Below the pieces are notes generated by a model that searched no databases, was not told the DNA's origin, and was given only the letters and a program-made list of their open reading frames with translations. This document shows positions 1 through 64,000 of a stretch of DNA of 64,000 nucleotides, one piece after another. This DNA comes from Marilutibacter penaei (GTDB taxonomy: Bacteria; Pseudomonadota; Gammaproteobacteria; Xanthomonadales; Xanthomonadaceae): NCBI RefSeq assembly GCF_014145395.1, contig NZ_JACHTE010000010.1, positions 1 to 64,000 on the forward strand. The letters run 5' to 3'. Each line of letters starts with the position of its first letter. The first letter of the stretch is position 1. The translations under genes were made by a program, and so were the position numbers.

Positions 1-2
1 CC

Positions 3-332
3 GAACCGCCGCCGGCCCGCGAGCCCGAACCGGCGCGTACGCCCGAACCCGCCCCGGTCGCCAGCGCGCCCGCGCCGCGTGCGCCGGCGGCCGCGGACGT
101 CGGCTTCGCCGTGCAGATCGGCGCCTTCAGCCAGGCGGCGCAGGCCGGCCAGCTGCGCGACAAGGCGCGTGCGGCCGGCTTCAGCAGCTTCATCGAGCAG
201 GTCCAGACCGACCAGGGCACGCTGAGCCGGGTCCGGGTCGGACCGGTGGGCAGCCGTGCCGAGGCCGAAGCGCTGAAGGCCGAGGTGGCGGCGAAACTGG
301 GCGTCGACGGCATGGTCCGACCGCACCCGTGA
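3..332 (+). CDS. SPOR-domain protein, C-terminal part (DedD-like)
   Basis: This is the last 109 residues of a gene that begins before the window. A Pro/Ala/Glu-rich linker of about 33 residues leads into a SPOR domain starting near GFAVQIGAFSQ and ending at the C-terminus. SPOR domains bind denuded peptidoglycan strands at the division septum, and the low-complexity linker fits a single-pass membrane protein whose periplasmic end carries the domain. The position just before cvpA and purF matches the usual folC-dedD-cvpA-purF order of gammaproteobacteria, so DedD is the likely identity. The membrane anchor lies outside the window and could not be checked. Confidence 0.8.
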   Translation, partial: EPPPAREPEPARTPEPAPVASAPAPRAPAAADVGFAVQIGAFSQAAQAGQLRDKARAAGFSSFIEQVQTDQGTLSRVRVGPVGSRAEAEALKAEVAAKLGVDGMVRPHP

Positions 333-372
333 GGGCGGTGACCGGGGTCGGTGCGAACGGGCGGTCGCGGCC

Positions 373-975
373 ATGACGGCGATCGACTGGGTGCTGTTGG
401 CGATCGTCGCGATGTCGGCGCTGTTTGGCGCGCTGCGCGGACTGGTCGGCGTGATCGCTTCGCTGGCGGCCTGGCTGCTGGGCGGCTGGGCGGCCTTCCG
501 CTACGGCGGTGATGTCGCGCTGATGCTGGCCGGCGGCACCGCGCCCACGACCGGCCAGCTGTTCGCCGGATATGCACTGAGTTTCATCGGCGTGATGGTG
601 CTGGTGGGCGTGGTCGGCTGGAGCGTGAAGAAGCTGCTGCACACGGTCGGGCTGTCCGGCCTGGACCGCGCGCTCGGCCTGGTGTTCGGCGTGCTGCGCG
701 GCGTGTTCGTGGTCTGCGTGCTGGTGCTGCTGATGGGCTTCACCGGCCTGCCGCGCGAGCCGGAGTGGCGGCATTCGCGGCTGGTGCCGCTGGCGCTGCC
801 CGGGGCCTTGTGGCTGCAGGGCTGGCTGCCGGAATGGGCGGTGCAGCAGATCGATTTCAGCGGCGAGGCCCCGGTGGCCGCGTCGGACGTATTGCAGGAC
901 GTTTCGCAGGGCGTGCCCCTGCCCCTGCCCACCCCGGTGCCGCCGGCACCGGTCGACACTGACCAGGATCCATAA
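373..975 (+). CDS. cvpA: CvpA family inner-membrane protein
   Basis: A 200-residue membrane protein with hydrophobic segments at about residues 4-35, 60-85 and 100-125 and a proline-rich C-terminal tail (PLPTPVPPAPV). CvpA family proteins were found through colicin V production and contribute to envelope homeostasis; their biochemical role is not settled. The identification rests on the membrane pattern, the length (E. coli CvpA is about 160 residues; the extra length is the tail) and the position directly upstream of purF, three bases away, as in many proteobacteria. Co-transcription with purF and the upstream SPOR gene is likely. Confidence 0.85.
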   Translation: MTAIDWVLLAIVAMSALFGALRGLVGVIASLAAWLLGGWAAFRYGGDVALMLAGGTAPTTGQLFAGYALSFIGVMVLVGVVGWSVKKLLHTVGLSGLDRALGLVFGVLRGVFVVCVLVLLMGFTGLPREPEWRHSRLVPLALPGALWLQGWLPEWAVQQIDFSGEAPVAASDVLQDVSQGVPLPLPTPVPPAPVDTDQDP

Positions 976-978
976 GCT

Positions 979-2448
979 ATGTGCGGCATCATCGGTATCG
1001 TCGGCCAGAACGACGTCGCGGCCCAGTTGTACGACGGCCTCACGGTGCTCCAGCACCGCGGCCAGGATGCGGCGGGCATCGCCACCGCGCAGGGCACCCG
1101 CCTGCGGGTCCACAAGGGCAACGGCCTGGTGCGCGACGTGTTCGACGAAGCGTCGATGCAGGTCCTGCAGGGCAATATCGGCATCGGCCATTGCCGCTAC
1201 CCGACCGCGGGCAGCGAGGGCTCGGACGAGGCGCAGCCCTTCTACGTCAACTCGCCCTACGGCATCGTGCTGGCGCACAACGGCAACCTGATCAACACCG
1301 AGGCGCTGCGCGACGAGGTGTTCGCTCAGGACCGCCGCAACATCAACACCGAGTCCGACTCCGAAGTGCTGGTCAACGTATTCGCGCACGAGCTGGACAC
1401 CCAGAAGGGCCTGACCCCGGAGACGGTGTTCCGGGCGATCGAGGGCGTGAACCGGCGCTGCCAGGGTGGCTACGCGGTGGTCGCCGCAGTGCTGGGCCTG
1501 GGCCTGGTCGCATTCCGCGACCCCAACGGCATCCGCCCGCTGGTGCTGGGCAAGCGCCACCGCGACGGTCGCGACGAATACGCCGTGGCCAGCGAGTCGG
1601 TGGCACTGGACCTGACCGGCTTCGAGCGCGTGCGCGACGTGCGCCCGGGCGAGGGCATCGTGGTCACCATGGACGGAGAACTGCATGCGCGCGCCTGCGC
1701 CGAGGAGAAGCCGCACACGCCGTGCATGTTCGAGTACGTCTACTTCGCGCGTCCGGATTCGATGATGGACGATGTGTCCGTGCACAAGGCGCGCATGCGC
1801 ATGGGCCAGACGCTGGGCGAGAAGATCCTGCGCCTGCGCCCGGACCACGACATCGACACCGTCATCCCGATCCCCGACTCCTCGCGCGACGCCGCGCTGG
1901 AGGTCGCCAACGTGCTGGGCGTGAAGTACCGCGAGGGCTTCATCAAGAACCGCTACGTGGGCCGCACCTTCATCATGCCGGGGCAGGGCGAGCGCGCGAA
2001 GTCGGTGCGCCGCAAGCTCAACCCGATCCCGCTGGAGTTCCGCAACCGCGTGGTGCTGCTGGTGGACGATTCGATCGTGCGCGGCACCACCAGCCAGCAG
2101 ATCGTGCAGATGGCCCGCGAGGCCGGCGCGCGCAAGGTGTACCTGGCTTCGGCGGCGCCGCCGGTGCGGCACCCGAACATCTACGGCATCGACATGCCGA
2201 CGCGCGAGGAACTGATCGCGTACAACCGCGAGGAGCAGGACATCGAGGCGCTGCTGGGTTGCGACTGGCTGATCTACCAGGACCTCGAGGACCTGGAGAA
2301 GGCCGTGTCCGGCCCGAAGAGCCGCATCGCCCACTTCGATTCGTCCTGCTTCAACGGCGTGTACGTGACCGGCACCGAGGCCGACTACTTCGAGCGCATC
2401 AAGCACCTGCGTTCGGACGAAGCGAAGATCCAGCGCCGCGCGTCGTGA
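979..2448 (+). CDS. purF: amidophosphoribosyltransferase
   Basis: Catalyses the first committed step of purine synthesis: PRPP plus glutamine to 5-phosphoribosylamine. The 489-residue protein starts [10 protein letters not shown], so Cys2 becomes the N-terminal nucleophile of the Ntn-type glutaminase domain once Met is removed; this fixes the start. The glutaminase half spans roughly residues 1-230 and the phosphoribosyltransferase half the rest, with the PRPP loop [10 protein letters not shown] at about residues 362-371. Length is normal for the family. The gene follows cvpA by three bases with no strong ribosome-binding site of its own, suggesting translation linked to cvpA. Confidence 0.97.
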
Positions 2449-2467
2449 GCGTGGCCGGGGCGCGGGC

Positions 2468-3289
2468 ATGACGTCGTTGCATGAGGCGGCCCGTGCCTGC
2501 CTCGACGCCGCGACCCCTGATTCGAAGCCCGAGGCCACGCTGGCCGCGGCCGCGGCCTTCGCGCGCGGTGAGCTGGACATGGACCCCGATGCGCCGCCCG
2601 CGGAGGCGATCCGCATGCCCGGCCGGCCCGCGCGGCCGCGCCTGGTGCACCCGCGCGAGTTGCCGCGCCGCGGGCTCGGCAGCGAGGCCGGGCGCGCCGC
2701 CTTCATCCACGCAATCGCGCACATCGAGTTCAACGCCATCGACCTGGCCTGGGACGCGGTCTACCGCTTCCGCGGCCTGCCTGCGGCGTTCGCCCGCGAC
2801 TGGGTGGGCGTGGCCGCCGACGAGGCCCGGCACTTCCTGATGCTGCGCGAGCGCCTGCGCGCGCTCGGCCATGACTACGGCGACTTCGATGCCCACAACG
2901 GGCTGTGGGAGATGGCCGAAAAGACCGCGCATGACGGCATGGCGCGGATGGCGCTGGTGCCGCGGGTGCTGGAGGCGCGTGGCCTCGATGTCACCCCGGG
3001 GATGATCCTCAAGCTGCGCGCGTTGGGCGACGACGTCACCGCCGACGTGCTGGAGGTGATCCTGCGCGAGGAAGTGGCGCACGTGGCGGCCGGTTCGCGC
3101 TGGTACCGCTGGTACTGCGAAGGCGCCGGGGTCGAGCCGCGCGCACGCTTCCGCGAGCTGTTGCGCGAGTACGCCAGCGGCTACCTGTACGGGCCGTTCA
3201 ATGTCGAGGCGCGGCTGCTGGCGGGTTTCGATGAAGACGAACTGGCGTCGCTGGACGCGCTGGCCACGCGTCGCGACCCGGCGCACTGA
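2468..3289 (+). CDS. DUF455 ferritin-like protein
   Basis: A 273-residue protein of the DUF455 group in the ferritin-like superfamily. Carboxylate/histidine motifs that could hold a di-iron site are visible: an HIEFNAIDLAWD helix, DEARHF about 35 residues on, and REEVAHVAAG later. These resemble the ExxH pairs of four-helix di-iron proteins such as MiaE, but the substrate is unknown. The gene follows purF by 19 bases and converges on lpxH with a 6-base gap. A di-iron oxygenase or hydroxylase role is inferred from fold only. Confidence 0.8.
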   Translation: MTSLHEAARACLDAATPDSKPEATLAAAAAFARGELDMDPDAPPAEAIRMPGRPARPRLVHPRELPRRGLGSEAGRAAFIHAIAHIEFNAIDLAWDAVYRFRGLPAAFARDWVGVAADEARHFLMLRERLRALGHDYGDFDAHNGLWEMAEKTAHDGMARMALVPRVLEARGLDVTPGMILKLRALGDDVTADVLEVILREEVAHVAAGSRWYRWYCEGAGVEPRARFRELLREYASGYLYGPFNVEARLLAGFDEDELASLDALATRRDPAH

Positions 3290-3295
3290 ACGCGC

Positions 3296-4033
3296 TCAGG
3301 CGGTCAGCGCCTCCAGACGGGTGCCGGTCGCGTCGACGCGCAGCACCGAGCCCTGTTCGTACCAGTCGCCGAGCACGATGCGCGTGCAGGCCTGCCCGTC
3401 GACATCGACCGCATGGATCGCCGGCCGGTGGGTGTGGCCGTGCACCAGGGTGTCGATGCCGTAGCGGTACAGGGTGTCGTGGACGGTGGCCGGGGCGACG
3501 TCGGTGATCGTCTCCATCCGGCCTTCGTCCTTCAGCCCCGACTGGTGCGCCTGGCTGGCGGCGCGCGCCTGCCGGGCGAAGGCCAACCGCGCGTCCAGCG
3601 GCTGCGCGAGGAAGCCGGCCTGCCAGCGTGGATCGCGCACCTGTGCGCGGAAGGCCTGGTAGGCGGTGTCGTCGGTACACAGCAGGTCGCCATGCATCAG
3701 CAGGGTCGGGCGGCCCTCCAGCATCACCACCGCGGGATCCGGCAGCACGGTCATGCCGGCGCGTCGCGCGAAGGCGTCGCCGAGCAGGAAGTCGCGATTG
3801 CCGCGCATGAAAAACACCGGCACGCCGGCATCGACGAGGGCGCGCACTTCATCGGCCACCGTGGCGCCCACCTCGGACGGATCGTCGTCGCCGACCCAGG
3901 CCTCGAACAGGTCGCCGAGGATGTACAGCGCGTCGGCCTGCCGGGCCTCGCCGCGCAGGAAGGCGACGAACAGATCGGTGATGGCGGGCCGCTCGGGATC
4001 GAGGTGCAGGTCGGAGATGAAGAGGGTGGCCAT
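3296..4033 (-). CDS. lpxH: UDP-2,3-diacylglucosamine diphosphatase
   Basis: LpxH hydrolyses UDP-2,3-diacylglucosamine to lipid X and UMP in lipid A synthesis at the cytoplasmic face of the inner membrane. The 245-residue sequence carries the full calcineurin-like metallophosphoesterase signature: SDLHLD (Asp8, His10), [11 protein letters not shown] (Asp41), GNRD (Asn79), MHGDLL and VHGHTHRP. Length and motif order match LpxH rather than general phosphoesterases. It reads away from gltX, and its start lies about 105 bases from the gltX start, so the two share a short divergent promoter region. Confidence 0.93.
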
Positions 4034-4138
4034 CGGCGCATTCTACCCGGCCGATCCAGGGGCACTGGCACCGACACCGGCGCTGGCCGGCGCGCTCCGG
4101 TAAAATCGCGGGTCTCCCCGTTTCGCGTCGAGCCCCGC

Positions 4139-5545
4139 ATGACCTGCCGTACCCGCTTCGCCCCCAGTCCCACCGGTTACCTGCACATCGGCGGCGCGCG
4201 CACCGCGCTGTACTGCTGGCTGGAGGCGCGTCGCAACGGCGGCGAGTTCGTGCTGCGGGTCGAGGACACCGACCGCGAGCGCAGCACGCAGGCGGCGATC
4301 GACGCGATCCTGCAGGCGATGGACTGGCTGGGCCTGGACTATGACGAGGGCCCGGTCTACCAGACGCAGCGTCTCGACCGCTATCGCGAAGTCGCCGACC
4401 GCATGCTGGCCGACGGCACCGCGTACTACGCCTACGAGAGCAAGGAAGAACTCGAGGCGATGCGCGAGGCGGCGATGGCCGCGGGCCAGAAGCCGCGCTA
4501 CAACGGCGCCGCGCGCGATGCCGGCCTGGCGTATCGCGACGACCCCAACCGGGTGGTCCGCTTCCGCAACCCGCAGGGCGGATCGGTCGTCTGGGAGGAC
4601 AAGGTCAAGGGCCGCATCGAGATCAGCAACGACGAGCTCGACGACCTGGTGATCTTCCGCTCCGACGGCTACCCGACCTACAACTTCGCGGTGGTGGTCG
4701 ACGACATCGACATGGGCATCACCGACGTGGTGCGCGGCGACGACCACGTCAACAACACGCCGCGCCAGATCAACATCTACCAGGCGCTGGGCGCGCCGGT
4801 GCCGCACTTCGCGCACCTGCCGATGATCCTCGACGAGCAGGGCGCCAAGCTGTCCAAGCGCACCGGTGCGGCCGACGTCATGCAGTACCGCGAGATGGGC
4901 TACCTGCCGCACGCGCTGCTGAACTACCTGGTCCGGCTGGGCTGGTCGCATGGCGACCAGGAGATCTTCTCCATCGAGGAGATGACCCGGCTGTTCGACC
5001 TCAAGGACGTGAACGCCAAGGCCTCGCGCCTCGATACGGCCAAGCTGGGCTGGCTCAACCAGCAGTACCTGAAGTCCGACGACCCGACGGCGGTCGCGCC
5101 GTACCTGGAATGGCACCTGCGCGACCAGGGCCTGGACCTGGCCATCGGGCCGGCGTCGGCCGATATCGTCATCGCGATGCGCGACCGCGTGCAGACGCTG
5201 AAGGAGATGGCGGAGCGCTCGAAGGTCTGGTTCGGGCCGCTGTCCGGCTACGACGATGCAGCCGTGGCCAAGCACCTGACCGACAAGGCGCGTGCACCGC
5301 TGGCCGATGCGCGCGAGCGGATCGCCGCGCTGCCGGCCTGGAGTGCCGAGGCGATCACCGGCGCGTTGCAGCAGAGCGCCGAGGCGCTGGGCGTCGGCAT
5401 GGGCAAGGTGGCGCAGCCGATGCGCGTGGCGATCACCGGCACCCAGGTCAGCCCGGACATCGGCCACACCGTCTACCTGTGCGGCCGCGACGAGGCGCTG
5501 TCGCGTATCGATGCCGCGCTTGCCCTGTTGCCCGAGGGCGCATAG
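4139..5545 (+). CDS. gltX: glutamate--tRNA ligase
   Basis: A 468-residue class I aminoacyl-tRNA synthetase charging tRNA-Glu. The start at [19 protein letters not shown] is set by the family N-terminus; the HIGH-type motif is HIGG at residues 16-19 and the KMSKS-type motif is KLSKR. The reading frame is open far upstream of this ATG, but that part is the antisense of lpxH and not protein. A TAAAAT hexamer at 4101-4106 is a plausible -10 element; I could not find a convincing -35. The zur gene follows by 15 bases, probably in one transcript. Confidence 0.97.
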
Positions 5546-5560
5546 ACGAGGGAGATGAGC

Positions 5561-6040
5561 ATGTCGCACGCCTGCACCGACCCCAAGCACCATGTCCACG
5601 ACGCCGAGGCGTTCGTGCGCGAAGTGGAACGCCAGTGCGAACGGCGCGGCCTGCGCCTGACCCCGATCCGCGCGCACGCATTGCAGTTGATCGCGGACGC
5701 CGGGCGGCCGGTGAAGGCCTATGACCTGCTCGACCAGATGAAGGAAACACACGACTCGGCCGCGCCGCCGACGGTGTATCGCGCGCTGGACTTCCTGCTC
5801 GAGCACGGCTTCATCCACAAGCTCGCGTCGATCAACGCCTTCGTCGGTTGCCACCATCCCGGCGCGGAAGCGCACGCGGTGCCCTTCCTGATCTGCGACC
5901 GCTGCCAGTCGGCCACCGAGCTGGAGGACGAGGACATCGTCGCGTCACTCGACCGCCGCGCGCGTGCGCTGGGCTTCGTCCCCCAGGCGCAGACGCTGGA
6001 GGTGCACGGCATCTGCGCGGAGTGTGCGAAGCAGGAGTGA
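5561..6040 (+). CDS. zur: Fur-family zinc uptake regulator Zur
   Basis: A 159-residue Fur-superfamily repressor. The N-terminal winged helix contains RGLRLTPIRAHAL and TVYRALDFLLEHG; the C-terminal dimer/metal domain contains CHHPGAEAH, CDRCQ and a final CAEC, giving the two Cys pairs of the structural zinc site plus His ligands of the sensing site. ATG 5561 is preferred over 5555 because the GAGGGAG ribosome-binding site ends at 5554. The zur assignment over fur is supported by the strong Zur-type operator 2.3 kb downstream in front of the His-rich TonB receptor, whose gene converges on this one. Confidence 0.9.
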   Translation: MSHACTDPKHHVHDAEAFVREVERQCERRGLRLTPIRAHALQLIADAGRPVKAYDLLDQMKETHDSAAPPTVYRALDFLLEHGFIHKLASINAFVGCHHPGAEAHAVPFLICDRCQSATELEDEDIVASLDRRARALGFVPQAQTLEVHGICAECAKQE

Positions 6041-6083
6041 CGGGACGGCCGTCCGGGACGGCCGCCCGCGTGGCGCTGGTGCC

Positions 6084-8336
6084 CTAGAAGTAGCTGCGGA
6101 TGCCGAAGGCGAAGCCGCGGCCGGGCAGGGGCGCGAGGTCCTTGAGAAAGGACGTGTGCACGCGCGCTTCCTCGTCGAGCAGGTTGCTGCCGTCGACGAA
6201 GACTTCCCAGGAGCCGCCGCTCGCGGTGTCGATGTGCCAGGCGAGGTGGGCGTCGACCAGGGTGTAGCCGGGGGTCGGCGTCTCGTTGGCGGCGACGTCG
6301 TCCTGCTCCATGTAGCGGATCGCGCCGAGCGAGGCACGCCACGCACCCAGCGACCAGTCGAGGCTGCCGCCGACGCGGGCCGGTGCGATGCGCGGCAGGG
6401 CGCCGCTGCGCTCCAGCGTGACCGTGTAGTCGTGGCTGTGGTCACCGTGCGGCACCGAGATGTCGACGTCGCGCGTGCCGCTGCCGGTCAGCTCGGCATC
6501 GACGATGTCGCCGAACACGGTGAGGTCCCACAGGCCGCTGGCGTTCTGGGCGAAGGTCCAGGTGCCCTCGACCTCGCCACCGGTGAAGCGGGCGTCCTCC
6601 TGCGTCCACAGATAGACCGGCCCGCCGTCGTCGACGCCCGTGTCTGCGAGGTAGATGAAGTCGTCGAACCGGGCCTGGTACAGCGAGGCCCCCAGTTTGA
6701 AGGGTCCGGAGTGCCAGTGCAGGCCGATCTCGGCGCGGTTGGCGGTCTCGACGTCGAGCGTCGGGTCGCCCAGTTCGACACTGCCGGTGGCGACGTGCAG
6801 GCCGCTGGAGTACAGCTCCTCGGCGACCGGTGAGCGCTGCGCGCGGTCGAGTCCGAAGGACAGGTGGAAGTCGTCGCTGATGTCCCAGCGCAGCGCCGCG
6901 GACGCGCTGAAGGTGTCGAAGTCGTTGTCCGGGAACGCCACTTCCGCGTTGTTGACGACACGGGTGGCGCCATCGACGCCGATGCTGTTGCGGTCGTAGC
7001 GGGCGCCCAGTTCGACCCTGACCGGGTCGAAGTCACGCTGGCCGATCCAGAACAGGCCAACGTCGCGGGTCTCCGAACCCGGAACGAAGGCCTCGTCGCC
7101 GATGGCTTCGAAATCGCGCTGCGCCCACTGCAGGCCAAATGCACCGTCCCAGCCGGCGATCGGCGAGTGGAGCGCTTCAAGGCGCGCCTCGGTGCTGGTG
7201 CTGTGGAACACGGTGCCGACCTCGTCGCCCTCGTACTCGGTGTGGGTGTAGTCGGTGTGGGCCATCTTGGCCTTGAGGGAGGCGAACGGACCGATGTCGT
7301 CGAGTCCGCCCCGCACCTCGTAGCGACGCTGGTCCATCACGATGGTCACGCCCTCTTCGTGTGCGTTCGCCTCGTCGTGGTCATGGTCGTCGTCGTGATC
7401 GTCATCGTCATGACCGTGGTCGTGGTCCTCTTCCTCTCCATGGCTGTGGCCGGGGACCCCGTAGCGGGTGCTGTACAGGCTCGCCGAGGCGCCGAGAAAG
7501 CCGCGCTCGCCGACCCAGGACAGGCCGAAGGCACCGGCGTCGGTGCGGATCGCGCTGTTGGGCAGGGTGCCGAACGCGCCTTCCTCCTCGTGCTCGTCGT
7601 GGTCGTGGTCATCGTCGTCGCCGTCGTGATGCTCCTCCTCGTGGGCATGCTCGCTTTCCGCGTACCCCGGGATGTCGTAGTCACCGGTTTCGCGGTGCAG
7701 GGCATCGACATGGAACACCCAGCGCCCATCGCTGGACGTACCATCCAGGCGCACCATGCCGGTCTTCTCGTCGTTGACCGTGCCGCCGCGCAGTTCGGCG
7801 CGGCCCTGCAGCGGTTCGGCGGTGGTGCGCTCGGGCACGCGGCCATCGACCACGTTCACGGCGCCGCCGATCGCGCCGCTGCCGTACAGCAGGGTGGCGG
7901 GGCCCTTCAGCACTTCGATCTGCTCGGCCAGGAACGGCTCGACGCTGACCGCATGGTCGACGCTGACCGTGGACACGTCGCCGGTGCCCAGGCCGTCGCT
8001 CAACACCTGCACGCGCGCGCCGTCGAGGCCGCGGATGGTCGGGCGGCCCACACCGGGGCCGAAATAGCTGGACTGCACGCCGGGCAGCTTCGCGACGGTC
8101 TCGCCCAGCGAATTGGCTTTCGCATCGTCCAGCTTCTCGCCCGCCAGCACGTCCACCGGACGCATCAGGTGTTCGGCGTCGTCGGCCAGCGGCGTGGCCT
8201 TGACCTCGACCGCGTCCAGGTCAACGGGCGCGTGGTCATGCGACTGGATCGCCGGATCGGCGTGGGCGGCGAGGGGCAGGGCGGTGGCGAGCGCGAGCGC
8301 GAGGGGCAGGCGACGGAGCGGGGGGACTGGATTCAT
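6084..8336 (-). CDS. TonB-dependent receptor, ZnuD-like (zinc uptake)
   Basis: A 750-residue outer-membrane receptor. It has a signal peptide (residues about 1-25, ending AAHADP), a plug domain with LGETVAKLPGVQSSYFGPG and RPTIRGLDGARVQVLSDG, then a 22-strand-type barrel ending in FGIRSYF with terminal Phe. Two His/Asp/Glu-rich stretches, coded near 7370-7440 and 7585-7655, lie in predicted surface loops and would capture metal, as in ZnuD-type zinc receptors. An alternative start nine bases upstream (8345) is possible. The promoter overlaps a near-perfect Zur operator, so expression should rise under zinc limitation. It is divergent from a MerC-like gene. Confidence 0.9.
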   Translation of the reverse strand: MNPVPPLRRLPLALALATALPLAAHADPAIQSHDHAPVDLDAVEVKATPLADDAEHLMRPVDVLAGEKLDDAKANSLGETVAKLPGVQSSYFGPGVGRPTIRGLDGARVQVLSDGLGTGDVSTVSVDHAVSVEPFLAEQIEVLKGPATLLYGSGAIGGAVNVVDGRVPERTTAEPLQGRAELRGGTVNDEKTGMVRLDGTSSDGRWVFHVDALHRETGDYDIPGYAESEHAHEEEHHDGDDDDHDHDEHEEEGAFGTLPNSAIRTDAGAFGLSWVGERGFLGASASLYSTRYGVPGHSHGEEEDHDHGHDDDDHDDDHDHDEANAHEEGVTIVMDQRRYEVRGGLDDIGPFASLKAKMAHTDYTHTEYEGDEVGTVFHSTSTEARLEALHSPIAGWDGAFGLQWAQRDFEAIGDEAFVPGSETRDVGLFWIGQRDFDPVRVELGARYDRNSIGVDGATRVVNNAEVAFPDNDFDTFSASAALRWDISDDFHLSFGLDRAQRSPVAEELYSSGLHVATGSVELGDPTLDVETANRAEIGLHWHSGPFKLGASLYQARFDDFIYLADTGVDDGGPVYLWTQEDARFTGGEVEGTWTFAQNASGLWDLTVFGDIVDAELTGSGTRDVDISVPHGDHSHDYTVTLERSGALPRIAPARVGGSLDWSLGAWRASLGAIRYMEQDDVAANETPTPGYTLVDAHLAWHIDTASGGSWEVFVDGSNLLDEEARVHTSFLKDLAPLPGRGFAFGIRSYF

Positions 8337-8380
8337 GGGCAGCATGGGGTGGATGAGGTAAAGTGGCGTCGGGACATGTC

Positions 8381-8403
8381 GGAATGTTATATTATAACAA
8401 TCC
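8381..8403. promoter_or_regulatory. Zur operator in divergent promoter
   Basis: Arms TGTTATA (8385-8391) and TATAACA (8393-8399) are a perfect inverted repeat around T8392. The symmetry continues outward as GGA/TCC (8381-8383 and 8401-8403) with one mismatched pair (8384/8400). This fits the gammaproteobacterial Zur consensus built on TGTTATA-N-TATAACA. It lies 44 bases upstream of the TonB receptor start and 30 bases upstream of the MerC-like gene, so one bound Zur would repress both. Being the only AT-rich patch nearby it also likely contains both -10 regions. Confidence 0.88.
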
Positions 8404-8433
8404 GCTGTCCAGCCCCTCCCATTCGTCACGTTC

Positions 8434-8844
8434 ATGTCCCCTGCCTCCCGCCACCGCCTTATCGACCGCTTCGGGGCCCTGGGTTCCCTGTTGTGCGCCG
8501 TGCACTGCGCCCTGTTGCCCATCCTGATCGCGACCCTGCCTTCGCTGGGGATCGCCGGCTGGCTCGATGACCGTTTCGAAGTGGCCTTCGTCGTGTTCGC
8601 CACGGCGCTGGGCCTGTTCAGTGTGATCTGGGGCTACCGTCGGCACGGGGCGGTCCGCGCGCTGTCCCTGCTCCTGCCCGGGTTGGCCGTCCTCTGGATT
8701 GGCGTGCTGTACCGGCCGCTGCACGAGTCGCTGGTCCCGCACGCGGTGGCGATGACCTTCGGCGGCACCCTCGTCGGCCTGGCCCATCTGGCCAACCTGC
8801 GGCTGAACCACGGGCACGTGCACGACGCCAGCTGCGCGCATTGA
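8434..8844 (+). CDS. MerC domain inner-membrane protein
   Basis: A 136-residue protein with four predicted membrane helices (about residues 15-36, 45-65, 70-90 and 100-120) and a cysteine pair CAVHC (Cys21, Cys25) in the first helix, as in MerC-family proteins that move mercuric or other soft metal ions. The C-terminus is His-rich (NHGHVHDASCAH). It shares the Zur operator with the ZnuD-like receptor, so a role in zinc passage or retention at the inner membrane is more likely than mercury transport; this is inference from context. No mer genes are present. Confidence 0.85.
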   Translation: MSPASRHRLIDRFGALGSLLCAVHCALLPILIATLPSLGIAGWLDDRFEVAFVVFATALGLFSVIWGYRRHGAVRALSLLLPGLAVLWIGVLYRPLHESLVPHAVAMTFGGTLVGLAHLANLRLNHGHVHDASCAH

Positions 8845-8940
8845 CGTCGCCAGGGGCCGTTACCGGCAGAGCTGCGTGTTACAATGGCCGGTCACGCACC
8901 GTGCGTATTCACTACATCCAACGATTCCGGAGCACCAACC

Positions 8941-9111
8941 ATGGGCAAGGGCGACCGCAAGACCGCCAAGGGCAAGCGCTACAACTCCAGCTACGGCAAC
9001 GCCCGTTCCAAGGCCGTGACCAAGTCGACCGGCGCCGCTTCGGCCCCGGTGACCAAGAAGACCACCAAGACGGCCCGCAAGGTCGTGGCAAAGAAGGCCG
9101 CCAAGGCCTGA
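8941..9111 (+). CDS. 30S ribosomal protein Thx
   Basis: A 56-residue, very basic protein beginning MGKGDRKTAKGKRYNSSYGN, the conserved N-terminus of the Thx family that binds the head of 16S rRNA; the Lys/Ala-rich tail (KKTTKTARKVVAKKAAKA) is typical of the group in these bacteria. The frame is open from 8884, but the family start and a GGAG site about nine bases ahead select ATG 8941. It is monocistronic: a TACAAT -10-like hexamer at 8880-8885 precedes it and a strong intrinsic terminator follows at 9146. Confidence 0.9.
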   Translation: MGKGDRKTAKGKRYNSSYGNARSKAVTKSTGAASAPVTKKTTKTARKVVAKKAAKA

Positions 9112-9145
9112 GGCCCGCAGCGCGGCCCTGGCCGCGACGCCGCTG

Positions 9146-9172
9146 AAAAACCCCGCTCGCGCGGGGTTTTTT
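9146..9172 (+). terminator. Rho-independent terminator after Thx gene
   Basis: Stem CCCCGC (9151-9156) and GCGGGG (9161-9166) with a TCGC loop. An A-run precedes the stem and a T-run follows it, so the A/T flanks extend the pairing and give a U tract after the stem. It lies 35 bases after the Thx stop. The symmetric A and T tracts make it functional in both directions, so it may also stop hutI transcription arriving from the other strand. Confidence 0.92.
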
Positions 9173-9218
9173 CGTTCATGGCGCCCGGACGGTCCGGCGC
9201 GGTACGCCGGAGGTACCC

Positions 9219-10457
9219 TCAGCCGATGAAACGCCCCCCGGCATACACCCCGCGACACAGGCGACCGCCGAGCCAGTAACCGAGCTCCGACGGATGGCGG
9301 ATGTCCCAGAGCGCGAAGTCGGCGCGCGCGCCCACGCGCAGCACGCCACGGTCGTGCAGGCCCAGCGCATGCGCCGCGTTCACGGTCGCGCCGCGCAGGG
9401 CTTCCTCCGGGGTCAGGCGAAAGTGCGTGCAGGCCAGCTGCATGGCCTGTCGCAGTGACAACAGGGGCGCGGTGCCGGGGTTGCAGTCGGTGGCCACGGC
9501 CATCGCCACGCCCTGTTGGCGGAACGCCTCGAGCGGCGGCAGTTTCGTCTCGCGCAGGACGTGGAATGCGCCGGGCAGCAGCACCGCGACCACGCCGGAC
9601 GCCGCCATTGCCGCCACGCTTTCCGCGCTGCTGTACTCGACGTGGTCGGCAGACAGGCCGGCGAAGGCCGCGACCAGGCCGGCGCCGCCCAGGTCGCTGA
9701 GCTGGTCCGCGTGCAGCTTGACGGGCAGGTCGAGCAGGCGTGCGGCCTCGAACACCCGGCGGGTCTGCGCGGGCGTGAAGCCGATGCCTTCGCAGAAGGC
9801 GTCGACGGCGTCGACCAGGCCCTCGCCGTGCAACACCGGCAGCCATTCGACCACGGCATCGATGTAGGCCTCGGCGTCGCCGGAGAACTCAGGGGGCAGC
9901 GCATGCGCGGCGAGGTACGTGGTGCGGACCTCGATGCCCAGCACCTCGCCGAGGCGGCGCGCGACCCGCAGCATCTTGCGTTCATTGTCGAGGTCCAGCC
10001 CGTAACCGGACTTGATTTCGAGCGTGCTGACGCCGTCCGCGACGAGCGCGCGTGCACGCGGAAGCGATTCGCGCAGCAGGTCGTCCTCGCTGGCGGCGCG
10101 GACCGCGCGGACGCTCGACAGGATGCCGCCGCCGGAGCGGGCGATGTCCTCGTAGCTCGCACCCTCGAGGCGCATCTCGAATTCGCGTGCGCGGTCGCCG
10201 GCGAATACCAGGTGGGTGTGGCAGTCCACGAGGCCCGGCGTGATCCAGCCGTCCGCTTCGATCACCTGGTCGGCGAGGCTGTCTTCGTCCCCCGGCAACT
10301 GGACCCGCGCGCCCACCCAGGCCAGTCGACCGTCCTTCCAGGCGATCGCGCCGTCGGTGACCTCGCCATAGCCCCGGGTGTCGTCGAGGGTGGCCAGCGA
10401 AGGGCCGACGATCAGGCCATCCCAGCGGGAGTCAACGTCGGGAACGGGCGTCATCAT
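9219..10457 (-). CDS. hutI: imidazolonepropionase
   Basis: HutI hydrolyses 4-imidazolone-5-propionate to N-formimidoyl-L-glutamate, step three of histidine degradation. The 412-residue amidohydrolase has the metal-binding [12 protein letters not shown], the EIKSGYGL segment, HADQLSD and the late [10 protein letters not shown] containing the conserved Asp. Start 10457 gives an ATGA overlap with the stop of the upstream ClC gene, which argues for coupled translation. hutF, the next enzyme of the five-step route, is divergent just beyond the ClC gene; hutU is 12 kb away and hutH is not in the window. Confidence 0.95.
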
Positions 10458-11788
10458 GCAGCAGGCTCCGGTGCGAGGCGCGGCGCGAGGCGTTGGGCCA
10501 GCGCCTTGTAGATGGGCGTGGGGCACAGCAGGTTGGAACTGGCACGGGCCAGCAGCACCGTGGCGAGGATGGGCAGCAGCAACTCGTGGTTGTCGGTCAG
10601 TTCGATCGAAATGACCGCGGATGTCAGCGGTGCCTGGGTCACGCCGGCGAGATAGGCGCACATGCCCAGCAGCACGATCGCGGAGGGGTCCACGCCTGGA
10701 AACAGCAGGGCGAGGTTGTCGCCAATCCCGGCCCCCACTGCCAGTGCCGGCGAGAACAGCCCGCCGGGGATCCCGGCGACGTAGGACACCAGATTGGCGG
10801 CGAACTTCGCGATGCCGAACCCGGCGCCCGGTTCGCCGTGCTGTTGCAGCAGGGCATGGGCCTGTTCGTAGCCGGTGCCGAAGACCGTGCCGCCGAGGGC
10901 GATGCCGAGCAGCGCGAGCAGCATGCCGCAGGCCGTGGCGAACAGCACCGGACGGTCTGCACGGAGGCGTCCAAGCCAGCGCGGCCGGCCATCGACCGCG
11001 CCGATCACGAGGCGTGCGAACAGGCCCCCGAGCAGCCCACAGACGATGCCGCAGGCCGCGATGGCCAGCCAGCCCTCGCCCAGTGGCAGGCGCGCGCTGA
11101 TGTGGCCGAAGTAGGCGTAATCGCCGAGCAGTCCGAGTGATACCACGCCGCCGATGATCACCGCCGTCAGCAAGGTGCCCGAAAAGCGTTGCTCGAATGC
11201 GCCGCTCAGCTCCTCGATCGCGAACACCACGCCGGCGAGCGGCGTGTTGAAGGCAGCGGCGATGCCCGCGGCGCCGCCTGCCAGCAGGAAGCGCGAGGCC
11301 TGGTACGGATCGGAATATCCGAGGCGGCGGCCGATGGCGTGCATGATCCCCGCGCCGACGTGCACCGTGGGCCCTTCGCGACCGACGGAGGCGCCTCCGA
11401 GCAGCGCGACAAGCGTGAACGCCATCTTGCTCAGCGACACCCAGAGGGACAACTGCGCGGCGCGGAAGTCGTCGCGCGTGACCTGCAGCGACGCGATCAC
11501 CTGGGGGATGCCGCTGCCTCGCGTGGGCGCCAGGCGGCCACGCGTGGCCCAGGCGAGCAGTGCGAACGCACCGGGCGTCAACAGCAGCGCCCACCAGGGC
11601 GAATGCTCGCTGACCCGCACGAAGACGCCGAAGGCGGCATCGCCGACCTTGGCGAAGACGATCGCGGCCAGCGCCACCGCGACGGCGCCGCCCCACAGGG
11701 CCAGCCGACGTTTCCACTCGGATGGCGACCAGAGCGGCGCCGGCCCGCCGGGATCGGGGGCCGGTTGGGGAGGACGGCCAGGACTCAT
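10454..11788 (-). CDS. ClC-type chloride channel/antiporter
   Basis: A 444-residue ClC-family protein with all three selectivity-filter signatures: GSGIPQV (filter Ser), [10 protein letters not shown] (gating Glu) and GGLFSPAL. The internal proton-path Glu is present in FAIEELSG, and the coordinating Tyr in PIYKAL. With both glutamates kept, it is expected to be a 2 Cl-/H+ exchanger rather than a channel. The start MSPGRP is preferred; MPNPYNG 24 bases upstream is possible. Its stop overlaps the hutI start, placing an ion exchanger in the histidine-catabolic transcript, and it is divergent from hutF across about 105 bases. Confidence 0.92.
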
Positions 11789-11893
11789 CGGTCCATTGTA
11801 GGGGTTGGGCATGTCGAGGTCCGGTCGAAACTCGCCAGCCTGCGCGCCGCGCGAGACAATGGCGGTGCCTCCCATCGTCCATGGATTGCCTGC

Positions 11894-13243
11894 ATGAGCC
11901 GAAAATCGCTTCCCGAGGGTGCGTTGTGGACGCCAGATGGCTGGCGGGAAGGCCAGCGGGCGACGGTGGATGCACGGGGACGGATCGAAGCCCTGGAGAC
12001 GCACGCGCCGCGCGGACGGCGCCTCCTGCCCGGCATCGCCAACCTGCATTCGCATGCGTTCCAGCGTGCGATGGCCGGCATGGCCGAGCGGCAGACGGAT
12101 CCGAACGACTCGTTCTGGACCTGGCGCGAGACCATGTACCGGTTCGCGGCGCGTTTCTCGCCCGACACGTTGTATGCGGTGGCCGCGCAGCTCTATGTCG
12201 AGATGCTCGAAGCGGGCTACACCACCGTGTGCGAATTCCATTACCTGCACCATGCGCCCGGTGGCCGGCCGTATGCCGACCCAAGCGCGATGTCGCAGGC
12301 GCTGGTGGCCGCGGCGCGTGATGCCGGCATTCGCATGACCCTGCTGCCGGTGCTGTACATGACCGGTGGCTTCGACGGGCGCGCACTGGGCGAACGCCAG
12401 CAGCGCTTCGGGCACGCGGTCGACGATTACCTCGCATTGATCGACAGGTTGTGCGAGGACGCCAACGAGATGCTGCACGTGGGGTGCGCGCTGCACAGCC
12501 TGCGCGCGGTGCCGCCCGATGCGATGCAGCAGGTGCTGGCCACGCTGCCGCCAGCGATGCCGGTGCACATCCACATCGCGGAGCAGGTGCCGGAGGTCGA
12601 GGACTGCCTTGCGGTGCGCGGCGCGAGGCCGGTGCAATGGCTGCTCGACAATGCCGACGTCGACGCGCGCTGGACCCTGGTGCATGCCACCCATCTCGAT
12701 GCGGACGAAGTCGCCGGCATCGCGCGCAGCGGCGCGACCGTGGCGATCTGCCCGACCACCGAGGGCAATCTGGGCGACGGCCTGTTCCCGCTGCAGGACT
12801 ACCTGGCCGCTGGCGGTCGCTGGGGCATCGGGTCCGATTCGCACATCTCGGTGTCGCCGGTGGAGGAGCTGCGCTGGCTGGAGTATGGCCAGCGGCTGGT
12901 GGCGCGGCGTCGCAATATCGCCGTGTCTGCCGACACGCCCAGCGTCGGCGAAACCCTGCTGGCCGGCACGATGGCAAGTGCGGGCGCTTCCACCGGACAT
13001 GACATCGGCTTGCTGGAGGCGGGCCGGTACGCGGATGCAGTCGTCCTCGACCCGGACGCCCCGGTGCTGGCGGGTGCGACTGACGAAGACCGGGTCGACC
13101 GCTGGCTCTTCAGCGGCAACCGGCCGCTGGTCGACGAGGTGTACGTGGGCGGCCAGCGCGTCGTCGAGTCGGGGCGCCACCGCGACCGCGCCGCCATCGC
13201 GGCCCGCTATCGCGATGCGCTCGCCGCCTTGATGCGGGAATGA
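11894..13243 (+). CDS. hutF: formimidoylglutamate deiminase
   Basis: HutF deiminates N-formimidoyl-L-glutamate to N-formyl-L-glutamate and ammonia, the branch that marks the five-step histidine pathway. The 449-residue amidohydrolase shows [13 protein letters not shown] (HxH metal pair), [14 protein letters not shown] and GSDSHIS (metal Asp), in the order and spacing of HutF. ATG 11894 gives [12 protein letters not shown], a normal family start. It is divergent from the ClC-hutI pair. The N-formylglutamate deformylase HutG expected to follow is not nearby. Confidence 0.94.
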
Positions 13244-13360
13244 TCCGGTTTCGCGACCCGTGCGGGCGTTTCGTCATCCGCAGCCGGGGTTTCGTCGCGG
13301 GCCCCGGCAGGCGGTCCGCGGCGGCGTGACACTGGCGGCTCCATCCATGGAGGACTCCCG

Positions 13361-15040
13361 ATGAAGATCCGCAAGCCGCGCTTCGTTTCCATCCTGGCGC
13401 TTGTGCTGGGTACGTCGGCCGCTACTGGCGCTTGCGCCGGCGTCCAGCCGGAAGCCGATATCGATCCTGGCCTGCAGGCGACCGTCGAACGACGCATCGG
13501 CGGCGACCGCAGCGGTGCGTGCCTGGCGGTTGGCGTGGTGAAGGTGGAAGGCAATGCGCCGCGGATCCGTCGCGCCTACGCCTGCGCCGACCCGAAAGAA
13601 GCGGGCCGGATCGGCGCGAACAGTGCCTTCGAGATCGGCTCGGTCAGCAAGACGATGACCGCGACCCTGCTCGCGGGCCTGATTGAATCCGGCCAGGCCA
13701 GCCTCGACGATCCGCTGGCGGACTACCTGCCTGAAGGCACCGGGGTGCCGCGATACGGCGAGCAGGTAATCCGGCTCCGGCATGTCGTCAGCCACACCAG
13801 CGGCCTGCCTGCGTTGCCGCCGGGCGTGCCGCTGGCCGACCCGCGCGACCCCTATGCGGCCATGACCCCCGATGCGCTGCTCGGAGCGCTGGACCGGGTG
13901 CAGCTCACGCAGGCGCCGGGCGAAACGTTCGCGTATTCCAACTTCGCGTCGATGCTGTTGTCGCTGGCCGTTGCGCGCCGCGCGGGCGAAGATTTCGATG
14001 TGCTGCTTCGCGAGCGCCTCTTCCAGCCGCTGGGCATGGGCGGCGCGCATCTGGATGCGCCGCCGGAGGGCATCGTCGCCGCCGAAGGGCACCTCCCCAA
14101 TGGAAGTCGCACCCCGGCCTGGCACTTCGACCCGGCACTGGCTGGCGTGGGCGGCGTGCGGGCCACCCTCGACGACATGCTGCGCTATGCGGAAGGCGAG
14201 CTGGGTCGCGCACCGCAGCCCCTCGCCGATGCGATCGAACTCACCCAGCAACCGCTGCAGACGCCTGCGGGCACCCCGATCGCGATGAACTGGATGCTGG
14301 CCGATGTCGGTGGCCACGCGATACTGGCGCACGAGGGCGGCACCGGCGGGTTCTCGTCGCTGGTCGCGATCGACCGCGAGCGAGGGCGCGGCGTGGTGGT
14401 CCTGTCCGACACCGCGCTGACGTCGCTCGGCGGACTGGGCGACCTCGGGATGCACCTGCTGGACGAGCGCCAGCCGCTGCCCGGCCCGCGCAAGGCGGTT
14501 CCGGCACCGGACGCGTTGATCGATGCGCTGGTGGGCGAGTGGCAGTTGCAGGGCGGTCCGGCCATGAGCGTCCGGCGCAAGGGCGACGCGCTGGAGATCC
14601 AGGCGCCCGGACAACCGGCCTTCGAGATGGGCCATGACGACCGTGGCGACTTCTACCCACTGGCCTTCGATGCGCTGATGCACCCGCTGCAGGGGCCTGA
14701 TGGCGGGTACACCTTCGTCTGGCACCAGGGCGGTGGCGCCATGCCGGCACGGCGCCTCGACGCTGTCGCAGCGGGCGCGGCCGCTGGGCTGCTGTCGGAC
14801 TATGCGGGCACCTATCCGCTGGCACCGACGGACATGACGCTGACCGTGAGCGAGCGTGACGGCGTACTGCACGCACAGGCGACCGGGCAGGGCGCGTTCG
14901 CGCTGGTGCCGGCGGGCGGGGACGTCTTCCGCGCGGATGCGTTCGGCATCGAGATCCGTTTCCAGCGCGACGGGTCTGGACGGGTGGTGGCGCTCGCCCT
15001 GCACCAGGGCGGCCAGGTGCTCGGGGGCGAGCGTCTGTGA
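13361..15040 (+). CDS. secreted serine hydrolase, class C beta-lactamase-like
   Basis: A 559-residue exported protein: signal peptide (residues about 1-27), beta-lactamase/DD-peptidase fold domain to about residue 370, and a C-terminal beta-rich domain. The catalytic set is visible: SVSK with Ser94 and Lys97, YSN (Tyr192-Asn194) and HEGGTGG from His324 in place of KTG, a substitution seen in class C-related esterases and peptidases. GGAGGA lies about six bases ahead of the start. The stop overlaps the GTG start of a LytS-type kinase by GTGA, so hydrolase, kinase and regulator form one translationally coupled operon. Substrate unknown; a true beta-lactamase function is unlikely from motif three. 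Confidence 0.88.
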   Translation: MKIRKPRFVSILALVLGTSAATGACAGVQPEADIDPGLQATVERRIGGDRSGACLAVGVVKVEGNAPRIRRAYACADPKEAGRIGANSAFEIGSVSKTMTATLLAGLIESGQASLDDPLADYLPEGTGVPRYGEQVIRLRHVVSHTSGLPALPPGVPLADPRDPYAAMTPDALLGALDRVQLTQAPGETFAYSNFASMLLSLAVARRAGEDFDVLLRERLFQPLGMGGAHLDAPPEGIVAAEGHLPNGSRTPAWHFDPALAGVGGVRATLDDMLRYAEGELGRAPQPLADAIELTQQPLQTPAGTPIAMNWMLADVGGHAILAHEGGTGGFSSLVAIDRERGRGVVVLSDTALTSLGGLGDLGMHLLDERQPLPGPRKAVPAPDALIDALVGEWQLQGGPAMSVRRKGDALEIQAPGQPAFEMGHDDRGDFYPLAFDALMHPLQGPDGGYTFVWHQGGGAMPARRLDAVAAGAAAGLLSDYAGTYPLAPTDMTLTVSERDGVLHAQATGQGAFALVPAGGDVFRADAFGIEIRFQRDGSGRVVALALHQGGQVLGGERL

Positions 15041-16269
15041 ACGTATCGCCGGCCAGCGCCCCGAGCTATCCGCTGGGCAGACCGTTGCCGGCCGAGGTGC
15101 TGGTCGGCGGTCATTCGGTCTGGTCGCGCTACCGCCAGTATCCGGTGTTCAGCCTGCCCTGGTTGCGGGGCCGGAGCCTGCTCTTCGCGGGCGTGTTGCT
15201 GGTCCTGGCACTGATGACCGGCTTCGGCTCCGGGTTCGCGTTGCAGGACTACCGGATCGGAGTGCTGGCCGGCGCGCACATGTTCGCGGCCTTCATGCTG
15301 ATGGCCACTGCGGGTCCCGCGCTCGCCAGCTGGGTGCGCTATCGCCAGTGGCCGCTGCGCAAGGAGCGCTGGGCCGTGGTCTTCGCGGTGCTGGTCGGCA
15401 TCGTGGCCAGCTATGCCGTCGACATGTGGGCATCGGGCTACATCGAGCGCACGGTCGGTGCGGCCCTGCGCGCGGACGGCATGGCACAGCCCGACATTTC
15501 GGGCGCCTCCACGCCGGAGCGGATCCTGGCCCTGCTGGTGAACCTGGCGTCCCTGTTCGTGGTCTATGGGGCGTTCGGCGGTGGGCTGGCCCTGCGTGCG
15601 TACTTCAGCGAGCAGCGCCGCTGGCAGTCGGCGTTGCAGCGCGACGCGCTCGCGCGTTCGCGCCAGGCGCGCCACGACAGCGACCTTCGCCTGGGGGCGC
15701 TGCAGGCGCAGGTCGAGCCGCACTTCCTGTTCAATACCCTGGCGTCGGTGCGCGCACTGGTCAGGCAGTCGCCGGAACAGGCCGAGCAGACGCTGGATGC
15801 GTTGGTGGACTACCTCAGGGCGACCATCCCGCGCATGCGCGGCGGCGACGCACCCTCGACGCTGGGCCAGCAGATCGACGTGTGCACGGCCTACCTCGAC
15901 GTGATGCGGCTGCGCATGGGCGGGCGCCTGGCGTGGGGCGTCGATGTCGACGGTGGCCTGCGCGCGCACCCGTTCCCGCCGCTGCTGCTCATCACCCTGG
16001 TCGAGAACGCGGTCAAGCACGGCATCGAGCCGCTGCGCGGCGACGGGCGGATCGACGTACAGGTGGCGGTCGAAGACGATGCCCTGGCCGTGCGCGTGGT
16101 CGACGACGGCGTGGGGCTCCAGCCGGGCATCGGCAGCGGTGTCGGCCTGGCCAACGTGCGCGAACAGTTGCAGGCCCGTTTCGGACCGAAGGCAAGCCTG
16201 GCGCTGCGACCCGGCGCGGTCGGCGGCACGGTGGCGGATGTGCGGGTGCCCCTGGAGATTCCGTCATGA
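15037..16269 (+). CDS. LytS/YehU-type sensor histidine kinase
   Basis: A 410-residue membrane kinase of the His_kinase (PF06580) family. Four hydrophobic segments lie within residues about 45-190, followed by the dimer/phospho-acceptor motif EPHFLFNTL (His229) and an ATPase domain with LVENAVKHG (N box), DDGVGL and GVGLANVREQL (G boxes). Start codon GTG at 15037 overlaps the upstream stop (GTGA). No separate periplasmic sensor domain is present, so the signal is probably sensed in or at the membrane. Its partner regulator starts inside its stop codon. Confidence 0.93.
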   Translation: MNVSPASAPSYPLGRPLPAEVLVGGHSVWSRYRQYPVFSLPWLRGRSLLFAGVLLVLALMTGFGSGFALQDYRIGVLAGAHMFAAFMLMATAGPALASWVRYRQWPLRKERWAVVFAVLVGIVASYAVDMWASGYIERTVGAALRADGMAQPDISGASTPERILALLVNLASLFVVYGAFGGGLALRAYFSEQRRWQSALQRDALARSRQARHDSDLRLGALQAQVEPHFLFNTLASVRALVRQSPEQAEQTLDALVDYLRATIPRMRGGDAPSTLGQQIDVCTAYLDVMRLRMGGRLAWGVDVDGGLRAHPFPPLLLITLVENAVKHGIEPLRGDGRIDVQVAVEDDALAVRVVDDGVGLQPGIGSGVGLANVREQLQARFGPKASLALRPGAVGGTVADVRVPLEIPS

Positions 16270-17033
16270 ACGTGGACGCGCCGCGCATCCTGGTCGCCGA
16301 GGACGAAGCCCCGCAGCGCCGCGCCCTGGTCGCGATGCTGGCCGAGGCGTGGCCGGGCCTGCCGGCGCCCATCGTCTGCGAGGACGGCATTGCCGCGCTG
16401 CAGGCCATCGCTGCGCAGCCGCCGGACGTTGCCTTCCTCGACATCCGCATGCCGGGGGTGAGCGGACTCGATGTCGCACGCGCGGTGGTGGCCGCCGGGG
16501 GGCAGGTCGTATTCACCACCGCCTACGACGAATACGCGGTCAACGCCTTCGAAGCCGGCGCAATCGATTACCTGCTCAAGCCGGTGCAGCCCGCGCGCCT
16601 GGCACAGGCCGTCGAGCGCCTGCGCGAGCGGCTCGAGCAGGCACCGGACGAGGGTCGCGTGCGCGCAGTCGAAGCGCTGGAGGCGCGGATGCGCCCGTCG
16701 GCTGATCGCCTGGTGCGCTGGATCACCGCCAGCGTCGGCGACAGCATCCGCATGATCGGCATCGACGAGGTGCTGTACTTCCAGGCCCAGGACAAATACG
16801 TCTGCGTCGCCACCAGCGAAGGCGAGGCGATGATCCGGACCCCACTGAAGGACCTGCTCGTGGGGCTGGATCCGGATGTGTTCTGGCAGGTGCATCGGGG
16901 CGTGGTCGTGCGTGTCGCGGCGATCGACCGCGTCCGGAAGGATGAACTCGGCAAGTGGCGCCTGTCGCTGCGTGGGCAGGAGACATCGCTCCCGGTCAGC
17001 GCGGCCTTCGTGCATCGTTTCCGGGGGATGTGA
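16266..17033 (+). CDS. LytTR-family response regulator
   Basis: A 255-residue regulator: receiver domain (residues 1-125) with acidic pocket AEDE, phospho-acceptor Asp59 in FLDIRMPG, Thr in FTTAYD and Lys in LLKPVQ; then a LytTR DNA-binding domain (about 150-255) with the IDEVLYFQAQDKYV and FWQVHRGVVV segments. LytTR regulators bind pairs of direct repeats upstream of targets. The ATGA overlap with the kinase and its overlap with the serine hydrolase suggest that the hydrolase is either a regulated output or part of signal generation. Confidence 0.94.
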   Translation: MNVDAPRILVAEDEAPQRRALVAMLAEAWPGLPAPIVCEDGIAALQAIAAQPPDVAFLDIRMPGVSGLDVARAVVAAGGQVVFTTAYDEYAVNAFEAGAIDYLLKPVQPARLAQAVERLRERLEQAPDEGRVRAVEALEARMRPSADRLVRWITASVGDSIRMIGIDEVLYFQAQDKYVCVATSEGEAMIRTPLKDLLVGLDPDVFWQVHRGVVVRVAAIDRVRKDELGKWRLSLRGQETSLPVSAAFVHRFRGM

Positions 17034-17040
17034 GGCGGCC

Positions 17041-17558
<518 letters not shown>

Positions 17559-17562
<4 letters not shown>

Positions 17563-19103
17563 GCTGGGGACCTCCGCTTGGCGGTGGGGCGTACAGGCGC
17601 GGCCGCGTCCGCGGCGCTGCGCCAGAGGTGGATGACGGCGTAGGCGCGCCACGGTCGCCACGCCTCCGCATCTGCGGCCAGCTGGCGGGCGGTCAGTCGC
17701 GTGCCGTCGGTCGGCAGCGTCCTCTGCAGTACCAGGTCTTCCGCCGGAAAGGCATCGGGATGGCCGAGCGCGCGCATGGCAACGTACTGCGCCGTCCACG
17801 GGCCGATGCCGGGCAGGGCCGTCCAGCGCTCGACGAACTCATCCAGCGTCTGTTCCGGGCGGAAGTCGACCTGGCCATCGAGCAGTGCGCGCGCGACCGC
17901 CCGTATCGAGCCGGCACGTGCGGTGGTCAGACCGATGCCCGCGAAGTCGGCGTCGGCGAGTGCCGCCGGCGTGGGAAACAGGTGGGTCAGTCCCTCGGCC
18001 AAGGGGGCGTCGCAGGGGGTGCCGAAGCACTGGGCGAGGCGCGCGGTGATCGTGCGGGCCGCCGCCACGCTGACCTGCTGGCCGACGATCGCGCGTACTG
18101 CGATCTCGAAGCCGTCCCAGCCGCTGGGCAGGCGCAGGCCGGGGCGCCGGTCCAACCGTGGCTGCAGGCGCGCGTCGGCGGAGAGCGTGCCCGCGATGGT
18201 GCCGGGGTCGGCGTCCAGGTCGAACATGCGCCGCACCCGGGTCACGACCGGCTGCAGGCGCAGCGGCGGCACGCCGTGCAGTTCCAGCTTCAACGCGGGC
18301 TCGTCGCCCGGCCATGCGCGGACCTGCAGCCAGCCGGGCGCGGCCTGGCCATCGTCCACGGCGATGACGCGCCGGTACGAGGCGTCGTCGACCACTTCCA
18401 CGCCGGGCAGGGCGCGCCCGCGCAGGAAATCCAGCATTGCACTGAAATCGTATGGCGGCCGATAGGCCAGCCGCAGCGCCAGCGTCTCGCCGCCGGTCGC
18501 CGCGGTGTTGCGGCGCAGTTCGCGCGGCGCCATCCGGTAGGCGTCCTTGAACGTTGTGTTGAAGCGGCGCAGGCTGCCGAACCCGGCGGCCATCGCGATA
18601 TCGGTGACCGGCAGGTCGGTCTCGGTCAGCAACTGCTTGGCGAACAGCAGGCGCCGGGTCGCATGCACGCCGAGCGGCGCGGCGCCCAGGCGCTCGACGA
18701 ACAGCCGCCGCAATTGGCGTTCGCCCAGATGCACGCGCTCGGCCAGCGTGGCGACCGGCGCATCGGCCAGGAGACCGTCGTCGATGAGACGGATCGCCCG
18801 CGCGACCGTGGCATCGCCGCGGCGCCAGTGCCCGTCGGCGGGCGACAGCTCGGGCCGGCAGCGCAGGCAGGGACGATAGCCGGCGGCCTCGGCCGCGGCG
18901 GCATTGGCGAAGTAGCGCACGTTCTTCTCGCGCGCCGGCGGCGCCGGGCACACGGGCCGGCAGTAGATGCCGGTGGTCGCCACCGCGGTGAAGAACAGGC
19001 CGTCGAAGCGGATGTCCCGGCTCAGCCGCGCCTGCGCGCAGACGTCGGCTGGGAGGTCGGGCCGGGCATGTTCAGCGTGGGCGAGGGCGTCGACGAAGGA
19101 CAT
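17559..19103 (-). CDS. Ada-AlkA fusion: methyl sensor, AraC activator and 3-methyladenine glycosylase
   Basis: A 514-residue three-part protein. Residues about 15-90 form the Ada zinc domain with Cys48, Cys52, Cys79 and Cys82, one of which accepts methyl groups from phosphotriesters. Residues about 95-195 form an AraC-type helix-turn-helix (LAERVHLGERQLRRLF). The rest is AlkA: an N-terminal domain starting RLAYRPPYDFSAML, then an HhH-GPD glycosylase with LPGIGPWTAQYVAMRALG and catalytic Asp456 in FPAEDLV. Methylation of the sensor should turn the HTH into an activator of this operon, which contains the downstream ogt. Confidence 0.94.
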
Positions 19104-19184
19104 GGGTGCAGGCTAGCACCGCAGGCCCGCACGAACTCGCCGGATTCGGACATCAATGCAGGCGGCGTCGGACGGCCTGTGGGT

Positions 19185-20468
19185 TCACTCGTCGGAGGGC
19201 CCCGCGTCCGATGCCAGGGCCGGCAGCAACGGCGTGATGTCGCCGTCGTTGCGCGCGGGCGCGATGCCAACCAGCCGCGCCAGCAGCGGGTAAACATCGA
19301 CATTGTCGAACGCGGGAAGAGTCACGCCGGCGCGGAACGCGGGGCCGCGTGCAATGAACAGGGCACGCATCGAGGGAAGCGCCGGATCGAAGCCGTGCGA
19401 GCCGCGCGTGCCGGCCGCCTGGCGCATCGGGAGGTACTCGGCGGGAATCGCGTCCCAGCCTTCGTCCATCTGGCAGACGATGCTCGGCACGCGCGCATGG
19501 CGGCCATAGGCCCAGCGGGCGGGCAGGTCCTGCTTGCGCCAGCACTCGTAATGGTCGTGGCGACCGACAACGCGGCTTTCGATCCCGGCGCCGCGGCCAC
19601 GCACCGGCTCGATGCCCACGGACTGGCCATAGGACACCACCTTGCCGTCGCGGGGCGACACGATGTCCTCGACCGCGATTGCCTGCGTCGCCGGCACCGT
19701 GGCCATGCCGTGGTCCGAAACGACGATCAGGTTGACCGCGTCGAGTTGCCCCTGCTCACGCAGGCCGTCGAGCAGCTGGCCGATCGTGGCATCGGCTTCG
19801 CGGATGGCGGCGTGTGCTTCCGGCGAGTCGGGGCCATGGTCATGGCCGGCCTTGTCGACGCGCTCGAAGTACAGCGTGGCGATGCGGGGCCGGGTTGCCT
19901 CGGGTTCGGCCATCCAGCCGAGCACGGTATCGACCCGTGTATCGAAGGACAGATCGGGGTCGAAGGCCTGCCAACGGTCCGGCCGGACGCCCTGCACGGC
20001 AGCCTCGCTGCCCGGCCAGAACAGGGTTGCGGTGGGCAGCCCCGCCTTGTGGGCGCCGACCCAGACCGGTTCGCCCGCCCACCAGCGGCCGTCGCCCACG
20101 GCCTCGCGATTGCTCAGGCGGAAGGTCCCCAGTCCCGCGTCTTCCATGCTGTTGTGGACGATGCCGTGGCGGTCCGGGCGCAGGCCCGTGACGATGCTGT
20201 AGTGGTTGGGAAAGGTCAGCGACGGGTACGACGGGTTCATCCATTCCGCGCGCACCCCGCCTTCGACGATGCGCTGCAGGTTCGGCGTGATCCCGAGGTC
20301 GAGGTAGTCGGCGCGGAAGCCGTCGATCGAAACGAGGAGCACCGGTGGACGGTCGTTCGCGCCGTTCGGGGAAGACGGGACGGGTGACGATGCGCAGGCG
20401 GCCAGCAGGAGGGTGGCGAGCAGGACCGCGGTGCGCGTGGCAAGGGCCCGAAACGGCATGAAAGGCAT
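19185..20468 (-). CDS. NPP-type nucleotide pyrophosphatase/phosphodiesterase lipoprotein
   Basis: A 427-residue alkaline-phosphatase-superfamily enzyme close to the Xanthomonas NPP. A lipoprotein signal (LLLAAC) directs it to the envelope. Metal and catalytic motifs in order: SIDGFRADY (Asp), YPSLTFPNHYS with the nucleophile Thr, a Lys-Ala-Gly-His-Asp-His stretch, SDHGM, and GSHGFDP with the last His. NPPs hydrolyse phosphodiester or pyrophosphate bonds of nucleotides. The start at 20468 gives MPFMPFRALATRT; the Met at 20459 is an alternative. It is a single gene; no partner is evident. Confidence 0.9.
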   Translation of the reverse strand: MPFMPFRALATRTAVLLATLLLAACASSPVPSSPNGANDRPPVLLVSIDGFRADYLDLGITPNLQRIVEGGVRAEWMNPSYPSLTFPNHYSIVTGLRPDRHGIVHNSMEDAGLGTFRLSNREAVGDGRWWAGEPVWVGAHKAGLPTATLFWPGSEAAVQGVRPDRWQAFDPDLSFDTRVDTVLGWMAEPEATRPRIATLYFERVDKAGHDHGPDSPEAHAAIREADATIGQLLDGLREQGQLDAVNLIVVSDHGMATVPATQAIAVEDIVSPRDGKVVSYGQSVGIEPVRGRGAGIESRVVGRHDHYECWRKQDLPARWAYGRHARVPSIVCQMDEGWDAIPAEYLPMRQAAGTRGSHGFDPALPSMRALFIARGPAFRAGVTLPAFDNVDVYPLLARLVGIAPARNDGDITPLLPALASDAGPSDE

Positions 20469-20581
20469 GGCGCCATGATACCGGGCGCATGTTTCGTCTC
20501 GCGGACAGCGGAGGCGCGTGCTGCCGGGTGGGCTTGGCCAACGGCATCCGCGGCGCGAATCGCGGCTGCCGCCAATGCGGC

Positions 20582-21352
20582 TCAACAGGCGTCCGTCCGT
20601 CGCAGCACGTAGTCGAGTCCGCGCGCCAGGTGCCGGCGGAACAGCCGGTCCGCATACATCTCCGGCGTGTGGCCCAGCCCCGTGTACCAGCTTCGTCCGC
20701 CGTCGAAGGCGCGGCACCAGGCGATCGGATGGTCGTCGCCCATGGTGCCGCCGGCGTAGGCGGACTCGTCGACGGTGGCGATCACGGTGACATCGGTCCG
20801 TGGATTGCGCCGGTAGTTGTAGAGCTCGTCGGTGACCGTCCACGCCTCGCCGTCGGCAAGCACGCCGGGCTGTTCGAAACGCACCGGACTGCGTTGCAGG
20901 CCTTCCGGGTGCCCTTCGAACCAGGCCCCCACGAGTTCGCCGTACCAGGGCCAGTCGTATTCGGTGTCCGCCGCCGCATGGATGCCCATGAAGCCGCCGC
21001 CGTCCCGGATGAAGGACTGCAGCGCATGCTGCTGGGCATCGTCGAGCACGTCGCGGGTGGTACTCGCGAACACCACTGCGTCGTAGCCGGTCAGGCGACG
21101 CTGTTCGAAGAAGGTCGGATCCTCGGTAGCGTGGACGTCGATGTCCGCCTCGGCCGACAGGGCTTTCAAAGCGGCGAGCGCGGCCGGAATCGAATCATGC
21201 CGCCAGCCCGAGGTCCGTGTGAACACAAGGATGCGGGCGGGCGCGTCGGCCCTCGGCACCGGGGCGACGGCCGGGCCGGCGGTCGTGGGCCGCCAGGCAG
21301 CGGCGAGGAGGGCGAGGGCGATGAAGAGGATCGGGGTGCGAGGCGCGTTCAC
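20582..21352 (-). CDS. secreted ThuA-like domain protein
   Basis: About 256 residues: an N-terminal signal segment (TPILFIALALLAAAW) then a ThuA-like, class-I-glutamine-amidotransferase-related fold starting ILVFTRTSGWRHDSIP. It includes GYDAVVFASTTRDVL, GGGFMGIHAAADTEYDWPWYG and the HPIAWCRAFDGGRSWYTGLGHT stretch typical of this family, often linked to sugar metabolism. The frame is open to 21730; GTG 21352 is preferred because the signal peptide starts directly there, with ATG 21370 as an alternative. The substrate is unknown. Confidence 0.82.
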   Translation of the reverse strand: MNAPRTPILFIALALLAAAWRPTTAGPAVAPVPRADAPARILVFTRTSGWRHDSIPAALAALKALSAEADIDVHATEDPTFFEQRRLTGYDAVVFASTTRDVLDDAQQHALQSFIRDGGGFMGIHAAADTEYDWPWYGELVGAWFEGHPEGLQRSPVRFEQPGVLADGEAWTVTDELYNYRRNPRTDVTVIATVDESAYAGGTMGDDHPIAWCRAFDGGRSWYTGLGHTPEMYADRLFRRHLARGLDYVLRRTDAC

Positions 21353-21449
21353 ATGGCCAGAGTGCCACATCGGCGGCGTGCGACGGCTCGCGCGCGTCGT
21401 GCGTAACGAAGAAGGCGGCAACCGGCCGCCCCGGAGGAGTGCCACCGAC

Positions 21450-21797
21450 ATGGACCGTTTGCCAATCCGCGCCATCTTTTGCATCCCCGTCCTGGCCTGC
21501 CTGTCCGTGCCCGTCTCCACGGCCATGGCGGCGGCGCAGGACATCGACGATCCAGGCGTGCATCTGGTGGAGCCCGAGCGCCCCGGACGGGCTCCCGCCG
21601 TGCCGTTGCCGATCGTGCCCAAGGCGGGCGCCACCTGCGCCCGGGAGGTGGGCGCGGGCATGTCCGGCGATGCATGCCCGGCGCGTCGGGGGCGGGCCGT
21701 CCAGCCCGAAGTGGACGAAGCGCCAGGCAACGGCTACGAGGCTGGCATCCATGTCGAGGATCGTGCCTCCCGCATCCCGGACCGTCGCGGCCGTTGA
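21450..21797 (+). CDS. small secreted protein of unknown function
   Basis: A 115-residue protein with a clear signal peptide (MDRLPIRAIFCIPVLACLSV, likely cleaved after AMAAAQ) and a short, Pro/Arg/Glu-rich mature part with two cysteines. A strong GGAGGAG site at 21433-21439, ten bases ahead of ATG 21450, is the main support that it is real. I recognise no domain. It is divergent from the ThuA-like gene and converges on the TetR gene with a six-base gap. Confidence 0.55.
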   Translation: MDRLPIRAIFCIPVLACLSVPVSTAMAAAQDIDDPGVHLVEPERPGRAPAVPLPIVPKAGATCAREVGAGMSGDACPARRGRAVQPEVDEAPGNGYEAGIHVEDRASRIPDRRGR

Positions 21798-21803
21798 CGC
21801 GCG

Positions 21804-22391
21804 TCAGCGGGCTTCCAGGCCCTCGACGAGCCGGCGCAGCGAGGTTTCGTAGAAGCGGCGGAATGCCTCGTCGTCGTAGGTGAAACGCTTGTTCCGGTAC
21901 AGCACCACCAGGCCGTGCGTGTGCGCCCACAAGGTCATCGTGACCTCCCAGGCGTCGTCCGGCTTCAGCGCGCCCACGGCCATCGCATCGGCCACCGCAT
22001 CGGCGACCACGGTCAGCGTGGGCGATTGCCGCGCCTGGAAGTCCTCGGGATAGCGCCGGGCGTCGCGCCGCGTCATCGAGAAGGCCAGGTCGAACAGGTG
22101 TGGATGCGCAAGTGCGTAATCGAGGTACAGGCGATGCACCGCGATCAGCCGCGTCATCGGATCGAGCCCGCGCGCCCGCGCGTCCCAGTGGCGTGCGATG
22201 GCCTCGAAACTGTCTTCGCCGATGCGCGCGAGCAGCGCGTCGCGGTTCTCGAAATGGCGGTAGATCGCCATGGGCGTCAGTCCGACGGCAGTGGCGACGG
22301 CGCGCATCGTCACTGCCCCGGCGCCGCCGCGTTCGAACAGACGGCGAGCGGCCTTGAGGATGCGTTGGGCGGTGTCGGCGCGGGTCGGCAT
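21804..22391 (-). CDS. TetR/AcrR-family repressor
   Basis: A 195-residue regulator with the TetR helix-turn-helix at residues about 8-55 ([37 protein letters not shown]) and a ligand-binding/dimer domain behind it. Its start codon begins on the last base of a perfect palindrome (22391-22407), an arrangement expected for autorepression. It is divergent from hutU, 160 bases away, so hutU is the most likely second target. The inducer cannot be inferred. Confidence 0.92.
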
Positions 22392-22407
22392 GTATACAGC
22401 GTATACA
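22391..22407. promoter_or_regulatory. palindromic operator of the TetR gene
   Basis: TGTATAC-AGC-GTATACA is a perfect 7-bp inverted repeat with a 3-bp spacer in otherwise GC-rich sequence. It touches the first base of the TetR start codon, so a bound dimer would block the TetR gene's initiation region. It is 144 bases upstream of the hutU start. A TetR-type site is inferred from position and symmetry. Confidence 0.75.
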
Positions 22408-22551
22408 AAGTGGCGCCGTTCGGCGGATTTGCGACAGAAACGGCCGTTCCGCAGGCCGGTCGGGTTGCCCGGGGCGGGCGGGCCAGCGCGGGTCGGCGGG
22501 ATAATGGACGCCACCGCACGCCCCCAAGCCCGCATTCCCATGGAGCCCGCC

Positions 22552-24228
<1,677 letters not shown>

Positions 24229-24248
24229 GCTTCAATCCGCCCTGGACC

Positions 24249-25538
24249 TCAACCCGGGGGATCCCCGGCGGTGTCTGCCCCGGGGCGCGGGCGCAGGACG
24301 ATCCGTGGCCAGCGCCCCTGGCGTTCGATCGCGATCCGTCCTGCGTGCGCCAGGTAGGCGACGCCGACCGCGGTCGCGGCCAGCCCGGACGCGGCGCCGA
24401 TCGACATCGCCCAGCGTGGCCCGAAGGCGTCCGCGACCCAGCCGACCAGCGGCGCGCCGAGCGGGGCGCCGCCCAGGGTGATGGTCATCAGCAGGGCCAT
24501 CACGCGACCCCGCAGCGCCGGCTCGGTGCTCAGCTGGACGGCGGCGTTGGCGGTGGTGGTGAAGGTCTGCGCCGCCAGGCCGATGACTGCCAGCACTACG
24601 CCGAAGCTCCAGTAGCCGGGCATCACCGCCGCCACCGCGAAGCCGGTCCCGAACAGCAGCGCACCGCCGAGCAGCGAGGCCACGCCTGGCTTCTCGCGCC
24701 CGGCGGCGAGCAGCGCACCGCTCACTGAACCGACCGCCATCATCGAGGTCAGGAAGCCGTACTGCCCGGCATCGCCGCCGAACACGCTGACCGTCATCGT
24801 CGAGATGTAGATGGCGAAGTTCAGGCCGAAGGTGCCGATCAGGAACAGCATCACGAACACCGTGCGCAGGTCGCCTCGGCGCCACACGTAGCGCATGCCT
24901 TCGCCGAGGCTGCCGCGCGTGCGCACCGGCCGGGGTCGGGGCTGCAGCTCGTCCGCGCGCAGGAACCCAAGCGACGCGATTACGCCGGCATAGGTCAGCG
25001 CGTTGACCAGGAACACCCAGCCCACGCCAATGTGCGAGATCAGCACGCCCGCCACCGCCGGACCGATCATCCGCGCCGCGTTGAACGAGGTGGAGTTCAG
25101 CGCCACGGCGTTGGCCAGGTCGCGCTGTGTGACGAGGTCCGACACGAAGGTCTGGCGGGCGGGGGCGTCGAACGCGGTCACGCAGCCGAGGAGGAATGCG
25201 AACACGTATACGTGCCAAAGTGCGACGTGGCCGAGCAGGCACAGCAGGCCGAGGCCGAAGGCGAGCACGCCCATGCCCGCCTGGGTGGCGACCAGCAGCT
25301 TGCGGCGGTCGAAATGGTCGGCGGCATAGCCGGTCAGCGGCAGCAGCAGCACGCGCGGCCCGAACTGCAGCGCGGTGACGATGCCGACCGCGGTCGCGTT
25401 GTTGTCGGTGAGTTCGGTCAGGACCACCCAGTCCTGGCCGATGCGCTGCATCCAGGTGCCGACGTTCGACACGATCGCGCCGCTGGCCCAGATCCGGTAG
25501 TTGCGGTTGCGCAGCGAGCGGAAGGTGCCGGGCCTCAT
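24249..25538 (-). CDS. MFS transporter, EntS/MFS_3-like exporter
   Basis: A 429-residue, 12-helix major facilitator. N-terminal FRSLRNRNYRIWASGAIVSNVGTWMQRIGQDW and the loop GYAADHFDRRKLL (MFS motif A) match the MFS_3/EntS-type group, which mostly exports siderophores, drugs or metabolites. Start 25538 gives MRPGTFRSLRN directly before the first helix. It converges on hutU with a 20-base gap and is divergent from the MATE gene. No biosynthetic partner is adjacent, so the substrate is unknown. Confidence 0.88.
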   Translation of the reverse strand: MRPGTFRSLRNRNYRIWASGAIVSNVGTWMQRIGQDWVVLTELTDNNATAVGIVTALQFGPRVLLLPLTGYAADHFDRRKLLVATQAGMGVLAFGLGLLCLLGHVALWHVYVFAFLLGCVTAFDAPARQTFVSDLVTQRDLANAVALNSTSFNAARMIGPAVAGVLISHIGVGWVFLVNALTYAGVIASLGFLRADELQPRPRPVRTRGSLGEGMRYVWRRGDLRTVFVMLFLIGTFGLNFAIYISTMTVSVFGGDAGQYGFLTSMMAVGSVSGALLAAGREKPGVASLLGGALLFGTGFAVAAVMPGYWSFGVVLAVIGLAAQTFTTTANAAVQLSTEPALRGRVMALLMTITLGGAPLGAPLVGWVADAFGPRWAMSIGAASGLAATAVGVAYLAHAGRIAIERQGRWPRIVLRPRPGADTAGDPPG

Positions 25539-25705
25539 GCCGCCGGTGTCCCGGCGTGGCAGGTGTCGCAGGGGCCTTGGCGAGACGGCGCGGACGTGCG
25601 GGCTGATCGCATCCCGGGAGTGTAGTGCGGCTGGCGTCCCGCCCGTGTCGATCCCGGCATGACACGATCGTCGCAAGGGACAGGCAGAATCCACCCACAG
25701 CCCGG

Positions 25706-27145
25706 ATGGACGAATCCCGCGTGAACCCCGATCCCGCCGCCGACGCCGTTCCGGAACCCCACCGCTCGCTCTGGGGCGAGCTGCGGGCTGCCGTGCGCGG
25801 TACCGATGCCGACTACACCACCATCCCGCTGCGCCGCGCGGTGTTCCTGCTCGCGGTCCCGATGGTGCTGGAGCTGGTGCTGGAGTCGACCTTCGCGGTC
25901 GTCGACATCTTCTTCGTTGGCCGCCTGGGCGCATCGGCGGTGGCCACCGTTGGCCTGACCGAGAGTTACCTGTTCCTGCTGTATTCGATCGCGATGGGGC
26001 TGTCGATGGCGGTGACCGCGGTGGTCGCGCGGCGCATCGGCGAGCACCGCGGGCACGAAGCCGCCGTGACCGCGGTGCAGGCCATCCTGGTCGCGGCCCT
26101 GGTGTCGGTGCCGTTCGCATTCGCAGGCATCCTGTACGCACGCGAGTTGCTGGCGCTGATGGGCGCGGATGCGTGGACCCTCGAGCACGGGGTCGGCTAC
26201 ATGCAGTGGATGCTTGGCGGCAACGTGGTGATCATGCTGCTGTTCGTCATCAACGCGGTCTTCCGCGGCGCCGGCGACGCGGCGGCCGCGATGCGCGTGC
26301 TGTGGGTCGCCAACGGCCTCAACATCGTGCTCGACCCGATCCTGATCTTCGGCCTGGGCCCGATCCCGGCCATGGGCGTGGAGGGCGCGGCCATCGCGAC
26401 CAACATCGGCCGGGGTGCCGGCGTGCTGATGCAGCTGTGGATCCTGGTTCGCGGCGGCCGCCACCTGCGCATCACCGCGGCCGACCTGGTGGTGCGCGGG
26501 GCGACCATGTGGAACATCGTGCGGACCTCGCTCGGTGGCATCGGTCAGATGATCGTCGCGACCACGTCCTGGATATTCCTGCTGCGCATCCTCGCCAGCC
26601 TCGGCAGCGAAGCCGTGGCCGGCGCGACCATCGCGATCCGCGTGATGATGTTCACCCTGATGCCGGCCTGGGGCATGTCGAATGCCGCGGCCACCCTCGT
26701 GGGCCAGAACCTCGGTGCTGCACAGCCGGCTCGTGCCGAGGCCGCCGTCTGGCGCATCGGCTGGTACAACATGGTGTTCACGGTGCTGGTGTCGGTGGCC
26801 TTCTTCTTCGGCCACGAGGCGATCGCCGGCGTCTTCAGCGAGGACCCGCGCGTGGTCGCCATCGCCTCGGAGTGGCTGCGCATCCTGTCGTATTCGTTCT
26901 TCGTTTACGGCTGGTGGATGGTCGCGGTGCAGGCCTTCAACGGTGCCGGCGACACCGCCACGCCGACCTGGATCAACGTGGTGTTCTTCTGGATGATCCA
27001 GATCCCGTTGTCCTACCTGCTCGCGATCACCCTCGGTCACGGGCATTCCGGCGTCTTCTGGGGCGTGTTCGTCTCCGAGACGTCGGTCGGCGTGTTCACG
27101 CTGTGGCTGTTCTCGCGCGGGCGCTGGAAGCAGTCGAAGGTGTGA
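25706..27145 (+). CDS. MATE-family multidrug efflux transporter
   Basis: A 479-residue transporter with twelve predicted helices in two MatE halves. The N-terminal half starts LRRAVFLLAVPMVLELVLESTFAVVD; the second half has GQMIVATTSWIFLLRILASL and MSNAAATLVGQNLGA, typical MATE segments. MATE proteins expel cationic compounds using Na+ or H+. ATG 25706 gives MDESRVNPDP; a GTG at 25721 is possible. It converges on the aminotransferase gene, five bases away. Confidence 0.92.
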   Translation: MDESRVNPDPAADAVPEPHRSLWGELRAAVRGTDADYTTIPLRRAVFLLAVPMVLELVLESTFAVVDIFFVGRLGASAVATVGLTESYLFLLYSIAMGLSMAVTAVVARRIGEHRGHEAAVTAVQAILVAALVSVPFAFAGILYARELLALMGADAWTLEHGVGYMQWMLGGNVVIMLLFVINAVFRGAGDAAAAMRVLWVANGLNIVLDPILIFGLGPIPAMGVEGAAIATNIGRGAGVLMQLWILVRGGRHLRITAADLVVRGATMWNIVRTSLGGIGQMIVATTSWIFLLRILASLGSEAVAGATIAIRVMMFTLMPAWGMSNAAATLVGQNLGAAQPARAEAAVWRIGWYNMVFTVLVSVAFFFGHEAIAGVFSEDPRVVAIASEWLRILSYSFFVYGWWMVAVQAFNGAGDTATPTWINVVFFWMIQIPLSYLLAITLGHGHSGVFWGVFVSETSVGVFTLWLFSRGRWKQSKV

Positions 27146-27150
27146 GCGCC

Positions 27151-28473
27151 TCAGGCATGCAGGCCCAGCACTGCCGCGGCGGCACGGTCGGTGCTGGCTT
27201 CGTCATTGACCAGGCTCGGTGCCAGCCGCGCATAAGTCGGCGAGTAGGGGCTGGTGCTGGCGACGATGCGTCGCGCCATCAAACCGGCGACCACCGCTTC
27301 CGGCGACATGCCGGCGACTTCGAACGCGACGACGCCGGCCGACAGCGCCGGATCGCGTGGCGTATGCAGGGTGATGCGGCGGTCGTCGGCCAAGCGTTCC
27401 TTGAGCCGGGTGTTGAGCGCAGCGATGCGTTCGCCGATGCGTTCGCGGCCGATCGCCAGGTGCAGGTCGAAGGCCGCGCCCATCGCCCACTGGTGCTCGA
27501 AGGCGTGGAAGCCGCCGGGCTCCATCCGCAGTGCATTCATGGGCGTCGCCACTGTGCGCTGCTCAAGCCAGGCCTCGTAGGTCTCGATGTCGCTGAAGCT
27601 GGGGATCACCGGGCGCAGCTTCGCCCATGCGTCCGCGTGTGCCCAGAGGATGCCGGTGCCGCGCGGGGCGAACATCCACTTGTGGCAGCCCGCGCAGAAG
27701 TAGTCCGCGCCCAGCCGGGCGGCGGCGTCCGGGGTGCTGCCGATGCCATGCACGCCGTCGACGACGATCAGCAGCTCCGGGTGGCGCGCCTTCAGCGCCG
27801 CGGCCATCTGCGGGATCGGTAACCGCACGCCGCTGCTGGAATGCACCCAGGTCAGGCCGACGACCCGCGTCTTCGGCCCGACGGCGGCGACGATGCGCTC
27901 GACCAGGCGGTCCACGTCCACCGGCTCCGCCGGCGCGTACAACTGCACCTGGCGCGAGGTGGCACCGACGCGTTCGCAGGCATAGCGGATCGACTCGTGG
28001 TGCGAGTAATGGTCATGGGTGGTGCAGAGCACCTCGTCACCGGCGCGCAGCGGCAGGCCGTGGTAGACCAGCGCCAGGCTCTGCGTGGTGCTGGCGGTCA
28101 GCGCGATCTCTTCGGGTTTCGCGCCGATGTACTTCGCGACGCGCTCGGCGACCTGCATCGCGGCGTTCTCGGCGCCCTCGGAGAACTGGTGGTGCTCCAC
28201 CGTCTCGTACGGATTGCGGTCCAGCCGCGCACGCCAGCTCTCGATCGCGTCGCGCACCGGGCGCGGGTGGCTGACCAGGAAGAAGCTGGCGAAATGGTCG
28301 AGCGCCGGATCCAGCTCGAACAGCCCGCGGATCGCGTTCCAGTCGGTGACGTCGATCGGCATCGAACGGTCGCCCGAGAACGCGGAGGTGAAGCCCCCGG
28401 ACCACAACAGCCCGGTGGCACCGGCACCCGCCGACAGGCCGAGGAAACGGCGACGCGAGGCGGAAAGGGCCAT
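27151..28473 (-). CDS. Tat-exported class V aminotransferase (isopenicillin N epimerase-like)
   Basis: A 440-residue PLP enzyme of aminotransferase class V. The N-terminus SRRRFLGLSAGAGATG is a twin-arginine export signal. The PLP lysine lies in CHKWMFAPRGTG, preceded by VVDGVHGIG with the cofactor-binding Asp and by TTHDHYSHHES. The closest familiar family is CefD-like/cysteine desulfurase-like. Export is unusual for PLP enzymes; Tat would allow folding with cofactor before export. A strong hairpin covers the region just before the start codon. Reaction unknown. Confidence 0.87.
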   Translation of the reverse strand: MALSASRRRFLGLSAGAGATGLLWSGGFTSAFSGDRSMPIDVTDWNAIRGLFELDPALDHFASFFLVSHPRPVRDAIESWRARLDRNPYETVEHHQFSEGAENAAMQVAERVAKYIGAKPEEIALTASTTQSLALVYHGLPLRAGDEVLCTTHDHYSHHESIRYACERVGATSRQVQLYAPAEPVDVDRLVERIVAAVGPKTRVVGLTWVHSSSGVRLPIPQMAAALKARHPELLIVVDGVHGIGSTPDAAARLGADYFCAGCHKWMFAPRGTGILWAHADAWAKLRPVIPSFSDIETYEAWLEQRTVATPMNALRMEPGGFHAFEHQWAMGAAFDLHLAIGRERIGERIAALNTRLKERLADDRRITLHTPRDPALSAGVVAFEVAGMSPEAVVAGLMARRIVASTSPYSPTYARLAPSLVNDEASTDRAAAAVLGLHA

Positions 28474-28481
28474 GGTCGACT

Positions 28482-28500
28482 CCGGGAGGGATCCTCCCGG
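28482..28500 (-). promoter_or_regulatory. leader hairpin next to aminotransferase start
   Basis: CCGGGAGG-GAT-CCTCCCGG is a perfect 8-bp inverted repeat with a 3-base loop, ending eight bases before the start codon of the Tat-exported aminotransferase. In the mRNA the GGAG ribosome-binding site partly overlaps the 3' arm, while the 5' arm contains another GGGAGG. The stem could limit initiation. Being a DNA palindrome it could instead be a protein site. Confidence 0.45.
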
Positions 28501-28583
28501 GGCCAACGTGGCCGCGCAGGCCGCGCGGCCAGACGGGGGCGTGGTGTCCGACAGGCGGTAGGCCTAGCGCACGCCCTGCGCCC

Positions 28584-28641
28584 ACGCACAGCGCCCGCTC
28601 GGCCTGGCCGAAAGCTGCTTGATGGCATGTTCCCCACGGCT
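28584..28641 (-). pseudogene. remnant of a GIY-YIG gene 3' end
   Basis: This 58-base stretch matches 30755-30813, the end of the intact GIY-YIG gene, at about 50 of 59 positions with a one-base gap, in the same orientation. On the minus strand it still reads SRGEHAIKQLSA, against SRAEHAIKQLSA in the intact protein, and then loses frame. It lies on the far side of the LTA-synthase-like gene, so that gene is bracketed by two copies of the same gene end. Confidence 0.75.
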
Positions 28642-28660
28642 TCAGGCGCGCGTGTCGGCA

Positions 28661-28688
28661 TTGAATATGTGGGTCATCAAACTGTAAT
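28661..28688 (+). promoter_or_regulatory. candidate promoter of the sulfatase gene
   Basis: TTGAAT (28661-28666) and TGTAAT (28683-28688) are separated by 16 bases, close to sigma-70 -35 and -10 elements, in an unusually AT-rich patch about 75 bases ahead of the start at 28764. It sits between the GIY-YIG remnant and the gene, so it would have arrived with it. Confidence 0.45.
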
Positions 28689-28763
28689 GAAGCAAAGCCT
28701 GGGAGGTATCATTGCGGGGGGCCGCGCCGGCTGGGCGGCGACACGATCGACACGGAAGCGAAC

Positions 28764-30725
28764 ATGCAGCAGACAGGACCGATGAATGCCTATCCGTTGA
28801 CGTCGGCTCCCATTGTTCGCCACCACCGGCTGGTGTTTTTCCTGGCGATTTACGTGGCCTACGTGGTGGCGCTGTTCTGGTTCGCGAATGTACGGGATGC
28901 CGGCGATCCCGGCCGGTCCCTGGTACGCCTCCTGACGCCTGTGGTCGAGCTTTCGCTCCTGGGCATGGCCTGTGCCGCCTGCATGCGCATGGCCACGCGT
29001 CGCACACGGCGCTGGCCCTGGATCCTCATCACCGGGGTCATCGCCGCGACGGCTGCAGGGGTGTACCTCGTGCAGATCTATTCGCTTCGAATTTCCAGCA
29101 ACTTCATCAGTGTATTGGCGTTGCAGAACGCCGATTCGATTGCATTCGTGCAGTCACCACGGCTGAAGCTGGCGGTGGCCTTGGCGATGCTGTGGGTGGG
29201 CCTCTTCTGCATCGCTGCAGCCCTCGCGAGCGCCGCGCCGGCGACCCTCCGCCGGGCAATGTCCGAAGGCTGGCGTTCCAGCGTTTTCATCTCCGCCAGT
29301 AGCGGCTTGTTGCTGCTGTTCGCTTACGCCATCACCTTGCAAGGCAGGAATCCCCGGCTGGAACCCGGATTCCGCGAGGCCCCCATGGCCAGCCTGTTGG
29401 CGAACCTCTACCGTGCGAACACCGACCCGGCGCCCGAAGTGCCATCGCCGGTCGTCCCACGTACAGCGGACCTTGGCTGCTTTTCCTTCCCCGAAGCCGG
29501 GCCCGAAGCGCCGTTTCCTTTCCAGCGGACGCGCGCCTTCCGGTCGCTGTTGCCAGCGACGGGTGGCGACGCGTCGCGGCCACCGAACATCATCGTCCTG
29601 TTCACCGAAGGCCTGTCCGCGCGCCTGGTAGGAGCCTATGGCGGACGGTATCCGGGGCTCACCCCAAACATCGACCGCCTGGCCGCGCGGTCGATGCGGG
29701 TTGACGACTACTTCAACCACACCGCGGCGACGTTCCGTGGGCTGATCGGCCAGTTGTCATCGGGGTTCTCCTATGCCGGCGGTGGTGGCGCGGGCGGTTG
29801 GACCCAGGAAGGAACATTGGAAGGACTGAGCAGCATCCGCCGCCAGACCTTGCCGCTCATCGCCAACGAAGCCGGTTACGACACGCACTTCTTTGCGCCC
29901 CACAAGGCGCACCGGCCGATCATCGGCATGCTCCATTCGATGGGATTCGGCACGGTGCATACCTATGAAAGCATCAGCCACGACTGGCTGGGGGGGCGTG
30001 CGGTGACCCGTCATGGGACAGCAGCGCTGGATGACGCGAGCCTGTACGCTGGCGTCGTCGCCTTCTTGCACGACAGGGAGGCTGCCGGCGAGAGGCAGCC
30101 CTTCTTTCTGGCGACCTACAACATCGGCACGCATGCCTTCCTGTCCAGCGCGGATGGCGAAGTCCCTTACGGAAGCGGCGATAACCCGGTGCTGGACAAG
30201 GTCCACAACCTCGATCGTGCGCTTGGTGAATTCCTCGCCTATTTCGAGGCCAGTCCGTACGCCAGGAACACCCTTCTGGTCCTGACCAGCGATCACGCGA
30301 CGTATCCGGAGCCTCCCTACCGCGAGGTGGCCGGTTCCGACCTCAAACCGCTCTTCGTCGATCGGATCCCCTTGCTCGTGCTGGACCCATCGCGTGCGCT
30401 CCCGGCGACCCTGGAGGCGGAGGGCCGCACCTCACTGGACCTGGCACCCACCGTGCTGCAGCTGGCGGGCCTGCAGACACGTTCCAATGCGTTCCTGGGG
30501 GCCTCGTTGTTCGAGCCGCGGCGCTTGGATGTGGGAATCGCCGCGCTCGGCTCGCGATACTTCCTGACGCGCCCGGATGGGGTATATGGCATGGACGAGA
30601 TTCCTGAAGGGGACCGGGCGGACTTTGATTGCGCCGTCGAAGTGGTGCGCCGCTTCTATGAGGTGGAGCGTGATAACCGGATATTCAGCGGCTCGAATGC
30701 TGGCAGCGTGCCCGTTGCGCGTTGA
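28764..30725 (+). CDS. LTA synthase-like membrane sulfatase-family protein
   Basis: A 653-residue protein with about five membrane helices in residues 25-200 and an extracytoplasmic sulfatase/phosphoglycerol-transferase-like domain behind. Metal-site motifs follow the LtaS pattern: a Glu in IIVLFTEGLS, the Thr region FNHTAATFRG (Thr320/Thr323) and SDHATYPEPP (Asp-His). Relatives in Gram-negatives modify periplasmic glycans or lipids with phosphoglycerol or phosphoethanolamine. GC is locally low: 29101-29160 has 30 G/C in 60 bases, against about 70% around. It is flanked by copies of a GIY-YIG gene end, suggesting acquisition. Confidence 0.85.
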   Translation: MQQTGPMNAYPLTSAPIVRHHRLVFFLAIYVAYVVALFWFANVRDAGDPGRSLVRLLTPVVELSLLGMACAACMRMATRRTRRWPWILITGVIAATAAGVYLVQIYSLRISSNFISVLALQNADSIAFVQSPRLKLAVALAMLWVGLFCIAAALASAAPATLRRAMSEGWRSSVFISASSGLLLLFAYAITLQGRNPRLEPGFREAPMASLLANLYRANTDPAPEVPSPVVPRTADLGCFSFPEAGPEAPFPFQRTRAFRSLLPATGGDASRPPNIIVLFTEGLSARLVGAYGGRYPGLTPNIDRLAARSMRVDDYFNHTAATFRGLIGQLSSGFSYAGGGGAGGWTQEGTLEGLSSIRRQTLPLIANEAGYDTHFFAPHKAHRPIIGMLHSMGFGTVHTYESISHDWLGGRAVTRHGTAALDDASLYAGVVAFLHDREAAGERQPFFLATYNIGTHAFLSSADGEVPYGSGDNPVLDKVHNLDRALGEFLAYFEASPYARNTLLVLTSDHATYPEPPYREVAGSDLKPLFVDRIPLLVLDPSRALPATLEAEGRTSLDLAPTVLQLAGLQTRSNAFLGASLFEPRRLDVGIAALGSRYFLTRPDGVYGMDEIPEGDRADFDCAVEVVRRFYEVERDNRIFSGSNAGSVPVAR

Positions 30726-30747
30726 GGACACGCTTGATCGTACGGGG

Positions 30748-30993
30748 TTAGCCGACGCACAGCGCCCGCTTGCGTTCGGCCGACAGCTGCTTGATCGCAT
30801 GTTCCGCACGGCTGGCACTGCCACGGTCGGGGTATTCGAACCGCGCGAGCAGGCGCTCCGGCGGCCACGCACGGGTGAAGCGCGCGCCCTTGCCGGCGAG
30901 GTGCTGCGCGTAGCGGCGCTCGACGTCGGTGGCGATGCCGGTATAGATGCGGCCGCCACGGCATTCGATCAGGTAGACATACCAGGGGGCCAT
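30748..30993 (-). CDS. GIY-YIG nuclease superfamily protein
   Basis: An 81-residue single-domain protein with the GIY-YIG core WYVYLIECRGGRIYTGIATD, followed by ERRYAQHLAGKGARFTRAWPPE and the closing SRAEHAIKQLSAERKRAL, as in the UPF0213/YhbQ group. These are putative structure-specific DNA endonucleases of uncertain role. Start 30993 places Met two residues before the motif; 31023 would add ten residues without family support. Its last codons are duplicated 2.1 kb away. Confidence 0.88.
   Translation of the reverse strand: MAPWYVYLIECRGGRIYTGIATDVERRYAQHLAGKGARFTRAWPPERLLARFEYPDRGSASRAEHAIKQLSAERKRALCVG
30755..30813 (-). repeat. intact copy of the GIY-YIG 3' direct repeat
   Basis: Partner of 28584-28641, same orientation, about 85% identical. 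The two copies bracket a 2.1-kb segment holding only the LTA-synthase-like gene. This copy keeps the reading frame of the functional gene. The layout resembles an att-type duplication at a gene 3' end, but no integrase is present; decay of a tandem GIY-YIG gene is the simpler alternative. Confidence 0.7.
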
Positions 30994-31079
30994 GCATGGC
31001 GAGTCTAGGGCAGGGCGACACATCGCGGGTACCGGGACCGGCTGCTAGGCTCGCCGTGTCTCAACGCGCCCGGTTCGCC

Positions 31080-32168
31080 ATGTTGCCATCTCGCGTCTTC
31101 GCGCTGTGCCTTGTCCTGCTGCTTGCCGCGTGCGCATCGGCGCCGACCGATCGCGCGCCCTATCGCAGCCCGGCCGAGATCCGCGCCGAGATCGTCCGCC
31201 GCATGCCCGCGGGCACGCCCGACCGCGAGGGTTGGGCGACGGACATCCAGGTGGCCTTCACCGCGCAGGGCATCGAAGCGTCGCCGGAGAACCTGTGCGC
31301 GGCGCTCGCCGTCACCCAACAGGAGTCCACCTTCCAAGCCAATCCGGAAGTGCCTGGCCTGGCCCGGATCGCCCGCGAGGAGATCGACCGGCGTGCCGGC
31401 GCGCTGCACGTGCCGGGCTTCGCCGTCGACGCCGCGCTGAAGATCCGCTCCACCGACGGCCGCTCCTATGCCGACCGCATCGCCGGCGTACGCACCGAGC
31501 AGGAACTGAACACGATCTTCGAGGACTTCACCGGGCGCGTGCCGCTGGGCGACACGTTGTTCGGCGAGCTCAACCCGGTGCGCACCGGCGGGCCGATGCA
31601 GGTCAGCATCGCTTTCGCGGAGGCGCATGCAGGCGACTATCCGTATCCGGTGGACACTTCCATCCGCCACGAAGTGTTCACCCGCCGCGGTGGCATGTAC
31701 TTCGGCATCGCCCACCTGCTGGGCTATCCCGCGAACTACGAGCGTCCGCTGTACCGCTTCGCCGACTTCAACGCTGGCTGGTACGCCAGCCGCAATGCCG
31801 CATTCCAGGCCGCGGTGTCGACCGCGACCGGCATGCCGCTGGCCCTGGACGGCGACCTGCTGCGGCCCGGCGCGCCACTCGACGATCCTGGGCAGACCGA
31901 ACGCGCCGTGCGCGCGCTGAAGCCCCAGCTCGGCATGGACGACGGCGACATCCGGCGCGCGCTCGAGCGCGGCGACCGCTTGGATTTCGAGGACACCCCG
32001 CTGCATCGCGAGGTCTTCGCACTCGCGGAGCAGGCGGCCGGAAAGCCGCTGCCGCGCGCGGTGTTGCCCGGGATCAAGCTGGAAAGCCCGAAGATCACCC
32101 GTGACCTGACCACCGCGTGGTTCGCCGAACGCGTCGACACGCGCTGGGCGCAATGCATGCAGCGCTGA
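31080..32168 (+). CDS. DUF1615 lipoprotein
   Basis: A 362-residue lipoprotein (signal MLPSRVFALCLVLLLAAC, lipidated Cys18) matching DUF1615 in length and layout, with the conserved LCAALAVTQQESTFQANP segment and the RTGGPMQVSIAFAE and YPANYERPLYRFADFNAGWYASRNAAFQ blocks. The QQES plus GGPMQV pattern recalls lytic transglycosylase-like active sites, so a cell-wall hydrolase role is plausible but not shown. It is divergent from the GIY-YIG gene. Confidence 0.85.
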   Translation: MLPSRVFALCLVLLLAACASAPTDRAPYRSPAEIRAEIVRRMPAGTPDREGWATDIQVAFTAQGIEASPENLCAALAVTQQESTFQANPEVPGLARIAREEIDRRAGALHVPGFAVDAALKIRSTDGRSYADRIAGVRTEQELNTIFEDFTGRVPLGDTLFGELNPVRTGGPMQVSIAFAEAHAGDYPYPVDTSIRHEVFTRRGGMYFGIAHLLGYPANYERPLYRFADFNAGWYASRNAAFQAAVSTATGMPLALDGDLLRPGAPLDDPGQTERAVRALKPQLGMDDGDIRRALERGDRLDFEDTPLHREVFALAEQAAGKPLPRAVLPGIKLESPKITRDLTTAWFAERVDTRWAQCMQR

Positions 32169-32174
32169 GCGTGC

Positions 32175-32888
32175 CTACCAGTCGGTACGCGTCGGCAGCA
32201 GCTTGTGCAGCTCGGCGTCCGTGAGGTTGCGCCACTGGCCGGGCTTGAGGTGGCCGGCCTGCACATTGCCGATGCGCACGCGCACGAGCCGCTTCACCCG
32301 GTAGCCAAAGTGCGCCGCCATCAGCCGGATCTGCCGGTTGAGACCCTGCACGAGGGTAATGCGGAAGCCCATCGGGCCGAGCTTCGAGGTGCGGCAGGGC
32401 AGGGTCATCTGGCCGTGCACCGGCACGCCGCGGGCCATGCCACGCAGGAAGGCATCGTTGACGTCGTGGTTCACCGCGACCAGGTATTCCTTCTCCAGCT
32501 TGTTCTCGGCGCGCAGGATCTCGTTGACGATGTCGCCGTTGCTGGTCAGCAGGATCAGCCCTTCCGACTCCTTGTCGAGCCGGCCGATCGGGAAGATCCG
32601 GCGCTCGTGGCCGACGAAGTCGACGATGTTGCCCTTCACCGAGGACTCGGTGGTGCAGGTCACGCCGACCGGCTTGTACAGCGCGATGTAGACATGCTGC
32701 TTCTTGCCGCGCGCGACAGTGCGCGGGCGCAGGGGTTCGCCGTCGATCGCCACCGCGTCGTCCTCGGCCAGCTCGGCGCCGATGCGCGCGCGTTCGCGGT
32801 TGACGGTGACGCGGCCCGCGGCGATCAGGCGGTCGGCTTCGCGGCGCGAACAGACGCCGGCATCGCTGATGAACTTGTTCAGGCGCAT
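32175..32888 (-). CDS. rluF: 23S rRNA pseudouridine synthase, RluF type
   Basis: A 237-residue pseudouridine synthase. The S4 RNA-binding domain is at residues 1-60 (MRLNKFISDAGVCSRREADR), and the catalytic domain has ALYKPVGVTCTTE and the active-site Asp in IGRLDKESEGLILLTSNGD. The KESEGL form and the C-terminal RQIRLMAAHFGYRVKRLVRVRIG agree with the RluF/RluB branch; the QIRLMAAHFGYRV text favours RluF (U2604). Start 32888 is set by the S4 domain. Confidence 0.88.
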   Translation of the reverse strand: MRLNKFISDAGVCSRREADRLIAAGRVTVNRERARIGAELAEDDAVAIDGEPLRPRTVARGKKQHVYIALYKPVGVTCTTESSVKGNIVDFVGHERRIFPIGRLDKESEGLILLTSNGDIVNEILRAENKLEKEYLVAVNHDVNDAFLRGMARGVPVHGQMTLPCRTSKLGPMGFRITLVQGLNRQIRLMAAHFGYRVKRLVRVRIGNVQAGHLKPGQWRNLTDAELHKLLPTRTDW

Positions 32889-33082
32889 GGGAGTGGCGGG
32901 GCGGCCCGCGGCGCTGCCACGGGACCGGCAGGCGGGCGCGCATGCTGGCACATCCGGCGCGCCGGCGCATGTGCGGGCGCCCGGGCCGGTGGACGCTGTT
33001 CAGCCGCGCCCGACCGTCCAGGTGAGTTCCGCACACCGTCCACGCCAGCGGTACCCTGTGTCCCCCGGACCGGAGGATCGCC

Positions 33083-34069
33083 ATGAAGCACGCCCTGTAC
33101 CCCCACCGCGGCCCCGTGCCGCAGGACGTCATCGACGCGGTCGAATTCGAACTGCCGGCGCCCGGGCCCGGCCAGGTCCGCGTCGAGGTGCTGGCCGCGG
33201 CGATCAATCCGTCCGACGTGCTCACGCTCACCGGCGAGTACGGCATGCTGCCGCCGTTGCCCGCGGTGGGTGGCAACGAGGGCGTCGGCAAGGTGGTCGA
33301 GCTGGGGAGCGGGGTGCAGGGTCTGGCGGTCGGCCAGACCGTGCTGCTGCCGGTCGGCTGCGGCACCTGGACCACCCACCTCAATGCCGATGCGGCCGCG
33401 CTGGTGCCCCTGCCCGAAGGGGCCGACCCACGCCAGCTCGCCATGCTGACCGTGAACCCGCCGACCGCGGCCCTGCTGCTCAGCGACATCCTGCCGCTGC
33501 AGGCCGGCGACTGGGTGATCCAGAACGCCGCCAACTCTGCCGTCGGCGGTTACCTGGTGCAGATCGCCCGGGCGCGCGGCATCCACGTGGTCAACGTTGT
33601 CCGTCGCGAGAGTGCCGTGGCCGACGTGAAAGCCTCGGGCGCCGACATCGTGCTGGTCGACGGCGATGACCTGGCCGAACGCGTGCGCGACGCGACCGGC
33701 GGTGCGCCGATCAAGCTGGGCATCGACGCCGTCGGCGGCGCGGCGACCGGCCGCATCGCCGCGGCGCTGGCCTCGGGCGGCACCGTCGTCAACTACGGCG
33801 CGATGTCCGGCGAGCCCTGTGCGCTCTCTCCGGGCGAACTGATCTTCCGCGGCATCACCCTGCGTGGCTTCTGGCTGGCCTACTGGTTCAAGGTCACCGA
33901 TGCCGCGACCCGCAACGCGCTGTTTGCCGACCTGGTACGGCAGATCGCGACCGGCGCGCTGTCGGCGCGGATTCAGGCGACCTACGGCCTGGACGACATC
34001 AAGCAGGCGGTCGCCGAGGCGGCGGCCGGCGAGCGTTCGGGCAAGATCCTGCTGCTTCCCAACGGCTGA
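33083..34069 (+). CDS. zinc-free MDR oxidoreductase, enoyl-thioester reductase-like
   Basis: A 328-residue medium-chain dehydrogenase/reductase. The GroES-like N-terminal domain has AAINPSDVLTLTGEYG and PAVGGNEGVGKVVE; the Rossmann part has QNAANSAVGGYLVQIARARG and SGGTVVNYGAMSGEP. The NAANSAVG and NPSD signatures are those of the MECR/ETR group (2-enoyl thioester reductases), which lack the zinc ligands of alcohol dehydrogenases. A GGAGG site at 33071-33075 fixes the start. Cofactor is probably NADPH. It converges on the sigma-factor gene. Confidence 0.85.
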   Translation: MKHALYPHRGPVPQDVIDAVEFELPAPGPGQVRVEVLAAAINPSDVLTLTGEYGMLPPLPAVGGNEGVGKVVELGSGVQGLAVGQTVLLPVGCGTWTTHLNADAAALVPLPEGADPRQLAMLTVNPPTAALLLSDILPLQAGDWVIQNAANSAVGGYLVQIARARGIHVVNVVRRESAVADVKASGADIVLVDGDDLAERVRDATGGAPIKLGIDAVGGAATGRIAAALASGGTVVNYGAMSGEPCALSPGELIFRGITLRGFWLAYWFKVTDAATRNALFADLVRQIATGALSARIQATYGLDDIKQAVAEAAAGERSGKILLLPNG

Positions 34070-34084
34070 GGCCGCGGGCGGGCG

Positions 34085-35365
34085 TCAGGCCGACGCGCCG
34101 CTTTGCGCGGCGCGCTCGTGCAGCAGTGCGCGCTCGCGTCCGTTGCGCGCGAGCGAGGCCGCATGCTCGAAGGCCTCGCGCGCCTCTGCATGGCGACCCA
34201 GCCGGGCCAGCAGGTCGCCGCGCACGGCCGGCAGCAGGTGGTAGTCACGGAGCGCGGTTGCGTCGACATGGGCCTCCAGGTGGGCGAGCCCGGCGGCGGC
34301 CCCGTCGGCCATCGTGATCGCGACCGCGCGGTTCAGCTCGACGACCGGCGAGGGCATGGCGCGGGCGAGTCCCGCATACAGCGCGGCGATGGCGCGCCAG
34401 TCGGTGTCCTCCGCGCGGGCAGCACGCGCATGGCAGGCCGCGATCTCCGCCTGCAGCGTGTAGGGACCCGGCTCGAACCCGCGTGCCGCGGCGATCCGCC
34501 GGGCGCGTGCCAGCGCCTCCAGCCCGCGGCCGACCAGCAAGCGGTCCCAGCGGCCGCGGTCCTGGTCCTGCAGCAGCACCGGATGGCCATCGGCATCGAC
34601 CCGTGCATGGGTGCGCGAGGCCTGGATCTCCATCAGCGCGACCAGGCCATGCGCCTCGTCCTCGGCGGGCACCAGGCCGACCAGGATGCGGCCCAGCCGC
34701 AGCGCCTCCTCGCACAGTGCCGGACGCAGCAGGTCGTCGCCGGCGGTGGCGGCATAGCCTTCGTTGAAGACCAGGTAGATGACCTCGAGCACCGAGCCCA
34801 GGCGTGCGTGCAGTTCCGCCTCGCGGGGCAGCTCGAACTGCACCCCGGATTCCGCCAGCGTGCGCTTGGCACGGACGATCCGCTGCGCGATGGTCGCCTC
34901 GCGCGCCAGGAACGCGCGGGCGATCTCGCCGGTGGTCAGCCCGCCGAGCAGGCGCAGGGTCAGCGCGACGCGCGCCTCCGGCGAAAGCACCGGATGGCAG
35001 GCGACGAACATGAGTCGCAGCAGATCGTCGCCCACCGGGTCGTCGAGCGCGTCCTCCTCCACGCTGCGCCGTTCGGCCTGTGCGTCCTCCAGTTCCAGCG
35101 CGACCTGCAGGTGCTTCTGCTGCGCCATCTGGCCGTGGCGGAGGCGGTCGATCGCACGGCGCCGGGCGGTGGTCGTCAGCCATGCTCCCGGGTTGTCGGG
35201 AATGCCATCGCGCGGCCAGGTTTCCAGCGCCGCGACCAGCGCGTCCTGGGCCAGGTCCTCGGCCAGGCCCACGTCACGCAGCATCCGGGCCAGCGTCGCG
35301 ATCACGCGGGCCGACTCGATGCGCCAGATGGCGTCGATGCGCCGGTTGAAGTCATGGTCCGTCAT
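34085..35365 (-). CDS. ECF sigma factor, ECF42 type with DUF6596 C-terminal domain
   Basis: A 426-residue sigma factor, far longer than ordinary ECFs. Region 2 (RDVGLAEDLAQDALVAALETWP) and region 4 (LTLRLLGGLTTGEIARAFLA) occupy the first 190 residues; the rest is the helical, TPR-like DUF6596 extension (ALCEEALRLGRILVGLVP; SPVVELNRAVAIT). ECF42 members pair with a DGPF/YciI gene instead of an anti-sigma factor, which is the case here: that gene ends 63 bases upstream. The extension is thought to control activity. Targets often include the DGPF gene itself. Confidence 0.92.
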   Translation of the reverse strand: MTDHDFNRRIDAIWRIESARVIATLARMLRDVGLAEDLAQDALVAALETWPRDGIPDNPGAWLTTTARRRAIDRLRHGQMAQQKHLQVALELEDAQAERRSVEEDALDDPVGDDLLRLMFVACHPVLSPEARVALTLRLLGGLTTGEIARAFLAREATIAQRIVRAKRTLAESGVQFELPREAELHARLGSVLEVIYLVFNEGYAATAGDDLLRPALCEEALRLGRILVGLVPAEDEAHGLVALMEIQASRTHARVDADGHPVLLQDQDRGRWDRLLVGRGLEALARARRIAAARGFEPGPYTLQAEIAACHARAARAEDTDWRAIAALYAGLARAMPSPVVELNRAVAITMADGAAAGLAHLEAHVDATALRDYHLLPAVRGDLLARLGRHAEAREAFEHAASLARNGRERALLHERAAQSGASA

Positions 35366-35428
35366 GCCCGGGCGATCACAGCACCGCCGCCCGCACGCCG
35401 CAAGTGCAGCCCGCGACCGGCGCCGGGG

Positions 35429-35851
35429 TCACGGGCCGTCGATGCGCGCGCGCAGTTGCTCCTCCTGCTCCCGCAGCTCGGGCGTGAAGGCCTCGCCGAA
35501 GTCGTCGGCCTCGAACACCGGGCGGATTTCGATGTCGGACACGCCGGGCATCGGGTTGGGGCAGCGCTTCACCCATTCGATCGCCTCGTCCATCGAACGG
35601 ACCTGCCACAGCCAGTAGCCGGCGACGAGTTCGCGGGTTTCGGCGAAAGGGCCGTCGGTCACGTGGCGCGCCGGGCCGTCGAAGGTCACCCGCACGCCGC
35701 GCGACGACGGGTGCAGGCCCTCGCCGGCAAGCATGATGCCGGCCTTCACCAGCGCTTCGTTGTAGCGGCCCATGTCGGCCAGGAGCTGCTGTTCGGGCAT
35801 GACGCCGGCTTCGGAGTCGGCGGTGGCCTTGACGATGACGAGTACGCGCAT
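35429..35851 (-). CDS. YciI/DGPF-family protein, partner of ECF42 sigma factor
   Basis: A 140-residue protein of the YCII-related group with the hallmark TDGPFAETRELVAGYWLW (DGPF motif) and the N-terminal MRVLVIVKATADSEAG. It precedes the ECF42 sigma gene on the same strand, the standard pairing for this group; the DGPF gene is usually the regulated target. Enzyme activity is not established for these proteins. Start 35851 is supported by the family N-terminus. Confidence 0.9.
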   Translation of the reverse strand: MRVLVIVKATADSEAGVMPEQQLLADMGRYNEALVKAGIMLAGEGLHPSSRGVRVTFDGPARHVTDGPFAETRELVAGYWLWQVRSMDEAIEWVKRCPNPMPGVSDIEIRPVFEADDFGEAFTPELREQEEQLRARIDGP

Positions 35852-35998
35852 GGGGAATCTCCCGGATCGGTGGCGAGGGCGCCGGTGCCCCCGTTCAAGA
35901 GTGCGACGAGCCGCGCACGCGGTTTTCGACACGGGCGCGATCCGCAAGGGGGCCCCTCGGTCCCCTGGCCCGTGCCGGGTACAGGCGACGTTCAAGCC

Positions 35999-36022
35999 GG
36001 TGTTCACCCTGCGTTGAACACC
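35999..36022. promoter_or_regulatory. inverted repeat in divergent intergenic region
   Basis: Arms GGTGTTCA (35999-36006) and TGAACACC (36015-36022) are a perfect 8-bp inverted repeat with an 8-base spacer. It lies between the DGPF gene (start 35851, minus) and the lipoprotein gene (36091, plus). TTGAAC at 36014-36019 and TAGACT at 36040-36045 could be promoter elements for the plus gene, though the 20-base spacing is long. Confidence 0.4.
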
Positions 36023-36090
36023 TCGGCGCCGCGGCCCCCTAGACTGGACCCACGCGGCTCCGCGCCGTGACACCCCTTCTCCGGACTTCC

Positions 36091-37185
36091 ATGCGCCGTT
36101 CCGCCCCGATCCACCTGTGGTTGTCGACCTGCCTGCTGGCGGCCTGTTCCTCGCCCGCGCCTGCGCCGGTGTCCGGCACCACCGCCGACGCCGCGCCCCC
36201 CGCGATCACCGATGCGGGTCCACTGCTCGACACCGGACCCACGCGCGACCGCGAGCGCACCGACTACGGCGCGACCGTCATCGAACTCCCGGAGCCGCGC
36301 GCGCCGGAGGACGAGGCCTACGACCAGGCCCCGCCCGAGACCGACTGGACCCCCATGCAGCTGCCCGAGGGCGAAGCCTCGATCAGCTGCGACCGTGACT
36401 ACGCCACCGCCGGCGATGGCGTGCCCCTGGCCTCGCTGGGCTTCAGCAATGTCTGGAAGACCCTGCAGCCCTGCCAGGACAGCGACGTGGTGCGCGTGCG
36501 TTACACCGGCAAGGTCGATGCCGGCTTCACCGCGCTGGTCCAGCGCGTCGCCGACATGGCCGACACGCTGGGCATCACGTCGCGCATCCTCGACATCGAC
36601 TCCACCGGCGGCCAGGTGGAGGAGGGGGTGCGCGCCGGCGACTCGATGGCCGAGGGCGGCTGGCTGGTCTGGGTGCGCGAGGACTCCGTGTGCCACAGTT
36701 CCTGCGTGCTGATCCTCGCCGCCGGCGACATGCGCATGGTGTCCGGCCCGGTGGGCATCCACCGGATGCTGCGGATCGGCTCGAAGGCAACCTCCCGCGC
36801 CGAGCTCAACCAGGAGCTGCGCGAGATCCACGAGCAGGTCGGCCAGTACCTGCAGCGCAACGGTGCCGCCACCCAGGTCGCCGACCTGATGATGACCGTG
36901 CCCAACCGCAGCCTGCGCCTGCTCACCCCGGCCGAACTGTCGCGGTTCGGCCTGTCCGGCCGCAATGCCGCCGAGGACGACCTCGACCGCATCCGCCTGG
37001 GCCGCAAGTGCGGCGACGGCTTCGTGCGCCGCAAGGACAGCTTCTTCCGCGATTACGACATGCTCTGCTCCAATCCCGGCGATGAAGTCGCCGACATGGG
37101 CCAGTGCGGGCGGGACCTCAAGTCGCGTTACGGTTTCCCCGACGCGGCCTGTCCCAACGACGGCCCGATGCCCGAGTACGACTGA
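36091..37185 (+). CDS. COG3904-like lipoprotein with ClpP/crotonase-type fold
   Basis: A 364-residue lipoprotein (lipobox LLAAC) with a long acidic/proline-rich spacer (residues about 25-95) and then a domain resembling COG3904 predicted periplasmic proteins of the ClpP/crotonase fold. It contains DIDSTGGQVEEGVRAGDSM, CHSSCVLILAAGDMRM and GPVGIHRM, where the Ser of HSSC and the His of GIHR sit where ClpP-like serine proteases keep nucleophile and base. ATG 36091 starts the signal peptide; GTG 36067 would add eight residues. Function unknown; a periplasmic peptidase is an inference. Confidence 0.75.
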   Translation: MRRSAPIHLWLSTCLLAACSSPAPAPVSGTTADAAPPAITDAGPLLDTGPTRDRERTDYGATVIELPEPRAPEDEAYDQAPPETDWTPMQLPEGEASISCDRDYATAGDGVPLASLGFSNVWKTLQPCQDSDVVRVRYTGKVDAGFTALVQRVADMADTLGITSRILDIDSTGGQVEEGVRAGDSMAEGGWLVWVREDSVCHSSCVLILAAGDMRMVSGPVGIHRMLRIGSKATSRAELNQELREIHEQVGQYLQRNGAATQVADLMMTVPNRSLRLLTPAELSRFGLSGRNAAEDDLDRIRLGRKCGDGFVRRKDSFFRDYDMLCSNPGDEVADMGQCGRDLKSRYGFPDAACPNDGPMPEYD

Positions 37186-37272
37186 CGCGCGCTGGCGCGG
37201 GCGACCGCCAGCGGCCAGAATGGCCGCGGTTTCAAGGGGAGCGTCGGCGGGGAGCGCCGACGGGGGCAGCAC

Positions 37273-38256
37273 ATGATCATTCCGGAGTTCTGGGCCGAGG
37301 CCCGGATCGAGCACGGCCGCCGCAGCCGGCACCGCGCCTTCACCGTGCGCCGCTTCGGCTGGTCGGACGAAAGCCAGGAAGCCGCGCAGGCGCACGCCGA
37401 TGCCCGCGTCCGCGAAGCGCATGCGCGCATCGTCGCCGGCGAGCCGCTGCTCAAGCGCGAACCCAAGGTGCCCTACAACGGCGCCGAAGGCATGCCGATC
37501 CGCGAGGAAATCGTGCAGCGCCAGGGCGACACGATCATCTCGCGCAACAGCTACGGCGCGTTATGCCTGAACACGCCGGACGTGCTGTTCGCCGACATCG
37601 ACTTCCCGAAAGGCGTGCCGACCCGGTTATGGGGGAGCGTGCTGGCGCTGTGGGTCATCGGCGCGATCGCCTTCGGCAATGCAATGGATTCGGCCGGAAA
37701 AGGGGTCGCCCTGGTCATCGCCGGCCTTTTCCTGTCCTGGCCGCTGGCAAGTGGCGTACACCGGGCATGGCAGGCGCTGCGGGGTGGGCCGGAACGCATG
37801 GCACTGCGGCGCGTGCAGGCGTTCGTGGCGAAGCATCCGGGCTGGCGCCTGCGGCTGTACCGCACGCCCGCTGGCCTGCGCCTGCTCGCCCTGCATCGCC
37901 GCTTCAGCCCGGGCGATCCCGAGGTTCAGACGCTGTTCGAGGCCATCGGCACCGACCGCCTCTACGCGCGGATGTGCCAGCGCCAGCAGTGCTTCCGCGC
38001 CCGTGTCAGCGCCAAGCCCTGGCGCATCGGCATCCGCCGCCATCTGCGGCCGCGCACCGGCGTCTGGCCGCTGACCGACGAGCAGCGTCCACTGCGCGAG
38101 GCCTGGGTGCGCGAATACGAAGCCCGCGCGCAGGACTTCGCTGCCTGCCGCTATCTGGAAACGCGCGGCGACGGCCAGGTCGATGCAGAGGCCGACGCCG
38201 TACGCGTGCTGCACGACGCGCTGGCCGGTGCCGACAGCGGGCGCCCGATTGCCTGA
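37273..38256 (+). CDS. conserved membrane protein of unknown function
   Basis: A 327-residue protein without a recognised domain. An Arg-rich N-terminal cytoplasmic part (IPEFWAEARIEHGRRSRHR; RRFGWSDESQEAAQAHADAR) is followed by two closely spaced membrane helices at about residues 120-155 and a C-terminal part with WRLRLYRTPAGLRLLALHR and CRYLETRG. The N-terminal text resembles small proteins found in many Xanthomonadaceae, but I cannot name a family. It follows the COG3904-like gene by 87 bases on the same strand. Confidence 0.75.
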   Translation: MIIPEFWAEARIEHGRRSRHRAFTVRRFGWSDESQEAAQAHADARVREAHARIVAGEPLLKREPKVPYNGAEGMPIREEIVQRQGDTIISRNSYGALCLNTPDVLFADIDFPKGVPTRLWGSVLALWVIGAIAFGNAMDSAGKGVALVIAGLFLSWPLASGVHRAWQALRGGPERMALRRVQAFVAKHPGWRLRLYRTPAGLRLLALHRRFSPGDPEVQTLFEAIGTDRLYARMCQRQQCFRARVSAKPWRIGIRRHLRPRTGVWPLTDEQRPLREAWVREYEARAQDFAACRYLETRGDGQVDAEADAVRVLHDALAGADSGRPIA

Positions 38257-38278
38257 GCGCCAGGTCGGCGTATGAAGC

Positions 38279-38497
38279 TCAGGCCGCGACGACCTCGATC
38301 TCGACGTCGTCGAGCGCGACCACCTGGCCCGCGCGGATCTTGCAGGTCTTGCGCAGTTCCACCTCGCCGTCCACAAGCACCGCGCCGCTGGCCACGATCT
38401 GCTTGCCCATGCCGCCACTGTCGCACAGGCCGGCGAGCTTCAGCAGCTGGTTGAGTTCGACGAAGTCGCCGTCGAGTTCGAATCGGATGCGTTCCAT
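38279..38497 (-). CDS. S4-domain RNA-binding protein (YbcJ-like)
   Basis: A 72-residue protein made only of an S4 domain: IRFELDGDFVELNQLLKLAGLCDSGG, then GKQIVASGAVLVDGEVELRKTCKIRAG. Length and motif match E. coli YbcJ, a small RNA-binding protein. It follows the DoxX gene by eight bases on the same strand. Confidence 0.88.
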   Translation of the reverse strand: MERIRFELDGDFVELNQLLKLAGLCDSGGMGKQIVASGAVLVDGEVELRKTCKIRAGQVVALDDVEIEVVAA

Positions 38498-38505
38498 GCC
38501 GGGCC

Positions 38506-38901
38506 TCAGCGCTGGTTGGCGCTGAAGCGACCCGGGCCGAGCAGGGCGAGGGCGATCGCGGACACCAGGAACATCGCCTGCAGTTCCAGCGCCCACCCGC
38601 CCTGGCGGTTGAGGTGGCCGAGCTCGCCCATGTGGACCAGGGCGATCGCGAACAGCATGTTGACCGCGACCAGCACCGCGCCGACGCGCGCGTGCCAGCC
38701 GATGACCAGCATGATCGGGCCGAGGATCTCGCCGACCAGCACGCCATAGCCGAGGAAGCCGGGCAGGCCGTGGGCCTCGACCAGGCCGATGATGCCGGCC
38801 ATGCCGCCCTTCAGCTTGGCCGCGCCGTGCAGCATGACCAGCAGGCCGAGGGTGACGCGGAGGAAGAGCTTGGCGAGGTCGTGCTGGGTGGCGGGGTTCA
38901 T
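38506..38901 (-). CDS. DoxX family membrane protein
   Basis: A 131-residue, four-helix protein with the DoxX pattern: LFLRVTLGLLVMLHGAAKLKGG in the first helix, then HGLPGFLGYGVLVGEILGPIMLVIG and two further helices. DoxX-like proteins are small membrane proteins tied loosely to redox or thiosulfate metabolism; substrate unknown. It precedes the S4 gene in one likely transcript. Confidence 0.88.
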   Translation of the reverse strand: MNPATQHDLAKLFLRVTLGLLVMLHGAAKLKGGMAGIIGLVEAHGLPGFLGYGVLVGEILGPIMLVIGWHARVGAVLVAVNMLFAIALVHMGELGHLNRQGGWALELQAMFLVSAIALALLGPGRFSANQR

Positions 38902-38962
38902 CGTCGTCCGGGCGCGGTGGCAGGCGAGCAGGATAGCGGTCTGGCCGCCCCGCCGGCGAGGG

Positions 38963-39904
38963 CTATTCGGTGATGTCCTTGGCTTCCACCACGCCCAGTG
39001 CCTCCGGCTGGGCCAGCCGCTTCGGCCGGTGCAGCAGCGGGTGCAGCAGCACCGCCCCGAGGATGATCGCCACGCCCAGGTAGAAGCGCGTGCTCAGCTC
39101 CTGCTGTTCGCCGAGCAGCACGATGGCCAGGGCGATGGCGTAGATCGGCTCCAGGTTGACCGCCAGCTGCGCGGAGAACGCGCTCATGTGCCGCAGCGCC
39201 ACCAGCGACAGTGCGAAGGGCAGCAGGGTGCAGCCCAGCGACAGCACCAGCAGCAGGCCGGCATCGCGCAGCCCGGGCAGCTCGGTCAGCGGACCGGCGA
39301 AGGCCGGGAACAGCAGCGGCATCAGCGGCGCGAGCAAAGTCAGCGCCAGGGTGCCGGCACCCAGTTCCAGCGCGGTCACCGTCAGCGGATCGCCGTGCTC
39401 GACCAGCCGCTTGTTGAGCGAACCGAACAGCGCGACGAACAGTGCCGAGAGGGCGCCGACCGCGACGCCGACGCGCATGTCATGCGGCACGCCGTCGACC
39501 ACCAGCGCCACGCCCGGGAGCACTGCGATGCCGAGCAGCAGCTCGTGCAGGGCGAAGCCGCGCCGCGCCAGCCAGGGCTCGATCAGCGCAGTGAAGGCGG
39601 TGGCCAGCGCGATGCAGGTCGCCGCCACCGAGGCGTTCGCCAGCTTGATCGCGCCGTAGAAGGTCAGCCAGTGCAGCGCCACCAGCACGCCGATGCCGGC
39701 ATAGGCGGCGACCAGCCGTGGCGGCATCGTGCGCAGGCCGCGCCACACCCGCGGCACCAGCGCCAGCACTGCGACCACGACCAGCATGCGCCACCACACC
39801 AGCGGCAATGCCGGCAGGCTGATCAGCTTGCCGAGGATGGCGGTGAAGCCCCAGAGCACCACGCAGAAGTGGATCTGGAACTGGGCTTTCGCGGTCGGCG
39901 ACAT
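38963..39904 (-). CDS. EamA-family (DMT) transporter, first copy
   Basis: A 313-residue, ten-helix drug/metabolite transporter with two EamA repeats; WGFTAILGKLISLPALPLVWWRM opens the first and LSLGCTLLPFALSLVALRHMSAFSAQLAVNLEPIYAIALAIVLLGE is in the second. The NLEPIYAI form is typical of amino-acid or metabolite exporters. It lies downstream of the LysR gene on the same strand, 67 bases away, and may be co-transcribed with it. Confidence 0.88.
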   Translation of the reverse strand: MSPTAKAQFQIHFCVVLWGFTAILGKLISLPALPLVWWRMLVVVAVLALVPRVWRGLRTMPPRLVAAYAGIGVLVALHWLTFYGAIKLANASVAATCIALATAFTALIEPWLARRGFALHELLLGIAVLPGVALVVDGVPHDMRVGVAVGALSALFVALFGSLNKRLVEHGDPLTVTALELGAGTLALTLLAPLMPLLFPAFAGPLTELPGLRDAGLLLVLSLGCTLLPFALSLVALRHMSAFSAQLAVNLEPIYAIALAIVLLGEQQELSTRFYLGVAIILGAVLLHPLLHRPKRLAQPEALGVVEAKDITE

Positions 39905-39971
39905 GCGCGCGGGGAGGTGGGCGTGAGGGGCGCGGCGAGTCTGGCAGACCCGGCGGCGCGCGGGGAGGGGG

Positions 39972-40850
39972 TCAGCCCTGTTCGAGCAGCCAGTCGACGA
40001 AACACGCTGCCGCCGGCCGTAGCCGCCGGTGCGCCGGGTAGACCACGTAGTAGCTCCAGCGCGCCTCCATCGACGGCCCGGGCAGCCGGACCAGGCGGCC
40101 GGCGGCCAGGTAGGGCGCCGCGATCCGCTCGCGGGCCAGGGCCACGCCGAGGCCATGCGCGGCGGCGTTGAGCGCGTCCGAGGTGTCGCTGAAGGTGTGG
40201 TGCTCGTCCACCGTCGCGCCGTGCACGCCGGCCGCGCGGAACCAGTCCAGCCAGCCCTGCCGCGCATGGTCGGCGATCAGCCGGTGCCCGAGCAGGTCGC
40301 GCGGGTGCGCGATGCCCTCGCGGCCCGGCCAGTCCGGCGCGGCGACCGGGAACATCGCGTCGTCCATCAGCCAGTGCGCGCCCAGCCCCGGCCAGTGGCC
40401 CGGCCCATGGCGGATGCCGACATCCGGCCCGCCCTCGTCGAAGCGGGTCAGCGCGATTTCCGTATCGAGGTTGAGGCGGATGTCCGGGTACCGGCGGCTG
40501 AAATCCGGCAGCCGCGGGATCAGCCAGGTGTAGGCGAGCGAGTGCAGCGTGGTGACGCGCACGCGGCTGGCCTCGTCCTCCCGCGTGCGCAGCTGGTGGA
40601 CCACGCCGTCCATGTCGGCCAGCGCCGAACCGGCGGCGTCGGCCAACTGCCGGCCCTCCGCGGTCAGCGACACCCCGCGCGCATGGCGCTGGAACAGGGC
40701 CACGCCCAGGCGCGCCTCCAGCTTGCGCACGTGGTGGCTGACCGCGCTGGCGGTCAGGTGCAGCTCTTCCGCGGCGTGGGTGAAGTTCTGGTGGCGGGCG
40801 GCCGACTCGAACACCGCCAGCGCCGGCAACAGCTCGGCACGCAGGGCCAT
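39972..40850 (-). CDS. LysR-family regulator (GcvA-like)
   Basis: A 292-residue LysR-type regulator. The HTH is in residues 1-62 (LAVFESAARHQNFTHAAEELHLTASAVSHHVRKLEARLG), and the effector domain has RYPDIRLNLDTEIALTRFDEGGPDVGIRHGPGHWPG, the GcvA-like style. Start 40850 (MALRAEL) is used; ATG 40865 would add five residues and run almost into the operator at 40868-40886. It is divergent from an EamA exporter gene, the classic LysR regulator/target layout. Confidence 0.92.
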   Translation of the reverse strand: MALRAELLPALAVFESAARHQNFTHAAEELHLTASAVSHHVRKLEARLGVALFQRHARGVSLTAEGRQLADAAGSALADMDGVVHQLRTREDEASRVRVTTLHSLAYTWLIPRLPDFSRRYPDIRLNLDTEIALTRFDEGGPDVGIRHGPGHWPGLGAHWLMDDAMFPVAAPDWPGREGIAHPRDLLGHRLIADHARQGWLDWFRAAGVHGATVDEHHTFSDTSDALNAAAHGLGVALARERIAAPYLAAGRLVRLPGPSMEARWSYYVVYPAHRRLRPAAACFVDWLLEQG

Positions 40851-40867
40851 GGGAGCCTCAAACATGA

Positions 40868-40886
40868 TTTGTGGCTGGGCCACAAA
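40868..40886. promoter_or_regulatory. LysR-type operator between LysR gene and EamA gene
   Basis: TTTGTGGC-TGG-GCCACAAA is a perfect 8-bp inverted repeat with a 3-base spacer, containing the T-N11-A pattern of LysR boxes. It sits 18 bases ahead of the LysR gene and 66 bases ahead of the EamA gene, the place from which a LysR protein would repress itself and activate the exporter. Confidence 0.7.
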
Positions 40887-40951
40887 GTATGCGCTTGTTG
40901 TGGATGGGGCGCCGCTCGACAATGGCCAGCCACGAACAGGATGCGTTCCTG

Positions 40952-41884
40952 ATGCTTTCCGCCGACGCCGCCGCCCCCACCGGATCGATCGCGCCCACGC
41001 CCCGGACCGCCCCGCCCGAGGCGGCCGCCCGGGACTGGAAGACCCCCCTCGAACTCGCCGTGCTCGGGGCGATCTGGGGCGCGTCGTTCCTGTTCATGCG
41101 CGTTGCCGCCCCGGACTTCGGCGCGTTCCCGCTGGTCGAGATGCGGCTGGCACTGGGGGCGGTCGTGCTGCTGCCCTTCCTGTGGCGCGCACGGCGGCAG
41201 TTCCCGCTCGCGCTGTGGCCCAGGCTGGCCGGCATCAGCCTGATCAACTCGGCGGTGCCCTTCGTGCTGTTCGCCTGGGCGGCGACGCAGGCGCCGGCCG
41301 GCATCGGCGCGATCAGCAACGCCATGACCGTGCTGTTCACCGCGCTGATCGGTTTCCTGTTCTTCGGCGAGCGCATCGGCACGCGCCGCGCGGTGGCGCT
41401 GGTCGCGGGCTTCGCCGGCGTCGTCGTGCTGGCCAGCGGCAAGGTCGCCGGCGCCAGCATTGGCCTGGCCGTGCTGGCCGGCGCCGGCGCGGCCTTCCTC
41501 TACGGCATCGGCATCAACCTGGTTCGTCGCCACCTGACCGGCCTGCCGGCCGCCGCGGTCGCCGCCGCCACCCTCAGCTGCGCCGCCCTGCTGGTCGCGC
41601 CGCTGGCGGTCATGCACTGGCCGGCGACGCCGGTCCCGCCACTGTCCTGGCTGTCCGCGGCCCTGCTCGGCGTGCTGTGCACCGGCATCGCCTTCGTCAT
41701 GTACTACCGCCTGATCGCCCGCATCGGCGCCAGCCGCGCCGCCACCGTCACCTACCTGGTGCCGCTGTTCGGCGTGGCCTGGGCCTGGTGGCTGCTCGAC
41801 GAACCGCTGACCCTCACCATGGCCATCGCCGGCGCGATCATCCTCGGCAGCGTGGCATTCAGCGAGCGGAGTAGCCGCCGATGA
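40952..41884 (+). CDS. EamA-family (DMT) transporter, second copy
   Basis: A 310-residue, ten-helix transporter: LAVLGAIWGASFLFMRVAAPDFG opens the first EamA repeat, GIGAISNAMTVLFTALIGFLFFGE closes it, and the second has ASRAATVTYLVPLFGVAWAWWLLDEPLT. A Pro/Ala-rich N-terminal stretch of about 30 residues precedes helix one. ATG 40922 is an equally possible start. It is the probable target of the divergent LysR. A 31-base fragment of its VTYLVPLFG region recurs at 42667. Confidence 0.88.
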   Translation: MLSADAAAPTGSIAPTPRTAPPEAAARDWKTPLELAVLGAIWGASFLFMRVAAPDFGAFPLVEMRLALGAVVLLPFLWRARRQFPLALWPRLAGISLINSAVPFVLFAWAATQAPAGIGAISNAMTVLFTALIGFLFFGERIGTRRAVALVAGFAGVVVLASGKVAGASIGLAVLAGAGAAFLYGIGINLVRRHLTGLPAAAVAAATLSCAALLVAPLAVMHWPATPVPPLSWLSAALLGVLCTGIAFVMYYRLIARIGASRAATVTYLVPLFGVAWAWWLLDEPLTLTMAIAGAIILGSVAFSERSSRR

Positions 41885-42117
41885 ACGCCCCCGTGCAGCA
41901 CCGCGTGGTGTTCGACTTCGAGATCGACTTCAGCAACGGCGGTGGCCTGCAGGGCCAGGGCTTCCGCCTCGACATCGAGGGCGACACCATCGACGACGAT
42001 GCGCTCGCCGACTACCTCGTCCGCGACCTCCGCCTGCTGATGGTCGGCGAGGTCCGCATCCTCGACAAACGCATCATTTGCGAGGCGCACAAGCGGGTGG
42101 GCGGCGAAACCGGCTGA
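41881..42117 (+). CDS. small acidic protein of unknown function
   Basis: A 78-residue soluble protein, rich in Asp/Glu, with FDFEIDFSNGGGLQGQGFRL and LADYLVRDLRLLMVGEVRIL. The ATG overlaps the EamA stop (ATGA), so translation is coupled and the product is probably made together with the exporter. I do not recognise a named family. Confidence 0.75.
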   Translation: MNAPVQHRVVFDFEIDFSNGGGLQGQGFRLDIEGDTIDDDALADYLVRDLRLLMVGEVRILDKRIICEAHKRVGGETG

Positions 42118-42211
42118 AGCAGGCGCGCCCCCTCCGCGGGGCCGCGGCTGGACATCGGCATGCACGATCAGGAACAGTCGGGTCCGGTCCCTGTCCCCTG
42201 GAGGCGTGTCC

Positions 42212-42562
42212 ATGAAGGTCCGCCGCATCGTGTCGAACATCGCCGCCTCCGACACCGCCGCGGGGCGCGCGTTCTACGGCGACCTGCTGGGCCTCGAGAC
42301 ACTGATGGACCACGGCTGGATCGCGACCTGCGGCTCGGGGGAATCGGCGCGCGTGCAGCTCAGCATCGCGACCGAAGGTGGCAATGGGACACCCGTGCCG
42401 GACCTGTCGATCGAAGTCGACGACCTCGACGAAGCCCTGGCCCGCATGCGCGCGGCCGGCCATCCCATCGTCTACGGCCCGGCCGATGAAGACTGGGGCG
42501 TCCGGCGCTTTTACGTCCGCGATCCCTACGGCACCCTGCTCAACATCCTCCAGCACGCCTGA
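42212..42562 (+). CDS. VOC/glyoxalase-superfamily protein
   Basis: A 116-residue vicinal-oxygen-chelate fold protein: VRRIVSNIAASDTAAGRAFYGDLLGLE in the first module and DDLDEALARMRAAGHPIVYGPADEDWGVRRFYVRDPYGTLLNILQH in the second, typical of glyoxalase/bleomycin-resistance-like proteins. GGAGG at 42200-42204 selects ATG 42212 over GTG 42206. Substrate unknown. Confidence 0.88.
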   Translation: MKVRRIVSNIAASDTAAGRAFYGDLLGLETLMDHGWIATCGSGESARVQLSIATEGGNGTPVPDLSIEVDDLDEALARMRAAGHPIVYGPADEDWGVRRFYVRDPYGTLLNILQHA

Positions 42563-42666
42563 GCAGCCGCCTGCTGCCCCGCATCTCTGGCGAGCAGGTA
42601 TGCATGGAGCGCAGCAACGGGTCTTTGCGCATCCTGTCGGTAATCCACCCCGCCCGTACCCGCGCC

Positions 42667-42697
42667 GTCACCTATCGGGTGCCGCTGTTCGGCGAGG
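42667..42697 (+). repeat. fragment of an EamA gene
   Basis: Thirty-one bases match 41747-41777 inside the second EamA gene with three mismatches, in the same orientation. It reads RAVTYRVPLFGE against AATVTYLVPLFGV. No other part of the transporter is recognisable around it, so it is probably the relic of a duplicated or deleted EamA gene. Confidence 0.5.
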
Positions 42698-42703
42698 TAA
42701 CGC

Positions 42704-42991
42704 TCAGCCCTTGGCCCATCGGCCGAAGCCGGTCACGGGGCCCAGCTTGATCACGAGCGCCGCCACTGCCAGCGGCCCGAGCGCGGCGAGGGACACGGCC
42801 ATCAGGTCGAGCTTCGCGACGAATGGCTGCGACGGCATGCCGGTCGGCACGAGGTCCCAGAACGGATTGCCGCGTTCGCTGATCGTCAGCGGCCCTGTCG
42901 ACGGCATGCCGAGCGCGACGGTTGCCAGGACCATCGCGATCCAGACAAGTGCACAGATGCCCAGTGCCCTGGGGCTGGCCTTGAGTTTCAT
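42704..42991 (-). CDS. small membrane protein of unknown function
   Basis: A 95-residue protein with two predicted helices (about residues 10-30 and 65-85) separated by a polar loop LTISERGNPFWDLVPTGM. A GAGGGAG site about nine bases ahead of ATG 42991 supports translation. A perfect palindrome GGAGACGTCTCC (42993-43004) covers part of that site. No family recognised. Confidence 0.65.
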   Translation of the reverse strand: MKLKASPRALGICALVWIAMVLATVALGMPSTGPLTISERGNPFWDLVPTGMPSQPFVAKLDLMAVSLAALGPLAVAALVIKLGPVTGFGRWAKG

Positions 42992-43114
42992 TGGAGACGT
43001 CTCCCTCGAGTGCGGCGGCGGGCGGGGCCCACTGGAATCTACCCGAGTATAGGCATGGCCCGCAGGGGCCGGCTTTGCCGATCAGGCGCGCTCGTGCGCG
43101 ACGGGCGGAAGCGG

Positions 43115-43468
43115 ATGGCCACCGCGATCGGTGGCCTCGTGCGCGAGGTCGCCGATCTGGCGCATGAAGTCCGCGACTTGAAACGCGAGGTCGGCGACTT
43201 CGCGCGTGAAGTCGACGACGTGACGCGCGATGTCGATGACCGGGTGCGCCAAGTCGCGGATATGAAGCGCGAAGTCAGCGACTTGGCGCACGAAGTCGCG
43301 GACATGATGCGCGAAGTCGCTGACCTGGCACGTGAGATCGTGGACATGGCGCGTGAAGTCGTAGACCTCGCGTATGAAGTCGCCGACACCGGCCTTCGCG
43401 AACATGAATGGGGTGGCTGGGCGGCCTGTTGCCGGCACGCGCCACGGCCCGCCCTGTCACCCCCCTGA
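43115..43468 (+). CDS. predicted coiled-coil heptad-repeat protein
   Basis: A possible 117-residue protein made almost wholly of twelve exact heptads of the type L-A-R-E-V-x-D, with Leu/Met/Phe and Val at the a and d positions of a coiled coil, coded by the 21-bp array at 43145-43390. The opposite strand is also open (43082-43438) and codes heptads of the type D-F-x-R-x-V, because the unit is near-palindromic. The plus frame is preferred only for its ATG with a nearby GGCGGAA. Whether either strand is translated is uncertain. Confidence 0.35.
   Translation: MATAIGGLVREVADLAHEVRDLKREVGDFAREVDDVTRDVDDRVRQVADMKREVSDLAHEVADMMREVADLAREIVDMAREVVDLAYEVADTGLREHEWGGWAACCRHAPRPALSPP
43145..43390. repeat. 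array A of 21-bp near-palindromic repeats (12 units)
   Basis: Twelve units of exactly 21 bases without a single indel. Each is a 15-bp core close to GAAGTC-NNN-GACTTC, which is its own reverse complement, followed by a 6-bp GC-rich spacer often containing GCGC. First core 43145-43159, last 43376-43390. Units differ at several positions, mostly keeping GTC and GAC. A second array of the same design lies at 50306-50530. Confidence 0.88.
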
Positions 43469-43571
43469 AACGCCCCGTCCCCACACTCGCGCGTTTGCGC
43501 AACAGGCCTGCGGGTGGCGGGGGAACGGCGTGGCGGATCCGGGACGTGCGGGAGGGGTGCGGAGCGAGGCC

Positions 43572-44162
43572 ATGGACGACATGGCGCGGACGCGCTGGTT
43601 CGCCCTCCACGTGCTGCCGCACGAGCCGGCGCTGCGCGCGTGGCTGGGGCGGCGGCGCAGTGCGGGCTTCGACGTGGACGACATCGTCCAGGAGAGCTAC
43701 GCGATCCTGGCCGAGCGCGAGCGGCTGGACGACATCCTCAACCCGCGCGCCTACCTGTTCCAGGTGGCGCAGTCGCTGGTGGTCCGCAACATCCGCCGGG
43801 CGCGAATCGTGCCGATCCTGGCGGTCGAGGACCTCGGGCCGGTGGAGTTCGTCGATGGCGGGGCCACGCCCGAGCAGCGGGCGATCGAACGCGACGAGCT
43901 GCACGGGCTGGCGGAGGTGATCGCCGCGATGCCAGGGCGGACCCGCGAGGCTTTCGTGCTGCGGCGCGTGCACGAGCTGCCGCAGCGGGAGATCGCCACC
44001 CGCATGGGGGTGTCCGAGAACACCGTCGAGAAACACATCGCCCGCGGCATCCGACTGCTGGGCGAGTGGGTGGCGAATGGCGGAACGCTGCCCGCCAAAG
44101 CCTCAAGGCAGTTGGAGCGTGAAATCAGGAAAGCCAATGGACGGACGCGAAACCAGTCGTGA
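43572..44162 (+). CDS. FecI-type ECF sigma factor
   Basis: A 196-residue ECF sigma factor: region 2 at residues about 10-75 (RAWLGRRRSAGFDVDDIVQESYAIL) and region 4 at about 115-175 (MPGRTREAFVLRRVHELPQREIATRMGVSENTVEKHIARGI), the latter typical of iron-starvation-type FecI sigmas. It overlaps fecR by 26 bases, so regulator and anti-sigma factor are coupled. TGTCA (43455-43459) and CCGTC (43475-43479) upstream resemble a FecI-type promoter; this is weak evidence. Confidence 0.92.
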   Translation: MDDMARTRWFALHVLPHEPALRAWLGRRRSAGFDVDDIVQESYAILAERERLDDILNPRAYLFQVAQSLVVRNIRRARIVPILAVEDLGPVEFVDGGATPEQRAIERDELHGLAEVIAAMPGRTREAFVLRRVHELPQREIATRMGVSENTVEKHIARGIRLLGEWVANGGTLPAKASRQLEREIRKANGRTRNQS

Positions 44163-45141
44163 GATCGAGCGCGCGGCCACGCAGTGGGTCGCGCGGATGG
44201 ACCGTGCGCCGCTGTCGCACCGGGACGAGGCGCGCCTGCAGCGCTGGCTGGCCGGCGATGCGCGGCGCGCCGGCGCCCTGATGCGTGCCAAGGCCCTGTG
44301 GCACCAGGCCCGCGCGCTGCAGGGGACCGGGCAGTTGCATGCACTGGCCGCACCGCCGTCGCGGACGCCGGTCCAGGTTCCCGCGTCGCCCCGGCGTCGG
44401 GCGGGTAGGGGGCTGCGGCCGCTGCGCTGGGCCAGCGCGCTGGCGGCGTCGCTGGTGCTCACGGTCTTCCTGCTGCTCACCGTGCAGGTGCCGGCGGCGT
44501 ACGCCACCACCAAGGGCGAGATGCGCCGGGTCGCGCTCGCGGGGGGATCGGTGCTGACCCTCAACACCGACACCCGGGTGAAGGTGCACGACGACGACGG
44601 CCAGCTGCGCGTCGCGGTCGAGCGTGGCGAGGTGTTCATCGACGCGCGCAATGCCCGGCCGGACCTCGTGGTGGAAGTGGACCGGCGCCGGATGACGGCG
44701 CGCAATGCGACCCTGCTGGTGCGGAAACTGGACGGCGAGCCCACCCATGTGTCCGTCGAGACGGGTGCGTTGGAGATCCCCGCGACCAGGACCACCGTGG
44801 CCGCGGCGACCCGCCTGTTGCTTCGCGACGGTCCCGACGGCCTGCAGCTGAGCCCCCTGCCGTCGGGCCAGCTGCAGCGCGAGATGGCCTGGCGCGAAGG
44901 CAAGATCGCCTTCGAGGGCGAGACCCTCGCCGAGGCCGTCGCGGATTTCGCGCGCTACAGCGACCTGCGCATCGACATCATCGACAACGGCCTGGCGCAG
45001 ATGCCGATCACCGGCCTGTTCGATGCGAACGACCCGGAAGGCTTCGGCAATGCCGTCGCGCAGGTGTTCGACGCCGATGCACGCCGCGAGCGCGACCGCG
45101 TCGTGCTGTCGCGCCCGGTCGAGCCTGTGCGCACGCATTAA
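44137..45141 (+). CDS. FecR-type anti-sigma factor
   Basis: A 334-residue membrane regulator: N-terminal cytoplasmic DUF4880-like part (AATQWVARMDRAPLSHRDEARLQRWLAGDARRAGAL), one membrane helix at about residues 100-125, a periplasmic FecR domain (TTKGEMRRVALAGGSVLTLNTDTRVKV) and a C-terminal STN-like domain (AVADFARYSDLRIDI). AGGA about six bases before ATG 44137 selects this start inside the sigma gene. It would hold the sigma factor and respond to the downstream TonB receptor. Confidence 0.93.
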   Translation: MDGRETSREIERAATQWVARMDRAPLSHRDEARLQRWLAGDARRAGALMRAKALWHQARALQGTGQLHALAAPPSRTPVQVPASPRRRAGRGLRPLRWASALAASLVLTVFLLLTVQVPAAYATTKGEMRRVALAGGSVLTLNTDTRVKVHDDDGQLRVAVERGEVFIDARNARPDLVVEVDRRRMTARNATLLVRKLDGEPTHVSVETGALEIPATRTTVAAATRLLLRDGPDGLQLSPLPSGQLQREMAWREGKIAFEGETLAEAVADFARYSDLRIDIIDNGLAQMPITGLFDANDPEGFGNAVAQVFDADARRERDRVVLSRPVEPVRTH

Positions 45142-45231
45142 ATTTTCGTGACAGGGGGCGGAACCCGCGTGCCGGCTGCTCTTTCTTCCTGAGTGCCGCG
45201 ACCCCACGCGGCGACCGAGAGCCGACACCCC

Positions 45232-48200
45232 ATGACGTCCTGCAAGCGACTCCTGTTGACCAGCGCCGTGATCGCCGCGCTGGCCCTTCCTGCCCATGCC
45301 TTCGCGCAGGTGCGCCAGTTCAACGTGCCGGCGCAGCCGGCCGTCACCGCCATCCCGGAACTGGCGCGCCAGGCGCAGTTGCAGATCATCGCGCCGGCCG
45401 GTGCCCTGCAGGGCATCCAGACCCCCGCCGTGTCCGGCGAGATGGACGCGCGCGAGGCGCTGCGCCTGCTGCTGGTCGGCACCGGCCTGGAGATCCAGTC
45501 CGACGAGGGCGGCGTGATCACCCTGCGCGAGAAGTCCGTGTCCGCGCCGGACGCAGAGGCCGGCACCGGCACCGGCACCGGCTTCATCCTCGGCCGCGTG
45601 ATGGATCCGGTGACCGGCGAGTACCTGCGCAACGCGCGGGTCAAGATCGACGGCCGCCAGGTCGCGGTGTCCGGCGAACGCGGCGAGTTCCGCGTCCACG
45701 AGGTGCCGGCCGGCGCCGCGGTGCTGACCGTCGAGTTCACCGGCTTCAGCCCGGTCCAGCAGACCGTCGATGTCCGCGCTGGCCAAACCAGCGAACCGCT
45801 GTTCGAGCTGTACAGCAGCCAGGCCCCCGCGGCGGACGCCGCCACCCTCGACACCGTGCAGGTCGTGGGCGCCCGCGAGGGCGACGCGCGCGCGATCATG
45901 GAGCAGCGCGCGGCGATGAACATCACCAACACGCTGTCCGCGGACAGTTTCGGCGAGATCGGCGACGGCAACCCCGGCGAGTTCCTGAAGTACATGCCGG
46001 GCGTGGACTACGACGTGGTGGCCGACGATGCGCCGCGCAACATCTCGCTGCGCGGCCTGCCGGCCAAGTACACCGGCGTGACGCTCAACGGCGTGAGCCT
46101 GCCCGGCGTGGATGCCAACTCGTCCAGCTCACGCACCTTCAGCTTCGAGCAGTCCGCGCTGGCCGGCGTCGACTCCATCACCGTCTACAAGACCACCAGC
46201 GCGGACATGGATGCCAATGCCCCCGCCGGCACCATCGACATCCGCACCAAGCGCGCCTTCGACGCGCGCGGCCGCCGGATCACCGCGACGCTGGGCGGGA
46301 ACACCCACGCCGGCCTGTGGGACAGCGAGAACACCGGCTGGATGGAAGGCGGTTACGACACCAAGTTCCTGCCGACGGCCACGCTCAACTATTCCGACGT
46401 GTTCCTTGACGGTCGCCTCGGCATTGCCGCCGGCATCAGCAGCGTGACCAGCCTGGTCGAGCAGGCGCAGATCACGGCCGGGCGCAACTACGTGGCCACG
46501 GAGGCCAGCCCGTATCCCTACGCGGTCACTTCGATCTCCGCGGCCGGCTACGACCGCGAGTACAACCGCCGTGTTGCCCAGGTGGCGGTCGACTACAAGG
46601 CCACCGACGAGCTGATCCTGTCGCTGGCCGCCAGCGTCGCCCGCGGCGACATCGACCCGAACCGGATCACCCCGCGACTCGCGAACTCGCGCGCGTCCAC
46701 CGGCGATCCGTCGATGTACTGGACCACGAACTACGCGGACACCGCTCAAACGTTGAGCACCGACGTCACCTACACCTACAAGATCGGCTACACCCGCAAC
46801 CTGGTGCCGAGCTTCGTGTGGCAGAACGAGCACTTCAAGCTCGACGGCAAGCTGTTCCACGTCAGCGCCGACAGCCGCTACGACTCCGGCAAGAAGGGCC
46901 AGGTGTCGGACGTGCTCAACACCATCAGCGCGCCCGGCAACTACAGTGCGTGGCGCAGCGACTGGATGCACCAGGACTGGAAGATCCAGCAGTTGGACGG
47001 TCCGGACTGGTCGCTGCCGGAGAGCTACACCATCGGCAGCTATGCCGGTGCACTCGGCAGTTCCACCCGGCCTTCGATCCGCACCACCAGCGGCAGCAGC
47101 GCCGAGCTCGACTACGACGGTGGCAGCCTCGACTTCGAGTTCTACCAGGACTTCGGCGACGTGCCGGTGACCTGGAAGACCGGCCTCAAGGCAACCCGCG
47201 GCGAGTACGACTTCGGCAACACCTCCGACGCCAACATCTGGACCTACGACGGTCCGCTGAGCAACGCCGAGTTCCTGCGCGCGGTGCAGAGCGCGAACGT
47301 GTGGCACTCGGGCGAGTCGGGCATGGTCGTCAATACGCTGGGCGGCGGCGACCTGTACGTCTACAGCCTGGAGAAGATCTACGACATGATGCAGGCGAAC
47401 CCGGAGCACTGGCTGCACAGCCTGACGCCGGCCCAGTGGTACAACGCCTACGTGGGCAATGTCAGTGCGCTGGACGAGGACGTCCAGTCCGCCTATTTCA
47501 TGGGCACCGCGGAGTTCGCCTACAAGTTGAAGGTGCAGGCGGGCCTGCGCTGGGAACGTACCCGGACCACCAGCCACGACTTCGACCCGCTGAGCCCGGA
47601 GGCGATCGCCGCCGCGGGTTACGACGTCGACCCCGACAGCGGCCGTGCCACCACCGTCGAAGGGCTGGAGTACCAGTACTTCACCAACCCGCGCCGCGAG
47701 AACAAGGCGAGTTACGACGACTTCTTCCCGAGCGTCTCGCTGAAGTACAGCATCAGCGACGGCTTCGACGTGCAGGCGGGTTACAGCAAGACCATCCAGC
47801 GCCCCGAAGTGGGCGACCTGGCGGGCGTGTGGTCGGTGGCGTATGGCACCGAGGACGGCAACGTGCTCTCAGCCCCCAACGCCGACCTGCTCCCCGAGTA
47901 CTCCGACAACCTGTCGCTGCGGGTGGTGAAGTACTTCGAACCGGTCGGCCTGGTGGCGTTCGGCGTGTTCCACAACCGCATCGAGGACCTGATCAGCGAT
48001 GTTTCGATGACGCCCGAGGAATTCGGCTACACCGGCGACGAGCCCATCGACCTGGTGAATACGCGCAGCAACCTGTCCGATGACATCACCATCAACGGCT
48101 ATGAGTTCGAGTTCAACCACGCCATGGATTACCTGCCGGGCGCGCTGAGTGGCCTGACGGTGCGCGGTTCCTACACCCATACCAATCCGTCGGTGGTGCT

Positions 48201-48588
48201 GCCGCGCGTGGCGCAGCAGGTGGCCAACCTGGGGTTCGCATGGCGCCACGGCCGCACGCGACTGAACCTCAACACCGTCTGGAGCGACGAGAAGGACCGC
48301 GGCCTGACCGGCAACATCACCAACGCGTTCGGCGTGGTGATGAACCAGAAGCAGCCCTTCGACGACTACCTGGAAGTGAACCTGTCCGGTGCCTACACCC
48401 TGATCCCGAAGACCCCGGGCAACTGGCTCGGGCTGGAGGCGTACTTCAGCGCCAACAACATCTTCAACCAGAACCGCCACACCGTGTACTCGAACGGCGA
48501 AACGGGATTGAGCGAGAAGGGCCACCACAGCCAGATCTACATCACCAGCGGACGTCGCGCTTCGATCGGCCTGCGCGCCCGGTTCTGA
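45232..48588 (+). CDS. TonB-dependent receptor with N-terminal STN signalling domain
   Basis: A 1118-residue transducer-type receptor. Signal peptide (about 1-26); STN domain (about 45-100, PELARQAQLQIIAPAGALQG) that contacts FecR; a carboxypeptidase-regulatory-like domain (about 115-190, ILGRVMDPVTGEYLRNARV); a plug (NPGEFLKYMPGVDYD; ISLRGLPAKYTGVTLNGVSL); and a large barrel ending GLRARF. The size and the extra domain match receptors for bulky substrates in Xanthomonadaceae. The downstream Tat-exported PhoD suggests an organophosphate ligand. Confidence 0.93.
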   Translation: MTSCKRLLLTSAVIAALALPAHAFAQVRQFNVPAQPAVTAIPELARQAQLQIIAPAGALQGIQTPAVSGEMDAREALRLLLVGTGLEIQSDEGGVITLREKSVSAPDAEAGTGTGTGFILGRVMDPVTGEYLRNARVKIDGRQVAVSGERGEFRVHEVPAGAAVLTVEFTGFSPVQQTVDVRAGQTSEPLFELYSSQAPAADAATLDTVQVVGAREGDARAIMEQRAAMNITNTLSADSFGEIGDGNPGEFLKYMPGVDYDVVADDAPRNISLRGLPAKYTGVTLNGVSLPGVDANSSSSRTFSFEQSALAGVDSITVYKTTSADMDANAPAGTIDIRTKRAFDARGRRITATLGGNTHAGLWDSENTGWMEGGYDTKFLPTATLNYSDVFLDGRLGIAAGISSVTSLVEQAQITAGRNYVATEASPYPYAVTSISAAGYDREYNRRVAQVAVDYKATDELILSLAASVARGDIDPNRITPRLANSRASTGDPSMYWTTNYADTAQTLSTDVTYTYKIGYTRNLVPSFVWQNEHFKLDGKLFHVSADSRYDSGKKGQVSDVLNTISAPGNYSAWRSDWMHQDWKIQQLDGPDWSLPESYTIGSYAGALGSSTRPSIRTTSGSSAELDYDGGSLDFEFYQDFGDVPVTWKTGLKATRGEYDFGNTSDANIWTYDGPLSNAEFLRAVQSANVWHSGESGMVVNTLGGGDLYVYSLEKIYDMMQANPEHWLHSLTPAQWYNAYVGNVSALDEDVQSAYFMGTAEFAYKLKVQAGLRWERTRTTSHDFDPLSPEAIAAAGYDVDPDSGRATTVEGLEYQYFTNPRRENKASYDDFFPSVSLKYSISDGFDVQAGYSKTIQRPEVGDLAGVWSVAYGTEDGNVLSAPNADLLPEYSDNLSLRVVKYFEPVGLVAFGVFHNRIEDLISDVSMTPEEFGYTGDEPIDLVNTRSNLSDDITINGYEFEFNHAMDYLPGALSGLTVRGSYTHTNPSVVLPRVAQQVANLGFAWRHGRTRLNLNTVWSDEKDRGLTGNITNAFGVVMNQKQPFDDYLEVNLSGAYTLIPKTPGNWLGLEAYFSANNIFNQNRHTVYSNGETGLSEKGHHSQIYITSGRRASIGLRARF

Positions 48589-48648
48589 CCGCCTGCCGTC
48601 GCGGCCGGCACCTGGCCGGCCGTCCACACCCCTACTGCAAGGTGCTGC

Positions 48649-50253
48649 ATGACGTCCTCCGTATCCTTCGATCGCCGCCGCTTCCTGCTCGGCGCCGGTT
48701 CGCTGGCGCTGTTCGCCGGCCTCTCACCGTTCCACCGGGTCGTCGCGAACCCGCGCCTGGGCGGCTATCCCTTCACCCTGGGCGTCGCCTCGGGCGATCC
48801 GCTGCCAGGCGGCTTCGTGCTGTGGACGCGGCTGGCGCCGAAGCCGCTTGAAGAACACGGCGGCATGCCGATGGTGGCGGTGCCGGTGCGCTGGGAGCTG
48901 GCGGCCGACGATGGCTTCCGCCGCGTCCTGCGCCGGGGCGAGACGCTGGCCCTGCCTGAGCTGGGGCACAGCGTGCATGTCGAGCTGGACGGGCTCGCAC
49001 CGGGCCGGCCGTACTGGTACCGCTTCCACGTCGAAGGCGCGGATGCGAGCCCGGTCGGGGTGGTCCGCACCGCGCCGGCGCCGGACGCCCTGCCGGAGCG
49101 CGTGCGCATCGCGGTGGCCGGTTGCCAGGCCTACTACCACGGCTGGTTCGAGGCCTATCGCCACCTGAGCGAAGAGGACGGCCTGGACGCGGTGTTCCAC
49201 TACGGCGATTACATCTACGAGGGGCCGGCCGGCCGCAAGAAGGACCAGTTCCCGACATACGACGCCGCAGGTCGGCTGGTCGCCGAGCGTGACCACGTCG
49301 GCGACGAAATCTACTCGCTCGACGACTACCGCCGGCGCTATGCGCTGTACAAGAGCGACCCGGACCTGCAGGCGGCGCATGCGGCCGCGGCCTTCGTGAT
49401 GTCCTTCGACGACCACGAGATCGACAACGACTGGAACAATGCCCGGGACCAGGACGGGCGGGCGCCCGAAGTGTTCGCGCTGCGCAAGTTCGTCGCCATG
49501 CAGGCCTGGTACGAAAACCTGCCGGTGCGGCGCGCGCTGCTCCCCCGTGTGGATGGCGGGACGCGCTATTACCGCCGGCTCGACTTCGGGCGACTGCTGC
49601 GCATGCACGTGCTGGATACCCGCAGCCATCGCCTCAACCAGGCCTGCGAGCCGCCGGCATCGCCGGGTTGCCGGTTCCAGCCGGGCCAGCCGTCCAGCAT
49701 CCTGGGCGACGCCCAGGAGGCCTGGCTGGACCAGGGCCTGGACAACGACGCCGGCTGGAACCTCATCGCCCAGCAGGTGTTCGTGATGCCGCTGAAGGCG
49801 AAGAACGCGGACGGCACGCTGCGGGAGTTCGACGACAAGTGGGACGGCTTCCCGCAGTCGCGCCAGCGCCTGGTCCACTCGATCCGCGAGCGCGGGTTGA
49901 CCAACGTGGTCGTCGCGACCGGCGACGCGCACATGAATGCCATCGGCGACATCCCGCTGAGCGACGAAGCGCCGGAGGGTCCGGCGGTGGCCGCGGAGTT
50001 CCTGGCCACCTCCATCTCGTCCAATGGCGATGGCGCTGTGGACTCGCCCAACGCGACCCGCTTCCTGCACGGCGAGAACCCCTTCCTGCAGTCATGCGAC
50101 AACCTGCGCGGCTACCACCTGCACGACATCACCGCGAAGGAGTGGCGGACCGACGTGCGCGCGATGGACCAGGTGCAGCGCAAGGGCGGCCGGATCCGCA
50201 CCCACGAACGCTTCTTCGTCACCCCGGACCGGGCAGGCCTGCAGCGGGGCTGA
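48649..50253 (+). CDS. phoD: PhoD-type alkaline phosphatase/phosphodiesterase, Tat-exported
   Basis: A 534-residue enzyme. Twin-arginine signal DRRRFLLGAGSLALFAG, an N-terminal PhoD domain (GYPFTLGVASGDPLPGGFVLWTRLAP), then the metal-dependent catalytic domain with AGCQAYYHG, FHYGDYIYE, SFDDHEIDNDW and VVATGDAHMNAIGD, the ligand set of PhoD (Ca/Fe centre). PhoD acts on phosphate mono- and diesters in the periplasm or outside. It follows the receptor by 60 bases and is probably in the same operon. Confidence 0.93.
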   Translation: MTSSVSFDRRRFLLGAGSLALFAGLSPFHRVVANPRLGGYPFTLGVASGDPLPGGFVLWTRLAPKPLEEHGGMPMVAVPVRWELAADDGFRRVLRRGETLALPELGHSVHVELDGLAPGRPYWYRFHVEGADASPVGVVRTAPAPDALPERVRIAVAGCQAYYHGWFEAYRHLSEEDGLDAVFHYGDYIYEGPAGRKKDQFPTYDAAGRLVAERDHVGDEIYSLDDYRRRYALYKSDPDLQAAHAAAAFVMSFDDHEIDNDWNNARDQDGRAPEVFALRKFVAMQAWYENLPVRRALLPRVDGGTRYYRRLDFGRLLRMHVLDTRSHRLNQACEPPASPGCRFQPGQPSSILGDAQEAWLDQGLDNDAGWNLIAQQVFVMPLKAKNADGTLREFDDKWDGFPQSRQRLVHSIRERGLTNVVVATGDAHMNAIGDIPLSDEAPEGPAVAAEFLATSISSNGDGAVDSPNATRFLHGENPFLQSCDNLRGYHLHDITAKEWRTDVRAMDQVQRKGGRIRTHERFFVTPDRAGLQRG

Positions 50254-50305
50254 GGCGGGACGGCACAGAAGATGCGGCGATCATGCAGACATCTCCTTAC
50301 AAAAT

Positions 50306-50530
50306 GAGGTCCCGAACCTCGTGCGAGGGGTTCCTGACCTCATCGATGGCGTTGCGAACCGTGTGATTGAGGTCGCGGACCCTTTCATCGGGGTCCTGCA
50401 CCTCGGCGATCAGGTTGCGGACCCTGCCGTCCGCGTCTTCGACCACGTGCGTGGCGTCAGGCGTCTCGCGGATGGGGCCGCGGACCTCGTGGGTCGGGCC
50501 CGGGACGGCGTGAGAGAGGTGCGGCGCCTC
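50306..50530. repeat. array B of 21-bp near-palindromic repeats (11 units)
   Basis: Eleven indel-free 21-base units, each with a 15-bp core close to GAGGTC-NNN-GACCTC and a 6-bp spacer; first core 50306-50320, last 50516-50530. It has the same architecture as array A but is more diverged. The plus strand reads heptads such as NEVPNLV-RGVPDLI, the minus strand HEVRDL-type heptads, but neither has a nearby start codon in frame, so it looks non-coding or decayed. It fills most of the 378-base gap 50254-50631; nothing else was seen there. Confidence 0.85.
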
Positions 50531-50631
50531 GGCATGACGCTGGCGGGATGGATACGGCGGGACGCATCCACCACGTCCGTCCGAGGGCAGGAATGCCGAC
50601 CTGCCGTCTGGCCGCCAAGCCGCAAGCGCCC

Positions 50632-51369
50632 TCAGTCGCGTCGCTTCGAGGTCTCGCGACTTTCCACGAACTCGGGGAACGTCTCCGCCAGCGAGTCCGT
50701 GTCCGGCAGGACGTAGAACACGCCGCCCTTCTCGAACGTCGGCGCGATGATCTCGTCGTAGAACGAGGGCGCGACATTGATGCAGCCGTGGGTGACGCGG
50801 TTGTCGTCCGGCTCCGGCGATGCAAGGCGCTCGGGGCGTCGCTCGGCGGGAACGCCGGTGGCGGTGGGGTGCATGGAGACCGCGGAATCGTAGTCCACCC
50901 ACAGGACGCGTCCGGCGTCGATGGATTGGCCGAAGCCGCCGATGAAACGGCCGGCGGGGGTGGTGCGGTCGCGGCCGGGAATCTCGCGCAGCGCGAGGCC
51001 GGCGACGCCGGGGGCCGAGTGGTCGCCCACGGCCGAGCCGAACAGGCCAGGGGCAGCGCCGCGGAGCCGGCCGTCGCCACCGAATACGAGGATCTGGGCG
51101 GCATCCTTGTCCATGATCGCGAAGGGGTAGCCTTCGGTGTCCCGGGTGGCGACCACCCAGCCCGCGAGATCGATCACCGTGCTGGAGACCTCCTGGCCTG
51201 GCGGGAGCTGGTCGTTGACGGCGTCCGTCGGCTCGGCGGTGTCTTCCTGGGCGCGGGCCATGCCGGCGCTCGCGAGGGACAGCGCCAGCACCAGCGCCAG
51301 AACCGGCGCGACGCGGGCGGCCCGGATCACAGGGTGCGTGGGGGTACGGATAGGACAGCTCCGGGGCAT
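50632..51369 (-). CDS. L,D-transpeptidase (YkuD family)
   Basis: A 245-residue secreted enzyme: signal peptide ending GMARAQ, then a YkuD-type domain with the active-site Cys in VTHGCINV and the upstream His in AVSMHPTATG. L,D-transpeptidases make 3-3 crosslinks in peptidoglycan or attach outer-membrane proteins to it. The Lpp-like lipoprotein gene lies 96 bases upstream on the same strand. Confidence 0.88.
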   Translation of the reverse strand: MPRSCPIRTPTHPVIRAARVAPVLALVLALSLASAGMARAQEDTAEPTDAVNDQLPPGQEVSSTVIDLAGWVVATRDTEGYPFAIMDKDAAQILVFGGDGRLRGAAPGLFGSAVGDHSAPGVAGLALREIPGRDRTTPAGRFIGGFGQSIDAGRVLWVDYDSAVSMHPTATGVPAERRPERLASPEPDDNRVTHGCINVAPSFYDEIIAPTFEKGGVFYVLPDTDSLAETFPEFVESRETSKRRD

Positions 51370-51465
51370 GCAGATGAAGTGCGGGGAGGAGACGGATGGC
51401 CCGTGCAGGCCACCCGCTCCGGGTCCGGACCGTTCGTCGGGAACCGGCCGGACGCGATCAGGCCA

Positions 51466-51735
51466 TCAACCGCGCGGAACGCGGCCCGGCGAACCTTCGA
51501 GGCGCTGGACGCGGCTCTCCAGCGAATCCAGCCGCTGGTTGGCCTGCTGCGCGGACTGGTTGGCGGATTCGGCGCTGCGGGCTGCGCCCTGCACCTGCGT
51601 GTCGAGCTGGTCGAGACGCGAGTTCACCCTTGCGAAATCGTCGTCGTAGGTGGCGCAACCGCCAAGGACCAGTGTGGCGGCCAGGGCAACGCCCAGGGTG
51701 AGTGCCTTCGGGGGAAGTTGTTTCTTGAGAGACAT
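51466..51735 (-). CDS. Lpp/OprI-like alanine-zipper lipoprotein
   Basis: An 89-residue lipoprotein: signal to LVLGGC (lipobox), then a coiled-coil body LDQLDTQVQGAARSAESANQSAQQANQRLDSLESRVQRLEG of the Lpp/OprI kind. AAGGAG seven bases before ATG 51735 supports the start. The C-terminus is RVPRG; the terminal Lys through which E. coli Lpp is joined to peptidoglycan is absent. It sits directly upstream of an L,D-transpeptidase gene. Confidence 0.85.
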   Translation of the reverse strand: MSLKKQLPPKALTLGVALAATLVLGGCATYDDDFARVNSRLDQLDTQVQGAARSAESANQSAQQANQRLDSLESRVQRLEGSPGRVPRG

Positions 51736-51926
51736 GGCAATGCTCCTTCGTCCGGGGGTGTCGGAACTGAATATAGCGGCGTATTGGCCGCGGGCGCGAA
51801 GCGCCTTCATTTAGTGTTGGTGGACGTCGATGGATTGTGAAGACCTGAATCGCGTGCGATCGACGAACTCTCAGTGAGCGTCACGATCGCTGCGTGCGCG
51901 CTGTCCGTCCCGGCGTGTGAGGCCAG

Positions 51927-53246
51927 TCACTCCTTGCCACCCAAGCGCTCCATCCGCTGCTGCGCCCGGGCCAGCGTGCCCCCCGTTATCGCCCACACCA
52001 GCGCCAGTGCAGCGCCGACGAGTGCGGCGATCGCGGGCTGGCTGGCGAGCATGTCGACCAGCGTCTTGCTCCAGGCGCTGACGGCATCACCGCCGCGGTA
52101 GACGACGGTGTCGATGAAGTTCTTGCCCTTGTACTTGGCCTCGGGCGAGACGACGGTGTAGAGCATTTCGCGACCGGGGCGGACGAAGCCGTACTCGCCG
52201 GCGCGGCGGACGATCATCACGATGGCGAGCACGGCGAAGGTCGGGGCCAGCGCCAGCCAGAGGAAGCCGCACATCACCACCAGTGGCACGGCGACCAGCA
52301 GGACGCCGATGCCAAGCTTGCGGGCGACGCGGCCGGTGATGAACAGCTGCGAGAGGATTGCAAGTGACTGGACGATGGTGTCGATCATGCCGAACACGCG
52401 GGTCTGGTCGGCGCGGTCGGGGAAGGTCGCTTCGACCAGGCGCGCCTGTTCGAAGTAGAGGAAGGTGGTGACGCTGGCCAGCAGCAGCACGAACACGGCG
52501 ATGCCGAGCAGGTAGGGCGAGCGCAGCACGGTGGTGGCGCCGGCGAAGGGATTGCCGCCGAGCCGGCGCGAGCGTGCGGCGGCGTCGGTGGCGATGTCGC
52601 CGGTCTCGACCGGATTGCGGTCGCGCCAGCGCTGCAGGGCCATCGCGGCGGCGATGGCGGCGACCAGGAAAACAGCAGCGAGCGCGAGCAGGCCGCCGTG
52701 GCCCAGCGGACCGACCAGGGTGATGCCGAGGATTGGACCGGTCAGGCCGCCGAGGCTGGCGCCGGCCGCCATCAGCGCGAAGGTGCGCTTGGCCTGGGCG
52801 GTCGGGAACAGGTCGACCAGCACGCTCCAGGCCAGCGAGATGGCGATCATGTTGAACACGGACAGCCAGACGTAGAACGCGCGGGCCATCCACACGTTGT
52901 CAGGCTGCAGGCCGATTGCCAGCGCGAAGCCCAGGAGGTTCAGGACGAAGAAGCCATAGACCCAGGGCAGGATGCGCCGGCGGGCGACGCGGCCGGCGAC
53001 CCAGCCGAACAGCGGCATTGCCGCCAGCGTGGCGACGAAGGTGGCGGTGAACAGCCATTGCAGGTTGTCCACGCCCCCGGCGATGCCCATGGTCTCGCGC
53101 ACCGGCCGCAGCATGAAGTAGCCGGTGAACAGCAGGAAGAACAGCAGGGCACCGCCGGCCACCGGCAGCGCCTCGTCCGGCTCGAGGCCGAACAGGCGTG
53201 CCAGGGTGCGGGTCAGGAAGGGCGGCGTCGCGTCGCCGGTCGGCAT
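51927..53246 (-). CDS. MFS transporter related to ATP/ADP antiporters
   Basis: A 439-residue, 12-helix carrier with GALLFFLLFTGYFMLRPVRETMGIAGG in helix one and FIDTVVYRGGDAVSAWSKTLV near the end, both features of the NTP:NTP (TlcC) antiporter-like MFS branch also found in free-living proteobacteria. The substrate in such bacteria is unknown; nucleotide transport is not implied by similarity alone. It follows the aldo/keto reductase by three bases, so the two are co-transcribed. Confidence 0.82.
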   Translation of the reverse strand: MPTGDATPPFLTRTLARLFGLEPDEALPVAGGALLFFLLFTGYFMLRPVRETMGIAGGVDNLQWLFTATFVATLAAMPLFGWVAGRVARRRILPWVYGFFVLNLLGFALAIGLQPDNVWMARAFYVWLSVFNMIAISLAWSVLVDLFPTAQAKRTFALMAAGASLGGLTGPILGITLVGPLGHGGLLALAAVFLVAAIAAAMALQRWRDRNPVETGDIATDAAARSRRLGGNPFAGATTVLRSPYLLGIAVFVLLLASVTTFLYFEQARLVEATFPDRADQTRVFGMIDTIVQSLAILSQLFITGRVARKLGIGVLLVAVPLVVMCGFLWLALAPTFAVLAIVMIVRRAGEYGFVRPGREMLYTVVSPEAKYKGKNFIDTVVYRGGDAVSAWSKTLVDMLASQPAIAALVGAALALVWAITGGTLARAQQRMERLGGKE

Positions 53247-53249
53247 CGG

Positions 53250-54203
53250 TCAGGCCAGCGCGGCGACCAGCGCGTCGCGCTGGGTGGCGTCGAGGAAGGG
53301 CGAGACGCCGGCCTTGAGGTTGTCAACCTGGTGCTTCGGCTTGGACGTCGCCGGGATCACTACCGTGACTGCGGGATGGCTGAGCACGAACTTCAGGAAC
53401 AGCTGCCCCCAGGAGTCGGCCCCGACGTCGGCCGCCCAGCCCGGCAGCGGCTTGTCCTTGACCTGGCCGAACAGCCGGCCGTCCTCGAAGGCGCGGTTGA
53501 TGATCACCGCGATGCCCATCTCCTGCGCCAGCGGCAGCACTTCGCGTTCGGCCCCGCGCGTGACCGGCGAGTAGTTGATCTGCACGAAGTCCGGCTTGAG
53601 GCGGCGCATCGCCGCGGCCAGGTCGGCCTGGGCGCCCTCCTGGAAGTGGGTCAGGCCGGAGTAGCGCACCTTGCCCTGTTCCTTGAGCGACTGGATGACC
53701 GCGAACTGGGTGTCGGTGTCGCGCAGGTTGTGGACCTGCAGCAGCTCGACCTTGTCGGTCTTGAGGTCGCGCAGCGAGCCGGCGAACTGGGCCAGGCCCT
53801 CGTCGCGCCCGGTGACGCCGGACAGCTTGGTGGCGACGAAGATGCGGTCGCGATTGCCGGCCGCCGCCATCAGCTCGCCGAGCACCGGCTCGGAGCGGCC
53901 GTAGGTCGGCGCGGTGTCGATCAGGGTCGCGCCGGACGCGACGAACAGGCGCAGCACCTCGTGGAGCGGGGCGCGCTCTTCGGGACTGCCACCGACGTCA
54001 AGGCTGCCGGAGGTGCCCATGCCGATCACCGGCAGGGTCTCGCCGGTGGCCGGGATCGGCCGGGTGGCGATGGTGCCGGGAGCGGGCGGGCGCACCGGGG
54101 GCATCGGGCTGGTGGCGTCCTGCGCGCAGGCCACCAGCGGTGAGAGGGCAAGTCCGCCAGCAGCGTAGGCGGCCAGGGTGAGGAAATCGCGTCGCGTGCC
54201 CAT
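53250..54203 (-). CDS. Tat-exported aldo/keto reductase
   Basis: A 317-residue AKR enzyme with a twin-arginine signal TRRDFLTLAAYAAGGLALSP, which is uncommon for the family. The catalytic Tyr is in TAPTYGRSE, with FVATKLSG, LQVHNLRDT and YSGLTHFQEG following the barrel. It would need an NADPH-like cofactor bound before export. It is in one transcript with the downstream MFS carrier; substrate unknown. Confidence 0.85.
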   Translation of the reverse strand: MGTRRDFLTLAAYAAGGLALSPLVACAQDATSPMPPVRPPAPGTIATRPIPATGETLPVIGMGTSGSLDVGGSPEERAPLHEVLRLFVASGATLIDTAPTYGRSEPVLGELMAAAGNRDRIFVATKLSGVTGRDEGLAQFAGSLRDLKTDKVELLQVHNLRDTDTQFAVIQSLKEQGKVRYSGLTHFQEGAQADLAAAMRRLKPDFVQINYSPVTRGAEREVLPLAQEMGIAVIINRAFEDGRLFGQVKDKPLPGWAADVGADSWGQLFLKFVLSHPAVTVVIPATSKPKHQVDNLKAGVSPFLDATQRDALVAALA

Positions 54204-54298
54204 GCAGAGGTCTCCTGTGTCGGGGGGGCCAGACTGCTACACGCGATGTTAAGCGCTTGCGCCCGTGCCGGCCCAAGCGCCAATGGTCATGCGCGGTC

Positions 54299-56116
54299 TC
54301 AGTCGATCGGCTGGTCCAGCATCAGCTGCCGCACGAAGCGCACCGGCGGCGAGCCGTAGGACAGCACCTGGTCGTGGTAGGCCTTCAGGTCGAAGGCCTC
54401 GCCCTGCTTTGCTTCCCAGGCCTGGCGCAGGTCGAGGTGCTCGCTGTAGCCGACGTAGTAAGTGGGCAGCTGGGCCGAGGTCAGCTGCGCGCGCACCCAC
54501 TTGCCGGCGGCCTCGCGCTCCTGCTGGAAGGTGGTCACGGTCATCAGCTGCATGGCCTCGTCGCGGGTCATGCCGTCGACGTGGATCGCCTGGTCGAGCA
54601 GGGCGTTGGCCATCGCGCGCAGGTTCCACTTGCGGTTGATCAGCTGCATCAGCGGATCGTTGTCCATGTAGCCGGCGTCGGCCATGATCTTTTCCGCGTA
54701 CATGGCCCAGCCTTCGACGAAGGGACCGGAGTACAGCACCGCACGCAGCGTGGACGGGTACTTGTTGGCATGCGCGAGCTGCAGGAAGTGCCCCGGCATC
54801 GCCTCGTGGATGCTCAGCTCATGGATCGATCGGGTGTTGTACTCGCGCAGGAAGGAATCGACCTGGTCCTGGCTCCAGTCGTCCGGGATCGGCGACACCG
54901 CGTAGAAGGTGTCCAGGCCCTTGTCGAGCGGGCCCGGCGGATCGCAATAGGCAACCGCGACGCCGCGCTGGAACTCGGGCATCAGGATGATCTTCACCGG
55001 CGTGTCGGGCACGGTCACCAGGCCCTTCTCGCGCACGAAGGCGGTGGCCTCCTCTGTGCTGCGGGTGGCCAGCTCGACGACCTCGTCGCGCGCGGGGCGA
55101 TCGGCATAGGCCAGCTCGAGCGCGGCTTCGATCACCGCCTGCTGCTGTTCGGGCGAAGGCGCATCCGGCATCTCGGCCGGGGCGCCGGGACGCTCGGCGA
55201 GCACGCCGCGGGCGATGTCGTACATCTCCTCGCGCGTGCGCGTGATGTCGGCCTCGACGCGGGTGCGGATCTCCTGCCGGCTCAGCGGGGAGTTCAGCGC
55301 GAAGGCGAGCTTCTGGTCGTAAAGCGCCTCGCCGATGCGGAATTCGCCCTTGGCATTCGGTACCAGCACGTCCTCGAGCCAGGCCTGGTGCTCGGTGACC
55401 GCCTTGCGCAGGGTTTCGACGGCGAGGTCGAGCTTCTTGCGGTCCTCGCCCTGCAACTGGTCCGCGTTCGGCAGCACCAGGCTGTCGACGATGCTGATGA
55501 GACCGGCGTTCTGCCGCGCCACGGTCTCGGCATGGATGCGCGGGACCCGGGCGGGGTCGAGGTTGGTGCGCATCTGGGTGAACAGTGCCGGGATCTGCTG
55601 CATGCGCGCGGTGGCGGACTTCAGGCGCTCCGGCATCGGCGCGAACTCGCGGGACATCAGGCCATACAGCGCGCCGCCGGCGATGCTGTTGTAGACCTGC
55701 GGGTCCCAGGCCCAGCCCTGCAGGGTCTCGTTCGCCCAGATGTCGTAGCGCAGCTGGTTGCGCAGGATCGCGGCGTCGATCTGGTTCTCGCGCGAGAGCC
55801 CGGCGACATCGATGGCCTCGAGTTCGGCCAGGAACTTCTTCGAATGCTCGAGCGCGCGGCTGATCCCGCCCTTGCTCAGGTCGTCGATGCGGCCGTCGAA
55901 GCGGTGGTCGCCGACCTGGGTTGCCCAGACCGGCGACAGTTCCATCGCCTTGTCGAGGTAGCGCTTGGAGAAGATCTCGAACTGGCTGTCCACCTGTCCC
56001 GCGGGCCGGGACGCGGACGGGGCGGTGTGGGCGTTGTCCGGGGCGGAGGCGGGCTGGCAGGCGGCCAGCGCCACGAGGAGCGCGGACGCCAGCGGCAGGA
56101 TGCGGAAACGGGTCAT
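54299..56116 (-). CDS. DUF885 lipoprotein, putative metallopeptidase
   Basis: A 605-residue lipoprotein (LVALAAC) of the DUF885 family. The characteristic HELSIHEAMPGHFLQLAHA contains HExxPGH, a metal-site motif shared with metallopeptidases; EGWAMYAEKIM and IAGGALYGLMSREFAPM are other family segments. Start 56116 begins the signal peptide; the frame continues to 56182 but without a signal. Periplasmic or surface peptidase is the likely role. Confidence 0.88.
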   Translation of the reverse strand: MTRFRILPLASALLVALAACQPASAPDNAHTAPSASRPAGQVDSQFEIFSKRYLDKAMELSPVWATQVGDHRFDGRIDDLSKGGISRALEHSKKFLAELEAIDVAGLSRENQIDAAILRNQLRYDIWANETLQGWAWDPQVYNSIAGGALYGLMSREFAPMPERLKSATARMQQIPALFTQMRTNLDPARVPRIHAETVARQNAGLISIVDSLVLPNADQLQGEDRKKLDLAVETLRKAVTEHQAWLEDVLVPNAKGEFRIGEALYDQKLAFALNSPLSRQEIRTRVEADITRTREEMYDIARGVLAERPGAPAEMPDAPSPEQQQAVIEAALELAYADRPARDEVVELATRSTEEATAFVREKGLVTVPDTPVKIILMPEFQRGVAVAYCDPPGPLDKGLDTFYAVSPIPDDWSQDQVDSFLREYNTRSIHELSIHEAMPGHFLQLAHANKYPSTLRAVLYSGPFVEGWAMYAEKIMADAGYMDNDPLMQLINRKWNLRAMANALLDQAIHVDGMTRDEAMQLMTVTTFQQEREAAGKWVRAQLTSAQLPTYYVGYSEHLDLRQAWEAKQGEAFDLKAYHDQVLSYGSPPVRFVRQLMLDQPID

Positions 56117-56187
56117 GGAAGGGCCTTGGTACGCAGCTCGATCGGATGCACGCAGGATACTGTGCCCCGACATGGGCTGCATGGCCC

Positions 56188-56484
56188 TCAGCGTTCTTCT
56201 TCCTCCTCGAACTCGACCATGGCCTCGAGTTCCTCCGACAGCAGTTCCACGGCGCGGCGGACCCGGTTGGCGGAGTAGGCATTGGAGGCTTCGACCTCGA
56301 TCTCGTGCACGCCGGGGCCGGCGTCGTCGGGCAGCCCCGCCGAACTGGAGTCGGGATCGTCCATCCGCGGCATCAGGTCGGCGATCTCCTCGACGTGGTC
56401 GACGCCCTCCAGGCTGGAGAGCAGGTTGACGATGGCGCGGGTGGCGTCCTCGTTTCCGGTCACGCGCATTCGCAGCAGGGGCAT
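56188..56484 (-). CDS. small acidic protein of unknown function
   Basis: A 98-residue soluble protein: a fold start PLLRMRVTGNEDATRAIVNLLSSLEGVDHVEEI, an acidic middle and a C-terminal helix AVELLSEELEAMVEFEEEEE. The early part resembles ACT/ferredoxin-like small domains in rhythm only. It lies upstream of the DUF885 gene on the same strand, 71 bases away. Confidence 0.65.
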   Translation of the reverse strand: MPLLRMRVTGNEDATRAIVNLLSSLEGVDHVEEIADLMPRMDDPDSSSAGLPDDAGPGVHEIEVEASNAYSANRVRRAVELLSEELEAMVEFEEEEER

Positions 56485-56608
56485 GGGGGACTCCGGGGCT
56501 TCCGTTGGGGGCGGGAGGCTCAGGCTAGGAACGCCCCGGGAAAGGAGGCGTGAACACCGCCGGCGTCCGTTCATCCCGGTGCGCCCCGGGCTGGTCTAAG
56601 CTCGCCGC

Positions 56609-57187
56609 ATGCCGACCGCGTCCAAGCCCGCCGACGAACCCCGCACCGACGGTGCCGCACGCGTCACCCTGCGCCCGCTGGAGCGCGACGACCTGCATTT
56701 CGTGCACGTGCTGAACAACAACCGCAGCGTGATGGCGTACTGGTTCGAGGAGCCCTACGAGTCCTTCGTCGAGCTGGAGGAGCTGTACCGCAAGCACATC
56801 CACGACCAGTCCGAGCGCCGCTTCATCATCGAGGGCGACATGCGGCAGCCGGTCGGGCTGGTGGAGCTGGTGGAGATCGACCACCTCCACCGGCGCGCGG
56901 AATTCCTGATCATGGTGTCGCCGCAGCACCAGGGCCGCGGGTATGCGCGCGCCGCCACCGGGCGCGCGGTGAACTACGCATTCCGCGTGCTCAACCTGCA
57001 CAAGCTGTACCTGCTGGTCGACGTGGACAACGCCGCGGCGATCCACATCTACGAGAGCCTTGGCTTCAAGCGCGAGGGCGTGCTGCTGGACGAGTACTTC
57101 AGCGACGGCCGCTACCACAGCGCGATCCGGATGTGCCTGTTCCAGCACGAGGTGCTGGGCAGCGAGGCCGGCCGGCGCGACGCCTGA
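56609..57187 (+). CDS. speG: spermidine/spermine N-acetyltransferase
   Basis: A 192-residue GNAT protein close to Spe[49 protein letters not shown], the acetyl-CoA loop [11 protein letters not shown], and [24 protein letters not shown]. SpeG acetylates polyamines to relieve polyamine excess. An N-terminal extension of about 18 residues precedes the domain. It converges on the cyclophilin gene. Confidence 0.9.
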
Positions 57188-57202
57188 CCGGCCGGCGCAT
57201 GC

Positions 57203-58126
57203 TCATTCCACGGCGCGGGTCGGGATGGGCACGTTACAGAGGTCGATGTGGCCCGCGGGGCGTTTGTACCAGCCGTCGCGACGGTTGCGTCGGGCTTCGA
57301 CCAGCTCATCGAACAGCGGCGTGTCGGTACGCAGCACTTCCAGCGCGCTGCGCTCGGCGTCGGGCACGTCGGATGCGAGGTGGATCGCGCGGATCGGCGT
57401 GCGCTGGCCGGCGTCCTCGTAGAAGCCCAGCGGGCCGGTGCCGCGCGGCAGCACCGACAGGCGTTCCATGCCGTCGATCACCCGGCCGACCACGGTGATG
57501 TTGCGGTCGAGCTGGCGCGGCGACTGGCCGGTGACGACGTAGAGTTCGGTACCGTTGCTGGAGTCCGCGGCGACATCGCGGCCGGCGCCGACCGCGCCGT
57601 AGCAGTGCGCCATCCAGGCGAGACCGGCTGCGGTGTCGCGGCCGGCCGGGAAGCCGCCGGCGAAACCCACCTGCGCCGCCCAGCCGTCGGCATCGGGCAG
57701 GACATGGAAGGCGAGCCCATCGGCATCGCGCTCAAACTCGGCGGGCAGGGTGGCGCGGGCCTCGCCCAACGGCTTGCGATCGGCCTCGTTTTCGGCGGCA
57801 TCGCCCCACTGCACGACGAAGTTGTCCTGCGAGCGGTTGATGCTGAGGCCGTCCCAGTAGCCCTCCTTCGCCAGTTGCTCGATGTTGGCGACGTGCGCGG
57901 GGGCGAAGGCGGGCGCGAGTTCGATCACCACGCGGCCGCTGTCGAGTTCCAGGTACAGCGTGTGCGCCGGATCGGGGCGGCGCCAGTCCGAGGCCTGCGA
58001 GGCATCGAGGATCTCCTGCATCGAACGCGCCGGTGGCGCTTCCGGTTCCGCTTCCTGCGCCGCAAGGGGCAGGGCGGTGGCGAGGCAGGCGGCGAGCAGG
58101 GCGAGGGTCGGGCGACGCTGGGCCAC
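57203..58126 (-). CDS. secreted cyclophilin-type peptidyl-prolyl isomerase
   Basis: A 307-residue exported protein: signal ([17 protein letters not shown]), then a cyclophilin-like domain with [53 protein letters not shown], where Arg and Gln of the active site are seen; a loop and a C-terminal extension follow ([21 protein letters not shown]). It starts with GTG at 58126, preceded by GGAG. Likely periplasmic folding helper. Confidence 0.85.
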
Positions 58127-58185
58127 GGCGGGACTCCGTTCGGTGGAGTCCCGATTCTGGCCCAGGCCGGGGGTCGCGGCCAGCG

Positions 58186-59433
58186 TCAGCCGGCGTGGCC
58201 GGCGATGAAGTCGCGGACCTTCGGGTAGACCTGGGTGCGCCAGCGTCGGCCGCTGAAGATGCCGTAGTGGCCCGCGCCCTTCACTTCGATGTGGTGGCGT
58301 TCTTCCTTCGGGATACCGGTGCACAGATCGTGCGCGGCGCGGGTCTGGCCCTGGCCGGAGATGTCGTCCAGCTCGCCCTCGATCGTCAGCAGCGCAGTGC
58401 CCTTGATCGCCGACGGGTCGACGCGCACGCCGCCGACGTCCCACTCGCCGCGCGGCAGCAGGTGCTCCTGGAAGACGATCCGCACGGTCTCGAGGTAGTA
58501 CTCGGCGGGCATGTCGAGCACGGCGTTGTATTCGTCGTAGAAGCGGCGGTGCGATTCGGCATCGTCCAGGTCGCCCTTGACCAGGTGCTGGTAGTAGTCC
58601 CAGTGCGACTGCGCGTGGCGTTCGGGGTTCATCGCCAGGAAGCCGGTGTGCTGGAGGAAGCCCGGGTAGACCAGGCGGCCATGCCCGGGGTAGTTGGCCG
58701 GTACCGGGTGGATCACCGTGTTCTCGAACCACCACAGCGGCTTGGTCGTCGCCAGGTTGTTGACCTCGGTCGGGCTGAGGCGGGTGTCGATCGGGCCGCC
58801 CATCATCACCATCGTGCGCGGGACCTCCTCGCCGGCCTGCGCCATCAGCGAGATCGCCGCGAGCACCGGTACGGTCGGCTGGCAGACGCTGATCACGTGC
58901 AGGTCCTTCGCACCGATGGTGCGGATGAAGTCCTGTACGTAGGCGATGTAGTCGTCGAGCCCGAAGTCGCCCTCGGACGTCGGCACCATGCGTGCGTCGA
59001 TCCAGTCGGTGATGTAGACCTTGTGGTCGCGCAGCAGGGTGCGCACGGTGTCGCGAAGCAGCGTGGCGTGGTGGCCGGACAGCGGCGCCACTACCAGCAC
59101 CGGGGGCTGTCCGCGCATTTCCTGCAGGTTGCCGGCGTGGTCGGTGTAGCGCTTGAAGCGCAGCAGGCGGCAGAACGGCTTGACCGCGACCTCGCGCTCG
59201 ACCACCGGATAGGTGTTGCCGTCCATCTCCATCGAGTGGATGCCGAACTCGGGCTTCTCGTAGTCCTTGCCGATCCGGTAGAGCAGGTCGAAGCCGGCGG
59301 AGACGCGCTGCGCACCCGGCAGGCTGGACAACCAGCTGGCGGGGGTGCCGAACATCTTGGCGTTGGCGTCGGCCCAGTAAGTGACGGGCGCCATCCATGC
59401 GCGGCCGAGTTCGTGCAGCTGATAGAGCATCAT
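58186..59433 (-). CDS. phaZ: intracellular polyhydroxyalkanoate depolymerase
   Basis: A 415-residue depolymerase of the intracellular PhaZ type. The nucleophile is a Cys in [18 protein letters not shown], the sequence used by Ralstonia PhaZ1-type enzymes instead of Ser; the Asp is in EGELDDISG and the His in [17 protein letters not shown]_depo_C-like C-terminal half follows. Tandem start codons (59433, 59430) are seen. It would degrade stored PHB, but no phaC or phasin gene is in the window. Confidence 0.92.
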
Positions 59434-59521
59434 CGGGTGGCGTACTCCGGGAAACCGGTTACTTGCTGCGTCGCAGCATACCCGAGCCGGCGCCCGGGTT
59501 TGTGAATCCGGATGTCCGGCG

Positions 59522-60130
59522 CTAGGCGGGTGTCTCGAGGGCGGTGCTACCGCTGGCCAGGGCCGGAGAGAGCCACAGGTGCGACCCCAGCGGCACGAAG
59601 CCGGCCGCGGCGAAGCGTTCGCGATAGAAGCGCGCGGGGCGGCGCTTGAAGCCGAGGGTGTCGCCTTCGATCCCGTCCTCGCGACAGAAGGTTTCGAGGA
59701 AGGCGATGCCGCCGCACAACTCGGCCAGGCCGGGCAGGCCTCGGTCGAGCTCCCGTGCATCCAGGTAATGCAGCACGTCCGAGCAGACCAGCAGGTCCAC
59801 CGGCGGGCAGGGTCGCAGGTGCTGGAAGTCGGCGAATCGCGCGAAGTGCAGGTTGCGACGGCGGCCGTGACGTTCGATCGCGTATCCGCTGCTGTCGAAG
59901 CCCAGGTAGGTGGCCTTTGGCCGGAGCCTGAGCAGCGGCGAGCGCCACGCGCCTTCGCCGCAGCCGACGTCGAGCACGCTGCGCAGCGGGCGCTCGAGGT
60001 GGTATTCGGCGGTCGCCACCGCCAGTGCGACCTTGCGTGCGAGGCGGGCGCGGCCGCCGATGGCCTCGGCCTTCAGCGCCGGGTCGCGGTACCAGCGGTC
60101 GAAATAGACGCGGTCGTACGCTTTGCTCAT
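59522..60130 (-). CDS. class I SAM-dependent methyltransferase
   Basis: A 202-residue methyltransferase with VLDVGCGEGAWRSPLLRLRP (SAM motif I), YLGFDSSGYAIERHG (motif post-I) and CSDVLHYLDARELDRGLPGLAELCGG. The first 25 residues (YDRVYFDRWYRDPALK) are characteristic of a group found in many proteobacteria; target unknown. Divergent from the HemJ-like gene, 54 bases away. Confidence 0.85.
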   Translation of the reverse strand: MSKAYDRVYFDRWYRDPALKAEAIGGRARLARKVALAVATAEYHLERPLRSVLDVGCGEGAWRSPLLRLRPKATYLGFDSSGYAIERHGRRRNLHFARFADFQHLRPCPPVDLLVCSDVLHYLDARELDRGLPGLAELCGGIAFLETFCREDGIEGDTLGFKRRPARFYRERFAAAGFVPLGSHLWLSPALASGSTALETPA

Positions 60131-60184
60131 GGGAAGGCCGTCATGGGATGGCGCCGGGGCGCCTGCGACGGCATCCTAGTGCAC

Positions 60185-60607
60185 ATGACCGCCTATCTCA
60201 TCACCAAGACCGCCCATCTCGTGTTCGTGATCGCGTGGATGGCCGCCGTGTTCTACCTTCCGCGCATCCTCGTCAACCTGGTCGAGGCCGGCGACGCGCC
60301 CGACGTGCGTGCGCGCTTGGTGCTGATGGGGCGCCGGCTGTACCGCTTCGGCCATGTGATGTTCGGGCTGGCGGTGGCACTCGGGCTGGCGCTTTGGCTG
60401 CACTTCGGCGTGATGGGCGGCTGGCTGCACGCCAAGCTTTTGCTGGTGGCGCTGGTGCTGGCGCACTACATCGTGGCCGGTCGCTGGCTGAAGGGCGTCG
60501 ATGCGGGGCGCGCGCTTCCGTCGGCGCGCGCGCTGCGCTGGTTCAATGAACTGCCGGTGCTGCTGCTGGTCGGCATCGTCTGGCTGGTGCTGGCCAAGCC
60601 GTTCTGA
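60185..60607 (+). CDS. HemJ-like membrane protein (CopD family), probable protoporphyrinogen oxidase
   Basis: A 140-residue, four-helix protein usually called CopD-family. TKTAHLVFVIAWMAAVFYLPRI, GRRLYRFGHVMFGLAVALG, GGWLHAKLLLVALVLAHY and RWFNELPVLLLVGIVWLVLAKPF line up with the UPF0093/HemJ pattern, including the conserved first-helix His and the Lys in WLHxK. HemJ oxidises protoporphyrinogen IX in bacteria lacking HemG or HemY. Function is inferred; a different redox role is possible. Confidence 0.82.
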   Translation: MTAYLITKTAHLVFVIAWMAAVFYLPRILVNLVEAGDAPDVRARLVLMGRRLYRFGHVMFGLAVALGLALWLHFGVMGGWLHAKLLLVALVLAHYIVAGRWLKGVDAGRALPSARALRWFNELPVLLLVGIVWLVLAKPF

Positions 60608-60619
60608 GCCTGGAGCCGC

Positions 60620-62305
60620 TCAACGGGCCTTGAACGCCTCGAAATCGGGCAAATCCACCGGGACGCCATCGGTGTTGCATCCGCCCTGCGCGCACAGCGC
60701 CTCGCGAAGCCGTGGGGTGGCCTGCAGCATCATGTGGTGGATCGCGTTCTGCTCGATCGAACCGCGCACCGCGTCGCTGCCCGGGCCGCGTGCCCACACG
60801 CCGACGTCGTCGCCACCGTGGCTTTCGTCGACGAGCGGCAGCATGGACTCCTGCAGGTAGTCGGGGTCGCGGGTATCGACGTCGGTCAGGTCCGGCCGGC
60901 CGTTGGCCTGCCGGGCGCGCTGGACCTTGTGCATGAAGCGCTTCGGCCCTTCGGGCTGGTGCGCGGTCTCGCCGGCGTAGCCGGGGCCGTTGGCGTAGCT
61001 GAGCGTGGTGTAGGGCAGGCCGGTCGCGTCGGTCGACAACGGTTTGGCGGAGTCGCTGGCGATCGGTACCACCTTGCCGAGGATCGGGTTGCCGCGGCGC
61101 GGATAACCGACGAAGGTCAGCGTATGCGAGTGGTCGGCGGTGACCAGGACGAGCGTGTCGTCTGACGAGGTCATGTCGACCGCCGCCTGCACCGCGTCGC
61201 TCATCGCGATGGTATCGGTGAGGGCGCGGTGGGCGTTGCCGTAGTGGTTGCCGTGGTCGATGCGGCCGCCTTCGATCAGCAGCACGTAGCCCTGCGGTGC
61301 GTTCTCCAGGCGCCGGATGGCGATGCGGGTCATCTCGGCCAGGCTGGGTTCACCGGCGGCATCGCCCGCCCGGTCGTGCTCGAACTGCATGTGGCCCGGC
61401 TGGAACAACGCCAGCAGCGGCCCGTCCGCAGGGGCCGCCGCCAGCTGGCCGGCATTCCATGCGTAGTGGCCATCGGGGTGGCGGGCCTGCCAGTCGGCGA
61501 CGAGGTCATGGCCGTCACGACGTGCGCCGCGAAGCGCCGGGTACTCGGGATCCGGCTGGTCGGCGCGCATGAACTTCGCGCGACCCCCGCCCATCAGCAG
61601 CTCCGGACCGTCGCCGAAGGGGGTTTCGATCATCTGGCGGGCGATGTCGGTGCAGCCGACGGCGCGTGCGGTGGCGGGCAGGTCCGCATCGGACTCCCAG
61701 TCGCGGTCGGCGGAATGGCTGAAGGTGGCGCCGGGGGTCGCATGGGTCAGGCGGGCGGTGGTGACCACGCCGGTCGCCATGCCGGCGCTCTCGGCGAGCT
61801 CCCACAGGCTCAGGAGCGGGACCTGCAGGGCGCCCTGGCAGTCCCGGCGGACCGGCTGTTGGCCGATGCTGAGCACGCCTGCCCGGGTCTTTACCCCGGT
61901 GGCCATGGCGCTCATCGTGCCGGCCGAATCCGGGGTCTGCGCGTCGGTGTTGTAGGTGCGGCTGAGCGCAGTGGCCGGGAACCGCTCCCAGGCCAGGCGA
62001 TGTTCTTCGCCGGGCTGGCCCGCCCGCTGGCCGGCGAGGATGCGTGCGGCGGCGACCGTGGTGAGGCTCATGCCGTCGCCGACGAACAGGATCACGTTGC
62101 GGGCCCGTCCATCCATCGCGCCGCGCGCGGCGGCCTGAGCGGCGCCGTCGCGATACCACCACGCCGGGGTTTCACCTTCCGGGCGCTGGATCGCGGGAAC
62201 CTCCACCTGCAGGGGGCCGGACGGCGGGACGACGGTGGGCGTGGTGGCGCAGGCGACGAGCAGGCAGGCAGCCCCAAGGCAGCCGGCGGGAAGGAATCGG
62301 GACAT
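60620..62305 (-). CDS. PhoA-family alkaline phosphatase lipoprotein
   Basis: A 561-residue lipoprotein (LLVACAT) of the PhoA family. VILFVGDGMSLTTVAAARIL holds the Asp ligand, TPDSAGTMSAMATGVKTRAG the nucleophile Ser, LLIEGGRIDHGNHYGN and VTADHSHTLTF further zinc ligands, and VDESHGGDDVGVWARG the last His. It would free phosphate from monoesters in the envelope. MPHTMSRF at 62317 is an alternative start. A CATAAT hexamer near 62335 on the minus strand may be its -10. Confidence 0.9.
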   Translation of the reverse strand: MSRFLPAGCLGAACLLVACATTPTVVPPSGPLQVEVPAIQRPEGETPAWWYRDGAAQAAARGAMDGRARNVILFVGDGMSLTTVAAARILAGQRAGQPGEEHRLAWERFPATALSRTYNTDAQTPDSAGTMSAMATGVKTRAGVLSIGQQPVRRDCQGALQVPLLSLWELAESAGMATGVVTTARLTHATPGATFSHSADRDWESDADLPATARAVGCTDIARQMIETPFGDGPELLMGGGRAKFMRADQPDPEYPALRGARRDGHDLVADWQARHPDGHYAWNAGQLAAAPADGPLLALFQPGHMQFEHDRAGDAAGEPSLAEMTRIAIRRLENAPQGYVLLIEGGRIDHGNHYGNAHRALTDTIAMSDAVQAAVDMTSSDDTLVLVTADHSHTLTFVGYPRRGNPILGKVVPIASDSAKPLSTDATGLPYTTLSYANGPGYAGETAHQPEGPKRFMHKVQRARQANGRPDLTDVDTRDPDYLQESMLPLVDESHGGDDVGVWARGPGSDAVRGSIEQNAIHHMMLQATPRLREALCAQGGCNTDGVPVDLPDFEAFKAR

Positions 62306-62478
62306 GGTGTGCGGCATCGATACGTAGCCGTACATTATGCCGGCGCACATGTTTCAGTATCGGGCGACTGGCACCCGCGGGCCTTGGACCTTGGTCGGGT
62401 TCCGGGGGCGCGGTGCCTTGAAGCGCGGCTGGAACGGGCCCATCTTGCCGGGAACAGGCAGTGATTCCGGAGGCGCCC

Positions 62479-62745
62479 ATGGCCGGCGGATGGACCAGCG
62501 ATACCTCGGTGCAGGACCAGATCGACGCGACCGTCGAGGATGCGATCAAGCGCGCGCGCAGCCAGTTGGCGCGAGGGCCGGGCCTGAGCCATTGCGAAGA
62601 ATGCGAGGCGCCGATCCCGCAGGCGCGACGCGACGCGGTGCCGGGCGTACGCCTGTGCGTCCGCTGCCAGGAGGCCGAGGACCGCGATGCCCAGGCGGGG
62701 AGCGGGTTCAACCGTCGGGGCAGCAAGGACAGCCAGTTGCGCTGA
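62479..62745 (+). CDS. ybiI: YbiI-like DksA/TraR zinc-finger protein
   Basis: An 88-residue zinc-finger protein nearly identical in layout to E. coli YbiI: MAGGWTSDTSVQDQI, CEECEAPIPQARRDAVPGVR with the first Cys pair, LCVRCQEAED with the second, and the end NRRGSKDSQLR. GGAGG at 62469-62473, five bases before ATG 62479, fixes the start over GTG 62461. DksA/TraR-like fingers without the coiled coil may bind RNA polymerase; role unproved. Confidence 0.92.
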   Translation: MAGGWTSDTSVQDQIDATVEDAIKRARSQLARGPGLSHCEECEAPIPQARRDAVPGVRLCVRCQEAEDRDAQAGSGFNRRGSKDSQLR

Positions 62746-62783
62746 GCGCCGCTTCAGAGGCGGTCGCTTCAGATGCGGTGGCT

Positions 62784-63271
62784 TCAGATGCGTGAGTACC
62801 GCCAGGACACCATGCGGCCGTCGCGGTAGGGCATGACCCCGTGGAACGGCCGGGGGTCCTCGTCGAACACCATGGGCAGGAAATGCCGGTCGCCTTCCCA
62901 CATGGGCAGGTCCGGCAGACGCGCGATAGGCACCCATTCAAGCGTGCCTTCCGGGTTGCGCTCGAACGGCGTGCCGGTGAAGGCCGTGATGGTGAAGATG
63001 AAGCCCAGCCAGTCCTCGCCGTGCTTGCCGAAGCCGGGCCAGCTGACGCTGCCGCGCAGTTGCATCGCCTGGCAATCGATGCCCGCCTCCTCGTGGATCT
63101 CGCGACGCATGCCGGCGACGATGTCCTCGTCCGCTTCGAGCTTGCCGCCCAGCCCGTTGTATTTGCCGAGCTGGTGGTCCTCGGGACGCGCGTTGCGGTG
63201 GACCATCAGCACTTCGCCGCGGTCGGGCGAGAGCACGAAGCCCAGCGTGGCGACGATCGGCGTGTACGGCA

Positions 63272-63272
<1 letters not shown>
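62784..63272 (-). CDS. NUDIX hydrolase (MutT-like, 8-oxo-dGTP diphosphatase type)
   Basis: A 162-residue NUDIX protein: the box runs from GGKLEADEDIV to RREIHEEAGI with the metal-binding Glu residues in REIHEEAG. The opening PYTPIVATLGFVLSPDRGEVLMVHRNARPEDHQLGKYNGLGGK is typical of the 8-oxo-dGTP/MutT-like group. The start overlaps the stop of the B3 beta-lactamase gene (TGATG), so it is translated after it. Confidence 0.9.

Positions 63273-64000
<728 letters not shown>

Follow-up and report, generated by a model that had tools for sequence, protein, structure and literature searches.

Two-way reading of a 21-bp tandem array

In the stretch of Marilutibacter penaei DNA analysed here (the window, 64,000 nucleotides), a run of short near-palindromic units raises the question of whether it is read as protein or as DNA. 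An initial annotation left three options, namely a coiled-coil gene, coding on both strands, or a multi-site DNA-binding platform. The feature in question is:

43145 to 43396, no strand assigned: array 1, twelve 21-bp units, each a core of approximately GARGTC-NNN-GACYTG/C plus a 6-bp spacer

The twelve contiguous units without indel, each with a 15-bp near-palindromic core and a 6-bp spacer, are borne out by our analysis. The units had also been called exact, which holds for their length (all 21 bp) but not for their letters, as 59 of 252 positions deviate from the array's own consensus. Tandem Repeats Finder places the repeat at 43141-43388 (period 21, 11.8 copies, 65% match) and scores an 84-bp order of four units above the 21-bp period (225 vs 125). 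The lag-21 identity is 0.649 compared with 0.267 ± 0.028 after shuffling (2000 shuffles, z 13.4), which makes array 1 the top 21-bp periodicity of the window, with the runner-up at 50283-50534 (0.502), where a second array lies (array 2 below). Variation between the columns of the unit is strongly non-uniform (p = 1.3e-5), with columns 2, 5, 6, 10, and 11 invariant, and the variability is symmetric around the core centre (95th percentile among possible axes). Taken alone, the 21-bp consensus of array 1 pairs at 7 of 10 positions as a palindrome, which is not significant (shuffle p 0.23). A CRISPR array was ruled out, the units being contiguous 21-bp repeats with varying cores instead of near-identical repeats with unique spacers. 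Elsewhere in the window a 15-bp tandem repeat is present at 62750-62792 (2.9 copies, 92% match).

Further arrays in the same genome and in relatives

A search for the repeat in the genome and its relatives, as the initial annotation had recommended, gave two more arrays in the same genome and others in relatives. Both of the former were reached through a protein-level search: array 2, which had escaped the initial annotation, and a third array on contig 8 (339877-340143). The features in the window are:

50306 to 50536, minus strand: array 2, eleven decayed 21-bp units of the GAGGTC-NNN-GACCTC type, reading outward
50270 to 50305, minus strand: conserved head A, past the last unit of array 2, including ATTTTGTAAGGAGATGTCTGCATGATC and common to arrays in other genomes

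Additional arrays are present in the genus relatives G003 and G005, and a pattern search of the remaining four genus relatives returned scattered single matches or nothing. A subtype model, R1, matches 11 of 247 genomes of the same family, among which G121 yielded no array. At E <= 1e-8 the profile R2, which covers four units, matches 18 of the 395 family genomes, spread over 11 of 54 genera; two of these genomes (G044 and G141) lack an array according to the unit scanner, leaving 16 genomes in 9 genera. When R2 was applied to a phylum sample, 62 of 397 genomes matched at E <= 1e-4, and of the 29 phylum-sample loci fetched, the 27 from outside the family held no array of this type. Nearly all arrays of the R1/R2 type have a period of 21; L175/L053 and L179 show 1-bp shifts. 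When a made-up consensus peptide was scanned against named genomes, the one match, a chance one, fell in a chemotaxis protein. Two other repeats were noticed along the way, a GTC-rich 21-bp repeat inside a gene of another proteobacterium (L100, 1331-1687, EVVVVET), which is unrelated to the arrays, and, in a genus relative, a strong periodicity of 7 bp (0.72; L095, 9100-10150).

A protein family beside the arrays

Within the set of array loci, the only BLAST match of array 1 outside its own genome is the L046 array of a genus relative, which sits 1.35 kb downstream of a gene that we call X. BLAST between the array loci also places this gene beside the arrays of L156, L165, L169, L175, and L176. 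X is an unlisted family of helical proteins of approximately 155 amino acids, with up to 10 copies per genome. No match was obtained in Pfam below E 0.07 (three X proteins), in NCBIfam (two), in PHROGs (three) or in PADLOC. The X proteins are acidic (pI 4.9-6.6, six proteins), and the fold model (pLDDT 91) contains one 57-residue helix and has no match at E <= 0.001 among the solved or viral structures listed; the rows returned for X by VIA-align were discarded as long-helix look-alikes.

X was present in 16 of the 30 genomes searched, that is in 13 of 15 array-bearing genomes against 3 of 15 others (p 0.0007), in a set that was hand-chosen, not random, and in which G044, G141, and G121 are doubtful among the 15 array-bearing genomes. 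The X profile matches 2 of 398 phylum-sample genomes, both from the same family as our genome, which itself holds six X genes by profile, one of them weak. Proteins similar to X presumably occur in Bacteroidota as well. Phage or plasmid mobile DNA was rejected as an origin: array 1 has no phage match and a sole plasmid match of 41 bp at chance level, X is absent from plasmids (two X queries) and phages (one X query), and 28 pattern matches for X in viral contigs gave zero confirmed cases.

The X genes of L165, L169, L156, L175, L176, and L046 were found via nearby arrays, and we therefore counted separately the 29 X genes that came from X searches alone. An array with a strict period of 20-22 bp lies at most 700 bp from 22 of these 29 genes, downstream in 18 cases and upstream in 4. 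Among all X genes the same test is positive for 27 of 35, compared with 2 of 137 control stretches (six loci); the X gene of L046 has no array within 700 bp. Flank periodicity reaches 0.5 for 24 of the 29 independently found genes, and when any period from 5 to 60 is allowed it does so for 29 of 35 X flanks compared with 31 of 282 controls, where the periods are scattered. With a looser cut (0.48), arrays are scored downstream of 24 of 35 X genes and 18 of 251 control genes, and upstream of 5 of 35 and 13 of 244, respectively. The gap between the stop codon of X and a downstream array is 14-322 bp (22 arrays). A class of approximately 21-bp palindrome arrays linked to X is well supported. Unit length in this class is constrained, since 24 of the 29 periodic X flanks belong to the 21-bp series (7, 14, 21, or 42) and the rest have periods of 20 (one; L201), 22 (three; L207, L209, and L218) or 43 (one; L195), while the cores vary widely, as illustrated by AGCCAAACGCTGGG, CGCTGACACTTTCAGCG, and CATTCCGGAATG.

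Both arrays of the window consist of tandem units with period 21, and neither has an X gene within 700 bp. As the window contains no X (tblastn, E 1e-3), we call them orphan arrays and place them in the class by array type, and array 2 also by head A. The array of L156, in another genus, is the closest to both array 2 and the contig-8 array (0.69 and 0.79), and all three share head A; array 1 shows weak similarity to several arrays (best 0.47). Membership in the X-associated class is very probable for array 2 and, somewhat less firmly, probable for array 1. For 13 orphans the set includes an X-linked array from the same genome, and for 5 of the 13 such an array is the best match, compared with 1.02 after permuting the labels (4 of 5000 permutations as high); the three orphans of our genome are not among the five. 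The 5-mer content of the arrays follows the distance between X proteins (Mantel r 0.27 over 25 arrays, a value reached in 11 of 5000 permutations), a co-divergence that could stem from shared descent.

The open frames are not under codon constraint

The heptads described in the initial annotation fit the letters on both strands, and the E-V frames are open in either direction:

43010 to 43468, plus strand: open frame through array 1 with E-V-x-D-L heptads, judged not to be a gene
43082 to 43438, minus strand: open frame through array 1 on the opposite strand, judged not to be a gene

Three of the six frames are stop-free within array 1, at least one of six is open in all 53 arrays, and a codon-score finder calls an ORF across 13 of 29 arrays; in addition there are weak coiled-coil matches. 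X-linked arrays have an open frame in 27 of 27 cases compared with 22.6 in column-permuted copies (1 of 200 permutations as high), and they contain 212 stops in total compared with 284 ± 10, a deficit that may be caused by joint inheritance of neighbouring letters. All this would fit an array that encodes coiled-coil heptads in a repeat protein, on one or both strands. Against it stands the comparison of orthologous arrays, where the differences spread over all three codon positions (28/13/24, 15/19/20, 12/13/11, and 16/14/21 at positions 1/2/3), with 76 of 206 at third positions in four overlapping comparisons and no clear excess. Codon positions are unconstrained in these arrays, and selection at the protein level finds no support. 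Furthermore, related arrays have periods of 20, 22, and 43 bp, which break the frame, and a few 1-bp shifts, and stop avoidance in the E-V frames of 26 orphan arrays does not exceed what the column make-up predicts (3 vs 4.6 on the plus strand and 7 vs 8.1 on the minus strand). Neither the coiled-coil gene nor the double-strand coding option of the initial annotation is supported, and we consider coding by the array most improbable. On this reading, 21-bp DNA repeats in a GC-rich genome can produce open frames that look like heptads as a side effect.

Dyad symmetry without compensatory changes

Dyad symmetry of the consensus was evaluated for the 27 X-linked units, 10 of which are singly significant (p < 0.05) and 17 are not, and the pooled result is p = 2e-8. 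The variability is dyad-symmetric as well, with a mean axis percentile of 0.84 in 26 orphans and 0.62 in 27 X-linked arrays where 0.5 is expected. Compensatory changes between the half-sites are absent within arrays (27 vs 29.6 expected, and 39 vs 49.6). A pooled covariation signal (154 two-sided cells vs 95.7 ± 9.4) was rejected, because it is lost when arms are permuted within arrays and the positive count thus reflects differences between arrays. The lack of within-array compensation argues against hairpins and is compatible with two half-sites that are read independently.

It is very unlikely that the arrays act as structured RNA, with the palindromes of a transcribed array forming chains of hairpins. 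Of five array stretches, four have strong predicted folds (z -3.2 to -7.5), which would agree with such a role, but good folding is expected of any tandem palindrome, and the fifth stretch, array 2, reaches a z of -1.3. The window has no Rfam match, and in L156, L160, and L165 a terminator-like hairpin, identified by eye, lies between X and the array. Moreover, arrays occur in every gene orientation: for 29 arrays, a crude codon-score finder gives 7 divergent, 7 convergent, and 14 tandem arrangements of the flanking genes and 1 one-sided case, and these mixed orientations speak against a single promoter or terminator role.

Genomic setting and history of the arrays

Both arrays of the window are located in a larger unit:

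42102 to 50626, no strand assigned: block of 8.5 kb with both window arrays and six genes (glyoxalase-like, hypothetical, sigma factor, FecR, TonB receptor, PhoD)

The block is missing from G001 and G006, where approximately 112-115 bp occupy the site, and G005 has a different short gene there, acetyltransferase-like by eye; the left flank of the block has no alignment in G002. A search of six relatives did not recover the block's sigma factor and PhoD proteins. The contig-8 array is located where synteny with two relatives ends.

One explanation for this distribution is a mobile repeat, where X or another enzyme copies the arrays and the arrays are a moved substrate with no function for the cell, in the manner of transposases that act on REP palindromes. 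The block absent from two genus relatives and the synteny break on contig 8 would be expected from such movement, as would the defined end (head A or B) that is common to dispersed arrays at several loci, and the five of 13 orphans that are closest to an X-linked array of their own genome. Yet X has no transposase match, a clean empty site was not observed for any single array (the block in the window spans 8.5 kb with six genes), and orthologous arrays are stationary, holding their position in three species (L162, L163, and L164) and in two (L160 and L165). We regard the mobile repeat as unlikely.

Neutral growth by slippage or unequal crossing-over, with the link to X arising as a by-product of X spreading together with its flank, would explain that orthologous arrays differ by whole units (21 or 42 bp in clean internal gaps, other length gaps varying with the alignment ends), that every array has its own sequence, that higher orders of 42, 63, or 84 bp appear, and that compensatory changes are absent. 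It accounts poorly for a unit length held at 20-22 bp across unrelated sequences, for the uneven and dyad-symmetric conservation, and for the palindromic consensus, and we find it quite unlikely. The initial annotation had proposed that broken frames and phase in relatives, or no conservation at all, would reveal neutral satellite DNA: frame-breaking periods are indeed found in relatives, but the arrays hold their position from one species to another, which is not what plain neutral satellite DNA predicts.

A proposed DNA platform as the best explanation

The usual seat of the family is beside X genes, which makes a DNA signal or platform a likelier reading of array 1 than a gene. The DNA platform is the option of the initial annotation best left standing, and we place it just below an even chance that array 1 is a non-coding, X-less member of the X-associated class that serves as a multi-site DNA platform. 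A dimeric protein would bind each core as a site of two-fold symmetry, the sites would follow each other at about two helical turns on roughly one face of the DNA, and the array as a whole would form a landing platform whose reader is either the cognate X or a partner of it. Copies of the array may reach new intergenic places and outlast the loss of X. Direct binding of the arrays by X is a guess, because X is acidic and its fold model has no significant match.

Several observations weigh against the platform reading. X matches no family or structure significantly, half-site compensation is not seen within arrays, the window has no X, and the orphans of the genome are not best matched to its own X-linked arrays. 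Arrays also persist where X is truncated: X genes are cut short in two species of one genus, L160 (3914-4000, approximately 18 residues) and L210 (1474-1655, approximately 54 residues), and arrays of matching type survive in both genomes; the array stays in place at L160, and in G770, where the orthologous X is truncated, it is an orphan that persists. Periods of 20 and 22 do not keep exactly one face of the DNA, most X-linked consensus units (17 of 27) are not singly significant palindromes, co-divergence with X is explicable by shared descent, and the ORFs over 13 of 29 arrays and the low number of stops in X-linked arrays compared with permuted copies must be counted here as well.

A wider proposal, which we consider possible but on balance doubtful, is an undescribed two-part chromosomal module of paralogous X genes, each with a private, co-diverging palindrome array of 20-22 bp units, plus orphans. 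X or its partner would then read its own array and the orphans would carry the same address elsewhere, so that the arrays would be sequence-addressed anchoring points spreading between genes. If this is true, an uncharacterised gene family bears its own fast-changing tandem DNA address, in several copies plus orphans per genome, and provides a ready system for the joint evolution of protein-DNA specificity and tandem arrays, as well as a first handle on a protein family with no name or fold found.

Comparison with known systems

The initial annotation knew of no named family for the repeat, which agrees with our limited searches of protein and RNA libraries and of the literature; no paper describing such a module was found in open-access full texts. 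MIRU/VNTR loci are intergenic tandem arrays that change by whole units. The X arrays resemble them in being intergenic tandem repeats with whole-unit changes, and differ in a unit of approximately 21 bp that is kept across unrelated sequences, in their palindromic cores, and in having a partner gene.

By analogy, the nearest systems in layout appear to be REPtrons and ParR-parC partition modules (PMC9426499). In REPtrons, REP elements are accompanied by RAYT transposases so that a protein gene stands beside short palindromes, and, as in the X class, related palindromes are scattered between genes of the same genome (PMC3733652). The X arrays differ from REP elements in their contiguous units at a fixed 20-22 bp and in the GTAG tag that can mark one end of a REP palindrome, which is present in 0 of 53 consensus units (the alternative tag, CGTC, occurs in 18 of 53, within cores such as GACGTC). 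Unlike a REPtron, the X class has array sequences that differ between X subfamilies, and unlike RAYT, X has no tyrosine transposase match in Pfam, NCBIfam, or PHROGs.

ParR-parC arrays form sequence families of differing specificity. The X class departs from these modules in being chromosomal with several copies per genome, and X appears unlike ParR in being acidic and, as judged from its model, in matching no known DNA-binding fold. Common to both is that the gene of a small protein is paired with its own tandem array; for the X class it is the adjacency of gene and array that is shown, and by this analogy the class may be likened to a ParR-parC-like module.
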